Positions 1-64,000 of a stretch of DNA of 64,000 nt are shown one piece after another. The stretch comes from an uncultured Neomegalonema sp. GTDB lineage: Bacteria; Pseudomonadota; Alphaproteobacteria; Rhodobacterales; Rhodobacteraceae. Each line of letters starts with the position of its first letter. The first letter of the stretch is position 1. The position numbers were made by a program, and so were the translations under genes. The DNA is taken from positions 1-64,000 of the forward strand of contig CALFAK010000094.1 in assembly GCA_937948985.1 (NCBI GenBank). The letters are read 5' to 3'. The notes below the pieces were generated by a model. That model was not told the origin of the DNA. It saw nothing but the letters and a program-made list of their open reading frames with translations, and ran no database searches.

Positions 1-378
1 CGCTGGCCGCAGGGGCGTGGTGATCTGGGCGACAGGATGGGGCGTGTTTTCCGCGAGTTTCCTGATGGTCCCGTGGTGATTATCGGGGCGGATATTCCTG
101 ACATCTCACCCGCGCATATCCAGCAGGCGTTTCGGGCGCTGGGGGATCATGATGCGGTGTTCGGCCCCGCCGATGATGGCGGATATTGGCTGGTCGGATT
201 AAAGCGCAGCCGTGCCGTGCCGCCGCGATTCATGCGCGGGGTGCGGTGGTCGACGGAGGATACGCTGGCTGATACGCTGGCGACACTGCCCCCGGAAAGC
301 AAAGTCGCCATGTTGGACATTTTGCGTGATATCGACACGATTGACGATCTGCACGCCCGTAAGCAAGCGGCGGAGTGA
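1..378 (+). CDS. DUF2064 / TIGR04282-type glycosyltransferase, 3' part
   Basis: The reading frame is already open at base 1 (R-W-P-Q-G-R-G-D-L-G-D-R-M), so the gene starts outside the window and only the C-terminal ~125 residues are seen. The block VVIIGADIPDIS, followed by DAVFGPADDGGYWLVGL, matches the nucleotide-sugar binding core of the DUF2064 family (GT-A-like fold, annotated as rSAM/selenodomain-associated transferase 1). Substrate is unknown. The gene ends 136 bp before the histidine kinase. The family call is firm; the biological role is not. Confidence 0.8.
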   Translation, partial: RWPQGRGDLGDRMGRVFREFPDGPVVIIGADIPDISPAHIQQAFRALGDHDAVFGPADDGGYWLVGLKRSRAVPPRFMRGVRWSTEDTLADTLATLPPESKVAMLDILRDIDTIDDLHARKQAAE

Positions 379-514
379 AGCAAAATACCTAAGATTCTTA
401 TGATAATCTTTCGTCAAATTGCAATTAAAGCATATGGCAACTGACTGACATTAACGTTGCTTTCAGCAGTATTTCATACCTTGAACATATAAATTTCCCT
501 GATCTGGAAGCGAT

Positions 515-2662
515 ATGTTCGAGGTGGACTCCGGCAAAGAACACGAAACGGGCGTGGCCGCCAAAGCCGCGACGAGTGAACATGCCCGCTCGCATAAACT
601 GCTCGAAGAAGCGGCCAATGCCAGTGTGCAAGGGATCATCATCCTCGGCGAGGAGTATGTAGAGCTGTGCAATCCCCGTGCGCGGGAACTGAATGGTGTG
701 CCGCATGACATCCTTGATGTCGGCAAGCCTTGGATGGATTTCTTCCAATACCAATACGAGCGCGGTGATTTTGGTGATGGCGAAGAAGGGCGCGTTTTCT
801 TTCGCGAGTTACTGAAAACCTTCAAAGAGCGCAAAGTCACCCAGATTGAGCGCAAGGCCGGAAACGACCGGATTATTCGCGCTGACCGTGTGCCCAACTC
901 ACTGGGCGGCATTACGATCACGCTGACCGACATCACTGACATCAAAAATCGCGAGCGCGAGCTTGAAGACATGTGCGTCAAAGCCGCCGCCGCCGAACAC
1001 GCCAAATCCGAGTTTCTCGCCAATATGAGTCATGAAATCCGCACGCCCATGAATGGGATTTTTGGGATGGCGGAGATATTATCCGCAACGGAGTTGACCG
1101 CGAAACAACAGATGTTCGCTGATATCATTGTGAAGTCGAGCACTTCACTGCTGACGATTATCAACGATATTCTCGACTTCTCGAAGATTGATGCCGGACG
1201 GTTGGAATTGGACCTTGAGCCGTTCAATCTGATGGAAGCTGTCGAAGATGTTGCCACACTGATTTCCGTTGCCGCATCCGAGAAAAATGTTGAGATGATC
1301 GTGCGGGTCGATCCCACGCTGCCCGACGAATTTATCGGTGATGTGGGCCGTGTGCGGCAGATCATCACGAATCTGCTCGGCAACGCGGTGAAGTTCACGG
1401 ATGAGGGGCATGTCTTCATCGAGGTGAAAGGCGCGCTTGATCAGGGTGACGACGGGCAAAACACCTATGATCTGAGATTCAAGATCAGGGATACCGGCAT
1501 CGGCATCCCACGGGAAAAATGTGAGCGGATCTTTGATAAATTCTGCCAAGTCGACGAAAGCTCTACGCGCAAGCATGAGGGGACCGGGCTGGGACTGGCC
1601 ATCTCCGCTTCGCTGGTCGAGTTGATGGGTGGTGAGATAGAGGTGACATCAGAATTGGGCGTCGGGTCCACGTTTAAATTCGCGATCCGCTTACCCTCGC
1701 ATATGCCCGCAGAAGCAGAACAACCCGTTCCGCATGATGTGACGGATTCGCGGATTTTGATTGTTGATGACAACGAGGTAAACCGTTCGATCCTGATCGA
1801 GCAACTAACGTCATGGCAATTCCGCTGCGGCGCTGTATCGAACGGGTCCGATGCGATCAAGATGCTCAGAAAAGCGGTGGCGAGCGACATTCGTGTTGAC
1901 GCTGTCGTCCTTGATTATCAGATGCCCGGTATGGATGGCGCGGCGGTTGTCAGTGCGATCCGTTCCGATCCCGCGCTGGCGTATATTCCGGTCATTATGC
2001 TGACCTCTGTGCAAGAAACTGCGGAAGGGGAGCAGTTCAAGACGCTTGGCATTCAAGCACATCTGGTTAAGCCGACACGCTCTGCGGCGCTGCGCAATAC
2101 GATTGTGGATGTGCTGCAAAAAGATCGCGCACGCGCTGCGCAAAATCCGCAACAGGAACGCTGTAACCTGAAAACCACCGGGACGGATTCTGAGGACGCC
2201 TGTGAAAACACGATTCCGCGCAAGGGCGCAAATCCGGCGGATGCCCCGGAAAACATACCTGTCAGGGATGCGATTGATATTCTGATCTGTGAAGACAACG
2301 AAGTGAACAGGTTTGTGTTTTCACAAACGCTGGAAGCGACAGATTTTAGCTATGAAATCGCGAAGGATGGCCGCGAGGGCACTGAATTATATCAGAAACT
2401 CAAGCCAAGACTGGTCTTGATGGATGTATCAATGCCGGAAATGAACGGCCTTGAAGCAACAGCGGCGATCCGTGAATTTGAAGCGCAAACCGATCGCCAT
2501 GCGCATATCATCGGCATTACGGCGCATACAGCAAACGCGGATATGCAACGGTGTATTGACGCCGGAATGGACGATTTTTTGACCAAACCGATCTCACCGA
2601 CCAACCTGATCGCGAAAATTGAAGCCGCGTTATATTTTGAAGAGCAGAAAATCAGCGCGTAA
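515..2662 (+). CDS. Hybrid sensor histidine kinase, PAS-HisKA-HATPase-REC-REC
   Basis: A 715-residue protein with a PAS-like sensor (about 28-140), a HisKA dimerisation helix with phospho-acceptor His173 (FLANMSHEIRTPMNG) and an HATPase_c domain with N box (ITNLLGNAVKFTDEG, ~284-298), G1 (DTGIGI, ~326) and G2 (GTGLGL, ~356). Two receiver domains follow: REC1 about 412-530 with phospho-site Asp467 (VVLDYQMPG) and REC2 about 575-705 (VLMDVSMPEMNG). No transmembrane segment or HPt domain is visible, so it is probably a cytosolic kinase that hands phosphate to an unlinked HPt protein. The start is ATG 515 behind a GGAAG-like ribosome site. No cognate regulator is adjacent, so the signal is unknown. 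Confidence 0.92.
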   Translation: MFEVDSGKEHETGVAAKAATSEHARSHKLLEEAANASVQGIIILGEEYVELCNPRARELNGVPHDILDVGKPWMDFFQYQYERGDFGDGEEGRVFFRELLKTFKERKVTQIERKAGNDRIIRADRVPNSLGGITITLTDITDIKNRERELEDMCVKAAAAEHAKSEFLANMSHEIRTPMNGIFGMAEILSATELTAKQQMFADIIVKSSTSLLTIINDILDFSKIDAGRLELDLEPFNLMEAVEDVATLISVAASEKNVEMIVRVDPTLPDEFIGDVGRVRQIITNLLGNAVKFTDEGHVFIEVKGALDQGDDGQNTYDLRFKIRDTGIGIPREKCERIFDKFCQVDESSTRKHEGTGLGLAISASLVELMGGEIEVTSELGVGSTFKFAIRLPSHMPAEAEQPVPHDVTDSRILIVDDNEVNRSILIEQLTSWQFRCGAVSNGSDAIKMLRKAVASDIRVDAVVLDYQMPGMDGAAVVSAIRSDPALAYIPVIMLTSVQETAEGEQFKTLGIQAHLVKPTRSAALRNTIVDVLQKDRARAAQNPQQERCNLKTTGTDSEDACENTIPRKGANPADAPENIPVRDAIDILICEDNEVNRFVFSQTLEATDFSYEIAKDGREGTELYQKLKPRLVLMDVSMPEMNGLEATAAIREFEAQTDRHAHIIGITAHTANADMQRCIDAGMDDFLTKPISPTNLIAKIEAALYFEEQKISA

Positions 2663-2678
2663 ACCGGTTTTCAGACCG

Positions 2679-2700
2679 CAGCGGTTCAAAGAGACCGCTG
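2679..2700 (+). terminator. Possible terminator stem-loop after the histidine kinase
   Basis: A 7-bp perfect inverted repeat (CAGCGGT ... ACCGCTG) with an 8-nt loop lies 17 bp after the kinase stop codon. It is followed by only two T residues, so termination is uncertain. Confidence 0.3.
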
Positions 2701-2762
2701 TTCACACCGGGCCGGAGATGTTGTAGGCGTGACGCTTACGCTACGCATTTTGAAAGCGCGCC

Positions 2763-3695
2763 ATGCTCGAAATAGCGGGAATTGTTGCCCCGGTTTTCCT
2801 CGTCGTCCTGTTCGGCTTTGGCGCGTCAAAGCTGCGGTTGATTATGGATGCCGAAGTGGACACGATCTTACGGTTCACAACGCATTTTGCCGTCTCCGCC
2901 TTGTTGTTCAAGGCGACAGCAACGCTTGATTTGGCCAAAGCGCTCGATCCGGCGATGCTGGTCTCTTACTATTTATCGGCATTCATCGTTTTTGTGATCG
3001 GCATCGTGGTGGCGCGTAAGTTGTTTCGCCAACGCCCCGGTGAAGCGGTGGCTTCGGGGTTTACCGCGCTGTTTGCGAACTCGGTTTTCTTGGGCTTGCC
3101 GATTGTCGAGCGCGCTTATGGCGAGGCCGGATTGGCCGCCGGTTTGGCGATTGTAGCGATCCATGCGCCGTTGATCTACTTTATTGGTGTCGTGACGATG
3201 GAAAGCGCGGCACGGGATGGGACGGGCCCCGTTGCGGCGATGCGTAAGGTGGCGTTCACGCTGTCGCATAACCCGCTGCTGATCGCCGTGACGGCGGGGA
3301 TTTTTGTAAATCTGATCGGACTTCCGATGCCCACAGCGGCGGTTGAGGCGTTGGCATTGCTGGCAAAAGCGGCATTGCCGCTGGGCATGTTTTCGATTGG
3401 CGCAACGCTGACCCGCTATAGCCTCGCCGGCGATTTGTGGATTACGAGCGTGTATGTGGCGCTGGCGCTGATCCTGCGCCCGATCTTGGTGGCGATTCTG
3501 GCATTCGGTGTGTTCAGTATCGATCCGGTGGCGGCGAAAGTGGCCGTTATGATTGCGGCGATGCCCGGCGGGATAAATATTTATCTCTTTGCAACTCTCT
3601 ATAAACGTTCGCAAGCCCTTGCGGCAAATGCGCTTTTGCTCGGCACAGCAGTGTCAATTTTCAGCATTGCGATCTGGCTGGCGGTGCTGGGGTAG
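2763..3695 (+). CDS. AEC family (auxin efflux carrier-like) transporter
   Basis: A 310-residue, very hydrophobic protein with about ten transmembrane helices in two halves, joined by a more polar loop near residues 145-165. The N-terminal segment PVFLVVLFGFGASKLRL and the C-terminal block AAMPGGINIYLFATLYKRS are typical of the AEC/MdcF permease family in the inner membrane. These carriers usually move organic acids such as malonate or malate; the substrate here cannot be read from the sequence. The gene stands alone between the kinase and a hypothetical gene. Confidence 0.88.
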   Translation: MLEIAGIVAPVFLVVLFGFGASKLRLIMDAEVDTILRFTTHFAVSALLFKATATLDLAKALDPAMLVSYYLSAFIVFVIGIVVARKLFRQRPGEAVASGFTALFANSVFLGLPIVERAYGEAGLAAGLAIVAIHAPLIYFIGVVTMESAARDGTGPVAAMRKVAFTLSHNPLLIAVTAGIFVNLIGLPMPTAAVEALALLAKAALPLGMFSIGATLTRYSLAGDLWITSVYVALALILRPILVAILAFGVFSIDPVAAKVAVMIAAMPGGINIYLFATLYKRSQALAANALLLGTAVSIFSIAIWLAVLG

Positions 3696-3774
3696 TGGCA
3701 GTGTATTTTTTCGCCTTGACAAATGTTCTTATTTAGTTCTATTTAGTGCTTGTATGACACAGGAATGGGGCTGA

Positions 3775-4440
3775 ATGGACTGGACTTTGGCAATCACGCG
3801 CAACCGTAATGCGCTGCTACAGCTCATCGCGACACTGCTCGCGATGACGGGCGGCGGTTTGGTTGCCGTGCTGCCAAGGCATGTCCGACTGACAATCCTG
3901 CGCGGGTTGCGACCCGGCGAGTCGGCTTTGCGGCGCTTGATCGTAATCGCGGCGCATGAGATGGCAGTGGAGATCCGGACCGTGGCCAGACGAGCGGCTG
4001 GCGCTATCCCGAAGAAGATTGTGCGGGGAAGCGGCGAACGCGCGCCAGTCTTTCCGCTGTTTGATCGTAGAAAGCATTTTAATTTCAAGGGGACACCGCG
4101 CGTGACGCGGGGCAATCCGCGCGTTTGGCAGCCGGGGATGGATTATCCGGTTTTTGTGAAGAAGGCGCTGCCGTCGGCGGATGATTTGCTCGATGCGACT
4201 CGGCTGTGCCGGCGTATCCGGGCGATGCAGATTGCCTTGGATGATCTGCCAAAACAGGCGCGAAGACTGGCGCGGTGGCAAGCGAAACGGGATGCTGCAC
4301 CGCCTGACGCATGCAAATATCCGCCTTTGCGACCCGGCAGACCACCAGGTCATAGGACGCGGCACACGCATCCGGTGGATCAAATCCTGAGCGATTGTCA
4401 TGATCTGGCGCGGTATCTATTGAACCCGCCGGATACGTGA
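3775..4440 (+). CDS. Conserved hypothetical protein
   Basis: A 221-residue basic protein starting MDWTLAITRN, preceded by an AGGAATGGGG ribosome-binding region. It has a weakly hydrophobic stretch at about 14-35 and many Arg and Pro residues toward the C-terminus. I recognise the N-terminal MDW-AI-RN pattern from unnamed alphaproteobacterial proteins but know no function. It converges on crtC with a 74-bp gap and forms the border of the photosynthesis cluster. A spurious long ORF seems unlikely because the N-terminal pattern is family-like and a good ribosome site precedes it. Confidence 0.6.
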   Translation: MDWTLAITRNRNALLQLIATLLAMTGGGLVAVLPRHVRLTILRGLRPGESALRRLIVIAAHEMAVEIRTVARRAAGAIPKKIVRGSGERAPVFPLFDRRKHFNFKGTPRVTRGNPRVWQPGMDYPVFVKKALPSADDLLDATRLCRRIRAMQIALDDLPKQARRLARWQAKRDAAPPDACKYPPLRPGRPPGHRTRHTHPVDQILSDCHDLARYLLNPPDT

Positions 4441-4514
4441 TCGGCATTACAATTCAAGCAGATTTGCACGCTCCGGTCAGTGATCAGGGCGGCATTTGGT
4501 GTGGGCGTCGCTCA

Positions 4515-5357
4515 TCAGCGTCGGCGCGGCATCCGGAAAGGCAGCATTCGCTTGACGATGCGCGAGCCAAATCGGTCGCCGGAGAAACTCTCGTGCATCA
4601 TCCGCGCGTTCTGGCCCATGAGATGCGTGTTGATGATGGAGCGGGTGTAGAACGGGCCGTCCTCAAGGGTTTTCTCGACGCTGGCGGTATGGCCGGGATC
4701 GGTGGACATGGCACGGCTAACGCCCCAAAAGCCGCGCTTTACCTTGATCGCGGGGGGAGCATCGAAGGGGGAGGCGATGCCGTTCTCATCGAATTTCAAG
4801 GCGATCAGGCCATGCGATCCATCGCGGCGGCGGGTGTCGTAGAGGATGATCGGGCGGCCATCGGCCAATGTGCCGCGCGACCAGTCCCAGTGGTGGAAAT
4901 CATCCTCCAAGCCGCGCGTACCCCAGTTGCAATCCATATAGCCGTGACCGCGCCATTCGGATTCGCTGCTGGAAACGGTGATGTCAGCTTCGGGGGCAAT
5001 GGGCCACCAGCGGTGTAAGCCATTGGCATCAATATCATAAACCTGATCTGTCACCGCTTTCGGACGCACGGTGACAGAGCCGCGAATGCGTTTGGGGAGC
5101 AGTTGTTTGGTCGGCCATGGCAGGCTGATCTCGTCAAAATCAAGCGTCATCGCGCCGTCTTGCCAGTGCAAAGCGCTGGGGCCGACTGTAAAGCTGACCT
5201 CATCCCGGTGAAGCGCCGCCCTGCCCCGCTCGGTCATCGCCCAGCGCTGCGAGTTCGGGCCGTAGAGCGAGACGTTGATGCTGACGTGATTCTCAGGATT
5301 TCCGCGCCCGGACCATGCGTAATACGGCGAGAAAACCGAACCGACGAAAGCGATCAC
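4515..5357 (-). CDS. crtC: Carotenoid 1,2-hydratase (hydroxyneurosporene synthase)
   Basis: CrtC adds water across the terminal double bond of neurosporene or lycopene in the spheroidene/spirilloxanthin branch. Family hallmarks are IAFVGSVFSPYYAW near the N-terminus, the HRWWPIAPEADI block, and GHGYMDCNWGTRGLEDDFHHWDWSRG. I place the start at GTG 5357, giving 280 residues, close to the ~281 of the Rhodobacter capsulatus enzyme, and 26 bp behind the crtD stop. However, the same frame upstream still reads PRFDAPVPPGGYLWWYFDGLSEDG, which looks like CrtC, although the only earlier ATG codons (5693, 5726) lie deep inside crtD. The start is therefore uncertain; the product is not. The gene is the second of the crtD-crtC unit. 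Confidence 0.9.
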   Translation of the reverse strand: MIAFVGSVFSPYYAWSGRGNPENHVSINVSLYGPNSQRWAMTERGRAALHRDEVSFTVGPSALHWQDGAMTLDFDEISLPWPTKQLLPKRIRGSVTVRPKAVTDQVYDIDANGLHRWWPIAPEADITVSSSESEWRGHGYMDCNWGTRGLEDDFHHWDWSRGTLADGRPIILYDTRRRDGSHGLIALKFDENGIASPFDAPPAIKVKRGFWGVSRAMSTDPGHTASVEKTLEDGPFYTRSIINTHLMGQNARMMHESFSGDRFGSRIVKRMLPFRMPRRR

Positions 5358-5383
5358 TGCAATGCCGTGCTGCCCATCTTCAC

Positions 5384-6928
5384 TCAGCCCGTCGAAGTAC
5401 CACCAGAGATAGCCGCCGGGCGGGACCGGCGCGTCGAAGCGCGGTCCGCGACCAGGCTCTCCGCCGCCAGCTTGCCGGAAAGTACCGCCATCGGCACACC
5501 CGGCCCCGGATGCACGCTGCCCCCCGCCAGATAAAGACCCGGAATTTTCGTCCGCGATCCCTGTCGCTGAAACGAGGCCATCCAGCCATGAGAAGCGCGG
5601 CCATAAATCGCGCCGCCAGATCCCGGAAACAGAGCCTCGAAATCCGCCGGACCCGTGGGGATCGCGGAAATCGGCTCCAGCGAAAGGCCGCATTGCTCCA
5701 AGTGATCGCGTGTTTTGCCAAGCCATTGATCGACCTCGTCTTTCGTAAATCTGTGCGTATCACCGTCGGCGGGCGCGTTTATCAGGCAAAGCAAGCGCTC
5801 GCCCTCCTCCGCCCCCACCGCCAGATTGCCGGCATCGTCACGGTCCTGGGCGCAGATGTAGACGGTGGGCTGCCCGGGGAGCGCGCGATCGCGGAAGATG
5901 GTGTCGAACTCGGCGCGGTAATTATCCGAGAAGAAGACTGTGTGGCGGGAGAGCGGAAAACCCTGTGTTCTTGCCCGCATCGACCATGTCAGCGCTGACA
6001 GCGAGCGCGCGGCGGCGGGGACAGGCTTGGGCGCGGCGGTCGGAAGCATGGCGGCGAGGGCAGAGGCGTCGCCGTTGAAGATGATGTTATCCGCCCCGAT
6101 CCGCTCTCCATCGGTCAGCAGGACCGCATCGACGCCCGCGCTTGTGGTAGAAATTGTAGCGATATCAGCGTTATAGCGAACCGTTGCCCCCAGCCGCACC
6201 GCCGCATCAGCCAGCGCGCGGGCAAGGGCGTGCATTCCACCTTCGACGAACCACACGCCGTCTTGCTCAACATGGGCCACAAGCATCAGCGTGGCCGGAG
6301 CCTGATAGGGTGAAGAGCCGCAATAGGTGGCGTAGCGCCCGAAAAGTTGTTGCAAGCGGTAATCCGGAAAGTAGCCGCCAAGCGCGCTCCACAGTGATGA
6401 GAAGGGTTTCAGGGCCAGCATCTCGCTGATATTTAACGGTCCAATCCGTCCGGCAAGCTGCATGGGACCCGGTCGCGGGGCGTTGATGTAGCTGTGTTGC
6501 AGGGTCTTGAAAACCCGTTCGCTGTCGCGCGCGAAACGGCGGTAGCCATCGGCATTTTCGGCTCCGGCGAAGGTGTTGATCGCCTCAACGGTCTGCTCGA
6601 CATCCGCAAACAAATCGAGGTCGGAGCCATCGCGCCAGCCGTGGCGGGCAAGGATTTCTGCGGGTATCAGCGAAACGTGATCGTCGAATGACAGGCCCGC
6701 CTGATCGAATAAAGCGTCAAACGCCCATTTCATCGTGAAAACGGTCGGACCGGAGTCAACAGGGCGCGTGGCGGCCTCAACCTCGCGCATTTTGCCCCCC
6801 GGATAGGATTGGCGTTCCAGAACAGTGACTTCAAAGCCGGCTCCGGCGAGAGCGATGGCGCCGGACAAGCCGCCCATTCCCGCGCCGACGACCACAACAC
6901 GCTCGCCGCGATTCTGAATTTTACTCAT
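5384..6928 (-). CDS. crtD: Methoxyneurosporene dehydrogenase (hydroxyneurosporene desaturase)
   Basis: A 514-residue phytoene-desaturase-type FAD enzyme. The dinucleotide-binding motif is VVVVGAGMGGLSGAIALAGAG at about residues 11-31, then VTVLER and YPGGKM. The C-terminal signature GLYLAGGSVHPGPGVPMAVLSGKLAAE is typical of CrtI/CrtD. It introduces the 3,4 double bond in hydroxy- or methoxycarotenoids. The start is taken at ATG 6928 (MSKIQNRGER); an in-frame ATG exists at 6958. It diverges from crtE across two PpsR sites and precedes crtC. CrtI is the paralogous alternative, but the position beside crtC favours CrtD. Confidence 0.92.
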   Translation of the reverse strand: MSKIQNRGERVVVVGAGMGGLSGAIALAGAGFEVTVLERQSYPGGKMREVEAATRPVDSGPTVFTMKWAFDALFDQAGLSFDDHVSLIPAEILARHGWRDGSDLDLFADVEQTVEAINTFAGAENADGYRRFARDSERVFKTLQHSYINAPRPGPMQLAGRIGPLNISEMLALKPFSSLWSALGGYFPDYRLQQLFGRYATYCGSSPYQAPATLMLVAHVEQDGVWFVEGGMHALARALADAAVRLGATVRYNADIATISTTSAGVDAVLLTDGERIGADNIIFNGDASALAAMLPTAAPKPVPAAARSLSALTWSMRARTQGFPLSRHTVFFSDNYRAEFDTIFRDRALPGQPTVYICAQDRDDAGNLAVGAEEGERLLCLINAPADGDTHRFTKDEVDQWLGKTRDHLEQCGLSLEPISAIPTGPADFEALFPGSGGAIYGRASHGWMASFQRQGSRTKIPGLYLAGGSVHPGPGVPMAVLSGKLAAESLVADRASTRRSRPAAISGGTSTG

Positions 6929-6962
6929 ATTTCGTTCATTGCGTTGACATCGCCTCAAAATG

Positions 6963-6980
6963 TGTCACTCTAAATTGACA
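6963..6980. promoter_or_regulatory. PpsR/CrtJ operator 1, crtD-crtE intergenic region
   Basis: TGTCACTCTAAATTGACA matches TGT-N12-ACA exactly with the preferred inner C and G. It is the first of a pair separated by 8 bp, the classical arrangement for the aerobic repressor PpsR/CrtJ. It sits between the divergent crtD and crtE starts and probably controls both. Confidence 0.85.
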
Positions 6981-6988
6981 CATATATT

Positions 6989-7006
6989 TGTCTATTACAA
7001 ACGACA
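6989..7006. promoter_or_regulatory. PpsR/CrtJ operator 2, crtD-crtE intergenic region
   Basis: TGTCTATTACAAACGACA is a second exact TGT-N12-ACA element, 8 bp from the first and 11 bp upstream of the crtE ATG. It overlaps the leader of crtE. Confidence 0.82.
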
Positions 7007-7017
7007 AGGAGCGGGTC

Positions 7018-7887
7018 ATGGACGCGACACAGCGGATCGAACGGGCATTGGAGCGTGCGCTTTCGTTTGCAACGGCTGGCGACAGGCCGCCATTGCTGTG
7101 TCAGGCGGTTAATCATGCGGTGTTTTCGGACGGCGCGCGGGTACGGCCCCGGCTGTGTCTTGCGGTGGCAGAAGCCTGCGGCGACCCCTATCCCGAAGCG
7201 GCGACCGCAGCGGGAAGCGCAATTGAGCTGCTGCACTGCGCATCGCTGGTGCATGATGATATGCCTTGCTTTGACAATTCAGATTTACGGCGCGGGAAAC
7301 CTTCGGTTCATGCGGCTTTCGGTGAGCCGCTGGCCCTGTTGGCGGGCGACGCGTTGATCGTGCTCGCGTTTGAGACTTTGGCCCGTGAATGTGCGGTCAC
7401 CCCGCACCGTCTGGCGCCGCTGATCTCAACGGTTGCGCGCGCTGTGGGGATGCCGAACGGCATTGTTGCCGGACAGGCTTGGGAGAGTGAGACGGATATT
7501 TGCGTTGAGGAATATCACCGCACCAAGACCGCCTCATTGTTCGTGGGCGCGACGGCGGCAGGCGCGATTGCGGCGGATTCAGACCCGCAGCCCTGGATGG
7601 AGGTCGGGCGCCAACTCGGCGCGGCCTATCAGGTGGCCGACGACCTGCGCGATCTGGCCGGATCGGCGGAAGAAATCGGTAAGCCTTGCGGGCAGGATGC
7701 GGGGAATGAACAGCCCAACATGGTGGATGAACTGGGCGTTCCGGCCTGTCTGGCCAAGCTGCAAAACTACGTGACCAATGCGATTGATGCCGTGCCGGAT
7801 GTGCCGGGATCGGACGGGTTGCGTAATCTGATCAAGGGTGAGGTCAAACGCCTGACGCCGCGCAAACTCGCACAGTCGGCGGCTTAA
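7018..7887 (+). CDS. crtE: Geranylgeranyl diphosphate synthase
   Basis: A 289-residue trans-prenyltransferase that condenses IPP with an allylic diphosphate to make GGPP for carotenoids and the bacteriochlorophyll tail. The first aspartate-rich motif is VHDDMPCFDNSDLRRGKPS (Asp80, Asp81, Asp86) and the second is VADDLRD (Asp208, Asp209, Asp212); both are intact. The start is ATG 7018, behind AAGGAGCGGG. An earlier TTG lies inside the PpsR operator and is rejected. crtF follows after 6 bp, as in Rhodobacter crtEF. Confidence 0.94.
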   Translation: MDATQRIERALERALSFATAGDRPPLLCQAVNHAVFSDGARVRPRLCLAVAEACGDPYPEAATAAGSAIELLHCASLVHDDMPCFDNSDLRRGKPSVHAAFGEPLALLAGDALIVLAFETLARECAVTPHRLAPLISTVARAVGMPNGIVAGQAWESETDICVEEYHRTKTASLFVGATAAGAIAADSDPQPWMEVGRQLGAAYQVADDLRDLAGSAEEIGKPCGQDAGNEQPNMVDELGVPACLAKLQNYVTNAIDAVPDVPGSDGLRNLIKGEVKRLTPRKLAQSAA

Positions 7888-7893
7888 CCGGTA

Positions 7894-9060
7894 GTGACGA
7901 TATCCGAGCATATGGGCGTGACGGACAACGGCGGCAAGCCGGACCTGAGCCAAAGGCTGCGCAACTGGCGCAACAAGCTGGTTGCGGATGCGGGTTTTCA
8001 GCGGCGGGTTGCGCGGTTTCCGCTGACGCGGCGGTTTGCCCGCAAACAATCCGAGGACATGTTCCGCGTGACGACGGGTTTCGTGCAGTCACAAATCCTG
8101 TTCGCCTGTGTGGAAATCGGTTTGTTCGACATCCTCGCCGAAGGGGCGGTTTCGACGCAAGAGATTGCGACGCGGGCGTCTTTGCCGCTTTCGTCCGCAA
8201 AGCGATTGCTGCCCTCGGCGCGGGCGATTGGCGTGATCCGGCCTGCGGGTGAAGACGCGTGGACACTGGATGATAAGGGTGCGGTGATCCTTGGGAATGA
8301 AGGCATTCGCGCAATGATCCGGCATCACGGGATGGTGTATCGCGATCTTGCGGATCCGGTTGGCTTGCTGCGCGAGCCGGGGCGTCAGACAGAAACGGCG
8401 GATTACTGGGCCTATGCGGGGGCACGGGCCGGAGAAGGTGTTTCCGACCAGGATGCGCATACTTACTCGGCGCTGATGCGGTCGAGTCAGGATCTTGTGG
8501 CGACAGAGATTCTGGATGCCTATCCGCTGGGCAAGCACCGGAAAATTCTGGATATCGGCGGCGGTGAGGGGGCGTTTCTGGCAGCGGCCGGCGCACGGCA
8601 CCCGGATATTGGACTCGCGACATTTGATTTACCACCGGTTGCTGCGCGCGCTCAAGAGATCATGGCCAATGCGGGTTACAAAAACCGGTTCGAGGCGCAT
8701 GGCGGGAATTTCTTCACTGACGCCATTCCTGCGGATGCCGATTGTATAACCTTGGTCCGTGTGCTGTGCGATCATGACGATGCGGCGGCGTTGCGGCTGC
8801 TGAAAAATATACGTCGAAGTATTGCACCCTCATCCACATTGTTAATCGCGGAGCCGATGGATGGGTCAGATTCGGGCGACTCGCTCGCGGCAGCTTATTT
8901 CGGTCTTTACTTTCTGGCGATGCGCTCAGGTGCCTGCCGCAGCCCACAGCAGATTCAATCTCTACTGGAAACGGCGGGATTCACGCTTTCGCGGAAGATA
9001 TCAACCCGCAATCCGCTTTTTGCGCGTGTCATTATCGCAAAACCGACAGGCAGTATGTAA
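7894..9060 (+). CDS. crtF: Demethylspheroidene (hydroxyneurosporene) O-methyltransferase
   Basis: An S-adenosylmethionine-dependent O-methyltransferase of about 388 residues with an N-terminal dimerisation/winged-helix part (FRVTTGFVQSQILFACVEIGLFDIL ...) and a Rossmann SAM site ILDIGGGEGAFLAAA at about 218-232. The catalytic-region segment LVRVLCDHDDAAALRLLKNIR resembles other plant-type O-methyltransferases and CrtF. It methylates the tertiary hydroxyl made by CrtC. The start is GTG 7894 or ATG 7912; neither has a strong ribosome site, and coupling to crtE is likely. Its stop codon region already contains the first PpsR site of bchC. Confidence 0.92.
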   Translation: MTISEHMGVTDNGGKPDLSQRLRNWRNKLVADAGFQRRVARFPLTRRFARKQSEDMFRVTTGFVQSQILFACVEIGLFDILAEGAVSTQEIATRASLPLSSAKRLLPSARAIGVIRPAGEDAWTLDDKGAVILGNEGIRAMIRHHGMVYRDLADPVGLLREPGRQTETADYWAYAGARAGEGVSDQDAHTYSALMRSSQDLVATEILDAYPLGKHRKILDIGGGEGAFLAAAGARHPDIGLATFDLPPVAARAQEIMANAGYKNRFEAHGGNFFTDAIPADADCITLVRVLCDHDDAAALRLLKNIRRSIAPSSTLLIAEPMDGSDSGDSLAAAYFGLYFLAMRSGACRSPQQIQSLLETAGFTLSRKISTRNPLFARVIIAKPTGSM

Positions 9061-9073
9061 ATTTTAATTGACA
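9056..9073. promoter_or_regulatory. PpsR/CrtJ operator 1 upstream of bchC
   Basis: TGTAAATTTTAATTGACA is an exact TGT-N12-ACA element that overlaps the crtF stop codon. The companion site lies 8 bp downstream. Confidence 0.78.
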
Positions 9074-9081
9074 CTTTGTCG

Positions 9082-9099
9082 CGTCTTTTTAAAGTGACA
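9082..9099. promoter_or_regulatory. PpsR/CrtJ operator 2 upstream of bchC
   Basis: CGTCTTTTTAAAGTGACA has one mismatch (CGT for TGT) to TGT-N12-ACA. The 8-bp gap to site 1 supports it as half of a tandem PpsR operator. It lies about 50 bp upstream of the bchC ATG. Confidence 0.7.
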
Positions 9100-9149
9100 C
9101 TAGGGAGGCGACCTATCACCAAAACGGTGTAAAGGGTCGCGAAAGCTCA

Positions 9150-10091
9150 ATGAGAACAAACGCCATCATCTTTCGTGAACCCGGTGACTTGCGGGTTGAG
9201 GAAATCGCCGTCACCCCGCCGGGTGGACATGAGGTTGTCGTTAAAGCGCATTGGAGCGGTATCAGCTCCGGCACTGAGCGCATGTTGCTGGAAGGTACGA
9301 TGCCACCCTTTCCCGGTATGGGATATCCGCTGGTTCCCGGTTACGAATCTGTGGGGCGCGTAATACAGGCGTCTTCAGAGGGCGGACCCGATGTCGGCGA
9401 TCTGGTTTTTGTGCCCGGTGCGCGCGGTTATGTTGACGCGCTCGGCCTGTTCGGCGCGAGTGCCTCGCATCTGGTGACAAGCGCGTCAAAAGTTGTCCCG
9501 CTGCCTGAAAACCTTGGTGAGCAAGGTACGCTGCTGGCGCTGGCCGCCACCGCGCATCATGCGCTGGCTCTGCGCGGCCCGACGCCAGCGCAACTGATTG
9601 TCGGGCATGGTGTTTTGGGGCGCTTGCTGGCGCGGGTTTCTGTGGCGTTGGGCAATCCGGCCCCGACTGTTTGGGAAGCGAATGCCTCCCGATATGGCGG
9701 CGATGAAGGCTATGACGTGATTGACGGTGCCGACGACCCGATTACGGATTACCGGTGCATTATTGATGCGAGTGGCGATCACGGAATTCTCGACAAGGCC
9801 ATCGCGCGGCTTGGCAAAGGCGGCGAAATCATTCTTGCGGGTTTCTACCGCGAACCGCTGTCGTTTGCATTCCCGCCCGCTTTTATGCGCGAAGCACGCT
9901 TTCGGGTGGCCGCTGAATTTGACCGTTTTGATGTGGACGCTGTGCTGGCGCTGCTGGCGGACGGGCGGTTGAGCCTGGACCGCCTCATCACGCACCGCGC
10001 CGCACCCGATAGTGCGAAAGACGCCTATGATACGGCGTTCAATGACCCTGACTGCTTAAAAATGATCTTGGATTGGAGGGCTTTTTCATGA
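9150..10091 (+). CDS. bchC: 3-hydroxyethyl bacteriochlorophyllide a dehydrogenase
   Basis: A 313-residue medium-chain dehydrogenase-like protein that oxidises the C3 hydroxyethyl group to acetyl in bacteriochlorophyllide a formation. The N-terminal GroES-like half carries SGISSGTERMLLEG and YPLVPGYESVGRV; the central nucleotide-binding part has LIVGHGVLGRLLAR. The typical zinc cysteine cluster of alcohol dehydrogenases is absent, as expected for BchC. The start is ATG 9150, behind the PpsR-controlled promoter. The stop overlaps the bchX ATG (ATGA), so translation is coupled. Confidence 0.95.
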   Translation: MRTNAIIFREPGDLRVEEIAVTPPGGHEVVVKAHWSGISSGTERMLLEGTMPPFPGMGYPLVPGYESVGRVIQASSEGGPDVGDLVFVPGARGYVDALGLFGASASHLVTSASKVVPLPENLGEQGTLLALAATAHHALALRGPTPAQLIVGHGVLGRLLARVSVALGNPAPTVWEANASRYGGDEGYDVIDGADDPITDYRCIIDASGDHGILDKAIARLGKGGEIILAGFYREPLSFAFPPAFMREARFRVAAEFDRFDVDAVLALLADGRLSLDRLITHRAAPDSAKDAYDTAFNDPDCLKMILDWRAFS

Positions 10092-11095
10092 CCGATGGTA
10101 TGGGTGAAATGACCCTTGAGGCCTTTACCGATCAACTGCGCGACGAAGCGATGGTTGAGCCGGATGCCCCTGTGGCGACGGAAGTGACAAAGGAAACGCA
10201 GATCATTGCGATCTACGGCAAGGGCGGCATCGGCAAGAGTTTCACGCTCGCTAACCTCTCCTACATGCTGGCCCAGCAGGGCAAGAAAGTGCTGCTGATC
10301 GGATGTGATCCGAAATCGGATACGACCTCGCTTCTGTTCGGCGGCAAGGCGTGCCCGACCATTTTGGAAACATCTTCGGCCAAGAAGGCGGCGGGTGAGG
10401 AAGTGCATATCGGCGATGTCTGCTTTAAACGCGACGGTGTTTTCGCGATGGAGCTTGGCGGGCCGGAAGTGGGTCGCGGGTGTGGCGGTCGCGGGATTAT
10501 TCACGGGTTTGAGTTGCTCGAAAAGCTGGGCTTTCATGAGTGGGATTTCGATTACGTTCTGCTAGACTTCCTGGGCGATGTGGTCTGCGGCGGGTTCGGC
10601 CTGCCGATCGCACGGGATATGTGCCAAAAAGTGGTCGTTGTCGGCTCCAACGATATGCAATCGCTGTATGTGGCGAATAACGTCTGTTCGGCGGTCCAGT
10701 ATTTCCGCAAATTGGGCGGCAATGTCGGCGTGGCCGGTATGATTATCAACAAGGATGACGGCTCCGGCGAGGCACAAGCCTTTGCAGACGCCGTGGGCAT
10801 CCCTGTCATCGGTTCGATCCCGCAAGATGATGACATCCGCAAGAAAAGCGCAAATTACCAAATCGTCGGCATCCCCGGAGAACGCTGGGGCGATCTGTTT
10901 GAGGGATTGGCCGAAAACCTTGCCGAAGCACCGCCCACCCTGCCCAACCCGCTGGATCAGGACGGTTTGATCGCCTTGTTCGATACAGAGGATACAGGCG
11001 GAGATTTTCAGCTGGAACCCGCATCGGTCGAAGATATGTGCGCGGCGGGGTCCCTGAATAAAGAATCCCTCGAAATCATCTATGATGCGGTTTGA
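10088..11095 (+). CDS. bchX: Chlorophyllide a reductase iron protein subunit X
   Basis: A NifH-like ATPase and electron donor to BchYZ in chlorophyllide a reduction. The P-loop GKGGIGKS is at residues 44-51; the cysteines that bridge the 4Fe-4S cluster between two subunits are Cys132 (VGRGCGGRG) and Cys167 (GDVVCGGFG). The start is ATG 10088 (MTDGMGEM), with GGAGGG 8 bp upstream; the open frame from TTG 10073 is that ribosome site itself. Length is 335 residues, normal for BchX. First of the coupled bchXYZ block. Confidence 0.96.
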   Translation: MTDGMGEMTLEAFTDQLRDEAMVEPDAPVATEVTKETQIIAIYGKGGIGKSFTLANLSYMLAQQGKKVLLIGCDPKSDTTSLLFGGKACPTILETSSAKKAAGEEVHIGDVCFKRDGVFAMELGGPEVGRGCGGRGIIHGFELLEKLGFHEWDFDYVLLDFLGDVVCGGFGLPIARDMCQKVVVVGSNDMQSLYVANNVCSAVQYFRKLGGNVGVAGMIINKDDGSGEAQAFADAVGIPVIGSIPQDDDIRKKSANYQIVGIPGERWGDLFEGLAENLAEAPPTLPNPLDQDGLIALFDTEDTGGDFQLEPASVEDMCAAGSLNKESLEIIYDAV

Positions 11096-11098
11096 ACG

Positions 11099-12631
11099 AT
11101 GGATGGCACACCAATCCTAGATGCCACAAACGAGGCAGACGAGGCGCAAGGCCTCGGCTGTCACGCGGGCGCGGAGCAAATGAAGGCCGCCGCGATTGCA
11201 TCGGGTAAGAAGGAACTGTTGGAAGGTTTTGAAAAAGACTATCCGATGGGTCCGCACGATCAGCCGCAATCGATGTGTCCCGCTTTTGGCAGCTTGCGTG
11301 TGGGTTTGCGGATGCGTCGCGTCGGGACGATCCTGTCAGGGTCGGCCTGTTGCGTGTACGGATTGACCTTCACGTCGCATTTCTACGGCGCGAAGCGCAC
11401 GGTCGGGTATGTGCCGTTCAATTCGGAATCTCTGGTCACCGGAAAGCTGTACGAGGATATCCGCGAAGCGGTCGAGCTGATGGCCGACCCTGAGAAATAC
11501 GACGCCGTCATCATGACCAGCCTTTGCGTGCCGACCGCCTCAGGCGTGCCGCTGCAAATGTTGCCACGCGAAATCAACGGCGTGCGGATCGTCGGCATCG
11601 ATGTACCCGGTTTCGGTATCCCCACCCATGCAGAGGCGAAAGACGTGCTGTCGGGCGCCATGCTCAAACGTGCCCGTGAAGAGGCCGCCGCCGGCCCGGT
11701 GCAAGCACCCCGCGACGGTATCGAGGAACGCCCCAGCGTTTCATTGGTGGGGGAAATGTTCCCGGTCGATCCGATGACCATCGGCGCGATGTTGGAACCA
11801 ATGGGCTTGGCGGCAGGTCCGGTGACGCCCGTGCGTGAGTGGCGGGAATTGTATTCGGCGCTCGACTGCGCGGCGGTGGCCGCAATTCATCCGTTCTACA
11901 CGGCTTCGTTCCGCGAATTCAGCGCCGCCGGGCGACCCATCGTTGGCTCCGCCCCTGTGGGGTATGACGGGACAGATGCTTGGCTTCAGGCCATCGGCAA
12001 GACCTGTAACGTGGCGCAAGATAAAATTGATGCGGTGCGTAACAAGATGCTGCCCGCCATCAAAGGCGCGCTGGCGGCGACACCGATCAAGGGGCGCATT
12101 ACGCTGTCGGGCTATGAAGGGTCCGAATTGCTGGTCGGGCGTCTGCTGGTCGAGAGTGGCGCAGATTTACGGTATGTCGGCACGGCCTGCCCGAAAACGC
12201 CCTACTCCGAGGACGATGCGGAATGGCTGCGCGCGAAAGGCGTGTATGTCCAATATCGCGCCTCGCTGGAGCAGGATATTGCTGCGATGCACGAGTTTCA
12301 GCCTGATTTGGCCATTGGCACAACGCCCGTGGTGCAAAAGGCGAAGGAGATCGCGACACCCGCGCTTTACTTCACTAACCTGATCTCCGCGCGTCCTCTG
12401 ATGGGACCAGCTGGAGCGGGATCATTGGCGCAAGTGATCAACGGAGCCATCGCCAACAAGCCGCGCTTCGACAAAATGACCGCGTTTTTTGAAGGCGTCG
12501 GCACCGGCGATACGGCGGGTGTCTGGGAAGATGTGCCTTCAGATAAATCCGTGGCCTTCCGCAAGAAGAATGCGGCGAAGAATAAGATGTCCAAGAACGC
12601 CGTTGATGCCGGCGAGGCGGTGGGAACATGA
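11099..12631 (+). CDS. bchY: Chlorophyllide a reductase subunit Y
   Basis: A 510-residue NifD/BchN-like catalytic subunit that, with BchZ and BchX, reduces the C7=C8 bond of chlorophyllide a. Characteristic stretches are [29 protein letters not shown] and the C-terminal [16 protein letters not shown]. Cysteines suited to the shared iron-sulfur cluster are present in the N-terminal third. It begins 3 bp after bchX and overlaps bchZ by 4 bp, so the three genes are translationally linked. Confidence 0.95.
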
Positions 12632-14076
12632 CCCTCGTACTCGATCACGACCGCGCGGGCGGTTACTGGGGTTCAGTCTACGCCTTCACGGCGATCAAGG
12701 GCTTGCAAGTTATCATTGACGGCCCTGTCGGGTGCGAGAACCTGCCTGTCACTTCGGTCCTGCACTACACCGACGGTCTGCCTCCGCATGAACTACCCAT
12801 CGTTGTGACGGGTCTGGGCGAGGAGGAACTGGGCCAGCACGGGACCGAAGGCGCAATGCGCCGCTCGCGCAAAGTGCTTGATCCCGACCTGCCCGCTGTC
12901 GTCGTTACCGGATCGATTGCCGAGATGATCGGTGGCGGTGTGACGCCGGAGGGATCGAATATCGTGCGCTTCCTGCCCCGCACCATCGACGAAGATCAGT
13001 GGCAAAGTGCCGACCGCGCTTTGAAATGGCTGTGGACGGAATACGGGACCAAGAAAGTTCGTGCGCCAAAGCCCCGCAAGGAAGGCGCGAAGCCGAAGGT
13101 TAACATTATCGGCCCTATGTATGGCACGTTCAATATGCCGTCTGATCTGGCGGAAATCCGCCGACTGGTCGAAGGCATCGGAGCGGAAATCAATGTAGTC
13201 TTTCCGCTCGGCTCACACCTTGCCGACGTGAAGAAGCTGGCCGATGCGGAAGTGAACATCTGCATGTACCGCGAATTCGGGCGGCTGCTGTGCGAAACGC
13301 TGGAGCGCCCTTACCTGCAAGCGCCCATAGGCATCCACTCGACCACCGCGTTCCTCGAAAAGCTGGGCGAATTGCTGGAGATTGATCCGCAACCTTTCAT
13401 TCAGCGCGAGAAGCACACGACGCTGAAACCGATGTGGGATCTGTGGCGCTCGGTCACGCAAGATTTCTTCGGTACAGCCAGTTTTGCCATCGTCGCAACG
13501 GAGACTTATGAGCGCGGAGTGCGCAATTTTCTCGAAGAGGAAATGGGCCTGCCCTGCACGTTCAGTTTTCAACGCCGCCCCGGCGTGAAGCCTGACAATG
13601 ATGCGATCCGTGCAGCGATCAAGGATACGCCACCGCTGATCATGTTCGGCTCGTATAACGAGCGGATGTATATGGCGGAGACGGGATGCAAGGCAATCTA
13701 CGTGCCCGCCTCCTTCCCCGGCGCGATCATCCGGCGACATACGGGGACGCCGATGATGGGCTATTCGGGTGCTACGTGGGCGATTCAGGAAGTATGCAAC
13801 GGGCTGTTCGATGCCCTGTTCAACATCCTGCCGCTGGGCACTGAACTCGACAAAATCGATGCGACATTGTCGCGGGATCGGGTCGATCTGCCGTGGAGCG
13901 TGGAAGCGAAAGCGCAACTCGACGCGCTGGTCGAACGCGAGCCTGTGCTGGTGCGGATCTCGGCGGCAAAGAAAATGCGCGATGCGACCGAAGCGATTGC
14001 ACGACGTGCAGGCGCGAAACAGGTCGAGATTGAACACTTGGAAACCACAAACAGAACCGTGGAACACGCGGCCTGA
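12628..14076 (+). CDS. bchZ: Chlorophyllide a reductase subunit Z
   Basis: A 482-residue NifK/BchB-like partner of BchY. The N-terminal [33 protein letters not shown] is the BchZ signature with the cluster-binding Cys; a further match is [23 protein letters not shown]. It completes the chlorophyllide oxidoreductase. The ATG overlaps the bchY stop. The end of bchZ runs into the pufQ leader, where the puf promoter often lies in related bacteria; no exact TGTN12ACA was noticed there. Confidence 0.95.
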
Positions 14077-14122
14077 TGAAACAGGCTGATCATCAGATCA
14101 GCTACGAGGAGGAGACGGCGAT

Positions 14123-14341
14123 ATGGCATTTGTACAATCCGAGCCACGCAGAGCGAACCGGGAAAACTTCTGGGATCGTTTTGAATACCGCTTCATCTGG
14201 AGCGTCGTGTTCGCTTTCAGCATGGTGGCGACGCCTGTTAAGCGCGCCCTTGGCAAGAATTCCAGCGAAGCAGGGCAATCGATTGTCGCGGAAGCGAAAT
14301 CAATGGCTCACACCGCCGCCGGCTATGCATTTCAGCGATAG
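14123..14341 (+). CDS. pufQ: PufQ-like small membrane protein
   Basis: A 72-residue protein between bchZ and pufB, exactly where PufQ is encoded in Rhodobacter and Roseobacter clusters. It has one hydrophobic segment, FIWSVVFAFSMVATPV (about residues 24-39), flanked by Arg-rich ends, compatible with the PufQ topology. PufQ affects pigment delivery and complex assembly. The start is ATG 14123 with AGGAGGAG about 10 bp upstream. Sequence identity to known PufQ is low as far as I can judge, so the name rests mainly on position, size and topology. Confidence 0.65.
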   Translation: MAFVQSEPRRANRENFWDRFEYRFIWSVVFAFSMVATPVKRALGKNSSEAGQSIVAEAKSMAHTAAGYAFQR

Positions 14342-14457
14342 CGGCACCCCGGTTTATCGGACGTAAACCCGATGAAACGCCGGATCAACTGTTCACAGTC
14401 GTTTCGGCACACCCTGCTGCGGGGGTTCCGCAGTAACTAGACTAGGAGGGAACGTTC

Positions 14458-14670
14458 ATGGCTGACGTCTCACTTTCGGGTCTGACCGAGCACGAAGCTC
14501 AGGAGTACCACAAGTACTTCATCCAGGGATTCATGATATTCACGGCGGTTGCTACCGTGGCGCATATCCTGGTCTGGATGTGGCGCCCGTGGATTCCCGG
14601 CGACGAAGGTTACGCGGCGCTTAACAGCGCAACGGAAACTGCCTCGGCACTCCTGACAATGATCGCATAG
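14458..14670 (+). CDS. pufB: Light-harvesting 1 beta polypeptide
   Basis: A 70-residue antenna subunit with cytoplasmic start [17 protein letters not shown], one transmembrane helix, the bacteriochlorophyll-ligand His36 (VAHILVW) and the conserved C-terminal WMWRPW. A strong AGGAGGG lies before the ATG. The C-terminus extends about 25 residues beyond RPW, longer than the usual LH1 beta (about 47-50 residues), ending [17 protein letters not shown]. It is the first structural gene of the puf operon. Confidence 0.96.
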
Positions 14671-14680
14671 GGGAAAAGGC

Positions 14681-14875
14681 ATGTGGAGAATATGGCTACT
14701 ATTTGATCCCCGCCGTGTGCTTGTCGCTATGGCGGTTGGACTGTTCAGCTTGGCAATCTTGATTCACTTCATTTTGCTGAGCACGGATCGCTTCAACTGG
14801 CTTGAAGGCGCCGCCACTACGGCAAGCCTTGAGCAATCGATCTCAACAGTTGAGCGGACAACTCTACTCGGCTGA
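14681..14875 (+). CDS. pufA: Light-harvesting 1 alpha polypeptide
   Basis: A 64-residue antenna subunit. It starts [16 protein letters not shown], followed by a single transmembrane helix with ligand His29 ([18 protein letters not shown]), all typical of LH1 alpha. It lies 10 bp after pufB, with a GGGGAAAAGG ribosome site. It pairs with PufB to form the ring around the reaction centre. A stem-loop follows at once. Confidence 0.96.
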
Positions 14876-14883
14876 CAAAGACA

Positions 14884-14914
14884 TGACGGCGGGCGGGCTC
14901 TCTGGCCGCCGTCA
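14884..14914 (+). other. Intercistronic mRNA stem-loop between pufA and pufL
   Basis: A perfect 9-bp inverted repeat (TGACGGCGG ... CCGCCGTCA) with a 13-nt loop starts 9 bp after the pufA stop. In Rhodobacter, stem-loops at this place stabilise the pufBA segment and give antenna mRNA in excess over reaction-centre mRNA. There is no T-run, so a processing or stability element is more likely than a terminator. Confidence 0.75.
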
Positions 14915-14966
14915 ATCAATAAACGAAAATCGCGACCGCGCGTGACGCTATCTGGAGGGGTCGGCA

Positions 14967-15812
14967 ATGGCATTACTCAGTTTTGAACGAAAATACCGCG
15001 TGCGGGGAGGAACGCTCCTCGGCGGTGATCTTTTCGATTTTTGGGTCGGCCCGTTTTACGTGGGCTTTTTCGGGATCACGACGCTGTTCTTTGCCATTTT
15101 GGGCACGGCGCTGATTATCTATGGCGCGGCCATCGGGCCGACCTGGAATATCTGGCGCATATCGATTGCACCGCCTGATCTGAGTTACGGTCTGGCGCTC
15201 GCACCTCTCGCTGAGGGCGGGCTGTGGCAGATCATCACGATCTGTGCAATCGGGGCATTCGGCTCTTGGGCGCTGCGGGAAGTGGAAATCTGCCGCAAAC
15301 TGGGCATGGGTTTTCATGTACCCTTCGCTTTCAGCGTCGCGGTCTTCGCATACGTAACACTCGTTGTGATCCGCCCTGTGCTAATGGGCGCCTGGGGGCA
15401 CGGATTTCCGTATGGGATTTTCAGTCACCTCGATTGGGTATCGAATGTCGGGTACCAATACCTGCATTTCCACTACAATCCGGCGCATATGCTGGCGGTT
15501 TCACTGTTCTTCACGACGACCATGGCTCTGTCACTGCATGGTGGTCTGATCCTATCGGCGGCAAATCCCGGACGCAAAAGCGGGTGGACCAACGAGCAGA
15601 AGGAAGTGAAGACACCCGAATACGAAGACACATTCTTCCGTGACACCATCGGTTACTCCGTCGGCGCACTCGGCATTCACCGCGTCGGCCTGCTTCTCGC
15701 GCTTAACGCGGGGTTCTGGAGTGCGATCTGCATCGTTATCAGCGGCCCGTTCTGGAATGAAGGCTGGCCACAATGGTGGGCCTGGTGGCTCAACCTGCCA
15801 ATCTGGAGCTAG
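14967..15812 (+). CDS. pufL: Photosynthetic reaction centre L subunit
   Basis: A 281-residue protein with five transmembrane helices that holds the special pair, accessory bacteriochlorophyll, bacteriopheophytin and QA/QB sites with PufM. Hallmarks are [35 protein letters not shown] at the N-terminus, [30 protein letters not shown] around the pigment and metal histidines, and [18 protein letters not shown]. The start is ATG 14967, behind GGAGGGG. pufM starts 5 bp downstream. Confidence 0.97.
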
Positions 15813-15817
15813 AAACA

Positions 15818-16798
15818 ATGCCAGAATATCAAAACATCTTCACGGCGATCCAGGTTCGCGGGCATCTCGAAGAGGGTATACCGCTGCCGAAAGGTGACGC
15901 TGATCGCTCCGGCAAGCCATTCCATAATTATTGGCTCGGCAAAATCGGTAATGCCCAGATTGGACCGATCTATCTTGGCTTTCTGGGGTCCGTTTCCCTT
16001 TTCTGCGGCTTGGTGGCCTTCCTGATTATCGGGCTTAATATGCTCGCATCGGTTGGATGGGATCCTATTCAATTCGTGCGTCAGCTGTTCTGGCTGGGAC
16101 TGGAACCACCGGGGCCGGAATGGGGCTTTCGCATTATCCCACCGCTTAACCAAGGTGGTTGGTGGATCATCGCGGGCTTCTTCCTGACCGTTTCAGTGCT
16201 GCTCTGGTGGGTACGGATGTATCGTCGGGCGGTGCAACTGGGCCTTGGAACGCATGTGCCTTGGGCTTTTGCGGGAGCGATCTTCCTGTTCCTCGTTCTG
16301 GGCTTCATCCGCCCGCTGTTGATGGGAAGTTGGGCTGAGGCCGTACCGTTCGGCATCTTCCCGCATCTCGACTGGACGGCGGCGTTTTCGATCCGCTACG
16401 GCAATCTCTATTACAACCCGTTCCACTGCCTTTCGATCGTCTTCCTTTATGGCTCGGTCCTGCTGTTCGCAATGCACGGGGCGACCATTCTGGCGGTCAG
16501 CCGTTACGGCGGCGAACGTGAATTGGAGCAGATTACTGATCGTGGCACGGCCTCTGAACGCGCTGCCCTATTCTGGCGCTGGACGATGGGTTTCAACGCG
16601 ACGATGGAGTCGGTACACCGTTGGGCGTGGTGGTTTGCTGTTCTGACGCCAGTTACGGGCGCGATCGGTATCCTGCTGACCGGAACGGTGGTCGATAACT
16701 GGTATCTGTGGGGCATCAAACATGGCATCGTCGCGCCATTGCCCGATCTTTATCCAACCGTGGTTGATCCGGCGGTTGCCGCAGGGGGTGTGCAATGA
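15818..16798 (+). CDS. pufM: Photosynthetic reaction centre M subunit
   Basis: A 326-residue, five-helix reaction-centre subunit. It starts [15 protein letters not shown] at ATG 15818, 5 bp after pufL; the longer open frame from 15773 overlaps pufL and is rejected. Typical blocks are [29 protein letters not shown] and [37 protein letters not shown], containing the non-haem iron and special-pair histidines. Its stop overlaps the pufC ATG. Confidence 0.97.
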
Positions 16799-17850
16799 AT
16801 TTCGCTCTTCCTTTCGCTATAGCGGGGGCAACCCTGCTCGGTATCGCCAGTGTTGTCGGGGTTGACTGGGACGCGCCGCCTGTTGAGACGGAGCAGGTCG
16901 GGTATCGCGGGACCGGCATGTATGTGACCAAAGACGCGGCTGAAGCAGCGGCCGGGCGGGCGAATAACGTGGTCCCCGAATCCCCTTGGGAGGCGGACCC
17001 CGAAGGGGATCGCGCCAGTGAAGTCTATGAAAACGTTCAGGTTCTAGGACATCTGTCAGAAGATCAGTTCGATCAGTTCATGGCCTCGATCACCGAGTGG
17101 GTCTCACCGGAGGCGAGCTGTGAATACTGCCACAACCTCGAAAACATGGCGTCTGATGAGGTCTATACCAAGATCGTCGCGCGCCGGATGATCCAGATGA
17201 ACCAAGCCATCAACGTCGATTGGACGGCCCATGTTGGTGACACCGGGGTGACATGTTACACCTGTCACAGGGGTAATCCGGTGCCAGAAGAGGTATGGTA
17301 TCGCGACATAGAACCCAAAAAAGCCAGCAGAGGCTATCGCGGTGGTCAGAACGTCGCGGCGATGTTCGGTGGTAACAGTTCGCTGCCACAAAACGCGCTC
17401 GAGGACTATCTGCTCGGTGATGAGGAAATCCGTGTTCACGCCGATACCGCTCTACCCACGGGTGCGCAAAAGGCGACAACCAAGGAGACGGAGAACACTT
17501 GGTCGCTGATGATGCATATGTCTGAATCGCTGGGCGCAAATTGTGTGACCTGTCACAACAGCCGCGCGTTCAACGATTGGGATCAAAGCCCGCCACAACG
17601 TGTCACCGCTTGGCACGGCATCCGTATGGCGCGTGAGTTGAACGTTGATTACATGGTCGGCCTGACGCCACTCTTCCCGAAGGATGAAGTTCATCTGGGA
17701 CCGGAAGGTGATGTGCTGAAAATCGGTTGTTCGACATGCCATAACGGGGTTCAAAAACCGCTCTACGGCGAGTCGATGATGGGCGAATACGGTGCGTCGC
17801 TCGGAGAGAAGAGCAATACGGACGTGCCAGACTACGGCGCTTCAAACTGA
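16795..17850 (+). CDS. pufC: Reaction-centre tetraheme cytochrome c subunit
   Basis: A 351-residue periplasmic electron donor to the photo-oxidised special pair. Four CxxCH haem sites are intact: CEYCH 109-113, CYTCH 154-158, CVTCH 250-254 and CSTCH 312-316, with Met ligands upstream of the first three. The N-terminus ([24 protein letters not shown]) is a hydrophobic anchor with no lipobox cysteine, so it is probably held by an uncleaved helix rather than lipid. It ends the puf operon. No pufX is present; PufC-type centres often lack it. Confidence 0.97.
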
Positions 17851-17870
17851 TAAATGTGCTCCTGAAATGC

Positions 17871-17903
17871 AAAAAGGCCTCGCTCCTGCGGGGCCTTTTT
17901 TTT
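17871..17903 (+). terminator. Intrinsic terminator of the puf operon
   Basis: A-rich flank, then AAAGGCC-t-CG ... CG-g-GGCCTTT with a short loop, then a run of eight T residues, 20 bp after the pufC stop. This is a classical rho-independent terminator and marks the edge of the first photosynthesis block. Confidence 0.93.
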
Positions 17904-17935
17904 ACACATAAAACGAATGATAGGAGACGCCCCCG

Positions 17936-18712
17936 ATGGATAATCTGCTCTACGAAGTTAAAGACGGCATCGGTTGGCTGACCATGAACCGCCCCGACCA
18001 GCGCAATGCGCTGACCTTTGCGATGTATGCGGGAATCGCCGAAATCTGCGCCGCTGTGCCCGAAGACGGGTCAGTCAAAGCCATCGTCATGCGCGGTGCG
18101 GGCGGGCGGGCGTTTGCCGCCGGGACGGATATGACCGAGTTTCGCGGCTTCTCCGAACCACAACAAGCGCTTGATTACGAGAAAAACTCGGACGCCGTTT
18201 TCACCGCCATTGAACGCTGCGCCGTGCCCACAATTGCCGCCATCACGGGCGCGTGCACGGGTGGCGGCGGCGCAATTGCCGCCTGTTGTGATCTGCGGAT
18301 CACCGATGCACGGCTGAAATTCGGCTTTCCCATCGCCCGCACCTTGGGCAATTGTCTGTCTATCGCCAATCTTGCGCGTTTGTCGGCACTGATGGGACAG
18401 GGGCGGGTGCGCGAGATGCTGTTCACCGCGCGTTTGATCGAAGCCGAGGAAGCCCTCGCGATTGGCCTTGTCTCAGAAATCATGCCGGATGCGGACGCCG
18501 TGATCGCCCGCGCGGAAGAATTGGCCGCACAACTGGCAACCCACGCCCCGCTTACCTTACGCGCGACAAAGGAAGCCCTGCGTCGCTTGCGCCTCGACGG
18601 CCCCGGCGCTGAAGACGCCGATCTGGTCACGTCTTGCTATATGAGCGCTGATTTCAAGGAGGGGATGGAAGCGTTCCTCGGCAAACGCAAACCCGATTGG
18701 AAAGGGTCGTAA
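17936..18712 (+). CDS. Enoyl-CoA hydratase/isomerase-family protein
   Basis: A 258-residue crotonase-fold protein. The first oxyanion-hole region is GGRAFAAGTDMTEF and the second ACTGGGGAIAACCDLRI. The usual catalytic acid segment (FGxPE-x-LG) reads FGFPIARTLGNCLS here, so the second catalytic Glu of classic hydratases is missing and another crotonase reaction (isomerase, hydrolase or lyase) is possible. GGAG ribosome site before ATG 17936. It is the first gene after the puf terminator and is followed by transporter debris. Confidence 0.85.
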   Translation: MDNLLYEVKDGIGWLTMNRPDQRNALTFAMYAGIAEICAAVPEDGSVKAIVMRGAGGRAFAAGTDMTEFRGFSEPQQALDYEKNSDAVFTAIERCAVPTIAAITGACTGGGGAIAACCDLRITDARLKFGFPIARTLGNCLSIANLARLSALMGQGRVREMLFTARLIEAEEALAIGLVSEIMPDADAVIARAEELAAQLATHAPLTLRATKEALRRLRLDGPGAEDADLVTSCYMSADFKEGMEAFLGKRKPDWKGS

Positions 18713-18730
18713 ACCCGGCCCACAGGTTTT

Positions 18731-19005
18731 CCCGGCGGCGGCGGCAAAGCCGTCGGCTATCTGATCGAGAACGCGGAAGCCAACGCGGCACGCTGATGGT
18801 CAACTCGACACCCATCGTGATCCGCTCGCTGACCAAAGTATTCCCGCAGAACTTCCGCGATCTGACGCTGGTTGCCGGTACAATCGGCGATTACGCGGCG
18901 ATTGATGTGGGCAAAGACAGCGATATCGGCTCGATGGATGATTTCATGGCCGCCTATAAGAAAGACCCGAGCAAAGTTGCGGTTGGCGGCGGCGGGGTAT
19001 CCATT
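18731..19005 (+). pseudogene. Remnant of tctC (tripartite tricarboxylate transporter binding protein)
   Basis: Two adjoining pieces in different frames read like a TctC/Bug solute-binding protein: PGGGGKAVGYLIENAEANA, then (after a frame change near 18790) LMVNSTPIVIRSL, LTLVAGTIGDYAAIDVGKDSDIGSMDDF and KKDPSKVAVGGG. The N-terminus with its signal peptide and everything after VAVGGG are missing. This is a decayed fragment and not a functional gene. Confidence 0.75.
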
Positions 19006-19068
19006 TCTCAAAACGCTTTGGCATTCGCAATCGCTTCGATCAAATCGTCAAGACTTGCGGATGTATGG

Positions 19069-19090
19069 ATTCCCCGCCTGCGCGGGGAAT
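19069..19090. repeat. Short palindromic repeat (REP-like)
   Basis: A perfect 9-bp inverted repeat (ATTCCCCGC-CTGC-GCGGGGAAT), followed by GACA. It has the form of the small dispersed 'ATTCCC ... GGGAAT' palindromes common in proteobacterial intergenic DNA. It sits inside the transporter debris, at the junction of the tctC and tctB fragments. A weaker look-alike (TCCCC-GCTTGCGT-GGGGA) lies at 22546-22562. Confidence 0.55.
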
Positions 19091-19124
19091 GACAACGCTT
19101 TTTCGCATAGACTGGAAATCCCTC

Positions 19125-19243
19125 ATGGCGCTCGACCGCTGGATTGCCCTCATCTTTCTGCTGATCTGCCTCGTCTACGGCTACATCGCATTCTTCTCTA
19201 TGGATGCGGCGTTGCCGCCGTTCATGAAGCGCAACCCGATTTG
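19125..19243 (+). pseudogene. Remnant of tctB (small membrane subunit), N-terminal part
   Basis: ATG 19125 opens MALDRWIALIFLLICLVYGY and continues AFFSMDAALPPFMKRNPI, which resembles the first helix of the small TctB subunit of a tripartite tricarboxylate transporter. The frame is then cut off and no further helices follow. Confidence 0.65.
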
Positions 19244-19453
19244 AACATCGCCCCGAAGGCGGAGCAGGAGCAGTTCGGCAAAGGCTCGATCAAAGGACTG
19301 GCCGCGCCGGAGAGTGCGAATAACGCGGCCTGTACCGGATCGTTTGTGCCGCTGTTGACGCTGGGGATTCCAGGTTCCGGCCTCGTGCTGCTGCCCAGCT
19401 ACCGCGCGCGGCGTGCAAGTTTACGGGCGCAGGGTGTGGCGGACGGGGATTAA
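19244..19453 (+). pseudogene. Remnant of tctA (large permease), internal fragment
   Basis: The frame reads IAPKAEQEQFGKGSIKGLAAPESANNA and TGSFVPLLTLGIPGS. The FGKGSI-G-AAPE-ANNA and VPLLTLGIPGS blocks are hallmarks of TctA permeases, which normally have about 500 residues; only about 45 remain. The following LVLLPSYRARRASLRAQGV tail is unrelated. Together with the two fragments upstream this is the relic of one tctCBA operon. Confidence 0.72.
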
Positions 19454-20127
19454 GGATCGCCCGCGACGCCGTAGCTGGGGGCAATCACCGGATTGATGGC
19501 ACGGTTGAGGTAGTCTTGCATCTGCGGCTCGTAAGCGGACCACAGCGCGCGCAGTTTTGCGATGGGATCGTCGTCGTCCCAATCAACGCGCAGATCGACC
19601 AGCGGGAACGGCATGGCATCCGCGACCAGCAACGCGGCGGAGTGGACATCGCCCTCCTCCCCCCCGGCGGCAAGCCCGCCTTCAATGCCTTGCAACAAGC
19701 GTTCGGCGAGGTGAGCATCGGGCTTGGCCATAAACCCATCGGTGATGCCCTTCGCAACGGCAGTGCTTGAGAGCAGGTTACCCGCCGCCACACATCCCGC
19801 ATCTTCGCTGATCGCGTTTGTGCCGAGAATATGCGCCCCGGTGAAATGCGCGGTATTCGACTGCGCATCCACAGCTGTCAATTGGCGGTAGTCGATATTC
19901 GGGCGGTCTTTCACCACGGTGGCAATCGCGGATGCGGCATCCGCGCCCTGCGCCATCGCGTCCAGCACCAGCGTGGCGAGATGCGGGTCGGTAATGTTTT
20001 GCGTGGCCACCGCACCAACGCCCGCGCGGACATGGGGGCAGCGGGAGCCGACGGAGATTGAGGAGGTGGTGATGGCAACGCCGACCATGCCTGTGCGCGC
20101 ACAGCGGCCCGCGATCGAAAATGTCAT
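19450..20127 (-). CDS. DUF1028 family protein
   Basis: A 225-residue protein starting TFSIAGRCARTGMVGVAITTSSISVGSRCPHVRAGVGAVATQN, the conserved opening of DUF1028, a family predicted to have an N-terminal nucleophile hydrolase-like fold. The GNLLSS and GGEEGDVHSAALLV blocks are also family features. The reaction is not established. Its ATG overlaps the stop of the Rieske oxygenase gene by 4 bp, so the two are translated as one unit with ridA upstream. Confidence 0.85.
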   Translation of the reverse strand: MTFSIAGRCARTGMVGVAITTSSISVGSRCPHVRAGVGAVATQNITDPHLATLVLDAMAQGADAASAIATVVKDRPNIDYRQLTAVDAQSNTAHFTGAHILGTNAISEDAGCVAAGNLLSSTAVAKGITDGFMAKPDAHLAERLLQGIEGGLAAGGEEGDVHSAALLVADAMPFPLVDLRVDWDDDDPIAKLRALWSAYEPQMQDYLNRAINPVIAPSYGVAGDP

Positions 20128-21287
20128 GTCGTCTCTCCTGTCGTATCAGTCAAATGCCGCGCGAGGTAGCGTTGGAAGTCATGAATTTCCCGCTCCAGCC
20201 AGCTTAACGGCCCCGGCGAGGCAAAGCCGGACTGGGCGCCCGCATAGATGCCTTCGACCACAAAACGGTCCTCGCCGTTCACGTGGTCGAAGAATTTGAT
20301 CAGATCAGCGACCCATGCCTCACGATCATCCAGCGCGGCATCAACTTCCGGCGCAATGGCAACGCCGAAGCGGACATCGACTTTGCCCACCCCTTTCGGG
20401 CGCAGGGTGAGATACCACAGGTGATCCGGGGCCAGCACATACATATGCGTCGGGAAAACGGTGGGCAGAACAGAGGTATAGCGCCACTCATCCGTCAGAC
20501 GCGTGTTGCTGTCATGGGCGCGGCCATAGGCGGCTTGTTCGGTTTTGACGAAGGTTTGATAAGTGAAGGCATCATAGGTCTCTGACGGGAACCGCGTCGC
20601 CTCAACAGGAAACCACGCGCCGACGGTGGCTTTGTGAGCAACGGGGAGGTGATAACCTTCCATAAAATTCTCAGTCAGCAGCTTCCAATCCGTCTCCCAC
20701 ACATGCTCCTGCTGTACGACGGGTATATAGCCTTCCATCGCGTAGCGGCCCACGACTTCATGCAGCGGCGACAGCAATTCGGCGACGGGAGGCACGTCTT
20801 CATCAAGGGTGAGATAGATCCAGCCGTTCCAGATTTCGGTGCGGATTTCGGGCAGGCGGTGATCGGATTTCTTGAAGCCGCAGGATTTTTCCATATGCCC
20901 CGCGCCGACCAGCTTTCCATCCAGCGAATAGGTCCATGCGTGGTAGGGGCAGACGATGCGCCGCGTGCTGCCGCTACCCTCGACCAGCCGCATCATCCGG
21001 TGGCGGCAGACATTGGCGAAGGTTTTGATCGCGCCGTCTTTGGTGCGGGTGCAAAAAACCGGTTCGTCGGCGATGGTGAAAGTCAGATAGTCGCCGTGGT
21101 TCGGGATTTCAGCGGCCAGACCCGGACAGACCCACGCGCGGCGGAAGATGCGCTCCCGCTCTATCGCCTGCACGTCCTCGCTGCGATAGAGAGCGGCGGG
21201 CAGGCCGCTGGCATATTCCAGCGGACGGGCGGCGATTTCAGCGAGATGACTCAGGAGAGCGGATGTTGCGGGTTCTCTGGTCTCCAT
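20124..21287 (-). CDS. Rieske-type aromatic ring-hydroxylating oxygenase, alpha subunit
   Basis: A 387-residue oxygenase. The Rieske [2Fe-2S] ligands are Cys94/His96 (VCRHRMM) and Cys113/His116 (VCPYHAW); the mononuclear iron site is ENFMEGYHLPVAH with His213 and His218. The start is ATG 21287 (METREPATS), behind a perfect AGGAGG; the longer frame to 21341 is rejected. The substrate may be an aromatic acid or a quaternary amine, because many oxygenases of this branch act on choline- or carnitine-like compounds. No reductase gene is adjacent. Operon: ridA-oxygenase-DUF1028. Confidence 0.9.
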   Translation of the reverse strand: METREPATSALLSHLAEIAARPLEYASGLPAALYRSEDVQAIERERIFRRAWVCPGLAAEIPNHGDYLTFTIADEPVFCTRTKDGAIKTFANVCRHRMMRLVEGSGSTRRIVCPYHAWTYSLDGKLVGAGHMEKSCGFKKSDHRLPEIRTEIWNGWIYLTLDEDVPPVAELLSPLHEVVGRYAMEGYIPVVQQEHVWETDWKLLTENFMEGYHLPVAHKATVGAWFPVEATRFPSETYDAFTYQTFVKTEQAAYGRAHDSNTRLTDEWRYTSVLPTVFPTHMYVLAPDHLWYLTLRPKGVGKVDVRFGVAIAPEVDAALDDREAWVADLIKFFDHVNGEDRFVVEGIYAGAQSGFASPGPLSWLEREIHDFQRYLARHLTDTTGETT

Positions 21288-21298
21288 AAAGCATCCTC

Positions 21299-21715
21299 CT
21301 AGTCCGGTATCACGGCGGTGACCTCGATTTCCACCACCCATTCAGGCCGGGCCAACGCCGGAACGACAAGGCCCGTTGAGCAGGGATGAACGCCTTTCAT
21401 CCACTTACCCATCTCCTGATACACGGCCTCGCGGTAGCGGATGTCTGTCAAATAAACGACAATCCGGCAGATATGCGACATCTCAGATCCGGCTTCTTCA
21501 AGCAGCATTTTGATGTTCCGCATCGTCTTTTCAGTCTGCTTACCCGCATCACCGATATGCAGGCTTTCACGATTATCGAGGTCTTGTGAGACCTGCCCGC
21601 GCAAGAAAACCATTGTTCCACGCGCTTTGACGCCTTGGGCGAGGTCATTGTCGAGGCTTTGCTCAGGGTAGGTTTCTTTGGTGTTGAAGGGTCGGATGCG
21701 TTCGTGAACTGTCAT
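21299..21715 (-). CDS. RidA/YjgF-family protein
   Basis: A 138-residue protein of the trimeric RidA family, many members of which hydrolyse reactive enamine/imine intermediates. It starts MTVHERIRPFNTKETYPEQS at ATG 21715 with GGAG upstream; the ORF to 21949 has no family similarity in its first 78 residues. Core blocks are VFLRGQVSQDLDN, GDAGKQTEKTMRNIKMLLEEAGS and a C-terminal LARPEWVVEIEVTAVI, with the usual substrate-binding Arg position as LARPE. It leads the minus-strand unit with the Rieske oxygenase. Confidence 0.88.
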   Translation of the reverse strand: MTVHERIRPFNTKETYPEQSLDNDLAQGVKARGTMVFLRGQVSQDLDNRESLHIGDAGKQTEKTMRNIKMLLEEAGSEMSHICRIVVYLTDIRYREAVYQEMGKWMKGVHPCSTGLVVPALARPEWVVEIEVTAVIPD

Positions 21716-21883
21716 TTGTCTAATCTCCGATGCGCTGCGGGTGCCAAAACCGCCCGCGACCTGAACACCAATTTGTATACCATTCCAGTGAAAACTTGAT
21801 GCGTGAAGGGTTTGCCTTGAACGGGGCATCCCTGATACCGACATTGTACGGAGGTCAACGCGTGCCGATGGAGGGTGACTGGT

Positions 21884-22507
21884 ATGAGCTTTGATGACGG
21901 CTTCAACTGCCCCAACTGCGGCGCCGAACTGTCGTGCAAACTGCGCCATTCAAAGATGGTCGCGTGCGAATATTGCGAATCGACCGTGCTGCTGGAAGAC
22001 GAAACGGTGCGCAAAGTCGGCAAATCCGGTGTGATGGCGGAGGAGCCGTCGCTGTTCGTGCTGGGCCGCGAGATCATCCATAAAGACGAGAGCTTCCTCC
22101 CAGTTGGCCAAGCGCGTTTTGGCTATGCAAACGGCTGGTGGGATGAATTTTGGGCCATCGGCGGGGACGGGCAAGGTGTTTGGGTGAGTGTCGATGAGGG
22201 CGAAATCGCAATCGAACGCCCCTACCCCATCACAGTGACATTCAATCCCGATGCCCTGACCGTCGGCAGCAGCGTGATCCTGAAAGACGAGCGTTTCCGC
22301 ATTACCGAAGCTGACACTGCAACTTGTAAAGCGCTACGCGGGGAGTTCCCGGAACCGATCCGGATCGGGCAAACCTATCGCTACTGGCATTTGTCGGGCG
22401 AACGCGCGCGGATTGTGACGCTGGAGTACAGTGACGGAGAATTTCAGGCTAGCGAAGGGGTCTGGGTTGACCCCTACCTGATCCGCAGCTCAAACGTGGC
22501 CGCATGA
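21884..22507 (+). CDS. DUF4178 protein with N-terminal zinc ribbon
   Basis: A 207-residue cytosolic protein. The N-terminus carries a zinc ribbon (CPNCGAELSCK ... ACEYCES, four cysteines, about residues 8-39), followed by one DUF4178 beta-rich domain (LFVLGREIIHKDESFLPVGQARFGYANGWWDEFWAIG). The start is ATG 21884, behind GGAGG. It is the first gene of an operon with a second DUF4178 protein, a small peptide, DUF350 and an aminopropyltransferase. DUF4178 has no known activity; association with polyamine-synthesis enzymes and membrane proteins is its main clue. Confidence 0.85.
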   Translation: MSFDDGFNCPNCGAELSCKLRHSKMVACEYCESTVLLEDETVRKVGKSGVMAEEPSLFVLGREIIHKDESFLPVGQARFGYANGWWDEFWAIGGDGQGVWVSVDEGEIAIERPYPITVTFNPDALTVGSSVILKDERFRITEADTATCKALRGEFPEPIRIGQTYRYWHLSGERARIVTLEYSDGEFQASEGVWVDPYLIRSSNVAA

Positions 22508-22616
22508 GTGTGGTGAGTGCATACGGGCAGCGCTTTAAAGTCCTCTCCCCGCTTGCGTGGGGAAAGGGAGCAGGCCCGCAACAAAATATGGCCTTCGCTT
22601 TGAGCGGCGTAACCCT

Positions 22617-23888
22617 ATGACTGAAACACAAAACCAACGCCTCGCGGCGATTAATTGCACGAATTGCGGGTCCGCTTTGCCCGCGCTTGCCGGGCATCGG
22701 GCCAAGGCGCTGGTGTGCAGTTATTGCGGCTCTGTCATGGATCGGCATGACGATTACAAGGTGCTCGCCCGCTATCGTAATATGGAGCGGCCCTATGGAC
22801 CGTTCACGCTGGGTATGCGGGGCGAGGTTCTGGGCGTGCCGCATACGATTGTGGGGATTGTCGGGGTTGCCGCGCGGATATGGGGCGAAGACTATCCTTG
22901 GACGAACTATCAACTCTACAGCCCAACCCACGGTTATAGCTGGCTGACATGGAATGACGGCCACCTGACCCATTCGCGCAAAACACGCGAGATGCCGAAC
23001 CTTGTACCGAACAGCCAGTTTGTGCCGAAATCGACCTTCGGGGCGGCGGGTCGGACCTTTAAGATGTTCGAGCAATACAACGCGCGTATCAATTATATTG
23101 AGGGCGAACTGACGTGGGTTCCGAAGCTGGGCGATCAGACACGGGTGATGGAGGCGATTGATCCGCCCTATGGTTATGCCGTGGCGATGGGGGAGAACGA
23201 GACCGAGTTCGAGATGTCGAGCTACCTCGACCAGCAAGCCACTTTGGCGAGTTTCGGGGTGGAAGACAGCTGGACCAAGCCGTTCGGCATTCATGCAATC
23301 CAACCGTTCGAGCCGGGCGCGCTGCACACAGGTCTCAGCCGGGCCGCGATGATGTTCGTCCCGATTACCGCCGCGATCAGCCTTGGCCTGCTGGTTCTGG
23401 GTGGGGGCAAAACGATTGCACAAGGACAGATCGATAACCCGGCGGCGGGCGGCTCGCTGGCCTTTCCGGTGACCGCGACGAACCGCTTGGTGTCGATCAA
23501 AATCAAAACCAACGTGTCAAACTCCTGGGCGTGGTACGATATGAGCCTGACCCATGAGGAAAGTGACGAGACGATTGCCGAGTTTGATGGCGGCGTCGAA
23601 TACTACTATGGCCGCGATAGTGACGGATCATGGACGGAGGGGTCCAACGAGGCGGTATTCCGGTTCAAACCACCCGCAAAGGGCGCGTATCGGATCGCGG
23701 TTGAAGGTATCGAAAAAGGCTCTGACAACCGCCCGATGAGTATCGTCGTGCGTGAAAAGGTGATGCTGGTACGGTATATGGTGGGCATGTTCATCCTGAG
23801 CCTCGTCCTCGCGGCGAGCATGTGGTTCCGCGAGAAGCAGTTCGAGGCAAAACGCTGGGGCGAGGACGGGAGCGACGATGATGACTAG
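22617..23888 (+). CDS. DUF4178 membrane protein with zinc ribbon
   Basis: A 423-residue protein in four parts: a zinc ribbon (CTNCGSALPALAG ... VCSYCGSV), DUF4178-type beta domains to about residue 240, a transmembrane helix (MMFVPITAAISLGLLVLGGG), and an extracytoplasmic beta-sandwich-like domain (LVSIKIKTNVSNSWAWYDMSL ... EAVFRFKPPAKGAYRIAVEG) closed by a second helix (MVGMFILSLVLAASMWF) and an acidic cytoplasmic tail (EDGSDDDD). The start is taken at ATG 22617. It links a cytosolic sensor-like half with a periplasmic domain. The stop overlaps the start of the next small gene. Confidence 0.85.
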   Translation: MTETQNQRLAAINCTNCGSALPALAGHRAKALVCSYCGSVMDRHDDYKVLARYRNMERPYGPFTLGMRGEVLGVPHTIVGIVGVAARIWGEDYPWTNYQLYSPTHGYSWLTWNDGHLTHSRKTREMPNLVPNSQFVPKSTFGAAGRTFKMFEQYNARINYIEGELTWVPKLGDQTRVMEAIDPPYGYAVAMGENETEFEMSSYLDQQATLASFGVEDSWTKPFGIHAIQPFEPGALHTGLSRAAMMFVPITAAISLGLLVLGGGKTIAQGQIDNPAAGGSLAFPVTATNRLVSIKIKTNVSNSWAWYDMSLTHEESDETIAEFDGGVEYYYGRDSDGSWTEGSNEAVFRFKPPAKGAYRIAVEGIEKGSDNRPMSIVVREKVMLVRYMVGMFILSLVLAASMWFREKQFEAKRWGEDGSDDDD

Positions 23889-24033
23889 AGTGTTTCTCGT
23901 GGTATTCACGATGATGACGGGCGGCGCGACCTATGCCAGCGTTTACGGCATCGGCGGCGAAACATCGGCCATCGCCAAATCAATCCGGTCCGGCAGCGGC
24001 GGACGGGTCGGCTATATCGGCGGTGTGAAATAA
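23878..24033 (+). CDS. Small secreted or membrane-anchored peptide of the DUF4178 operon
   Basis: A 51-residue frame starts at ATG 23878 inside the last codons of the upstream gene (alternative ATG 23881) and ends with TAA 24033. It reads MMTRVFLVVFTMMTGGATYA, then a short Ser/Gly/Arg-rich tail ending RVGYIGGVK. The N-terminus looks like a signal peptide or anchor with a possible cleavage after TYA. Overlapping start, same strand, and position between two operon genes argue for a real gene. No function known. Confidence 0.6.
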   Translation: MMTRVFLVVFTMMTGGATYASVYGIGGETSAIAKSIRSGSGGRVGYIGGVK

Positions 24034-24069
24034 CCGCTCTAAAGGTTTGAGATAAGAAGGAAATCCGAC

Positions 24070-24294
24070 ATGGAAATACTCGCCGGAATTAACGCGCCAG
24101 AGGTGATTGCAACGATATTCTACGCGTTCCTCGGCCTTGGCCTGATGATCATCAGCTATATTATTATCGACGCGCTGACCCCGTTTTCGCTGCACGAGGA
24201 GCTGTCCGGCAAGGCGAATACGGCGGTGGCCATTGTAATGGGGTCGGTGATGATCTCGCTGTCGATCCTGATCGCCAATGTGATTAACAGTTAG
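24070..24294 (+). CDS. DUF350 small membrane protein
   Basis: A 74-residue inner-membrane protein with two helices (EVIATIFYAFLGLGLMIISYIIIDALTPF and NTAVAIVMGSVMISLSILIANVI) and the DUF350 motif DALTPFSLHEEL between them. Many DUF350 proteins (YjfL type) carry two such units with four helices; this one has a single unit and would need to dimerise. AGAAGGAAAT ribosome region before ATG 24070. It abuts the aminopropyltransferase gene with no gap. Confidence 0.82.
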   Translation: MEILAGINAPEVIATIFYAFLGLGLMIISYIIIDALTPFSLHEELSGKANTAVAIVMGSVMISLSILIANVINS

Positions 24295-25842
24295 GTGAGC
24301 GACGATACGCCTGCGGAAAACCGCCATGTCGGGCTGCTGCTGCTGGGCGCAACGTTTGTGTTGGCGATTTGCGGGCTGGTCTATGAGCTGATCGCCGGGG
24401 CGCTGTCGAGTTATCTGCTTGGTGACAGCGTCTATCATTTCTCGCTGGTCATCGGGCTTTTCATGAGCGCGATGGGAATTGGCGCGTTTCTGTCGCGGTA
24501 TGTGCAAAACCCTGAGCGGAGCTTTGTCGCGGCGCAGATTGCGCTGGGGTTGATTGGCGGGTTTTCGGCGATGATCCTGTTCGCGGCCTTTGCTGTGATC
24601 GAGAATTACACGGCTTTTCTGCTGCTGGTGACGGTGGCGACAGGCACGTTGGTGGGGCTGGAAATCCCGCTTGTGTTGCGAATTTTGGAGGGGCACGGGG
24701 CGCTGCGGATGACGGTGTCGAACGTGCTGACCGCTGATTACATCGGTGCGCTGGTGGCGGCATTGTTGTTTCCGTTGATCCTTGTGCCGCAGCTGGGGCT
24801 GATGGGGGCCGGGCTGCTGTTCGGGTCGCTGAATCTGATTGTGGCGGCGATGGCGCTGTGGGTGTTTCGGGCGCAGTGCGGATGGGGATTGCGGGCCGCG
24901 TGTTTGGCCGGATTTGTGGCGCTGGGCGCAGGGGCGTTATCGAGTGAGCGCGCGATTGGCGGGATGGAGCGGCGGCTGTATGCCAACGAGATCATCCTCG
25001 CACAAGACACGCCCTATCAGCGGGTGGTGGTGACGCGGGACGGGACGCGGTATCAGCTGTTCCTCAACGGATCGGTGCAGTTCGATACACTGGACGAGTA
25101 CCGCTATCACGAGGCGCTGGTGCATCCGGCAATGACCCGCGCACCACGACTGGACCATGTGGTGATCTTTGGCGGCGGCGATGGGATGGCGGTGCGGGAG
25201 GTGCTGCGCTATCCGTCGGTGAAGCGCGTAACGCTGGTGGATATTGATGCGGTGGTGACGGCGCTGTTCCGCGACCAACCGGCGTTGGCGGCGCTGAATG
25301 ACGGGGCGCTTTTGGACCCGCGTGTGGAGATCGTGAACGGTGATGCCTGGGCGTTTTTGAAGGATGGTAACGCGGTTTTTGATGTGGCGATTCTTGATCT
25401 GCCAGACCCCAAAGACCTCGCGATTTCAAAGCTGTATACGCGGGCGTTTTACACCGATCTGATGCGCCGGATGAGCGCGGACGGTGTAGTTATCACCCAA
25501 GCGACCTCGCCCCTTTACGCGCGAAAGGCGTATTGGACGATTGCGGCGACGCTGGAGGCGACGGCTGTGCCGCTGGCCCCGGACCAAACGCTGACGGTGC
25601 TGCCCTATCACGCCTATATCCCCAGCTTTGGCGAATGGGGGTTTGTGCTGGCGGGGGGGCGGTTGCGGGGGGAGCCGCTGCGGGATTTGCCGGAGGGGTT
25701 GCGGTTTATGGACCCGAGCAGCGCGGCGCGGATGTTTGATTTTGCCAGCGATATCGGGCGGCTCGATATGCCGCCCAGCACGCTGTTCGACCAACCGCTG
25801 CCGCAGCTTTATGAGGATGGGTGGAATGAGTGGTTTGATTGA
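24295..25842 (+). CDS. Membrane-fused polyamine aminopropyltransferase (spermidine synthase-like)
   Basis: A 515-residue protein. The N-terminal half has about seven transmembrane helices (LLLLGATFVLAICGLVYELIAGALSSYLLG ...), as in the SpeE fusions with a membrane exporter-like domain. The C-terminal half is a spermidine-synthase Rossmann domain: VVIFGGGDGMAVREVLRY, VTLVDID, then the active-site loop AILDLPDP with its Asp residues. The start codon is GTG 24295, immediately after the DUF350 stop. Most likely it transfers aminopropyl groups from decarboxylated SAM at the membrane face. No SAM decarboxylase is adjacent. Last gene of the operon. Confidence 0.88.
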   Translation: MSDDTPAENRHVGLLLLGATFVLAICGLVYELIAGALSSYLLGDSVYHFSLVIGLFMSAMGIGAFLSRYVQNPERSFVAAQIALGLIGGFSAMILFAAFAVIENYTAFLLLVTVATGTLVGLEIPLVLRILEGHGALRMTVSNVLTADYIGALVAALLFPLILVPQLGLMGAGLLFGSLNLIVAAMALWVFRAQCGWGLRAACLAGFVALGAGALSSERAIGGMERRLYANEIILAQDTPYQRVVVTRDGTRYQLFLNGSVQFDTLDEYRYHEALVHPAMTRAPRLDHVVIFGGGDGMAVREVLRYPSVKRVTLVDIDAVVTALFRDQPALAALNDGALLDPRVEIVNGDAWAFLKDGNAVFDVAILDLPDPKDLAISKLYTRAFYTDLMRRMSADGVVITQATSPLYARKAYWTIAATLEATAVPLAPDQTLTVLPYHAYIPSFGEWGFVLAGGRLRGEPLRDLPEGLRFMDPSSAARMFDFASDIGRLDMPPSTLFDQPLPQLYEDGWNEWFD

Positions 25843-25996
25843 GACAATGCATTTGAAGCTGATCTTTATGAATATCGCCCTGCCCCGCACTTGCCGCAAA
25901 ACCTCTTTCAGCGAAGTACGCAATTCAACAAGGCCCCGCATCGGGGTTTAGGGCAGGGAGAAAAATGTGACGGTCAGCCTGGTAGGGCCGTTGATA

Positions 25997-26830
25997 TTAT
26001 ACTTCCGGCGGGTTCGCGGCGAATTCGTAATTGGCGCGGCGTTTGGCGGGGGTAGCTTCGGCATCAATCATGCCCGTTTCAACCCGGTGCGCGCTGGCCA
26101 TGAGCGGTTTGATAAGCTCCGCTTCGGGCAGGTTTTTCCAATACTTCTTCGGCATTTCCGAAGTCATCGCTTTGACTTTGAGGCGGGCCGGATTGAAAAT
26201 AGCGGCGTAGTATCCGCGCCACATCTCCTCCAGCGCATCAGAATCGGGGGCATCGGCGCGTTTTGCGCCGGGACCAAAGGCGAGGGTTTCGCGGTTCCAG
26301 TGTGCGGAACACTCCGGCGTCAGGATTGACCAGCGCATATTCGCAAAGCGGCGGACGAAGAAGGCGGCGTTTTCCTCAACGATGCGATGCTCCGGCTCGA
26401 ACCACGCGACGTAAGTATCCGTCTCACCTTTGACGGCGCGAAAGCGGACGAAGGCGCGCATTTTGTGGCGGTCGCGCCGTACAGACTTTATCAATTTTTC
26501 AAATTGATAGACATCATCGTCAACGCTGTTTGCCAACAGTTCGGGCTTTTGCTGGATGCGCCACAGCAGGCGGTACAACAGATCAAAACGCCCGCGATCA
26601 CGGTTGCAGATGGCGAGTTTCGCGTCGCTGAGAAACTGTTTCGGGACGCGCAGGCGGCGGGAAGGTTCGCGGGGATCGAGCGGGCGCTCCAATGCGCCGA
26701 AAAGGTCCGCTTGCGCGGTGCCGACCTGCCACGCCACATCCTGAGGCGGGATGCCATCGACGAGGAGTGAGCGGGCCTGTCCGCGCCAGCCGTCAAAATC
26801 GGTCTCATGTTCCAAACGCACCACCCGCAT
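25997..26830 (-). CDS. DUF4130 / TIGR03915-type putative DNA repair protein
   Basis: A 277-residue protein with GVLICCT-like helical regions and the family block FEPEHRIVEENAAFFVRRFANMRWSILTPECSAHWN, ending PKKYWKNLPEAELIKPLM. This family (DUF4130) is nearly always encoded with the radical-SAM partner found here. In some bacteria it is fused to a uracil-DNA glycosylase-like (UdgX) domain; that domain is absent here. The start is ATG 26830, overlapping the stop of the upstream gene (ATGA). A role in DNA repair or modification is inferred from context and the SOS box upstream. Confidence 0.85.
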   Translation of the reverse strand: MRVVRLEHETDFDGWRGQARSLLVDGIPPQDVAWQVGTAQADLFGALERPLDPREPSRRLRVPKQFLSDAKLAICNRDRGRFDLLYRLLWRIQQKPELLANSVDDDVYQFEKLIKSVRRDRHKMRAFVRFRAVKGETDTYVAWFEPEHRIVEENAAFFVRRFANMRWSILTPECSAHWNRETLAFGPGAKRADAPDSDALEEMWRGYYAAIFNPARLKVKAMTSEMPKKYWKNLPEAELIKPLMASAHRVETGMIDAEATPAKRRANYEFAANPPEV

Positions 26831-28068
26831 CAGAATGCAAGCTCCAGCTGTTTTGGCTTTGGTGCGAGGATGCCGCGCAGACCCTCGCGGTCTAAAATCG
26901 CTGTGGGTCGCCAATCTTGCGTGACAATGAAGGGGCGTATCTTGCTGATATTACGACACAGCTTGCCGATATCAGCCAGGCGTAACCGCCCGTGACGGCG
27001 GGCGGAGAGGATGGAGCCGACGCTTTTCGTGCCAAGGCCGGGAACGCGTAACAATTGTTCTTTTGCGGCGCTGTTCACATCAATCGGGAAGAGATCACGG
27101 CGTTGGAGCGCCCATGAGAGCTTGGGGTCTATATCAAGCGGCAGCATCCCGCCTTCCATAGCGGTATCAAGGTCTTGCAGGCCGAAACCGTAGAACCGCC
27201 AGAGCCAATCGGCCTGATAAACGCGGTGTTCACGCATCAGAGGCGGGCGTTGGAGGGGGAGGTCTTTCGAGGCATCGGGTATCGGGCTGAACGCTGAATA
27301 ATAGACGCGTTTGAGGCGGTAGGAGCCGTAGAGATCGGTGCTGGAGCGCAGCACATCCGAGTCCGATGCACCATCCGCGCCGAGAATCATCTGCGTCGAT
27401 TGTCCGGCGGGGGCGAAGCGGGGTGCGGATTTGATGCGCTTGCGCTCCTGCTTCCAACCGATGATTTGATCACGGGTTGATGCCATCGCGTCGCGGATGC
27501 GGGTTTCGTCTTTTTCGGGGGCGAATTTGGCGAGGCCGCTGCGCGTTGGCAGTTCAACATTGATCGATACGCGGTCCGCCAGACGCCCCGCCTCGGCCAG
27601 TAACAGCGGGTCTGCGTCAGGGATGGTTTTGAGGTGGATGTAGCCCCTGAAATCTTCGCGAACGCGCAGAATACGTGCGACTTCAATGAGTTGCTCCATC
27701 GTGTAGTCGGGAGATTTGATGATGCCTGAGGAGAGGAAAAGCCCCTCAATATAATTGCGCTTGTAGAAATCGATGGTCAATCGGGCGAGGTCTTCGGGCA
27801 TAAAACGGGCGCGTTGGACGTTGGAGCTGATCCGGTTCACACAAAAACGGCAGTCGAACATGCAGTAGTTTGCCATCAGGATTTTGAGAAGCGAGATACA
27901 GCGCCCGTCAGGCGTGTAAGCATGGCAGATGCCCATGCCTTCAGACGATCCCACACCTTTGCCACCACGCGAATCGCGGGTTGTCGAGCCGCTGGATGAG
28001 CATGAAGCGTCATATTTCGCGGCATCGGCGAGGATTTTCAGTTTTTCGAGTCGCGACAGTGAAGCCAT
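26830..28068 (-). CDS. Radical SAM protein with helix-hairpin-helix (TIGR03916 type)
   Basis: A 412-residue putative DNA modification/repair radical-SAM enzyme. The SAM-cluster cysteines are Cys69, Cys73 and Cys76 (YCMFDCRFCVNR), a CX3CX2C spacing. The C-terminal third holds a helix-hairpin-helix DNA-binding element (LLRVPGLGTKSVGSILSARR, about 346-365). It is co-encoded with the DUF4130 protein, with a 4-bp overlap. A LexA box lies 14 bp upstream of the ATG, so DNA damage probably induces both genes. The substrate is unknown. Confidence 0.9.
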   Translation of the reverse strand: MASLSRLEKLKILADAAKYDASCSSSGSTTRDSRGGKGVGSSEGMGICHAYTPDGRCISLLKILMANYCMFDCRFCVNRISSNVQRARFMPEDLARLTIDFYKRNYIEGLFLSSGIIKSPDYTMEQLIEVARILRVREDFRGYIHLKTIPDADPLLLAEAGRLADRVSINVELPTRSGLAKFAPEKDETRIRDAMASTRDQIIGWKQERKRIKSAPRFAPAGQSTQMILGADGASDSDVLRSSTDLYGSYRLKRVYYSAFSPIPDASKDLPLQRPPLMREHRVYQADWLWRFYGFGLQDLDTAMEGGMLPLDIDPKLSWALQRRDLFPIDVNSAAKEQLLRVPGLGTKSVGSILSARRHGRLRLADIGKLCRNISKIRPFIVTQDWRPTAILDREGLRGILAPKPKQLELAF

Positions 28069-28081
28069 GCTTTGTTCTCCA

Positions 28082-28096
28082 GAACGTCACTGGAAC
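28082..28096 (-). promoter_or_regulatory. LexA (SOS) box, alphaproteobacterial type
   Basis: GAACGTCACTGGAAC is GAAC-N7-GAAC; on the minus strand it reads GTTC-CAGTGAC-GTTC, an exact match to the alphaproteobacterial LexA direct repeat GTTCN7GTTC. It ends 14 bp before the radical-SAM start codon. Confidence 0.8.
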
Positions 28097-28174
28097 AACA
28101 TTACGACCGCGCTGTCAACCTGTACAATGCGCGCGGGTCCTGAACCTAGGCACCACCACCGGCTGCGAAGTTCG

Positions 28175-28693
28175 TCAGAGTGAGCCGAAAGCCGCCGTGA
28201 AGCCGGAAAGTGACATGGGCACTTTGACCGTTTCAGTCGGACTGCGCGACAGGATCAGGAAAGCGCTGCCCCCTGCCCGCATCTGGCCCAGCATGGCGCT
28301 TGAGATAGGCGCACGCACGACACAACCATCAGGGATGCACCGCTCGAATGGCGCGGCACGTGGTTCGCCATTGTCAACTTGGAGGCCAAGGCCGTTGGGC
28401 AGATAGACACCCAGCGGAACAACGATCTCAGCTAATGCCTCAATCGTTCGGCCGTTGTTATCTGTCAATCCGGCAGGTTTGATAACCGTGAACACAGCGT
28501 CAGCCGTTTCCGGCGTGCGACGGTGAACCTGTGTCATCACACAATCTGTGGCACCATAGCAGCGCACTTCCCAAGCACCGTGCGTCGCCTTGATGCTCGG
28601 TTGAACAGGTTGAGGTTGCTGAGTTTGTGCCATTGCGACCTGAGAAAGTGCCAAGGCACCCCCCATCGCGACGATTGTCATAAATTTACGCAT
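28175..28693 (-). CDS. Invasion-associated locus B (IalB) family protein
   Basis: A 172-residue exported protein. Signal peptide MRKFMTIVAMGGALALSQVAMA, then the IalB fold: GAWEVRCYGATDCVMTQ, IVVPLGVYLPNGLGLQVDNG, PFERCIPDGCVVRAPISSAML, with cysteines that could pair in the periplasm. The family is widespread in alphaproteobacteria, including free-living ones, so the name does not imply virulence. The start is ATG 28693; an earlier in-frame ATG at 28711 would spoil the signal peptide. It lies directly after a 13-bp inverted repeat. Confidence 0.85.
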   Translation of the reverse strand: MRKFMTIVAMGGALALSQVAMAQTQQPQPVQPSIKATHGAWEVRCYGATDCVMTQVHRRTPETADAVFTVIKPAGLTDNNGRTIEALAEIVVPLGVYLPNGLGLQVDNGEPRAAPFERCIPDGCVVRAPISSAMLGQMRAGGSAFLILSRSPTETVKVPMSLSGFTAAFGSL

Positions 28694-28707
28694 TCTACCC
28701 TCTAATA

Positions 28708-28750
28708 TCACGCCTGATTTTCTCCTCTTTTAGCGGGAAATCAGGCGTGA
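28708..28750. terminator. 13-bp perfect inverted repeat, possible terminator or mRNA element
   Basis: TCACGCCTGATTT and AAATCAGGCGTGA form a perfect 13-bp stem around a 17-nt loop. The element lies between the end of the hypothetical gene (28772) and the ialB-like start. It may end the upstream transcript or protect the ialB mRNA 5' end. There is no T-run beyond the stem. Confidence 0.5.
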
Positions 28751-28771
28751 ACAAGGCTTTCGCGCTGCGAT

Positions 28772-29302
28772 TTAGCGTTGAGATAATGCCCAGCTCAGAC
28801 GCAGTTGGCTTTTGTGGACAGGATTATCTTGTTCCTTTTCAGCGCCAGTAGCGCCAAACATCTGAATAATATCAGCACTGCGTCGTGCCTCAGCATTGGC
28901 AGGGATCGACTGCGCAGACACTTCAGTGGAAATCATTGGCCCACGGGACAGTTCTTCCAATTTGCAAGCGCGCTGATGAAGCCGCAAGACACGTGCTTCA
29001 AAGACTTCGAGTTGCGCCGATAGCGGCTCGGTTTCGCGCGCGAAGATTGGTGCGGGCGCTTTAAGTCGTGCAGCCGCATCGCCACCGCTTGGATTCAGTT
29101 CGCTGAATATCCATGCGCATGTCGTGGTCAGGCGCCATGTTGCTTGCGACAAAACATGCGTGGTTGTGGGCGACGAGCGTTCCACAAGAGCATGTGTTTG
29201 CGATTCCTCAAGCATATCAACCGCTTCACCAAGCAGATGCTTTAAGATACGTTCATCAATTCGCGTGTTATGCGAATGACGGTTGCTAATTCCGTCTGTC
29301 AT
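28772..29302 (-). CDS. Hypothetical protein, predicted helical
   Basis: A 176-residue soluble protein without recognised catalytic motif. It is mostly alpha-helical: ILKHLLGEAVDMLEES, SQATWRLTTTCAWIFSELN and a long amphipathic segment ETEPLSAQLEVFEARVLRLHQRACKLEELSR that could form a coiled coil. Pattern and size remind me of the DUF1465/RcdA family of cell-cycle adaptor proteins, but the match is too loose to name it. ATG 29302 follows a GGGGATTTCC stretch without a clear ribosome site. Neighbours are ialB and a receiver-like gene on the same strand. Confidence 0.6.
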   Translation of the reverse strand: MTDGISNRHSHNTRIDERILKHLLGEAVDMLEESQTHALVERSSPTTTHVLSQATWRLTTTCAWIFSELNPSGGDAAARLKAPAPIFARETEPLSAQLEVFEARVLRLHQRACKLEELSRGPMISTEVSAQSIPANAEARRSADIIQMFGATGAEKEQDNPVHKSQLRLSWALSQR

Positions 29303-29450
29303 TGGAAATCCCCCGATTTCACTGTCCCGATGCCATACAATAGACCGCAGGGCATTAAGGCGGGGTCTCTTTCCAAGTAGAAAGCCGTTAGAATTTAGGC
29401 AAAACTGTCTTCATTCGACGCAGTATAGTAATGATGCGCCCCGGTGAGCG

Positions 29451-29921
29451 TTACGCAGCCAGCCGACGCTTGAGCGCGGGCAAGTGTTCGAGCGCTTCGG
29501 TGAATGAATTCTCGTCATCCATACTATCTATCAGGCCACTTGCACCGCGCAGGGTCAAAACCACACGATTATACAAGCCGTTACAGTCCAACGGCGCTGA
29601 TGGAATCAATTCCGCATCACCGGCTTGCCGCGTAAGGGAAATGCGCGCCGGGGAGATTCTGTCGGTCAGCATCAAAACTTTGGGTACAAACCGTGCCTCC
29701 CCACTACCAATCATCGTTGCGCGCGCGGCAAGCAATGTTTCTCCACCTTGCGCCCAAGGTCCGATGATCAGGTCAGGCCGGCGCACCCGCATTCCCTTAC
29801 GCATGGCCGATAATGTATCAAATGTGCTGATGGTTATGAACGGTATCCGACGAAGCGCGTTGGTTATCCGGGCACGCTGATTCTCGTTTGCTTCTGTGAG
29901 AAAAATGATCGGATCGTTCAT
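29451..29921 (-). CDS. Degenerate response-regulator receiver-like protein
   Basis: A 156-residue single-domain protein with the alternating beta/alpha pattern of a CheY fold: PIIFLTEANENQRARI, PFITISTFDTL, RRPDLIIGPWAQGG, RFVPKVLMLTDRI, AELIPSAPLDCNGLYNRVV. At the phospho-acceptor position, where receivers have an Asp, it reads IIGPW, and the acidic pair after strand 1 is replaced by EANEN. It is therefore probably not phosphorylated (a pseudo-receiver). No output domain. The function is unknown; nrdJ diverges from it across a 415-bp gap. Confidence 0.6.
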   Translation of the reverse strand: MNDPIIFLTEANENQRARITNALRRIPFITISTFDTLSAMRKGMRVRRPDLIIGPWAQGGETLLAARATMIGSGEARFVPKVLMLTDRISPARISLTRQAGDAELIPSAPLDCNGLYNRVVLTLRGASGLIDSMDDENSFTEALEHLPALKRRLAA

Positions 29922-30016
29922 GCGCCAACTCCAAAGCGATTTACCTCAATATGCAAAATCAGTCCTCGAAAACTATTAATTTTCGGTAACGGACACCTCT
30001 TTGATCAGGTCAATTT

Positions 30017-30025
30017 TTATCCACA
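30017..30025 (+). promoter_or_regulatory. DnaA box
   Basis: TTATCCACA is an exact consensus DnaA-binding 9-mer, 312 bp upstream of nrdJ. DnaA control of ribonucleotide reductase genes is known in other bacteria. A single box does not make an origin. Confidence 0.5.
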
Positions 30026-30140
30026 GCCTGTGCAGAAAGATTGGAAAACAAGGCATGGCAAGGCGTTAGTATTCAGTGTTCAGGGGATCATTTCGTTAAC
30101 GAATTTTCTGAAAATTTTGCTTGCGTGACACAACTGACCA

Positions 30141-30187
30141 ACACTAATGTTTGCGGTGTCAGACGGGCGTACGTCTATATATAGTAT
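30141..30187 (+). promoter_or_regulatory. Candidate NrdR box pair
   Basis: Two 16-mers start 31 bp apart, the usual NrdR spacing: ACACTAATGTTTGCGG (30141-30156, left half good, right half poor) and CGTCTATATATAGTAT (30172-30187, perfect core CTATATATAG). The NrdR consensus is ACACWATATWGTGT-like. Location upstream of a ribonucleotide reductase fits. Confidence 0.45.
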
Positions 30188-30336
30188 GAACCGTCATTTG
30201 ACTCTAAGTCGAAACGTAAATTGTGAATGACTAGAAGCGGTTAACAAACCGACTTCTCAGGCGATATTCGCAGGGTGAAATTTAAGCGATAAGTGCCGCC
30301 CCGTTTGAGAGCGCGCGCACACTGGGGAGAGGGACG

Positions 30337-33300
30337 ATGGAAATTCAACGGCTTGATACTGTTGAGCAGAAAGATGCGTATGACAGCATCGGTTTTAAAT
30401 TGACCACCAGCGAGATTCGCAATCCTGACGGGTCCACAGTTTTCAAACTTGATGATGTTGAAGCGCCTGAGGCGTGGTCTCAGGTTGCTTGTGATGTGCT
30501 GGCGCAGAAATATTTCCGCAAGGCGGGTGTTCCGGTTGCGCTGAAAAAGATCAAAGAAAAGGGCGTGCCAGAATGGCTGTGGCGCTCTGCACCGGACGAG
30601 AAGGTTCTGGATAAGCTGGCCGAGGAAGATCGTTCCACGGGCGAGCGCACGGCGAAGCAGGTATTTGACCGCCTCGCGGGCGCTTGGACGTATTGGGGCT
30701 GGAAAGGTGGTTACTTCACCACTGAATCAGATGCGCGGGCGTATTTTGATGAAATGCGGCTGATGCTCGCCAAGCAAAAGGCCGCGCCGAACTCTCCGCA
30801 ATGGTTCAATACCGGCCTCCACTGGGCCTATGGCATCGACGGACCAAGCCAAGGTCACCACTATGTGGATTACAAATCGGGTAAAATGACCCGCGCGAAA
30901 TCCAGCTATGAGCATCCGCAGCCTCATGCGTGTTTTATCCAGTCTGTCACCGATGATCTGGTGAACGAAGGCGGGATTATGGACTTGTGGGTCCGCGAGG
31001 CGCGGCTGTTCAAGTACGGCTCCGGCACAGGGACAAACTTCTCGAACCTGCGCGGTGAGGGCGAGTCTCTGTCCGGTGGCGGGCGGTCGTCCGGCCTGCT
31101 GAGCTTCCTGAAAATCGGTGACAAAGCGGCAGGTGCGATCAAGTCCGGCGGCACAACACGCCGGGCTGCAAAGATGGTGATCGTTGATGCGGATCACCCT
31201 GATATTGAGGCGTTCGTCGATTGGAAAGTGACAGAGGAGCAGAAAGTTGCGTCCCTTGTCGCGGGATCGAAAATGCACGAAAAGCATCTCAACATCGTCA
31301 TGGCGGCGGTAAAGTCGTGGGACGGCAATGCCGATGATGCGTTTAATCCGAAGAAAAACGCGCTGCTGAAAGCGTCAATCCGCGAGGCGCGCAAGGCGTG
31401 CATTCCTGACAACTATGTGCAGCGCGTGCTGCAATACGCGAAGCAGGGCTATGAAAAGATCGAATTCCCGACCTATGAGGCCGATTGGGATTCAGACGCA
31501 TATCTGACGGTCGCGGGCCAGAACGCCAACAATTCGATCCGCGTGACGGATGAGTTCCTGAAAGCCGCGCAGCAAGGCAAAGACTGGGATTTGATCCGCC
31601 GGACCGATGGCAAAATCGCCAAGACGATTTCCGCGTCGAACCTGTGGGATCAGATTGCCCATGCCGCGTGGTCCTGCGCTGATCCGGGCATCCAGTACCA
31701 TGACACAGTCAATGATTGGCACACCTGCCCGAATTCCGGCCCCATCCGCGGATCGAACCCGTGTTCGGAGTATATGTTCCTCGACGATACCGCTTGTAAC
31801 CTCGCTTCGCTGAACCTGCTCGCGTTCACGGATGCGAAGGGCAAGTTCGACATCAAGGCATATGAGCACGCGGTGCGCTTGTGGACGCTGACGCTCGAAA
31901 TCTCGGTGATGATGGCGCAGTTCCCGTCGGAGGCGATTGCGCAGGGGTCTTATGATTTCCGCACGCTGGGTCTGGGCTATGCCAATATCGGCGGCCTGTT
32001 GATGACGATGGGTCTGGGTTACGATTCCGACGAAGGCCGTGCGCTTTGCGGGGCGCTGTCGGCTGTGCTGACGGGCGTCTCTTATGCGACTTCTGCGGAG
32101 ATTGCCGGGGAGCTTGGCCCGTTCGCGCGGTATGAAGAGAACGCGGATGAGATGTTGCGCGTGATGCGCAACCACCAACGTGCGGCGCATGGTAAGAAAG
32201 CGGGCTTTGAAAAGCTCCGCACCGCCCCCGTGCCACTGGATCACGGCAATTGCCCCGATCAGCGCCTGATCACGGCGGCGACGAAGGCGTGGGACAATGC
32301 GGTCCGATTGGGCGAAAAGCACGGCTATCGCAATGCGCAAGCATCGGTTGTTGCACCAACGGGGACGATTGGCCTCGTAATGGATTGCGATACGACCGGG
32401 ATCGAGCCGGACTTTGCACTGGTCAAGTTCAAGAAGCTGGCCGGAGGCGGTTACTTCAAGATCATCAACCAAGCGGTTCCTGCGGCTTTGAAAACGCTGG
32501 GTTATGACGCGGCGCAGAGTGAGCAGATCATCAACTACGCTGTGGGTTACGGCACGCTGAAAGATGCACCGGGCGTCAATCACGACACGCTGCGCGCCAA
32601 GGGTTTTGAGGATGCGCAGCTTGATGCGGTTGAAGGCGGTTTGAAATCGGCGTTCGACATCAAGTTCGCATTCAACCAATGGACGCTGGGCGAGGAGTTT
32701 TGCACGGGAACGCTGGGAATCGAGGCGGCTTCGCTGACCGATCCGACATTTGATCTGCTGCGGGCCATCGGCTTTACCCGTACTGAGATTGACGCGGCGA
32801 ACAACCATGCTTGCGGGACGATGACGTTGGAGGGTGCGCCGCACCTCGCTGACGACCATCTGAACGTGTTCGATTGCGCCAACCCATGCGGCAAGACCGG
32901 AAAGCGGTATCTGTCATGGGAAAGTCACATCAAGATGATGGCGGCGGCGCAGCCGTTCATCTCCGGCGCGATCTCGAAGACAATCAACATGCCGAACTCC
33001 GCTTCGATTGAGGACTGCAAGGAGGCGTATATCCTGTCGTGGCGCCTCGCGCTCAAGGCCAACGCACTCTATCGTGACGGCTCGAAACTATCGCAGCCGT
33101 TGGCCTCACAACTGATTGCGGATGATGAAGACGCGGATGATCTGGCGGATGCGCTGTCGAGCGAACGTCCCGCAGCGGCCCGTGCTGAAGCGTTGGCAGA
33201 GCGGATTGTCGAGAAGATCATCTACCGCGATGTCGCCAACCGCGAACGTGAGAAGATGCCGCAACGGCGCAAGGGCTATACCCAGAAAGCCATCATCGGC

Positions 33301-34002
33301 GGGCATAAAGTCTACCTGCGGACGGGCGAGTATGAGGATGGCCGGCTCGGTGAAATCTTCATCGATATGCACAAAGAGGGCGCGGCGTTCCGGGCGATGA
33401 TGAACAATTTCGCGATTGCCGTCTCACTGGCCCTGCAATACGGGGTGCCGCTGGAGGAGTTTGTTGACGCCTTCACCTTCACACGGTTTGAGCCTGCGGG
33501 GATTGTGCAGGGGAACGATTCGATCAAGAACGCGACTTCGATCCTCGACTACATCTTCCGTGAATTGGCCGTCAGCTACGTCGGACGCAATGATCTTGCT
33601 CATGTCGATACGGGCGGTGTGCGATTTGACGAGCTGGGCAAGGGCGAGGCGGATGATCCCGGCGCGGTGGACGGAACGCCGAAGAAAACGGCGACCCCTG
33701 CGGTGGATATCCTCAAGCAGTTCGCATCGCCGGGCTTCCTGCGCTCGCGTGTGCCGGACGGGTTCGCGGGTGATCTGGCGGTGGAATCGGTTAGTCCGGT
33801 TGCGATCGTCAGCAGCCCCGTTGTCGACCGCGTCGCCACGGCCTCCGCTTCCGCCAGCGCTAAGGTGCTGGACCGTGTCGCAGAGGCGAAGATGAAGGGT
33901 TACGAAGGCGATGCTTGCGGCGAGTGCGGGAACTTCACTTTGGTGAGGAACGGCGCGTGTTTGAAGTGTAACTCGTGTGGCGGGACGAACGGGTGTAGTT
34001 GA
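30337..34002 (+). CDS. nrdJ: Vitamin B12-dependent (class II) ribonucleotide reductase
   Basis: A 1221-residue adenosylcobalamin-dependent reductase that makes deoxyribonucleotides with or without oxygen. The active-site region [21 protein letters not shown] holds the conserved Asn-x-Cys-x-Glu set (here N-P-C-S-E), and [20 protein letters not shown] is the conserved phosphate/substrate loop. The C-terminal CGECGNF ... [14 protein letters not shown] carries the redox-active and zinc-type cysteines. ATG 30337 follows a good ribosome site. It is a monocistronic housekeeping gene placed within the non-photosynthetic stretch. Confidence 0.96.
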
Positions 34003-34025
34003 TCGCTGCGGCAGTTTTGGTGATT

Positions 34026-34053
34026 TGAAGCCCCGCCATCGTGTTGGGCTTCA
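34026..34053. terminator. Bidirectional stem-loop between nrdJ and the acyl-CoA dehydrogenase gene
   Basis: A perfect 8-bp inverted repeat, TGAAGCCC ... GGGCTTCA, with a 12-nt loop in the 67-bp gap between convergent genes. No strong T-run on either side, so efficiency is unclear. Confidence 0.5.
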
Positions 34054-34069
34054 TACACTCTCAACCAAA

Positions 34070-35227
34070 TCAATACGAGCGCGGCATTCCCAAGACATGC
34101 TCGGCGATGTAGCTGAGGATCAGGTTGGTCGAGATCGGGGCGACCTGGTAGAGGCGGGTTTCGCGGTATTTGCGTTCCACGTCGTATTCCTCGGCAAAGC
34201 CGAAGCCGCCGTGGGTTTGAAGGCACGCCTCCGCAGCGGCCCATGAGGCATCGGCGCACAGCATTTTGGCCAGATTGGCTTCCTCGCCGGGGTTGCCGCC
34301 CGCTTCATAGAGCCGGATCGCCTCGCGCAGCATCAGTTCGGCGGCGCGGGTTTGAGTGTAGGCTTTGGCGATGGGGAATTGGATCCCCTGATTTTGGGCG
34401 ATGGGACGGGCAAAAACCGTGCGATCATTGGCGTAGGCGGTGGCGCGTTCGGTAAACCATTTCGCGTCGCCCACGCATTCAGCGGCGATCAGGATGCGCT
34501 CGGCGTTCATGCCGGACAGGATGTAGCGAAAGCCCTTGCCTTCCGCGCCGATCAGGTTGGCGGCGGGGACGGGCATATCGTCAAAGAACAATTCGGTGGT
34601 GGCGTGGTTCATCATTGCGCGGATCGGTCGGATTGTGAGGCTTTTGCCCCGCACCTCGCGCATATCGACGAGCAGGACAGAGAGGCCGTCGGTCTTTTTG
34701 GCGCAGTCCTCGCGCGGGGTGGTGCGGCACAGCAAAAGCATCAGGTCGGAATGTTCGGCGCGGCTGGTCCAGATTTTTTGGCCGTTAACGATGTAGAGAT
34801 CACCCTCGCGCCGGGCGGTGGTGCGGAGTGCTGTGGTGTCTGTGCCGCTGGTCGGTTCGGTGACGCCGAAGGCTTGCAGGCGCAGGGAGCCGTCGGCGAT
34901 TTGGGGGAGGTAGTGCGCTTTTTGGGCGTCGGAACCATGGCGCAGCAGGGTGCCCATCGTGTACATCTGCGCGTGGCAAGCGGCGGCGTTGCCGCCGGAG
35001 CGGTGGATTTCTTCGAGGATCGCGCAGGCCGCAGAGATCGGCAGACCGAGGCCGCCGTATTCTTCGGGGATCAGTGCGGCGAGATAGCCCGCTTCGGTGA
35101 GCGCTTGGACGAAAGCTGTCGGATAGGCTTGCTCGCGGTCGCACTGCCGCCAGTACGCGCCGGGGAAACCCGCGCAGAGTTTGGCGACGGCCTCGCGGAT
35201 TTCGGGATGGTCGAGGGGGTAGGTCAT
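34070..35227 (-). CDS. Acyl-CoA dehydrogenase
   Basis: A 385-residue FAD-dependent dehydrogenase that makes the alpha,beta double bond of an acyl-CoA. Family signatures are LQAFGVTEPTSGTDTTALRTTA and VNGQKIWTSRAEHSD for FAD/substrate binding, and QTHGGFGFAEEYDVERKYRETRLYQVAPISTNLI near the C-terminus, where the catalytic base region lies. The acyl chain specificity is unknown. The gene overlaps the upstream CoA-transferase gene (ATGA), so they form an operon; the neighbouring crotonase-fold genes suggest a branched or short-chain acyl-CoA catabolic block. Confidence 0.92.
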   Translation of the reverse strand: MTYPLDHPEIREAVAKLCAGFPGAYWRQCDREQAYPTAFVQALTEAGYLAALIPEEYGGLGLPISAACAILEEIHRSGGNAAACHAQMYTMGTLLRHGSDAQKAHYLPQIADGSLRLQAFGVTEPTSGTDTTALRTTARREGDLYIVNGQKIWTSRAEHSDLMLLLCRTTPREDCAKKTDGLSVLLVDMREVRGKSLTIRPIRAMMNHATTELFFDDMPVPAANLIGAEGKGFRYILSGMNAERILIAAECVGDAKWFTERATAYANDRTVFARPIAQNQGIQFPIAKAYTQTRAAELMLREAIRLYEAGGNPGEEANLAKMLCADASWAAAEACLQTHGGFGFAEEYDVERKYRETRLYQVAPISTNLILSYIAEHVLGMPRSY

Positions 35228-36351
35228 GGGGTTTTCCCGAATTCGGCGTAAAGGGCCGCCGTGTGCGCGCCCAACGCCGGCACCTGCGCGCGGCGTCCCG
35301 TGTCAGTTTGGACGGGCAGGTCGGCGACGGAGATTGTGCTGCCCGCGAAGGTGAGGTCGAGATTGCGGAGGAATTCGTGGCCGGAGAGGTCGGATAATTC
35401 ACTGAGGCGGGCGCAAGCGATGCGGGCTTCTTCGAGGCGGGTGATGAGCGCATCGCGGGGGTGGACGGCAAAGGCCGTGTTGATAAGGGCGGTTAGGGCG
35501 TCGCGGTTGGTGACACGGTCGGGGTTGTCGGCGAAGCGGGGGTCGTCTGCCAGATCGGGCCGGCTAAGGATTTCAGTGCAAAAGGTGCGAAATTCGCGGT
35601 TGTTCTGGATCGAGAGCATCACGACGCCATCCGCCGCCCCGAACGCGCCATAGGGGGCAACAAACGTATGAGTGAGACCGAGGCGCTGGGGCGCGGGGCC
35701 GAAATAGCGGTGCGCCATCAGCGGCATGTTCATCCAATCGGCAATCACATCGAACATTGAGATTGAGAGGTCGATGCCCTGCCCCGTCCGCCCGCGCTGA
35801 ATCAGGGCGCGCAAGATGGCGGAGAAGGCGGTCAGACCTGCGGAGAGGTCGGTGATAGATACGCCTACGCGCGCGGGGCTGTCGGGTGTGCCTGTGACGG
35901 CGCAGAGGCCCGCTTCGGCCTGGATGAGGAAGTCGTAGGCTTTGCGCTTGGCCGCCGCGCCCGTTGCGCCGTAGCCTGTGATTTCGCATGTTATGAGAGC
36001 GGGGTTCTCCGTGCGCAGGGTGCCGCCGCTGAACCCGCGCTTTGCCAGTGCGCCGGGGGCGAGGTTGTTGAGGAAGACATCGGCTTTGCGGAGCATGGCG
36101 CGCAGGAGGGCCGCGTCTTCGGGAGTGTTCAGGTCGATACAGACGGATTCTTTACCGTGGTTGAGCCATGCGAAGATGGTGCTTTGCCCGTCCGCGCCGC
36201 GATCATAGCCGCGCGCGAAATCGCCTTCGGGACGCTCGACCTTGACCACACGCGCACCCGCATCAGCCAGCAGCATCCCGCAATAGGGCGCGGCGACCGC
36301 CTGTTCCAGCGAGACGACGAAGATGCCCTCCAATTCGCGATTTAGTCCCAT
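35224..36351 (-). CDS. Class III CoA-transferase (CaiB/BaiF family)
   Basis: A 375-residue family III CoA-transferase. The opening EGIFVVSLEQAVAAPYCGMLLADAGARVVKVERPEGD, WLNHGKESVCIDL and ITCEITGYGATG are diagnostic; the catalytic Asp of the family fits the stretch YDFLIQAEAGLCAVTGTPDSPARVG. It likely activates a carboxylic acid by moving CoA from another thioester. The start is ATG 36351 (MGLNRELEG); the extension to 36393 has no family match. It diverges from the crotonase genes across an 87-bp promoter region. Confidence 0.9.
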   Translation of the reverse strand: MGLNRELEGIFVVSLEQAVAAPYCGMLLADAGARVVKVERPEGDFARGYDRGADGQSTIFAWLNHGKESVCIDLNTPEDAALLRAMLRKADVFLNNLAPGALAKRGFSGGTLRTENPALITCEITGYGATGAAAKRKAYDFLIQAEAGLCAVTGTPDSPARVGVSITDLSAGLTAFSAILRALIQRGRTGQGIDLSISMFDVIADWMNMPLMAHRYFGPAPQRLGLTHTFVAPYGAFGAADGVVMLSIQNNREFRTFCTEILSRPDLADDPRFADNPDRVTNRDALTALINTAFAVHPRDALITRLEEARIACARLSELSDLSGHEFLRNLDLTFAGSTISVADLPVQTDTGRRAQVPALGAHTAALYAEFGKTP

Positions 36352-36438
36352 GTGCAGCCCCGGTTCTTTTTCGTGAGCGTTGACATAAACCACGCCAAGC
36401 GCAAGCGTTGATCGGGAAATTATCGAGGCGGGGCCGAC

Positions 36439-37233
36439 ATGGATATATCTTATGAGACGCTAAAGCTGACCACCCCGCGGCCGCATGTGTTGCTGGTAAC
36501 GATGGCGCGGCCTGAGGCGGCGAATGCAATGAATACGCAGCTGTCGCTGGATATGACGGCGATGTTCGAGGGGTTGGCGATGGATGCGGGGGATGTGCGC
36601 TGTGTCGTTGTCACCGGAGCGGGAGATCGGGCGTTTTGCGCGGGGGGTGACCTCAAGGAGCGCAACGGCATGAGTGACGCAGCCTGGAGGCGGCAGCATG
36701 TGATCTTTGAGCGGATGGTGCGGGCGCTGATCGACTGTCCTGTGCCGATGATCGGGGCGGTGAACGGGGCGGCCTATGGCGGCGGGTGCGAGATTGCTGC
36801 GACAATGGATTTTCTTTATGCGGCCGATACCGCGCGGTTTGCGATGACCGAGGTGACGCTGGGGATTATTCCCGGTGCCGGGGGCACGCAAACGCTGGCC
36901 CGCGCGATGGGGGAACGGCGGGCGAAGGAGTTGATTCTGTCAGGGCGGCCTTTTTCGGTGCAGGAGGCGTTGGAATGGGGGTTGCTGAACGCGGTGCATC
37001 CGCAGGCGGACTTACTGAACGCGGCATTGGAGACGGCGGAGCGGATTGCCAGCAATGCGCCGATTGCGGTGCGCCAAGCGAAGCAAGCCATCCATCGCGG
37101 TCTTGGTATGTCACTGGCCGATGGGCTGAGCTATGAAATTGAAGCGTATAACCGGACAGTTCCGACCAAGGATCGACGTGAGGGCGTTCTGGCGTTCAAC
37201 GAGAAGCGCAAAGCTGTTTTCAAAGGCGTTTGA
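36439..37233 (+). CDS. Enoyl-CoA hydratase
   Basis: A 264-residue crotonase-fold enzyme with an intact active site. The oxyanion-hole segments are DRAFCAGGDLKER and NGAAYGGGCEIAATMDF; the second catalytic glutamate lies in AMTEVTLGIIPGAGGTQTL, the sequence of classic hydratases. It hydrates trans-2-enoyl-CoA made by the divergent acyl-CoA dehydrogenase. ATG 36439; ribosome site weak (GGCGGGG). Followed by a hydroxyisobutyryl-CoA hydrolase-like gene. Confidence 0.9.
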   Translation: MDISYETLKLTTPRPHVLLVTMARPEAANAMNTQLSLDMTAMFEGLAMDAGDVRCVVVTGAGDRAFCAGGDLKERNGMSDAAWRRQHVIFERMVRALIDCPVPMIGAVNGAAYGGGCEIAATMDFLYAADTARFAMTEVTLGIIPGAGGTQTLARAMGERRAKELILSGRPFSVQEALEWGLLNAVHPQADLLNAALETAERIASNAPIAVRQAKQAIHRGLGMSLADGLSYEIEAYNRTVPTKDRREGVLAFNEKRKAVFKGV

Positions 37234-37283
37234 TCATGTACAAGTACGCCTGAGAAAATTCTTTTAAGTAACGGAGCGCGCGC

Positions 37284-38357
37284 ATGAGCGGCGATATCTT
37301 GTTCGATGTTTCCGGCGGCTGGGGGACGATAACCCTCAACGCGCCACAGCGGCTGAATGCGCTGTCGCTGGGGATGTGCCGTGCAATGGCGAAGACGTTG
37401 AGCGTTTGGCGTGATGATGCGGCGGTTAAGGCCGTGCTGATCAAGGCCGCGCCGGGCCGTGCATTCTGTGCAGGCGGTGATATTCGTGATCTCTACACCG
37501 CGCGTAAGGCGGGTGACACCAAGGGGCCGATCCAATTTTTTGCGGCGGAATATCTCAACAACTGGCGCGTTGCGCGGTTTCCCAAGCCCTATGTCGCGTT
37601 GATTGACGGCGCGGTTATGGGTGGCGGGGTCGGGATTTCGGCTCACGGCGATTATCGGGTTGCCACCGACAATGCCCTGTTCGCGATGCCAGAATGCGGC
37701 ATTGGCCTTTATCCTGATGTCGGAGCCACGCATGTTTTGCCGCGCTTACCGGGCGAGGCGGGAATGTGGTTGGGCCTGACCGGGGCGCGGCTTGGGGCGG
37801 GGGATATGATGGGGTTGGGTCTCGCAACCCATGCTGTTCCCGCTGATAAACTCGCTGCAGTTGAGACGGCTTTGCGCGGCGTTGACTGGCGTGACGGGCC
37901 TTATGATGCCGTGGAGGCGGCACTGGATTCCGTCCACGAAGTTCCAAACGGACCGACTCCAGCCATTGATGCGCGCCGCAAGATTGATCAGCATTTTGAT
38001 AAAGCCAGCGTCGAAGCCATTGTTGCCTCGCTCGAAAGCGATGGCGGGGATTGGGCGCAGGAGCAGCTTACCGCCATCGGACGCGGCTCGCCGTTGAGCC
38101 AGAAGGTCACGCATCGTATGCTGGGGCTTGGCGGGCGGTTGGATATAACCCACGCCTTGCGTCTAGAATATGCCGTTACGCGGCGGTTTGTGGAGACGGG
38201 GGCTTTCCTCGAAGGGATACGCGCGCAGATTATCGACAAAGATCGTACCCCGCACTGGGCGCACAGCACCTTGCCGGAGGTGACCGAAGCCGAGATTGAC
38301 GCGATGTTCGCTCCGGCATCCGATACCCCCGTATTCGATTGGGAGAGCACGATATGA
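37284..38357 (+). CDS. 3-hydroxyisobutyryl-CoA hydrolase-like enzyme
   Basis: A 357-residue crotonase-superfamily protein, longer than simple hydratases and with the HIBCH features GRAFCAGGDIRDLY, NNWRVARFPKPYVALIDGAVMGGGVGISAHGDYRVAT and AMPECGIGLYPDVGATHVLPRLPG. HIBCH frees 3-hydroxyisobutyrate in valine breakdown, which agrees with the acyl-CoA dehydrogenase and enoyl-CoA hydratases around it. A few residues differ from classical HIBCH, so a related acyl-CoA hydrolase or hydratase remains possible. Its stop overlaps the next ATG. Confidence 0.85.
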   Translation: MSGDILFDVSGGWGTITLNAPQRLNALSLGMCRAMAKTLSVWRDDAAVKAVLIKAAPGRAFCAGGDIRDLYTARKAGDTKGPIQFFAAEYLNNWRVARFPKPYVALIDGAVMGGGVGISAHGDYRVATDNALFAMPECGIGLYPDVGATHVLPRLPGEAGMWLGLTGARLGAGDMMGLGLATHAVPADKLAAVETALRGVDWRDGPYDAVEAALDSVHEVPNGPTPAIDARRKIDQHFDKASVEAIVASLESDGGDWAQEQLTAIGRGSPLSQKVTHRMLGLGGRLDITHALRLEYAVTRRFVETGAFLEGIRAQIIDKDRTPHWAHSTLPEVTEAEIDAMFAPASDTPVFDWESTI

Positions 38358-39127
38358 GCCTTGTTTTACGTCAAGAAGCGAAGGGATGCGTGAGACTGAC
38401 TCTCAACAATCCCGACCAATACAATGTTTTGTCAGAAGCAATGCTGGGCGCGCTGGAGGTGGAAATTGCCGAGATTGGCACCCGCACCGACCTGCAAGTG
38501 ATGGTGCTGGCCGCCGCCGGGAAGGCGTTTTGTTCCGGCCATAACCTCAAGGAAATGCGCGCGACGCCCGAAAAAGCCTACTACGATGCGCTGTTCGCCC
38601 GTTGCTCGCGGTTTATGCAGAGCTTGCTGGAATTGCCGATCCCCGTGATTGCGCGCGTTCAGGGGCTGGCAACCGCCGCCGGATGTCAGCTGGTGGCAAC
38701 CTGCGATATGGCTGTGGCCGCTGAGGAGGCGCAATTCGGGGTTTCAGGGGTTAATCTGGGCCTGTTCTGCTCAACACCATCGGTCGCGCTGAGCCGTGTG
38801 ATCAGTCGCAAGCGGGCGTTCGAGATGCTGACCACAGGCGAGTTCATTGATGCCGCCACCGCCGCCGATTGGGGCTTGATCAACCGTGCGGTCCCCGCCG
38901 CCGGGCTTGACGCTGAAATTACGCGCCTGACGGACAGTATTATGGCAAAAAGTCCGGTTCCGGTTAAGATGGGCAAGGCGCTGTTCTATCGCCAACTGAC
39001 CGCGCCCATTGCCGCCGCTTATGAGGATGCCGGGGAGACGATGGCGTGCAATATGATGACCCATGATGCCGTTGAAGGCATCGACGCGTTTATCGAGAAG
39101 CGCAAGCCTGTGTGGCGTGGGGAATAA
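38354..39127 (+). CDS. Enoyl-CoA hydratase/isomerase-family protein
   Basis: A 257-residue crotonase-fold protein. GKAFCSGHNLKEM and VQGLATAAGCQLVATCDMAV form the oxyanion hole; the region GVSGVNLGLFCSTPSVALSR lacks the Glu found in the 36439 enzyme, as in the mammalian ECHDC3-like group. ATG 38354 overlaps the upstream stop (ATGA), so it is the third gene of the crotonase operon. Substrate unknown. An earlier start at 38339 lies inside the upstream gene and is rejected. Confidence 0.86.
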   Translation: MSLVLRQEAKGCVRLTLNNPDQYNVLSEAMLGALEVEIAEIGTRTDLQVMVLAAAGKAFCSGHNLKEMRATPEKAYYDALFARCSRFMQSLLELPIPVIARVQGLATAAGCQLVATCDMAVAAEEAQFGVSGVNLGLFCSTPSVALSRVISRKRAFEMLTTGEFIDAATAADWGLINRAVPAAGLDAEITRLTDSIMAKSPVPVKMGKALFYRQLTAPIAAAYEDAGETMACNMMTHDAVEGIDAFIEKRKPVWRGE

Positions 39128-39488
39128 GCAGGGCAGTCAATCCACCGAGATGTCGTAGCGATCAAGTTAGAGCGCAAATTTTCACGTGATTGCTCAAGCC
39201 CCGGCAAGGTTTCGTCGCGTGCCTTATCCGGCTTTTCGTTGCGGGCGATCTTTTTCGGGTGCGCTTGGATGACGTCATTCACCTCTCTGTGGAATTCGAC
39301 CCTGTCTAATTCTTCTGTATTCGTGAGTAGTTCATATGCCAACGCCGTGTACAATCGTTGATGCGTTACAGAGTGCAAATCCGATGCGTCATGATCGCAC
39401 CATCAAAATCAGATTGAACCAGCGCCCCCGCACCCTTAGACCCTATTCACGGGGTTAATCGGGCCACGGGGTTAATCGGGACGAATTC
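39128..39488. other. 361-bp intergenic region
   Basis: It holds the end of the crotonase operon and the leader of the chorismate mutase gene. The minus strand has an open frame (up to 39378) whose residues (LAYELLTNTEELDRVEFHRE ...) could be a gene scrap, but it runs on into the antisense of the upstream enzyme and has no convincing start. No RNA gene recognised. A short tandem repeat lies at the right end. Confidence 0.4.
39448..39480 (+). repeat. Tandem 17-bp repeat, two copies
   Basis: CACGGGGTTAATCGGG occurs at 39448-39463 and again at 39465-39480, period 17 bp. It lies immediately before the chorismate mutase start, so it may be a duplicated leader or binding site. Confidence 0.7.
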
Positions 39489-40166
39489 ATGGACGACGCT
39501 GACTGGTCTCCCAAAACACTGACCGAAGCGCGCGAGCATATCGACGCGGTCGATGCCGCTATTCTCGATCTTCTGCACCGCCGCGCAAGTATTGTGGAGC
39601 ATGTGGGCCGTCTGAAGCGGGAGAGTGCGGACACACCGCCCGCCAATGCGTTTCGCCCCGCGCGTGAGATCCAGATGCTGCGCCGGATGCGGGGGGAGAC
39701 AACCCCCCCGCTCGCCTTTGCCACCGTTGTCGCGGTCTGGCGGGAGATTGTGTCAGGATTTACCGCCGCGCAAATGCCGCTGCGCGTAGCCACCTTGCCC
39801 GAAACCGCCCTACTGGCCCGTGATAATTTCGGCGCGCAAGCCCGCATCAAAATGTATCAAACGCAAGATCAAATCACCGCCGCCCTCGCCCGCGACCCCG
39901 CGATAATCGCCCTGCTGCCAATTGAGAGCAATTGGCCGGATGCTGTGACTGGTGGCGCGCGGGTTATAGCCGCCCTGCCCTTTTGCGGGCCTGAAACCCA
40001 CGCTTATTGCATCGGCCACACGGCGCTGGAACCGAGTGGTGACGATATCACCTTAAGCCGCAGCGGCCCCGATGCGTCGATTACTGCGACGGATGGCTAT
40101 CATCCTGAACAACCCGGCCTGCTCGGCATCCATCCGCGCCCTTTAACCGATGAGGCACAGTCATGA
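39489..40166 (+). CDS. Chorismate mutase (AroQ-type), with C-terminal extension
   Basis: A 225-residue protein. The N-terminal AroQ helix bundle reads LTEAREHIDAVDAAILDLLHRRASIVEHVGRLK, with the active-site Arg/Lys pattern of chorismate mutases that open prephenate dehydratases. The rest (about 95-225) resembles a poorly conserved prephenate-dehydratase-like region, LPIESNWPD, but lacks an evident T-R-F active-site motif. It converts chorismate to prephenate for Phe/Tyr synthesis. The stop overlaps hisC, forming a three-gene aromatic amino-acid operon. Confidence 0.88.
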   Translation: MDDADWSPKTLTEAREHIDAVDAAILDLLHRRASIVEHVGRLKRESADTPPANAFRPAREIQMLRRMRGETTPPLAFATVVAVWREIVSGFTAAQMPLRVATLPETALLARDNFGAQARIKMYQTQDQITAALARDPAIIALLPIESNWPDAVTGGARVIAALPFCGPETHAYCIGHTALEPSGDDITLSRSGPDASITATDGYHPEQPGLLGIHPRPLTDEAQS

Positions 40167-41272
40167 CGCCCGAAAATACCGCTCCGCAAAAGCCGGAACC
40201 CAAATCCGGCCTCATGCGCATCTCGCCCTATGTTGGTGGTAAAGCCACCGTCAGCGGTGCGAACCGGATCGTTAAGCTGTCCTCGAACGAAAACCCTTAT
40301 GGCGCATCACTCGCCGCGATTGAGGCGTTCAAAGACGGCGCGGATACGCTTGCGCTGTATCCTGACGGCAGCGCGCGCGCTTTGCGTGAAGCGATCGCCA
40401 AATCCGAAGGGTTGGACCCGGCGCGTATCCTTTGCGGGGCCGGATCGGATGAGATCATCACCTTCTTGTGTCGCACCTACGCGGGGCCGGGCGACGAGAT
40501 TATGCATTCGGCCCACGGGTTCCTGATGTACCAGCTGTCGGCGCTGGCCGTTGGCGCTGATCCTGTCAGCGTACCGGAGGTGGATCTGATGGCCGATATC
40601 GACGCGATGATCGCCGCCGCGAATGAGCGCACGAAGCTGGTGTTTATCGCCAATCCGAACAACCCCACCGGAACCCTGATTCCGGATACGGAAATCCGAC
40701 GTCTGCGGGACGGGCTGCCGAGCCACACTTTACTGGTAATTGATGCCGCCTATGCGGAATACGTTACTGAACCGGGCTATGACAGCGGCGCGGCACTGGT
40801 GAGCGAACGCGATGATGTGGTGATGACCCGCACGTTCTCAAAAATCCACGGCCTCGCCACCCTGCGCCTCGGCTGGTGCTATGCGCCCGAAGCGGTGATC
40901 GATGCGATGAACCGTGTGCGCGGGCCTTTCAACGTTTCCGGCCCCGCATTGGCAGCCGGAACCGCCGCAATTGCCGATGCTGATTTCATCGCCCGATCCC
41001 GCGATGGCAACATAGAGGCCCGCGCTTGGGTAGCAGAAAAGCTTGAGCGCCTCGGCTTTCCCGTCACACCTTCGCACGGTAATTTCGTGTTGGCGGAATT
41101 CGGTACATCCGGCCCGCACAGTGCGGAGGCCGCCGACACATTCCTGCAATCGCGCGGTATTTTGATCCGCCGCATGGAAGGCTATGGCCTGCCCGCCCAC
41201 CTGCGCATATCCATCGGCACAGCGGCGGAAAACGGCGTTCTCATAGCCGCACTCGAAGACTTCGTGGCATGA
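40163..41272 (+). CDS. hisC: Histidinol-phosphate / aromatic aminotransferase
   Basis: A 369-residue class I/II PLP-dependent aminotransferase. It shows KLSSNENPYGAS, the pyridoxal-binding context VIDAAYAEYV, and the lysine in TRTFSKIHGLATLRLGWCYAP that forms the Schiff base. HisC-type enzymes in this position often transaminate phenylpyruvate, hydroxyphenylpyruvate or prephenate/arogenate, which fits the neighbours chorismate mutase and prephenate dehydrogenase better than histidine synthesis. Overlaps both neighbours by 4 bp. Confidence 0.9.
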   Translation: MTPENTAPQKPEPKSGLMRISPYVGGKATVSGANRIVKLSSNENPYGASLAAIEAFKDGADTLALYPDGSARALREAIAKSEGLDPARILCGAGSDEIITFLCRTYAGPGDEIMHSAHGFLMYQLSALAVGADPVSVPEVDLMADIDAMIAAANERTKLVFIANPNNPTGTLIPDTEIRRLRDGLPSHTLLVIDAAYAEYVTEPGYDSGAALVSERDDVVMTRTFSKIHGLATLRLGWCYAPEAVIDAMNRVRGPFNVSGPALAAGTAAIADADFIARSRDGNIEARAWVAEKLERLGFPVTPSHGNFVLAEFGTSGPHSAEAADTFLQSRGILIRRMEGYGLPAHLRISIGTAAENGVLIAALEDFVA

Positions 41273-42204
41273 GTGCCCTTTTCAACCGTGTCGCTCTGAT
41301 CGGGATCGGCCTGATCGGCTCCTCCATTGCCCATGCCGCGCGGCGCGGCGGTCTGGCCGGTGAGATTGTCGGCACGGCGCGCTCGAAGGAGACGCGTGAG
41401 ACTGCCCTGCGCCTCGGCGTGGTCGACCGTATCGCCGATACGGCGGCTCAGGCTGTAGAGGGCGCAGATCTCGTCATCTTGTGCATCCCTGTCGGCGCAA
41501 TTGGCATTGTTATGGAGGAAATCGCCCCATCTCTGTCCAAAGGCACAATTGTGAGCGATGTCGGTTCAGTTAAGGGCGCGGTGATTGCCCAAGCGCTGCC
41601 GCACCTGCCCGATGGTGTCGAACTCGTCCCCGCGCACCCGATTGCCGGAACCGAGAAATCCGGCCCCGAATCCGGGTTTGCCGAGTTATTCGATGGCCGC
41701 TGGTGCATCCTCACGCCGCTGCCGCAATCTGATCTGGACGCCGTGGCCCGGACGCGGGCGTTTTGGGAGGGTTTAGGCTCGCATGTTGATGTGATGGACG
41801 CCGCCCATCACGACCGGGTGTTGGCCGTCACCTCGCATGTACCGCACCTGATCGCGTATTCCATCGTCGGTACGGCCAGCGATTTGGAGACTGTGACACA
41901 GAGTGAAGTGGTGAAATACTCGGCCTCCGGCTTTCGGGATTTCACCCGCATTGCCGCATCGGACCCCACCATGTGGCGCGACGTGTTCCTGACCAATAAG
42001 GAAGCGACATTGGAGGTTTTGGGGCGGGTTACTGAAGATCTGTTCGCCCTGCAACGCGCGATCCGTTGGGGCGACGGGGATGCGTTGTTCGAGCATTTCT
42101 CGCGGACCCGCGCGATCCGCCAGGGGATTGTTGATGCGGGTCAGGATACGGCGGATGCCGATTTCGGTCGGGGCAAGGGAGAGAAGCCGCTGGCCGGGGA
42201 GTGA
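41269..42204 (+). CDS. Prephenate/arogenate dehydrogenase
   Basis: A 311-residue NAD(P)-dependent dehydrogenase of the TyrA family. N-terminal Rossmann motif VALIGIGLIGSSIAHAA, the conserved VSDVGSVKGAVI, the substrate-binding VPAHPIAGTEKSGPESG and DAAHHDRVLAVTSHVPHLIAY. It oxidatively decarboxylates prephenate or arogenate for tyrosine formation. No fused chorismate mutase; that activity is supplied by the first gene of the operon. Ends 1 bp before the convergent rarD stop. Confidence 0.92.
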   Translation: MSALFNRVALIGIGLIGSSIAHAARRGGLAGEIVGTARSKETRETALRLGVVDRIADTAAQAVEGADLVILCIPVGAIGIVMEEIAPSLSKGTIVSDVGSVKGAVIAQALPHLPDGVELVPAHPIAGTEKSGPESGFAELFDGRWCILTPLPQSDLDAVARTRAFWEGLGSHVDVMDAAHHDRVLAVTSHVPHLIAYSIVGTASDLETVTQSEVVKYSASGFRDFTRIAASDPTMWRDVFLTNKEATLEVLGRVTEDLFALQRAIRWGDGDALFEHFSRTRAIRQGIVDAGQDTADADFGRGKGEKPLAGE

Positions 42205-42205
42205 T

Positions 42206-43096
42206 TCATCCTCTCTCCCCGCGCAGCAACTCGAAGCAATAGAGCGCCACAGCGAGCCAAATCACGCAAAATGCTGTTATTTTCTGTGCGCTTAACGCCT
42301 CGCCCAATATCAGGGCAGATGCCAGTTGCAATGTCGGGTTGATGTAGAACAACACGCCCACCGTGGAAAACCGTAACCGCTTTGCCGCCTCAACAAACAT
42401 CACCAGCGGGATCGCGGTGAACAGAGATGAGCCGATCAGCAGCATAGACACGCGCATATCCTGTCCAAAGACGCCGCCGCCAACCCACAGCAGGTAGAGC
42501 GCGAGTATCGGCATCACCAGAGTCAGCTCCCACATCACGCCCACCAGCGGCCCGATTTCCGTGCGTTTTCGGATTACGCCGTAGGCCGCGAAGGTCAGCC
42601 CGACGACAATCGCTATCCACGGCATTCCGTCAAAGTGCAAACCAAGCCAAAACACCCCGCAAGCCGCAATAGAAGCCGCAGCCCATTGTAGCGGGGTTAT
42701 CCGCTCGCCGAATACGACACGGCCCAGCACCACAACGATGATCGGATAGATGTAGTAGCCGAAACTCGCCTGTGCCGTCTGGCCGATCTGGATGGCGACG
42801 ACGAATACGACCCAATTCACCGAGATCATCGACGTAGCAAGACCCATTGCGCCGATCATACGTGCACTGCGCCCGGCCTCGACAAATCGCGCCCAGCGTC
42901 CGGTTGCCAAGCCGTAGAGCGCGATCACCGGGAATGACCAGAGGATGCGGTGTGCGACCACCTCTCCGGCGGGGACCGCGTTCAGCTGTGCGTAATACAG
43001 CGGCGACAGCCCCCAAATTACCGTCGCCATCACAATAAAAAAGACGCCCAATCGGGCGCCTTTGGTATCAGTTTCAGCCGGATCGGCTTGGATCAC
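42206..43096 (-). CDS. rarD: RarD/EamA-family membrane permease
   Basis: A 296-residue inner-membrane protein with ten predicted helices in two EamA repeats. RarD features include VIWGLSPLYYAQLNAVPAGEVVAHRILWSFP at the N-terminus and the C-terminal FIALVLMFVEAAKRLRFSTVGVLFYINPTLQ-like block. Substrate unproven; chloramphenicol-sensitivity naming is historical. The start is GTG 43096, overlapping the sodB stop (GTGA), an unusual coupling of a permease to superoxide dismutase. Confidence 0.88.
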   Translation of the reverse strand: MIQADPAETDTKGARLGVFFIVMATVIWGLSPLYYAQLNAVPAGEVVAHRILWSFPVIALYGLATGRWARFVEAGRSARMIGAMGLATSMISVNWVVFVVAIQIGQTAQASFGYYIYPIIVVVLGRVVFGERITPLQWAAASIAACGVFWLGLHFDGMPWIAIVVGLTFAAYGVIRKRTEIGPLVGVMWELTLVMPILALYLLWVGGGVFGQDMRVSMLLIGSSLFTAIPLVMFVEAAKRLRFSTVGVLFYINPTLQLASALILGEALSAQKITAFCVIWLAVALYCFELLRGERG

Positions 43097-43701
43097 GCAG
43101 CGCCCGCAGCGGTAAGACGCTCGGTCACGTTTTCCCAGTTGACGAGATTATCGAGGAAGTTCTCGATATAGGCCGGGCGCTTGTTGCGATAATCGATGTA
43201 GTAGGAATGTTCCCACACATCACAACCGAGCAGCGATGTTTGACCTACGCATTCAGGGTTCACACCGTTTGGTGTGGCAAGGATGGCCAGCTTATCGCCG
43301 TTCAGCGTCAGCCAGACCCAGCCAGAGCCGAACTGGCCCGCGCCGCCGGCGACGAACGCTTTCTTGAACGAAGCCACGTCGCCGAACCCGTCATTGATGC
43401 GCGCTTCCAACTCGGAAGGCATCGCACCGCCGCCATTGGGTTTCATCCAGTTCCAGAACTGGTTGTGGTTCCACGCTTGGGTTGATTGGTTCATCAGGCC
43501 CGTGTTTTCGGCTTTGTACGCCGCAACCATGATCTCTTCGAGCGACTTGCCCTCGTATTCCGTGCCAGCGATCATCTCGTTGGTTTTGTCGAAATACGCC
43601 TTGTGGTGCAGATCGTGGTGAAACTGCAGCGTTTCCTCTGACATGCCCCCAGCGGCAAGCGCATCATGGGCATAGGGAAGGTCTGGAAGTTCAAAAGCCA
43701 T
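43093..43701 (-). CDS. sodB: Iron/manganese superoxide dismutase
   Basis: A 202-residue cytosolic enzyme that dismutates superoxide. The metal ligands are visible in the usual contexts: the His of ETLQFHHDLHHKAY, the His in AWNHNQFWNWM, and the Asp and His of DVWEHSYYIDYRN. The GGGA-G and QFGSGW segments (GGAGQFGSGWVWLTL) suggest an iron-type enzyme, but iron and manganese forms cannot be separated by eye. Start ATG 43701 (MAFELPDLPYAHDAL); the longer frame to 43725 is rejected. Confidence 0.95.
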   Translation of the reverse strand: MAFELPDLPYAHDALAAGGMSEETLQFHHDLHHKAYFDKTNEMIAGTEYEGKSLEEIMVAAYKAENTGLMNQSTQAWNHNQFWNWMKPNGGGAMPSELEARINDGFGDVASFKKAFVAGGAGQFGSGWVWLTLNGDKLAILATPNGVNPECVGQTSLLGCDVWEHSYYIDYRNKRPAYIENFLDNLVNWENVTERLTAAGAA

Positions 43702-43904
43702 TTCGATGTCCTCTCGGCAATGCAATTTGTGACGAAGTTACGACCCCGTATAACAAACTCCGATGTATCGCGACAGTGGCGCGGGTCAATGAGTTTCAGC
43801 GTTTCGGGAGATGAAAAGCGATTTTCCATCATGAGTTCCGACTTTTGACTCTCAATCCAAAGCGAATAGACTGGACGATCAGCGGAATATGTACAACTTC
43901 GGTA

Positions 43905-44183
43905 ATGGCAGAGATGGCAACCACGACATTCACGACGCGTTTAGATAGCGAAATTAAAGCCGAATTGGAGCAGATTGCCCGCTATGAGGACAGCTCAGCT
44001 TCCCATCTCGCCAATCAGGCGATTACAGCAATGGTCGAAGAGCGCAAGGCAACACGTGAGTTGGTTAATGTGGGAATGCAATTGCTGGCGAAGGGGATTT
44101 CGATCTCCGAGGAAAAAGTGGACGCATGGTTTGACGGGCCGGAGGATGCCGCTTTTCCTGAAGCTGATACTTTTGAAAAATAA
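43905..44183 (+). CDS. Ribbon-helix-helix antitoxin (ParD/CopG type)
   Basis: A 92-residue protein with an N-terminal ribbon-helix-helix DNA-binding domain, TTTFTTRLDSEIKAELEQIARYEDSSASHLANQAITAMVEE, and an acidic C-terminal tail for toxin binding. The start is ATG 43905 or ATG 43914; an upstream TTG is rejected. The toxin gene follows after 8 bp. The pair normally represses its own promoter. Confidence 0.85.
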   Translation: MAEMATTTFTTRLDSEIKAELEQIARYEDSSASHLANQAITAMVEERKATRELVNVGMQLLAKGISISEEKVDAWFDGPEDAAFPEADTFEK

Positions 44184-44191
44184 GCCTTTTC

Positions 44192-44518
44192 ATGAAAATC
44201 CAATTTCTGGAATCCTCAATCCTCGGCCTTCAATGGATGCGCCGGTATTATCGGGAGCGTCCGCATCTTAAAGATACTGCGGCGCGAAGTTACCAAAAAG
44301 CGAAAGATCTGCTGCGGGATAACTCCGTAACGGGACGAAGTTTCGATGGTATCGCGGGAGTTTCAGAACGATCAATCCTGAACACCCCGTTCTCGATACT
44401 CTACACCGTGAAGGACGATACGATCTACGTCATCGACATACGCGATGGTCGTGGACACCGCAGTGAAAGAGCTGTGCGTGAATACACGCAACACCTGAAG
44501 AAGAAATATCACTTGTAG
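44192..44518 (+). CDS. ParE/RelE-superfamily toxin
   Basis: A 108-residue protein of the RelE/ParE fold: the long N-terminal helix pair RRYYRERPHLKDTAARSYQKAKDLL, then strands RSILNTPFSILYTVKDDTIYVIDIRDGRGHRSERAV. The IL-YTV-DDTI-V-DIRDGR pattern is characteristic. ParE members poison gyrase, RelE members cleave mRNA; which applies is not clear from the sequence. Partner of the antitoxin upstream; the two form a type II system. Confidence 0.85.
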   Translation: MKIQFLESSILGLQWMRRYYRERPHLKDTAARSYQKAKDLLRDNSVTGRSFDGIAGVSERSILNTPFSILYTVKDDTIYVIDIRDGRGHRSERAVREYTQHLKKKYHL

Positions 44519-44528
44519 ACTGACACCC

Positions 44529-44744
44529 TTATCGCTTGCGCAGGCATTCGTCCCAATAGTCGTAAAGCGCCATGAGGATGCAGGCGATGGCGATGATGGC
44601 GAAGGGGAGGCCGCCTTCAAAACCCGCGAAACCCGTCGAGATGCTGTAGGACAGGCCGAGGATAAAGATCGCGAAAATGGCAAATCCGATCAGACCCGTG
44701 ATTGGCTTTGCCGTGTCGCCTTTGCGGTTTTCGTTATCACTCAT
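44529..44744 (-). CDS. Small two-helix membrane protein, hypothetical
   Basis: A 71-residue protein with a polar N-terminus (SDNENRKGDTAKP) and two transmembrane helices (GLIGFAIFAIFILGLSYSI, FEGGLPFAIIAIACILMALYDYW). The start is ATG 44744, behind AAGGAGC; one codon upstream a GTG also fits. No family recognised. It lies 10 bp from the convergent toxin gene and 77 bp from the amidase end. Confidence 0.6.
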   Translation of the reverse strand: MSDNENRKGDTAKPITGLIGFAIFAIFILGLSYSISTGFAGFEGGLPFAIIAIACILMALYDYWDECLRKR

Positions 44745-44821
44745 CACAAGCTCCTTAAGTCTTTATTTTGGCGCGCTTTCCCGGTCTCGCAGCGTATTAG
44801 CTGCGCTCGGAATCGCTTTAG

Positions 44822-46189
44822 TTATGTCTCGCCTTGATCATCATCATCTTCGCCGTCGTTATCGGCGGAGAACAGGTGATCCTCCAGCCAACGGGCCGTT
44901 CGGAACAGGCGGGCGTCTTCCTCTTGTGCGCCAACAAGCTGCAAACCCATCGGCATCCCCGCATCGCCTTCGAACAGTGGCAAGGTCAGTGTCGGCAAGC
45001 CCGCGAGGGTCCAGATTTTCTGACACACGGCATCCCCCGTGGTCCCTTCGCTGAGCAATGGGGCTTCGCCCGGTGAGGACGGGCACAAGATTGCGTCGTA
45101 ATCGTTGAAGAACGCCGCGAAATACGCCTCCGCCGCCGTCACAGTCGCCCGCGCGGCGGCATAGGCGTCATCGGTTACCGCCCGCCCTTGAGCCACCAGA
45201 TCTTTCATAATGTCATCGGTATGCTGTGGATCAATCGCCGCATTGCCATCGAGATTACGGGCGAACTCGTAGGTGTGAATCGTGTGTTGATCGCGCAGAA
45301 TGCCCGCGAAATCCTCCGGCGCGGTCAGGCGGTCAACCTGCCCGTCCAGCGCCTCGCAAAGCTCATCCATCGCGCCGCGCATTGCATCGGTCAGCGGGAA
45401 GGGGGCGATGTCCAGATAGACGAAATTTGGCGCGACAGGCGTTTCGCTGCGATAGCCTTCGAGCATTCGCGGTTTGGGGCGCATATGGGTTGCGCTGTCG
45501 GCGGCGTCATATCCCGTCAGCACATCGGTGAGCAGCGCAAGGTCTTCCAGTGAACGCGCGAACCCGCCCACCTGATCCAGTGTTTGCGATGTTTGTAGCG
45601 CCCCGCGCCGCGAGACGGACCCGCGTGTCGGCTTGAACCCGTATGTTCCGCAATAAGAAGCGGGCCGGTTGACCGAGCCACCCGTCTGCGTGCCGATGGC
45701 CAGCGGCATATGCCCCGCCGCGACCCCCGCCGCCGAACCGGACGATGACCCGCCGGGGGAATAATCCGGATTATGAGGGTTTCGGGTTGTCGAGGGGCTG
45801 GCAAAGGCAAGGGGTGTTGTGACCGTCTTACCGAGGATCACCGCCCCCGCCTCTCGCAGTTTTTCGACGATAGCGGCATCGGCGTCAGGGCGGCGTCCGG
45901 TATGCGCGGGCGAGCCGAGGCCCGTGGGCATGTCGGCGGTATCGAAGATATCCTTGATCCCCACAGGCACGCCATGCAGCGCGCCCAAGGGTCGCCCGCG
46001 TCGTCGCAGATCATCCATTGCCTCGGCTTGGGCCAATGCCATATCTGAATCCAGAAACGCCCACGCGCCGATTTGCGCATCCGTCGTGTCAATTTGCGCG
46101 AGGCACGCTTTCGTAAGATCAACCGACGAAATGCGCCCCTCACGGATATCCCGCGTTGCCTCTGACGCTGTAAGGCTCGCCAGCGTCAC
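44822..46189 (-). CDS. Amidase signature-family hydrolase
   Basis: A 455-residue amidase with the Ser-cisSer-Lys triad in place: Lys79 (GVPVGIKDIFDT), cis-Ser149 (SPGGSSSGSAAG) and nucleophile Ser172 (GTQTGGSVNRPA). It hydrolyses an unknown carboxamide. The start codon is GTG 46189, overlapping the dctM stop (GTGA), so it is co-translated with a TRAP transporter; the transporter probably imports its substrate or an analogue. GatA of the tRNA amidotransferase is the paralogue to exclude, but the operon context argues against it. Confidence 0.9.
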   Translation of the reverse strand: MTLASLTASEATRDIREGRISSVDLTKACLAQIDTTDAQIGAWAFLDSDMALAQAEAMDDLRRRGRPLGALHGVPVGIKDIFDTADMPTGLGSPAHTGRRPDADAAIVEKLREAGAVILGKTVTTPLAFASPSTTRNPHNPDYSPGGSSSGSAAGVAAGHMPLAIGTQTGGSVNRPASYCGTYGFKPTRGSVSRRGALQTSQTLDQVGGFARSLEDLALLTDVLTGYDAADSATHMRPKPRMLEGYRSETPVAPNFVYLDIAPFPLTDAMRGAMDELCEALDGQVDRLTAPEDFAGILRDQHTIHTYEFARNLDGNAAIDPQHTDDIMKDLVAQGRAVTDDAYAAARATVTAAEAYFAAFFNDYDAILCPSSPGEAPLLSEGTTGDAVCQKIWTLAGLPTLTLPLFEGDAGMPMGLQLVGAQEEDARLFRTARWLEDHLFSADNDGEDDDDQGET

Positions 46190-47553
46190 GCGACGTACTC
46201 GCCGAACAGGTAATCAGGCAGCCACAGAGCGATGCCGGGGAAGATGTACATCATCACCATGCAGAAGATAACGATGGCAAGGTAAGGCATGATCCCCTTG
46301 AAGATTTCCATTAACTCGATCTGGTTCTTCAATACCCCTTTTAGGTAATAGGCCGACATGGCCATCGGGGGTGTCAGGAACGAGGTTTGAAGGTTCAGCG
46401 CGACCAGCATTGCGAAGAAATACGGGTTCACACCGAACGTATCGAGCATCGGCAGGAAGATCGGCACGAAAATGATCAAAATCTCCGACCATTCCAACGG
46501 CCAGCCGAGCAGGAAGATGATCAACTGACACAGGATCAGGAATTGGATCGTTGAGAGGTCCATCGCGATGAACCAGCCCTCGATCACATCATGCCCGCCC
46601 AAATAGGAGAAGACGGACGCGAAGGTCCAGGAGCCGACGAACATCCAGCAGACCATCGCCGAAGCCTTGGCGGTCAAGAAGACGGATTCCTTTACCTTCG
46701 TCCACGTCAACGAGCGGTATAGGATGGCCAGAACCAAGCCGCCCAAAGCCCCCATTGCCGCCGCCTCCGCCGGGGTTGCCAATCCGCCGAGGATTGAGCC
46801 GAGGACCAGCATAATCAGCACCGCCAAGGGCACAAACGACGTAATCAGCGACCACCAGATATAGCTGCGCGTGATGGTCGGATCGGGATCGGGCTTCGGT
46901 GCGATGGAGGGGTTAATTGTCACCCGCACAATCACGTACACGATGTAGCACCCCGCCAGCATCAAGCCGGGGAAGACCGCCGCAGCGTACAGACGCAGTG
47001 GTGAAAGCTCTGCAATCGCCGCATAGACGATCAACATGATCGATGGCGGGATCAAAATGCCGAGCGTGCCGCCCGCGCAGATAACACCGGAGGCGAACGA
47101 CTTGTTATAATTCGCATTGGCCATCGCCGGGAATGCGAGCAAGCCCATCAGCGTCACAACCGCACCAACGATACCCGATGCCGTTGAGAATACCGCACAG
47201 GTCAGCAGCGCGGCAATCGCCATTGAACCGGGCAGGTTGCGTGCCGCCAATTGCAGCGAGCTGAACAGGCGGTCAACGATGCTGGCCCGTTCAACCACGT
47301 AGCCCATGAACAGGAACAGCGGGATAGCGACCAGCGTGTCGTTCTCCATAACCGAATAGGTGTTCTGGTTCAGGAGATAGAAGATATTGTTGTCGAACAG
47401 ATCACCGAAAGTCTCGATGTCGTCCATATCGAGATAGGCATAATACCCGAACGCAACCCCCATCGCGAGCAACGTGAACGCCACGGGAAACCCGAGCAGC
47501 ACGAGCACGATGAAGAGCGAGAGCATGACAATAGCGACTTGAGGTTCAGTCAT
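46186..47553 (-). CDS. dctM: TRAP transporter large permease (DctM)
   Basis: A 455-residue inner-membrane protein with about 12 helices, of the large TRAP-T permease family. Typical stretches are FLFMGYVVERASIVDRLFSSLQLAARNLPGSMAIAAL, SAVFSTASGIVGAVVTLMGLLAFPAM and CAGGTLGILIPPSIMLIVYA. It uses a sodium gradient to move the DctP-bound solute. The subfamily resembles 'mannitol/chloroaromatic' TRAP systems. Overlaps both dctQ and the amidase by 4 bp. Confidence 0.94.
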   Translation of the reverse strand: MTEPQVAIVMLSLFIVLVLLGFPVAFTLLAMGVAFGYYAYLDMDDIETFGDLFDNNIFYLLNQNTYSVMENDTLVAIPLFLFMGYVVERASIVDRLFSSLQLAARNLPGSMAIAALLTCAVFSTASGIVGAVVTLMGLLAFPAMANANYNKSFASGVICAGGTLGILIPPSIMLIVYAAIAELSPLRLYAAAVFPGLMLAGCYIVYVIVRVTINPSIAPKPDPDPTITRSYIWWSLITSFVPLAVLIMLVLGSILGGLATPAEAAAMGALGGLVLAILYRSLTWTKVKESVFLTAKASAMVCWMFVGSWTFASVFSYLGGHDVIEGWFIAMDLSTIQFLILCQLIIFLLGWPLEWSEILIIFVPIFLPMLDTFGVNPYFFAMLVALNLQTSFLTPPMAMSAYYLKGVLKNQIELMEIFKGIMPYLAIVIFCMVMMYIFPGIALWLPDYLFGEYVA

Positions 47554-48140
47554 CAGACATTCCCCCGCTTGGCTTGCTCGGCTAATGCCATTTCCATCAG
47601 TTGATCCTCAGTCTCTCGCACATCTTCGAGGCGGTCGAGCCACACCCCTTCCTTCATCGCTTTCCAACATCGCAAACACTCGGCGACGCCTTGCAGGATT
47701 AGCAGGAAGCCAGCGATCGGAATGAGGGTTTTGAAGAAGTAGACCTGGATGCGTGCCGGGCTGTTCCAACTGACTTCTTTATAGCGCCATGAATCGGCGG
47801 CAATTTCCCAGCCGAACCAGAACAGGGCCAGCATTCCGGGGAAGAAGAAGATGATGTAGAGCGTGAAGTCGATCCGCGCTTGCCATTTCACAGGCAGCAA
47901 CCGATAGATCACGTCGCCGCGCACATGCGCGTCTTGCGCAAGCGCATACGGCCCCGCCATCAGGAACAGCGCGCCGTACATTTGCACCATCATATCAAAC
48001 GCCCAAACCGTAGGCGCGTTCAACGCATAGCGGACGAACACTTCGTAGGAGACCGAGAGCGTCAGGATCATGATGCACCACCCGAAGGCGCGCCCGACCC
48101 ATATACTCAGGCTCTCAATGCCATGAATAATTCCAACCAA
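47553..48140 (-). CDS. dctQ: TRAP transporter small permease (DctQ)
   Basis: A 195-residue membrane protein with four helices. GIESLSIWVGRAFGWCIMILTLSVSYEVFVRYALNAPTVWAFDMMVQMYGALFLMAGPYALAQDAHVRGDV holds the DctQ hallmarks (the Trp-x-x-[DE] and the A-x-x-x-x-H-V-R motif). It stabilises and docks the large subunit. It overlaps dctM by 1 bp at the stop/start (ATGA arrangement) and is separated from dctP by a stem-loop. Confidence 0.92.
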   Translation of the reverse strand: MVGIIHGIESLSIWVGRAFGWCIMILTLSVSYEVFVRYALNAPTVWAFDMMVQMYGALFLMAGPYALAQDAHVRGDVIYRLLPVKWQARIDFTLYIIFFFPGMLALFWFGWEIAADSWRYKEVSWNSPARIQVYFFKTLIPIAGFLLILQGVAECLRCWKAMKEGVWLDRLEDVRETEDQLMEMALAEQAKRGNV

Positions 48141-48175
48141 CGCGACCTCCCCCGAAGCGTTTCTATCACGAAAGG

Positions 48176-48198
48176 CCGGGGGTGCTTATGCCCCCCGG
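48176..48198 (-). terminator. Stem-loop between dctP and dctQ, probable attenuating element
   Basis: A GC-rich inverted repeat (CCGGGGG ... CCCCCGG, 7 bp, 9-nt loop) in the 89-bp gap. Such elements commonly keep binding-protein mRNA more abundant than permease mRNA. No T-run on the minus strand, so mRNA stabilisation or partial termination is more likely than full stop. Confidence 0.6.
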
Positions 48199-48229
48199 TC
48201 CTCATATCGTCATCCGGTAGATGTCGGGA

Positions 48230-49357
48230 TCAGCCGAAGTAGTGTTTATAGGCCAGTTTGTAGTCAGGCTGGTTCAGGTTCAGGTAGCCCATCACTTCTT
48301 CCGCGTAGGCTTTCTGACTTTTCACGACCTTGGCGAAGAATTCGTCTTCGCCGGCGATGCGGTCTACCACAACATCCCATGCTTTGAGCTGTTCAGCCAT
48401 CACCGAATCCGGGGTGCGGTGAACATTGACGCCCTGCTCGCGCAGTTTCACGAGGTCTTCGGAATAGCGCTTGGTGTTGTGCCAGTAGAAGTTGGAGTTC
48501 TCGGCTTCGGAAGCGTATTTCAGGATCGCCTGAAGCTCCGGCGCGAGTCTGTCGTATGTCTTCTTGTTGAACGTAACCTCGAAGAATTCCTGAGACTGGT
48601 GGAAGCTGGCGAGGTGGTAGTCTTTCGACACGTCCTGCATACCAAAGTCACGGTCGGAGGTCGGGTTGTTGAACTCTGCCGCATCGATGAGGCCGGACTT
48701 CATGGCGGGCTGAATTTCGCCGCCGGGAAGCTGAACAACCGACATGCCCATTTCGAGCAGAACGTCAGCCGCGAGACCAACGGTCCGGTATTTCAGACCT
48801 TTCATCTGCGAGGCGTCTTTGATTTCTTCTTTGAACCAGCCCATCGGCTGTGCGGGCATTGGCGAGTTGAAGAAAGATACGACGTTCAGGCCGAGTGATC
48901 CCATCAGCTCGTCAAACAGTTCCTGACCACCGCCGTAGTTGACCCAGCCGAGCACTTCTTGCGAGGACCAGCCGAAGCACGGGCCGGTTCCGAAGAGGGA
49001 GGCGGCTTTTGATTTTGAATACCAGTATGCGGGCACGTAGTGTGCGCCGTCGAGAACGCCCCGGTGAACAGCGTCTTGCATCTGCGAGGTTTTGACAACC
49101 GAGTTCACAGGCAGAAGATCGATTTTCAGCGCATCACCAGCCATCGCATGAACGCGATCCACATAGGATTTTGCGTTTTCGAGGAAGATACCACCGCCCC
49201 ATGCGGCCTGAATTTTAAGCGTTTTTGTCTTCGCACGAGCAACATGCGGCATTGATACAGCACCGGCGCCAGCGGCCAATGTGCCTACGCCCGCCTTCAA
49301 AAAGCTGCGACGTGAAGATGTTTTCTTTGCAGGGCTGTCGATACTCTCTTTGGTCAT
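48230..49357 (-). CDS. dctP: TRAP transporter substrate-binding protein (DctP)
   Basis: A 375-residue periplasmic binding protein. It has a twin-arginine signal (SRRSFLKAGVGTLAAGAGAVSMPHVARA, RR at 16-17) and the DctP fold: KIQAAWGGGIFLENAKSYVDRVHAMAGDALKIDLLPVN, KGLKYRTVGLAADVLLEMGMSVVQLPGGEIQPAMKSGLIDAAEFNNP. The Arg of GLKYRTVG is the usual carboxylate-binding site, so an organic acid is likely. Tat export is unusual but known in this subfamily. AGGGAG ribosome site before ATG 49357. First gene of the TRAP-amidase operon. Confidence 0.94.
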   Translation of the reverse strand: MTKESIDSPAKKTSSRRSFLKAGVGTLAAGAGAVSMPHVARAKTKTLKIQAAWGGGIFLENAKSYVDRVHAMAGDALKIDLLPVNSVVKTSQMQDAVHRGVLDGAHYVPAYWYSKSKAASLFGTGPCFGWSSQEVLGWVNYGGGQELFDELMGSLGLNVVSFFNSPMPAQPMGWFKEEIKDASQMKGLKYRTVGLAADVLLEMGMSVVQLPGGEIQPAMKSGLIDAAEFNNPTSDRDFGMQDVSKDYHLASFHQSQEFFEVTFNKKTYDRLAPELQAILKYASEAENSNFYWHNTKRYSEDLVKLREQGVNVHRTPDSVMAEQLKAWDVVVDRIAGEDEFFAKVVKSQKAYAEEVMGYLNLNQPDYKLAYKHYFG

Positions 49358-49516
49358 TTTTTCACTCCCTAATCATCGTTTTATGGTGTTATCGGCTATA
49401 ACCGCGTAGACCCTAGCCGAGAATTTTGATGATCGGTAGCGTTTTAATTTCCCCTCCCAACACAGGTCATCACTGGCGGTTGAGGAGTCGAAGGCGCCGC
49501 AAGCGATGCAGTGGCG

Positions 49517-49777
49517 TCATTTTCGCGTAAAGACATCGCCGATATGCGTGGCAAATCCGAGGAGCAGCCAAGCCGCAATCATGATGTAATTCGTAGGATC
49601 GGTGAGCGCGGTGCGCAACGCGAGCATCAGAGAAATACCAGATGCCGCGTTGAACAACAGGGGCCGTAATGCCCCCCGCCGCATCCGGTAAAGCAGTGCC
49701 GTTTCAATGATTAAAACGGCAATCGCGATATCCGCGACACGCCCGGATGTGAAAAGGGAAATGACCCAGTCCGGCAT
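49517..49777 (-). CDS. Small membrane protein downstream of bchP, hypothetical
   Basis: An 86-residue protein with three hydrophobic segments (VADIAIAVLIIETALLYRM, PLLFNAASGISLMLALR, YIMIAAWLLLGFATHIGDVF). No known domain. It is 59 bp downstream of bchP on the same strand and may be read from the bchG promoter as a fourth gene, which would tie it to photosynthesis, but the ribosome site is weak and no function is known. Confidence 0.6.
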   Translation of the reverse strand: MPDWVISLFTSGRVADIAIAVLIIETALLYRMRRGALRPLLFNAASGISLMLALRTALTDPTNYIMIAAWLLLGFATHIGDVFTRK

Positions 49778-49836
49778 GGTCAGATGAGCCTTTCAAGAGC
49801 GGGTGTTGCGACACCCGCAATCCGTGCGGGTTTCAT

Positions 49837-51021
49837 CTATCGCGCTGCGATGCCGAGGAGTTGCTGGACATCCTTCACAAGCACGCGCAAATGGGCCAGC
49901 GGCTCTTTGCGAACGAGTTTTTTGTTCAGGTAGGATTCCCATGTCAGGCGCTGCACATCCGGATCGCGGCACATTTTGACGAACTGCTCGCGGCGTTTGT
50001 CGCTACGATACCAGATGCGTTGCAGCAGGCCGAGAATGAAGAAGACGCGGCCATGTTCTTTCATGAAGCGTTTGCGCGCGGTGCGCAGGGCTTTGGCGGA
50101 ACCGCTGACAAGCATGTCCTCGGCGGCATCCGCACCGAGCTCACCCGTGAGCATGGCGTAGTAGATTCCTTCACCCGATGATGGTGCAACGCAGCCCGCC
50201 GCATCGCCGATCAACAGAATCGCACGCCCGTCATCCCAGCGCCGCATGGGTTTGAGCGGCAATGGTGCGCCCTCGACGCGAATCGTTTCCGCATCCGACA
50301 AACCCGCATCCGCGCGCAGCTTGCGCGTCGCTTCCTTGAGACTGTGCCCTTTGATCGCGGAGCCTACGCCGATGCTGGTATGCTCGCCATGCGGAAAGAC
50401 CCAGCCGTAGAAATCAGGCGAGACGCGGCCATCGTAGACAACATCACAGCTGTCAGGATCGAATTTCTCCGTCCGGCCCGGCGGTGATTTGACGATCTCG
50501 TGGTAGGCGAAGACGTAAGGGGGGCGAGCCTTCAGGCCGAAGATTGACCGCCGGACGGTGGAATTCGCGCCATCCGCGCCGATGACCGTCTTGGCCGAGA
50601 TTTCCTGCACGGCCCCGCCATCAGCTTCGACCTTCAACACGACCGCGCCATCCGCACGATAGGCAAGCGATTTAAAGCTGCCGAGCATCCGGCTTGCGCC
50701 CGCTTTAGCCGCACGCTCGCGCAGCCACGGGTCGAACACATCCCGATCAACCATGCCGACAAAGCCGCGATCACCGATCTCCATGCTGACCTTTTCGCCT
50801 TTGGGAGAAATGATGCGGGCCGCGCCAATTCGGGCGGTGAGCAGGTCGAGCGGGATATCGTAATCGCGGATCGCCCGTGTCGGAATGGCCCCGCCACACG
50901 GCTTGATGCGCCCTTCCTTGTCGATCATCAGCACTTTATGGCCGCGCCGGGCAAGATCATGAGCGGCGGTGGCGCCTGCAGGACCGCCGCCAACGACGAC
51001 GATATCGAAATCCGTATTCAT
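49837..51021 (-). CDS. bchP: Geranylgeranyl diphosphate/bacteriochlorophyll reductase
   Basis: A 394-residue FAD-dependent reductase that hydrogenates the geranylgeranyl tail of bacteriochlorophyll to phytyl. N-terminal FDIVVVGGGPAGATAAHDLARRGHKVLMIDKEGRIKPCGGAIP is diagnostic, then DRDVFDPWLRERAAKAG and AILLIGDAAGCVAPSSGEGIYYAMLTGELGA. The start is ATG 51021 (MNTDFDIVVV), 5 bp after the pucC-like gene; the larger frame to 51225 is antisense noise. Third gene of the bchG operon. Confidence 0.96.
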   Translation of the reverse strand: MNTDFDIVVVGGGPAGATAAHDLARRGHKVLMIDKEGRIKPCGGAIPTRAIRDYDIPLDLLTARIGAARIISPKGEKVSMEIGDRGFVGMVDRDVFDPWLRERAAKAGASRMLGSFKSLAYRADGAVVLKVEADGGAVQEISAKTVIGADGANSTVRRSIFGLKARPPYVFAYHEIVKSPPGRTEKFDPDSCDVVYDGRVSPDFYGWVFPHGEHTSIGVGSAIKGHSLKEATRKLRADAGLSDAETIRVEGAPLPLKPMRRWDDGRAILLIGDAAGCVAPSSGEGIYYAMLTGELGADAAEDMLVSGSAKALRTARKRFMKEHGRVFFILGLLQRIWYRSDKRREQFVKMCRDPDVQRLTWESYLNKKLVRKEPLAHLRVLVKDVQQLLGIAAR

Positions 51022-51025
51022 GAAC

Positions 51026-52372
51026 TTACTCCGCTGGCTGAATGAAGAGAGCGTCTTTAGGACGCTGCGATTGAGACGTGACGCCCACGCGCAGCGCGAT
51101 GAAGGCGGCGACGATGAACAGCATCGCCTCCGCACCGAAAACGATGGCAAAGGAGAGTGGGGTGTCGCCCGTGATGTAACGCGTGGCATCGATGGCAACT
51201 GTGCCAAGCAATCCGCCGATGCCAAAGGCGACCGCTTGCGCAGCGCCCCAGAGGCCCATGCGGATACCCTCGCGCGAGCCGCCGCCCTGCCCCGCCAACG
51301 TCATCATCGTACCGATGGCGGCCACCGCGAACATGCCGTTGGCAAAACCGAGCATGAAGACATTGGCCTCCAACGGCCATGCGGGGGCAAGGGATGTGGA
51401 GGACGCCAGCAGCGCCAGTGCGATGCCGGAGCCGATGCAGCCCGTGACAGTGAAGAATTTGAGGATTGAGGGCTTGCGCCGCGACAGCAACGTGCCGACG
51501 ACGCCGACCAGGGCCATGCCCGTGAACACGCCGCCATGCTGCAGCCCGCCCAATTGCGTCGTCTCGCCCGGTGTCATACCGAACAGCAGACCGCCGAAGG
51601 GTTCGAGGATCAGGTCTTGCGTACTGTATGCCAGCATCGAGACGAAGACGAAAATGGTGAACAGGCGCGCTTGCGGGTCTGCCCAAGTCTCCGCAAAGCT
51701 GTCACGGAAGGAGATTTTCAGGGTGTCGGGCTTTGGCTCATCCGCGATCACGGCGCGCTTTTCGATGCCTGTTACGGCGAGCGCGGCCAAGGTGCAGGCG
51801 ATGGCTCCGGTAATGGCGGTGACAGCGATTAGGCGTTCATGCGAGTACGGGTCGAGATGCCGGCCGGAGATGACAGCGGTCAGGACGATGCCCGCAATCA
51901 TCATCATCCACACAATCGTCGCCGCCGCCGGACGGCGCGTAGGGGCCGTGCGGCTGGCCAACAGGGCCAATAGCGATGTACCCGCCGCGCCGATGCCGAA
52001 GCCGATCATCACAAAGCAGAAGATGGCGGCGATCAGCGCGAGGGCGAAATGCGTCTCGAACAGCAGCGTCGTCGCCGCAGCGCCCGTGCCCGCGAGGGCC
52101 AGCACCAGCAATCCGGCGATGATCCAGCGTGTGCGCCCTGCCCCGCCATCGGCGCTGTGCCCCCAAAGAGGCCGCGAAATCTGGACGCCGTAATGAAGGC
52201 CAACCAGCGCGCCGGGAATGGTTGCGGCGAGGCCCAGCTCAATCACCATCACGCGGTTGAGCGTGGAGGTCGTGAGGACAACGATTGCCCCCAATGCGGT
52301 TTGCACAAGGCCCAAGCGGAAGATCGAGAACCAGCTCAGTCCGTTTTGATGTGCCATGTTCATGTTCCTCAT
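51026..52372 (-). CDS. pucC: BCH/PUC-family transporter (PucC-like)
   Basis: A 448-residue, 12-helix member of the major-facilitator BCH1/PUC family. Signature: RLGLVQTALGAIVVLTTSTLNRVMVIELGLAATIPGALVGLHYGVQISRPLWGHSADGGAGRTRWI. It matches the 'orf428' position between bchG and bchP in Rhodobacter and probably assists assembly of antenna complexes or pigment delivery. The ATG 52372 overlaps the bchG stop (ATGA). It is a paralogue of the lhaA gene at the right end of the window; no puc antenna genes are present here. Confidence 0.92.
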   Translation of the reverse strand: MRNMNMAHQNGLSWFSIFRLGLVQTALGAIVVLTTSTLNRVMVIELGLAATIPGALVGLHYGVQISRPLWGHSADGGAGRTRWIIAGLLVLALAGTGAAATTLLFETHFALALIAAIFCFVMIGFGIGAAGTSLLALLASRTAPTRRPAAATIVWMMMIAGIVLTAVISGRHLDPYSHERLIAVTAITGAIACTLAALAVTGIEKRAVIADEPKPDTLKISFRDSFAETWADPQARLFTIFVFVSMLAYSTQDLILEPFGGLLFGMTPGETTQLGGLQHGGVFTGMALVGVVGTLLSRRKPSILKFFTVTGCIGSGIALALLASSTSLAPAWPLEANVFMLGFANGMFAVAAIGTMMTLAGQGGGSREGIRMGLWGAAQAVAFGIGGLLGTVAIDATRYITGDTPLSFAIVFGAEAMLFIVAAFIALRVGVTSQSQRPKDALFIQPAE

Positions 52373-53286
52373 GAATTCATCATTGCCAGCGCGCGCAGGC
52401 CGAAAGCGCTGGTCATCATGCCGCTGACGTAAAGGCCAACACCGATGGCGCTGTACCAAATCGCAAACTGTTCAGGGTCTCGCAGGAAACGGATCATGCA
52501 AATGCATTGGATCACAAGCAGGCTCGCGACGATCATCGCATGGGTACTTAACCCCCACCAAAACAGCACCGCAACGACACCTAATTGGCTCAGCACCATC
52601 ACAGCACAAGCCACCATTGCAGCGCCGCCGACGCCAAGTTGGACAGGCAATGTGCGCACGCCCATCTCAACGTCACCCTTTATCGCCTTGAAATCATTGA
52701 GAGTCATGATGCCATGCGCACCAATTCCGTAAAGCCCCGCAATCGCCATAGTCTGACCGGATGGTGCAGCACCCAAGGCCGCAGCGGCAGCCGTAATCCA
52801 CGGAAGTGTCTCATAAGACAACCCTACCGCGAGATTTCCCCACCATCCGTTGAGCTTCATGCGCAGCGGCGGCGCGCTGTAGGCCCACGCGAAGAACACA
52901 CCGATGACCGTCGCGCCAAGTACCCATACTCCAAGAAAGCTGGCGAAAATCAATGAGATAATCGTCATTGCTATGGCGACATACAGCCCCCATTGCCCTG
53001 GCATCCGGCCAGACGGGATGACACGATCCGGCTCGTTAATCGCGTCAACATGGCGGTCGAACCAGTCGTTGATCGCTTGACTACCGCCGCAAACCATTGG
53101 TCCCGCAAGAAAAATTCCGGCGAGTACGTACAACCACCTGTCCGAAAGCGCACCGCCAACCGAGATCGCGCCACAGGCATAAGCCCACATCGGCGGAAAC
53201 CACGTGATCGGCTTCAACAGCTCAACAATCGCCCCCAGTTTGGGCGTTTGAGACGTGAATTGCTTGGGAACCGTTTGCTCAACCAT
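52369..53286 (-). CDS. bchG: Bacteriochlorophyll synthase (geranylgeranyl transferase)
   Basis: A 305-residue membrane prenyltransferase of the UbiA family that esterifies bacteriochlorophyllide with geranylgeranyl diphosphate. It has about eight helices and the Mg-diphosphate site QAINDWFDRHVDAINEPDRVIPSG (N-D-x-x-D-x-x-x-D), followed by a second, weaker acidic motif TLNDFKAIKGD. ATG 53286, ribosome site GGTTTGTC weak. It is the first gene of bchG-pucC-bchP and lies behind two PpsR sites. Confidence 0.96.
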   Translation of the reverse strand: MVEQTVPKQFTSQTPKLGAIVELLKPITWFPPMWAYACGAISVGGALSDRWLYVLAGIFLAGPMVCGGSQAINDWFDRHVDAINEPDRVIPSGRMPGQWGLYVAIAMTIISLIFASFLGVWVLGATVIGVFFAWAYSAPPLRMKLNGWWGNLAVGLSYETLPWITAAAAALGAAPSGQTMAIAGLYGIGAHGIMTLNDFKAIKGDVEMGVRTLPVQLGVGGAAMVACAVMVLSQLGVVAVLFWWGLSTHAMIVASLLVIQCICMIRFLRDPEQFAIWYSAIGVGLYVSGMMTSAFGLRALAMMNS

Positions 53287-53314
53287 GACAAACGGTATGT
53301 CGGCATCTACAAAG

Positions 53315-53332
53315 TGTCAATTATTAGTGACA
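53315..53332. promoter_or_regulatory. PpsR/CrtJ operator 1 upstream of bchG
   Basis: TGTCAATTATTAGTGACA is an exact TGT-N12-ACA site, 28 bp from the bchG ATG in the 89-bp bchG-ppsR gap. Confidence 0.82.
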
Positions 53333-53339
53333 CTTTAAT

Positions 53340-53357
53340 CGTCAAATTAAATTGACG
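53340..53357. promoter_or_regulatory. PpsR/CrtJ operator 2 upstream of bchG
   Basis: CGTCAAATTAAATTGACG has a symmetric C/G change at each end of TGT-N12-ACA. Gap to the first site is 7 bp (8 is usual). The symmetry and spacing support it as the second half of a tandem operator. Confidence 0.68.
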
Positions 53358-53375
53358 CATGGTTTAGATTTGACC

Positions 53376-54845
53376 TCAATCACCTTGGCCAAAGTCTTCA
53401 AGTCCATAGCGATTTAGCTTTATGTACAGACTTTGACGACTCAATCCCAAGAGATCAGCTGCAGATGCCCGATTATTATTAGTCTGCGTGAGCGCCGCTT
53501 CGATGCACATTTTCTCAATCACATCGACCGAATCCCGGATCAGCTCTTTCATCGGAACACGTCCGACAAGCTCAGAAATCCCGCCGGGCGGACTTTCGGG
53601 GCCAACCGGACGCGCCACTTTTCCAGGTTCGCGACGGCGCGCATCAGACAAAATCAAAACAAACTGGGCATCCGGTCCATTAGTCGTAGATGAAGCCGAA
53701 ATAGAAACATCACTGGATTCGCCCGTTTCAGCCTGAACGACAGTCGCAAAATTTGTGACACGCCCCTCTTTCTTCAATTTCGAGAGCAAGACCTGGCTAT
53801 CGACTGAGGATGCGCCAATCCAGTTACTGATGTGGCGATCAACCAATCGATCTTTACTAACAGCATTGATAAAATCGAGAAATTTTTCATTCACCTCAAT
53901 AACATTACCCTGCCCATCAAGGAGAACAACACCTTCAGGCAATGTCCGTAATAGCTGTAACTCATCAGAACCGCCGTGCCGCGCGGTTGACGCATCTGCA
54001 TTGCTGCAATCGAATTTTAACAGCAAATTATTCTGGCCGTTTTCCCTGAACGGCTCTACCGATATTGCACATTGGACATTGTTGTGCGTGCTTAGTGCAT
54101 CAAACTTCTTGGAATTACCTTGGTGATGCGCTTCAGTCATGATTTCCGCCGCGTTTTTACGCGAGCCGCGATCCAGCACATTTACTACCGGATCACCAAT
54201 CAACTTTTGAATATCTTTCCCGAATAGTTTTGTAGCAGTACGATTTCCGTCCAAAATGGTCCGGTTCGCACCGTTTACAACGAGTATTGCGTCGTTTGAG
54301 ATCTGAAAAATCGTCCGATACCGCACTTCAGTCTCGCGTAGTTTGCGATAATCCGCCTCAAGCTCCATATGCGACTGTAAAAGACGAGTTTGAGCACTTG
54401 CGATTTGGCTTTGGTTTTCGCCAAATGCCAAAAGCGATTTTCCGTAAGACGGGCGAACAAGCCTGTATGTAACAGGCAGGTCAGAGCCAGGTCGGACAGG
54501 GTGATTTACTTGGCGCGAAGAGCTTGATCCGCTGCGGTTAACATCTTCCAATAGTGATATTATTTTTTCACTAGACTCAGACGTAACAACCTCAGATAAT
54601 TTTTTTCCGACCCAAGAATGCGCCTGCAATTTTTCAAACGCCCGATCGCGATAAGCAACGTCTTCAATGACGCCGCTTTGCGACAAGACTAACGTAATAT
54701 CGGAGCCACTGAACACGAGTTCAGCAACACCTTTTTCATCGATGTTTTGAAAATGGGCCTCAGGATCATGAAATGTGCGCGCTGCCACACCAGAATCGCT
54801 TCCCCCTTGCGGGCTCCGAAGATCATCAGGGACCGAGTGTGACAT
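53376..54845 (-). CDS. ppsR: Photosystem repressor PpsR/CrtJ
   Basis: A 489-residue transcription factor: N-terminal region, PAS-type sensor domains (about 55-150, 165-280, 300-410) and a Fis-type helix-turn-helix at the C-terminus (residues 441-489, NRASAADLLGLSRQSLYIKLNRYGLEDF). Cys447 just before the helix-turn-helix corresponds in position to the redox-sensitive cysteine of Rhodobacter PpsR/CrtJ. Under oxygen PpsR binds paired TGTN12ACA sites, several of which are in this window. It is separate from the bchG operon on the same strand and diverges from bchF. No aerR/ppaA follows it. Confidence 0.95.
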   Translation of the reverse strand: MSHSVPDDLRSPQGGSDSGVAARTFHDPEAHFQNIDEKGVAELVFSGSDITLVLSQSGVIEDVAYRDRAFEKLQAHSWVGKKLSEVVTSESSEKIISLLEDVNRSGSSSSRQVNHPVRPGSDLPVTYRLVRPSYGKSLLAFGENQSQIASAQTRLLQSHMELEADYRKLRETEVRYRTIFQISNDAILVVNGANRTILDGNRTATKLFGKDIQKLIGDPVVNVLDRGSRKNAAEIMTEAHHQGNSKKFDALSTHNNVQCAISVEPFRENGQNNLLLKFDCSNADASTARHGGSDELQLLRTLPEGVVLLDGQGNVIEVNEKFLDFINAVSKDRLVDRHISNWIGASSVDSQVLLSKLKKEGRVTNFATVVQAETGESSDVSISASSTTNGPDAQFVLILSDARRREPGKVARPVGPESPPGGISELVGRVPMKELIRDSVDVIEKMCIEAALTQTNNNRASAADLLGLSRQSLYIKLNRYGLEDFGQGD

Positions 54846-55036
54846 AGAACAATGTTCCGTTCGGGTCAGGTTTTCAACAAATCGGCACTGCTAATCGCCG
54901 CACTACAGACAAAGAAATTCATATTTTAACGTGACTTAACGCACCAAATTCAGCGCTGCAAGACCAGATCGAACACACGAAACAGCCTGTAACAGACATC
55001 TTGTATGAACAATCGACAAATGTAAACTTTAATAAG

Positions 55037-55054
55037 CGTCAATTTAAGTTGACA
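55037..55054. promoter_or_regulatory. PpsR/CrtJ operator upstream of bchF
   Basis: CGTCAATTTAAGTTGACA fits TGT-N12-ACA with a first-base change and the preferred inner TC/GA. It lies 60 bp upstream of the bchF GTG. A second site with 8-bp spacing was not found; a near-site, TGTATGAACAATCGACA, at 55002-55018 has N11 instead of N12 and a wider gap. Confidence 0.62.
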
Positions 55055-55114
55055 CTTTTACAGATTGGACGTTACCGTTCCTCAGCACCACACGAAATCG
55101 GGGATCAAAAAACG

Positions 55115-56903
<1,789 letters not shown>

Positions 56904-56904
<1 letters not shown>

Positions 56905-58458
56905 TGCAGTTGACCATCTGGACATATGAAGGCCCACCCCATGTCGGCGCGATGCGTGTTGCATCCTCGATGACGGATCTGCACTACGTGCTGCACGCGC
57001 CACAAGGCGATACCTATGCCGACCTGCTGTTTACGATGATCGAGCGGCGCAAGACGCGCCCGCCCGTGACCTACACAACCTTTCAGGCCCGTGATTTGGG
57101 TGCTGATACCGCAGAAATCTTCAAGACGGCTTGCCGCGAAGCCGTTGAGCGGTTCAAGCCGCAGGCTGTGCTGGTCGGGGCAAGCTGTACGGCGGAACTG
57201 ATCCAAGACGATCCCGGAGGGCTGGCCAAGACGCTCGATTTAGGGATTCCGGTGATTCCGCTGGAATTGCCCTCCTATCAGAAGAAGGAAAACTGGGGCG
57301 CCGCGGAGACGTTTTATCAGCTGGTGCGCGGGTTTGCGGGTGGACGTACGGCTGAACCGAAAGCCGAAGGCGCGCGCAAGTCTTGCAATATTCTTGGCCC
57401 GACATCGCTGGGTTTCCGCTGTCGTGATGACATTGTCGAAGTCCAGAAGCTGCTAGTGGAACTGGGCGTTGATGTGAACGTGGTCGCGCCTCTGGGGGCC
57501 AGCCCTGCGGACTTGACGCGTCTGCCGAACGCCGATTTTAACATTCTGCTGTATCCTGAGATTGCCGATACAGCAGCACGATGGCTGGAGCGGGAATTCA
57601 AGCAACCCTGCGTACGCACCGTGCCCATCGGCATTGGCGCGACCCATAAATTTATCCGTGAAGTGGCTGCACTGGCGGGGGTCGATCCTGAGCCTGTAAT
57701 CGGATCAGAAGATGATCGTTTCTCGTGGTATTCGCGGAGCATCGACTCCAACTATCTGACCGGAAAGCGTGTTTTCATCTATGGCGATGCAACACATGCG
57801 GTTGCAGCGGCGCGGGTTGCGGAAAAAGAACTCGGCTTCAAAGTTTGCGGTCTTGGCACATACTCCCGTGAATTCGCCCGCGATGTACGCGCGGCGGCCA
57901 AGGAATACGGTGTTGAGCCGCTCATTACCGACGACCACCTCGAAATCGAAGATGCGATTATCGCGGCGCAGCCCGAACTGGTACTCGGAACGCAGATGGA
58001 GCGTCACGTGGCCAAGCGCCTTCGCATTCCCTGCGCGGTGATCTCTGCCCCGATTCATGTGCAGGATTTCCCGGCCCGCTACTCACCGCAAATGGGTTTT
58101 GAGGGTGCGAATGTGATTTTCGACAGTTGGGTTCATCCGCTGACGATGGGTCTCGAAGAACACCTGCTGACGATGTTCCGAGATGATTTCGAGTTCAATG
58201 ATGACGCCAAAGCCTCGCACCTCGCCACCATTGGTGGCGGTGGTTCAAAGTCCGGGAAAGCGGTGCAGAATAATGGTGCGCCCGAAAAAGTTATAGAAGA
58301 ACCCGCAAACGATATGGTCGATGGTTCGCCCTCTTGGGCAACCGATGCTGAAAAGGAATTGAAGAAAATCCCGTTCTTCGTGCGCGGCAAAGCCCGCCGC
58401 AATACGGAGGCTTTCGCCGCTCAAAACGGCCTCGCCCTCATAACTGTAGAGACGCTCT

Positions 58459-58487
<29 letters not shown>
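56904..58487 (+). CDS. bchB: Dark-operative protochlorophyllide reductase subunit B
   Basis: A 527-residue NifK-like subunit, partner of BchN. It starts [49 protein letters not shown] at ATG 56904; the frame open to 56709 is inside bchN and is rejected. [18 protein letters not shown] and [23 protein letters not shown] are typical. The C-terminal domain (about 475-527, [28 protein letters not shown]) is the protochlorophyllide-reductase tail joined by a Gly/Ser-rich linker. It overlaps bchH by 29 bp. Confidence 0.97.
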
Positions 58488-63131
<4,644 letters not shown>

Positions 63132-63143
63132 GGGGCGGGCACG

Positions 63144-63836
63144 ATGACCGATGCCAGCTACACCCAGCGACGCGGTGAGATAAAAACCTATTTCGACCGC
63201 ACCGCAATCGACGCCTGGAAGCGTTTTGCATCCGACCAACCCTTGAGCAAAATCAGGGCGACAGTGCGGGCGGGCCGTGATGAGATGCGGACAACAATGC
63301 TGTCCTATCTCCCCGAGGACCTGAGCGGCTGGCGCATTCTGGATGCGGGCTGCGGGTCGGGCGCGATGTCGATAGAATTGGCACAACGCGGCGCGGATGT
63401 GCTGGGCATTGACCTGTCGCCCGAGATCGTGCGGTTCGGCACGGAAAACCTACCCGAAATCACAGGTGGAGGGACGGTTGAGCTGACCAGCGGTGACATG
63501 CTGGACCCCGCATTAGGCAACTTTCACGCGGTTGTTGCGATGGATTCTGTGATCCACTACCAAACGGCGGATGCGGTTCAGGCGCTGTCGGCGCTGGCCG
63601 CACGGACCAGCCGTAAAATCGTTTTCACGTTCGCCCCGCGCACGCCTTTGCTGGCAACGATGCACACCGCTGGAAAAGTCTTCCCGCGCGCTGACCGTGC
63701 GCCCGCGATAGTGCCCGTCTCGCCGCGCAAGCTGACCAACCAGTTGAATGTGATCGATCATTGGGCTGTGGGCCGCACGCAGAGGGTGAACAAGGGCTTC
63801 TATATTTCTCAGGCAATGGAACTGACGCATAGATGA
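63144..63836 (+). CDS. bchM: Magnesium protoporphyrin IX O-methyltransferase
   Basis: A 230-residue SAM-dependent methyltransferase that esterifies the C13 propionate of Mg-protoporphyrin IX, the step after BchH. SAM motif I is WRILDAGCGSGAMSIELAQRGADVLGIDLS (about 68-97); family features include YFDRTAIDAWKRFASDQPLSKIRATVRAGRDEM and the C-terminal VNKGFYISQAMEL. GGGGCGGGC before ATG 63144. Stop overlaps the lhaA ATG. Confidence 0.95.
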   Translation: MTDASYTQRRGEIKTYFDRTAIDAWKRFASDQPLSKIRATVRAGRDEMRTTMLSYLPEDLSGWRILDAGCGSGAMSIELAQRGADVLGIDLSPEIVRFGTENLPEITGGGTVELTSGDMLDPALGNFHAVVAMDSVIHYQTADAVQALSALAARTSRKIVFTFAPRTPLLATMHTAGKVFPRADRAPAIVPVSPRKLTNQLNVIDHWAVGRTQRVNKGFYISQAMELTHR

Positions 63837-64000
63837 CGACAAAGGCGCAAAAATCGAAGATGGTGGCATTCTGGCAGACGGTCGGGATACGCTTTCTGCC
63901 GTTCGCGGATGCCGCGACGGTCGATTTGCCTCTTGGCCGATTGCTGCGCCTGTCGATGTTCCAACTGTCTGTCGGTATGGCCGCTGTGCTGCTCACAGGA
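63833..64000 (+). CDS. lhaA: LhaA-type BCH/PUC-family protein, 5' part
   Basis: The first 56 codons of a gene cut by the window end. MTTKAQKSKMVAFWQTVGIRFLPFADAATVDLPLGRLLRLSMFQLSVGMAAVLLTG is the N-terminus of LhaA (orf1696/F1696), a light-harvesting 1 assembly factor encoded after bchM in Rhodobacter. It belongs to the same family as the pucC gene at 51026-52372. In relatives puhA follows. Confidence 0.9.
   Translation, partial: MTTKAQKSKMVAFWQTVGIRFLPFADAATVDLPLGRLLRLSMFQLSVGMAAVLLTG

Follow-up and report, generated by a model that had tools for sequence, protein, structure and literature searches.

An operon pairing a membrane-bound aminopropyltransferase homologue with a lysine-ended microprotein as a candidate protein-modification system

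A five-gene operon of an uncultured Neomegalonema sp. couples a membrane-bound protein of the spermidine synthase (SpeE) family to a microprotein that ends in lysine, and nearly all of the loci surveyed were found to combine this enzyme type with a lysine-tailed, apparently exported protein. It is somewhat probable that the operon serves protein modification on the outer surface of the inner membrane, where the enzyme (E) would aminopropylate the lysine that ends the microprotein (C). The operon was located within 64,000 nucleotides of contig CALFAK010000094.1 (GenBank assembly GCA_937948985.1), referred to here as the window.

Five ORFs were confirmed on the + strand of the window at 21884-25842, where the original prediction had placed them. 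Gene A (21884-22507, +) encodes a 207 aa, predicted cytoplasmic protein with a zinc ribbon and a DUF4178 domain (PF13785, E = 1.6e-13). Gene B (22617-23888, +) encodes a 423 aa protein composed of a zinc ribbon, DUF4178 (PF13785, 1.1e-10), a transmembrane (TM) helix, an extracytoplasmic domain, a second TM helix and an acidic C-terminus; the extracytoplasmic domain is PPC-like by a weak match (PF04151, 0.007). An alternative GTG start for B is present at 22557. Gene C (23878-24033, +) was characterized by ortholog search and alignment as a membrane-anchored microprotein of 51 aa with the tail KSIRSGSGGRVGYIGGVK-COOH, the candidate acceptor protein; its C-terminal Lys51, the proposed aminopropyl acceptor, is encoded by AAA at 24028-24030 (+), and the stop codon TAA lies at 24031-24033. 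Gene D (24070-24294, +) encodes a half-size DUF350 (YjfL-like) membrane protein of 74 aa (PF03994, 9.6e-13), the match covering positions 5-66 of the 133-position model. Gene E (24295-25842, +) encodes a half-MFS part of six TM helices (residues 1-195), a seventh helix, TM7 (197-229), and a SpeE domain (~230-515; Spermine_synth, 8.1e-34). A and B are separated by 49-109 nt, B and C overlap, and C-D and D-E are spaced by 36 nt and 0 nt, respectively. The predicted gene content, with all five ORFs and their domain assignments, was recovered by profile matches, and the coordinates bear out the single strand and the overlaps or short gaps described originally. Promoter and terminator scans gave no signal above chance.

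DUF4178 was carried by 33 of the 293 genomes sampled in the order, and in all 33 the order A-B-C-D-E was invariant, with an A ortholog as the first operon gene and microprotein C present. Because this order is kept at protein identities of roughly 27-54%, the arrangement is not due to chance, and the operon is real. The recurrence of the gene set stated in the original prediction was thereby borne out by a neighbourhood survey.

The tail of C is rich in Ser, Gly and Arg, and every ortholog found ends in Lys (32/32 under a selection rule blind to the last residue). Lysine ends none of the 132 A, B, D and E proteins of the same operons; the last residue of B is D or E in 32 of the 33 loci of the order and K in 0/33. 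In the alignment of C (A2), S35, R37, S40 and K51 are invariant, and homologs with the invariant residues span alpha-, gamma- and epsilonproteobacteria, which rules out C as a spurious ORF. An artefact of a filter requiring [VI]K was ruled out by the 32/32 count obtained without that requirement, and base composition was ruled out as well, since K ends 3.8% of all ORFs and control DNA gave 0 matches. The strict conservation of the C-terminal lysine makes C a likely substrate. A tiny exported peptide had been predicted at this position; it exists and is membrane-anchored, but its listing as a passenger undersold it, as the conserved C-terminal Lys makes C the most informative part of the operon. 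No description of the lysine tail was found in the literature searched.

In a phylum census of Proteobacteria and Bacillota, 37 of 41 PRK03612 loci had a K-tailed partner, while the same rule applied to 209 kb of control DNA returned 0 K-tailed matches. The proteins that bear the tail are unrelated to one another, being microproteins, lipoproteins or DUF4178 itself. PspA-type lipoproteins end in ...LRGGK (L090-L093), Bacillota partner proteins in ...SFGK (L129-L136) and two-DUF4178 fusions in ...GGHK; in Beggiatoa, C is absent and the B protein ends in ...SSFGK, and the Alteromonas partner is a 510-aa lipoprotein ending in ...SSGK. Some hosts carry a lipobox (L141, L254, L257, L260). Judged from hydrophobic anchors and lipoboxes, C and the other K-tailed partners are probably exported. 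In 3 of the 41 loci (G451, G344, G349) no K-tailed partner was present near the searched genes. Five genomes in which E stands alone were run as a test. All five encoded DUF4178 at another site; in four of them a K-tailed microprotein followed B, and in the fifth (G667) no K-tailed partner was found near the genes or by profile.

Protein E matched the NCBIfam polyamine aminopropyltransferase model (PRK03612 / NF002956) over residues 10-513 at 603 bits, exceeding the curated cut-off of 472; the original prediction was right to connect the operon with a polyamine-type enzyme. In the AF2 model of E (pLDDT 88.6), the SpeE domain superimposed on 1uir with Z 34.5 (rmsd 2.1, 269 residues aligned). 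The motifs GGGDG, D316/D318, D350 and D368-LPDP are invariant over 25 sequences, with Asp368 in DLPDP as the candidate catalytic residue; E thus has the SpeE fold with intact decarboxylated SAM (dcSAM) and catalytic motifs. By model comparison, residues 1-194 matched an MFS half (FLVCR2 C-half) with Z 19.6 (187 aligned, rmsd 2.7); the same membrane part reached E = 0.02 by Foldseek alone. A single MFS half and one helix precede the SpeE domain, rather than the 12 helices of a two-half MFS protein. Over 122 sequences, K+R content per loop alternated (0.12/1.61/0.18/2.48/0.33/2.43) and was followed by an acidic stretch after TM7. The catalytic domain contains a mean of 0.25 Cys per protein, compared with 1-6 in six standard SpeE proteins; the catalytic part of Bacillota E proteins has 2-3 Cys, which weakens the cysteine argument in that phylum. 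From the loop charges and the scarcity of cysteines, we infer that the SpeE domain is extracytoplasmic, on the same side as the tails. Both the loop charges and the match to an MFS half speak against taking the 51-residue helix H140-190 as a single TM segment, a reading that would leave the SpeE domain cytoplasmic.

The original prediction had noted that SAM decarboxylase was missing. This holds for the operon but not for the genome, where speD was found in trans on contig C160 (G000:C160), adjoining a standard speE. A PspA partner encoded elsewhere was also sought, and PF04012 matched nothing in the genome (94.67% complete), the operon included. A membrane-stress role, with DUF4178 as a possible sensor or recruiter, had been suggested in the original prediction; PspA is the stress protein of the published PSP-type operons, and this genome lacks it. 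DUF1190 (PF06693) was likewise without a match in the same genome. Two further observations favour the proposal. In this genome, a second membrane SpeE (C132) lies directly 3' of the gene for a 198-aa protein ending in GLGKGK, and the Novosphingobium operon contains speD together with a flavin amine oxidase that has a Tat signal.

Membrane fusions of this type were reportedly described by Li, Kurihara, Kim, Liang and Michael in 2019 as an MFS-SpdSyn protein associated with AdoMet decarboxylase and DUF350; neither the fusion nor its SpeE domain alone could reportedly replace spermidine synthase, and an aminopropylation substrate other than a polyamine is said to have been proposed and none named. 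The enzyme type is the same here, and the Lys-tailed proteins are added as candidate substrates. Ravi et al. 2024 (PMC11237479) describe a PspA-CesT/Tir operon with a 7TM-spermidine synthase fusion, DUF350, a 'Ctha_1186' lipoprotein and DUF4178; an actinobacterial variant with a DUF4247 protein is also named there. The two operons have in common a membrane SpeE fusion, DUF350, DUF4178 and a small exported partner, and the partner in such loci examined here (L090-L093) likewise ends in Lys. Unlike group 2 of that study, the present operon lacks PspA and CesT/Tir, and the genome lacks PspA; it has a pair of zinc-ribbon DUF4178 proteins, of which one carries an outside domain, a half-size DUF350 and, in place of the lipoprotein described there, a microprotein of 50-65 aa. 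A C-terminal lysine is not mentioned in the passages of PMC11237479 consulted. The kind of operon is therefore already known (Ravi et al. 2024, PMC11237479; reportedly also Li 2019), the present one being a version without PspA.

A sister set is formed by the DUF350 / DUF1190 / peptide-spermidine ligase systems, represented in E. coli by yjfIJKLMC and ygiBC (Pederick et al. 2023, as cited in PMC12270671 and PMC10948618). Like the present operon, these contain DUF350, a polyamine-attaching enzyme and an exported partner whose C-terminal tail is rich in Gly, Ser and Arg, but they combine an ATP-grasp ligase with a Gly-Gly end where an aminopropyltransferase and a Lys end occur here. In the loci compared, the DUF1190 partners of the ATP-grasp peptide-spermidine ligases end in Gly-Gly, not Lys. 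With Lys beside the aminopropyltransferase and Gly-Gly beside the ligase, the last residue therefore matches the chemistry of the enzyme.

In the proposed mechanism, E would move the 3-aminopropyl group of dcSAM onto the epsilon-amine of the C-terminal Lys of C, giving a C-terminal lysine whose side chain would bear the spermidine skeleton (CH2)4-NH-(CH2)3-NH2. The dcSAM would be made by SpeD in trans and would cross the membrane via the half-MFS part, which would probably act as a dimer. A and B (DUF4178) with D (DUF350) may present the tail, either as a scaffold or in a regulatory capacity. The purpose would most likely be a polyamine fixed at the membrane surface, steadying or sensing the envelope. 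Lys side chains extended by polyamine-type groups occur in hypusine on eIF5A and in the polyamine-lysines of silaffins, made by other enzymes from other donors; the modification proposed here would differ in its C-terminal Lys, dcSAM donor, bacterial host and location outside the cytoplasm. We know of no precedent for exported dcSAM, which a periplasmic aminopropyltransferase needs, and the proposal is weakened by this requirement.

The same modification might instead be made in the cytoplasm before export, the SpeE domain lying inside (six TM helices, the last helix not crossing) and Sec or YidC exporting the loaded tail, as would be the case for a cytoplasmic ATP-grasp ligase with an exported DUF1190 protein. 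This is chemically plausible, because dcSAM itself is cytoplasmic, ligases of the YgiC/YjfC type are ATP-dependent and a lipobox is present in YgiB, the DUF1190 partner; we nevertheless regard it as unlikely, given a complete six-helix MFS half with both ends cytoplasmic that is followed by a seventh hydrophobic helix, and given the loop charges, the acidic stretch after TM7 and the low cysteine content of the catalytic domain. A distinctly improbable reading is an anchor of the Braun lipoprotein kind, in which an L,D-transpeptidase would join the epsilon-amine of the C-terminal Lys to peptidoglycan and tie membrane proteins of the operon to the wall, E acting elsewhere or merely tuning. Lpp and OprI are linked to peptidoglycan through a C-terminal Lys, a residue that C shares with them on a protein likewise probably exported, and the tails are long, flexible and, in the lipobox hosts, extracytoplasmic; yet an anchor leaves unexplained both the near-universal association with SpeE and the switch to an amine-less Gly-Gly end beside a peptide-spermidine ligase, and no transpeptidase gene was noticed in these operons. 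The Braun lipoprotein itself forms a helical trimer, in contrast to the Gly/Ser tails here, and is not known to be linked with SpeE. A further reading, in line with the original prediction, is that E makes a free or lipid-linked polyamine against envelope stress; the Lys-tailed protein would then be an unmodified sensor or scaffold. This is consistent with the intact motifs of the SpeE domain and with the polyamine or aminopropyl signalling inferred for PspA operons by Ravi et al. (PMC11237479). It is nonetheless quite unlikely: the genome already has a standard speD-speE pair, and the single-residue constraint at the tail end would go unexplained. The reported failure of the fusion, or of its SpeE domain, to substitute for spermidine synthase also argues against it.

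Aminopropylation of the C-terminal lysine by E is thus the reading preferred here. Its wider form is advanced tentatively, at slightly less than an even chance: a novel bacterial post-translational modification in which a half-MFS/SpeE enzyme, carrying its own dcSAM across the membrane, would N-epsilon-aminopropylate the C-terminal Lys of exported, membrane-tethered proteins outside the cytoplasm, with the tail end (Lys or Gly-Gly) acting as a code for the polyamine-attaching enzyme across a superfamily of DUF350 systems. Membrane spermidine-synthase fusions are common and reportedly made no spermidine in published tests; the Lys-ending partner gives them a concrete candidate substrate. If correct, the proposal would add a new protein modification and an extracytoplasmic enzyme dependent on a SAM-type donor, and the rule of Lys with aminopropyltransferase and Gly-Gly with ATP-grasp ligase would tie together two sets of envelope operons, one of which is present in E. 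coli.

The five-gene operon of the original prediction was borne out, with genes A to E on the plus strand at 21884-25842, B overlapping C and D directly abutting E. Gene A encodes a zinc-ribbon DUF4178 protein, B a zinc-ribbon DUF4178 protein that continues with two membrane helices on either side of an outside domain (weak PPC match) and has an acidic C-terminus, C a 51-aa microprotein, D a half-size DUF350 protein and E a membrane polyamine aminopropyltransferase (PRK03612, 603 bits against a cut-off of 472). By E, the closest relatives among the genomes searched are uncultured Neomegalonema (92% identity). The SAM decarboxylase, previously taken to be missing, is present on another contig, adjoining a normal spermidine synthase gene; a search of the genome returned no PspA. 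Downstream of the operon, on the minus strand, the gene for a DUF4130 protein overlaps that for a radical-SAM protein with a helix-hairpin-helix motif (25997-28068). A class II (B12-dependent) ribonucleotide reductase with a TSCPD domain is encoded at 30337-34002. A photosynthetic reaction centre cytochrome c subunit is encoded at 16795-17850 (PF02276, 2.9e-129), so this organism, which is close to Neomegalonema, may live by anoxygenic phototrophy.

Recurrence of the gene set elsewhere was confirmed. Of 293 genomes sampled from the host's order, 33 carried DUF4178 (14/114 genera), and the A-B-C-D-E order was kept in all 33; A and B of the other loci are only 27-42% identical to those of the window (own copy left out). 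A wider phylum sample gave DUF4178 in 26/398 genomes, with several other layouts. Protein C has a short hydrophobic anchor and a tail in which the motif S-[IVL]-R-x-G-S is followed by a run of Gly/Ser and, at the very end, lysine. In an alignment of 18 diverse copies four residues were invariant: S35, R37, S40 and the C-terminal K51. Using a search rule that ignored the last residue, a C candidate was found in 32 of the 33 loci of the order, and each of the 32 ends in lysine, as does C of locus L041, whose gene has a more downstream start and was identified separately. A lysine end was found in none of 132 neighbouring proteins (the four other operon proteins of the same loci), and B ends in acidic residues in 32/33 of the order's loci with C.

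In operons without C, a Ser/Gly/Arg-rich tail ending in lysine sits instead on unrelated operon proteins, exported or membrane-bound (proteins with such a tail, C included, are called K-tailed here). The tail ends ...GRGLRGGK in PspA/CesT-type operons (L090-L093), ...GGGISFGK in Bacillota operons (L129-L136) and ...YTSGGSHK in two-DUF4178 fusions (L098-L103, L107, L108), and is carried by the B protein itself in Beggiatoa (L114, ...SGSFSSFGK), by a 510-aa lipoprotein on an Alteromonas plasmid (L141, ...GPSSGK) and by a 48-aa protein on a Novosphingobium plasmid (L139, ...GPSHK); further lysine-ended hosts were also seen. The window's genome holds a second membrane SpeE fusion (contig C132), whose gene overlaps that of a 198-aa membrane protein directly upstream (...GGLGKGK). 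Neither DUF350 nor DUF4178 lies beside this two-gene unit (L187:6165-8404), which may therefore be the minimal form. In the Bacillota loci DUF350 is encoded by two consecutive half-size genes (~68 and ~64 aa), which suggests that DUF350 halves pair, and several of these loci have a potassium-channel-like gene behind E.

Among 349 genomes of the phylum, the PRK03612 cut-off was passed by 41 loci in 39 genomes, and reading of the neighbourhoods placed a K-tailed membrane protein or lipoprotein nearby or fused at 37 of the 41. The K-tailed protein of G491 lies ~12 kb from the locus (L101), and none was seen at the loci of G451, G344 and G349. By the same rule, the 58.5 kb of window sequence that lie outside the operon contained no K-tailed ORF, nor did 151 kb of loci without membrane SpeE. 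Five genomes whose E gene stands alone served as a test set; all had DUF4178 genes elsewhere, with a K-tailed microprotein directly behind B in four. In G667 (L154) the DUF4178 pair has no K-tailed microprotein behind it, E is elsewhere, and a genome profile search found no partner. This census shows the pairing of the membrane SpeE enzyme with a K-tailed protein.

The SpeE part of E matched aminopropyltransferases with Z 34.5 (AlphaFold2 model, pLDDT 88.6) and shows no variation in its dcSAM (decarboxylated SAM) or catalytic motifs. When modelled together with the next helix, residues 1-195 matched one six-helix MFS half (Z 19.6, 187 residues, rmsd 2.7); Foldseek alone gave an E-value of only 0.02 for the membrane part against MFS. 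Both ends of an MFS half are cytoplasmic, and in E a seventh hydrophobic helix follows, leading into the SpeE part. Across 122 distinct E sequences, mean Lys+Arg of loops 1-6 was 0.12, 1.61, 0.18, 2.48, 0.33 and 2.43, the stretch behind helix 7 is acidic, and Cys averages 0.25 in the catalytic part (zero in 101/122) and 1.37 in the shorter membrane part; six standard SpeE proteins have 1-6 Cys each. The modelled MFS-half match, helix 7, the loop charges and the scarcity of Cys point to a SpeE domain that lies outside the cytoplasm, on the same side as the tails. Several K-tailed hosts have lipoboxes. Behind the SpeE fusion of the Novosphingobium operon lie a flavin amine oxidase (PF01593) with a twin-arginine signal and lipobox, then speD (L139:8442-10432), consistent with amine chemistry outside; the oxidase may remove the modification again outside the cytoplasm. 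Proteins with Tat-like starts are also found behind E at L094 and L098.

In E. coli the DUF350 protein YjfL is encoded next to the DUF1190 protein YjfM and to YjfC, which carries the annotation peptide-spermidine ligase; YgiB/YgiC is a second DUF1190/ligase-type pair. The tails of YjfM and YgiB are Ser/Gly/Arg-rich like those of K-tailed proteins but end in Gly-Gly. In a phylum sample of DUF1190, Gly was the last residue in 25 of 30 automatic picks and T or S in two, the remainder apparently being wrongly picked ORFs. An ATP-grasp ligase requires a free carboxylate, as in glutathionylspermidine, and an aminopropyltransferase requires an amine; the last residue of the tail thus follows the enzyme type (Gly-Gly with the ligase, Lys with the aminopropyltransferase).

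We infer the chemistry, membrane side and purpose of the modification as follows. SpeD would produce dcSAM in the cytoplasm, and the half-MFS part of E, which is likely to work as a dimer, would carry it across the membrane, an export step that we also infer and for which we know of no precedent. The SpeE domain would then aminopropylate the final lysine of the tail at its epsilon-amine. Holding the tail, or signalling its state, is the probable role of the DUF350 and DUF4178 proteins. The reaction would leave a spermidine-like end tethered to the membrane, of the same kind as a ligase joining spermidine to Gly-Gly would give.

The operon type is already known, and the window's version is a variant: Ravi et al. 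2024 (PMC11237479) describe a PspA-type operon that combines the SpeE fusion with DUF350, DUF4178 and a lipoprotein and, with reference to Li et al. 2019, suggest that other substrates are aminopropylated. The literature searched contained no mention of DUF4178 beyond that paper and no description of the lysine tail. The substrate proposed here would, if confirmed, represent a new modification.
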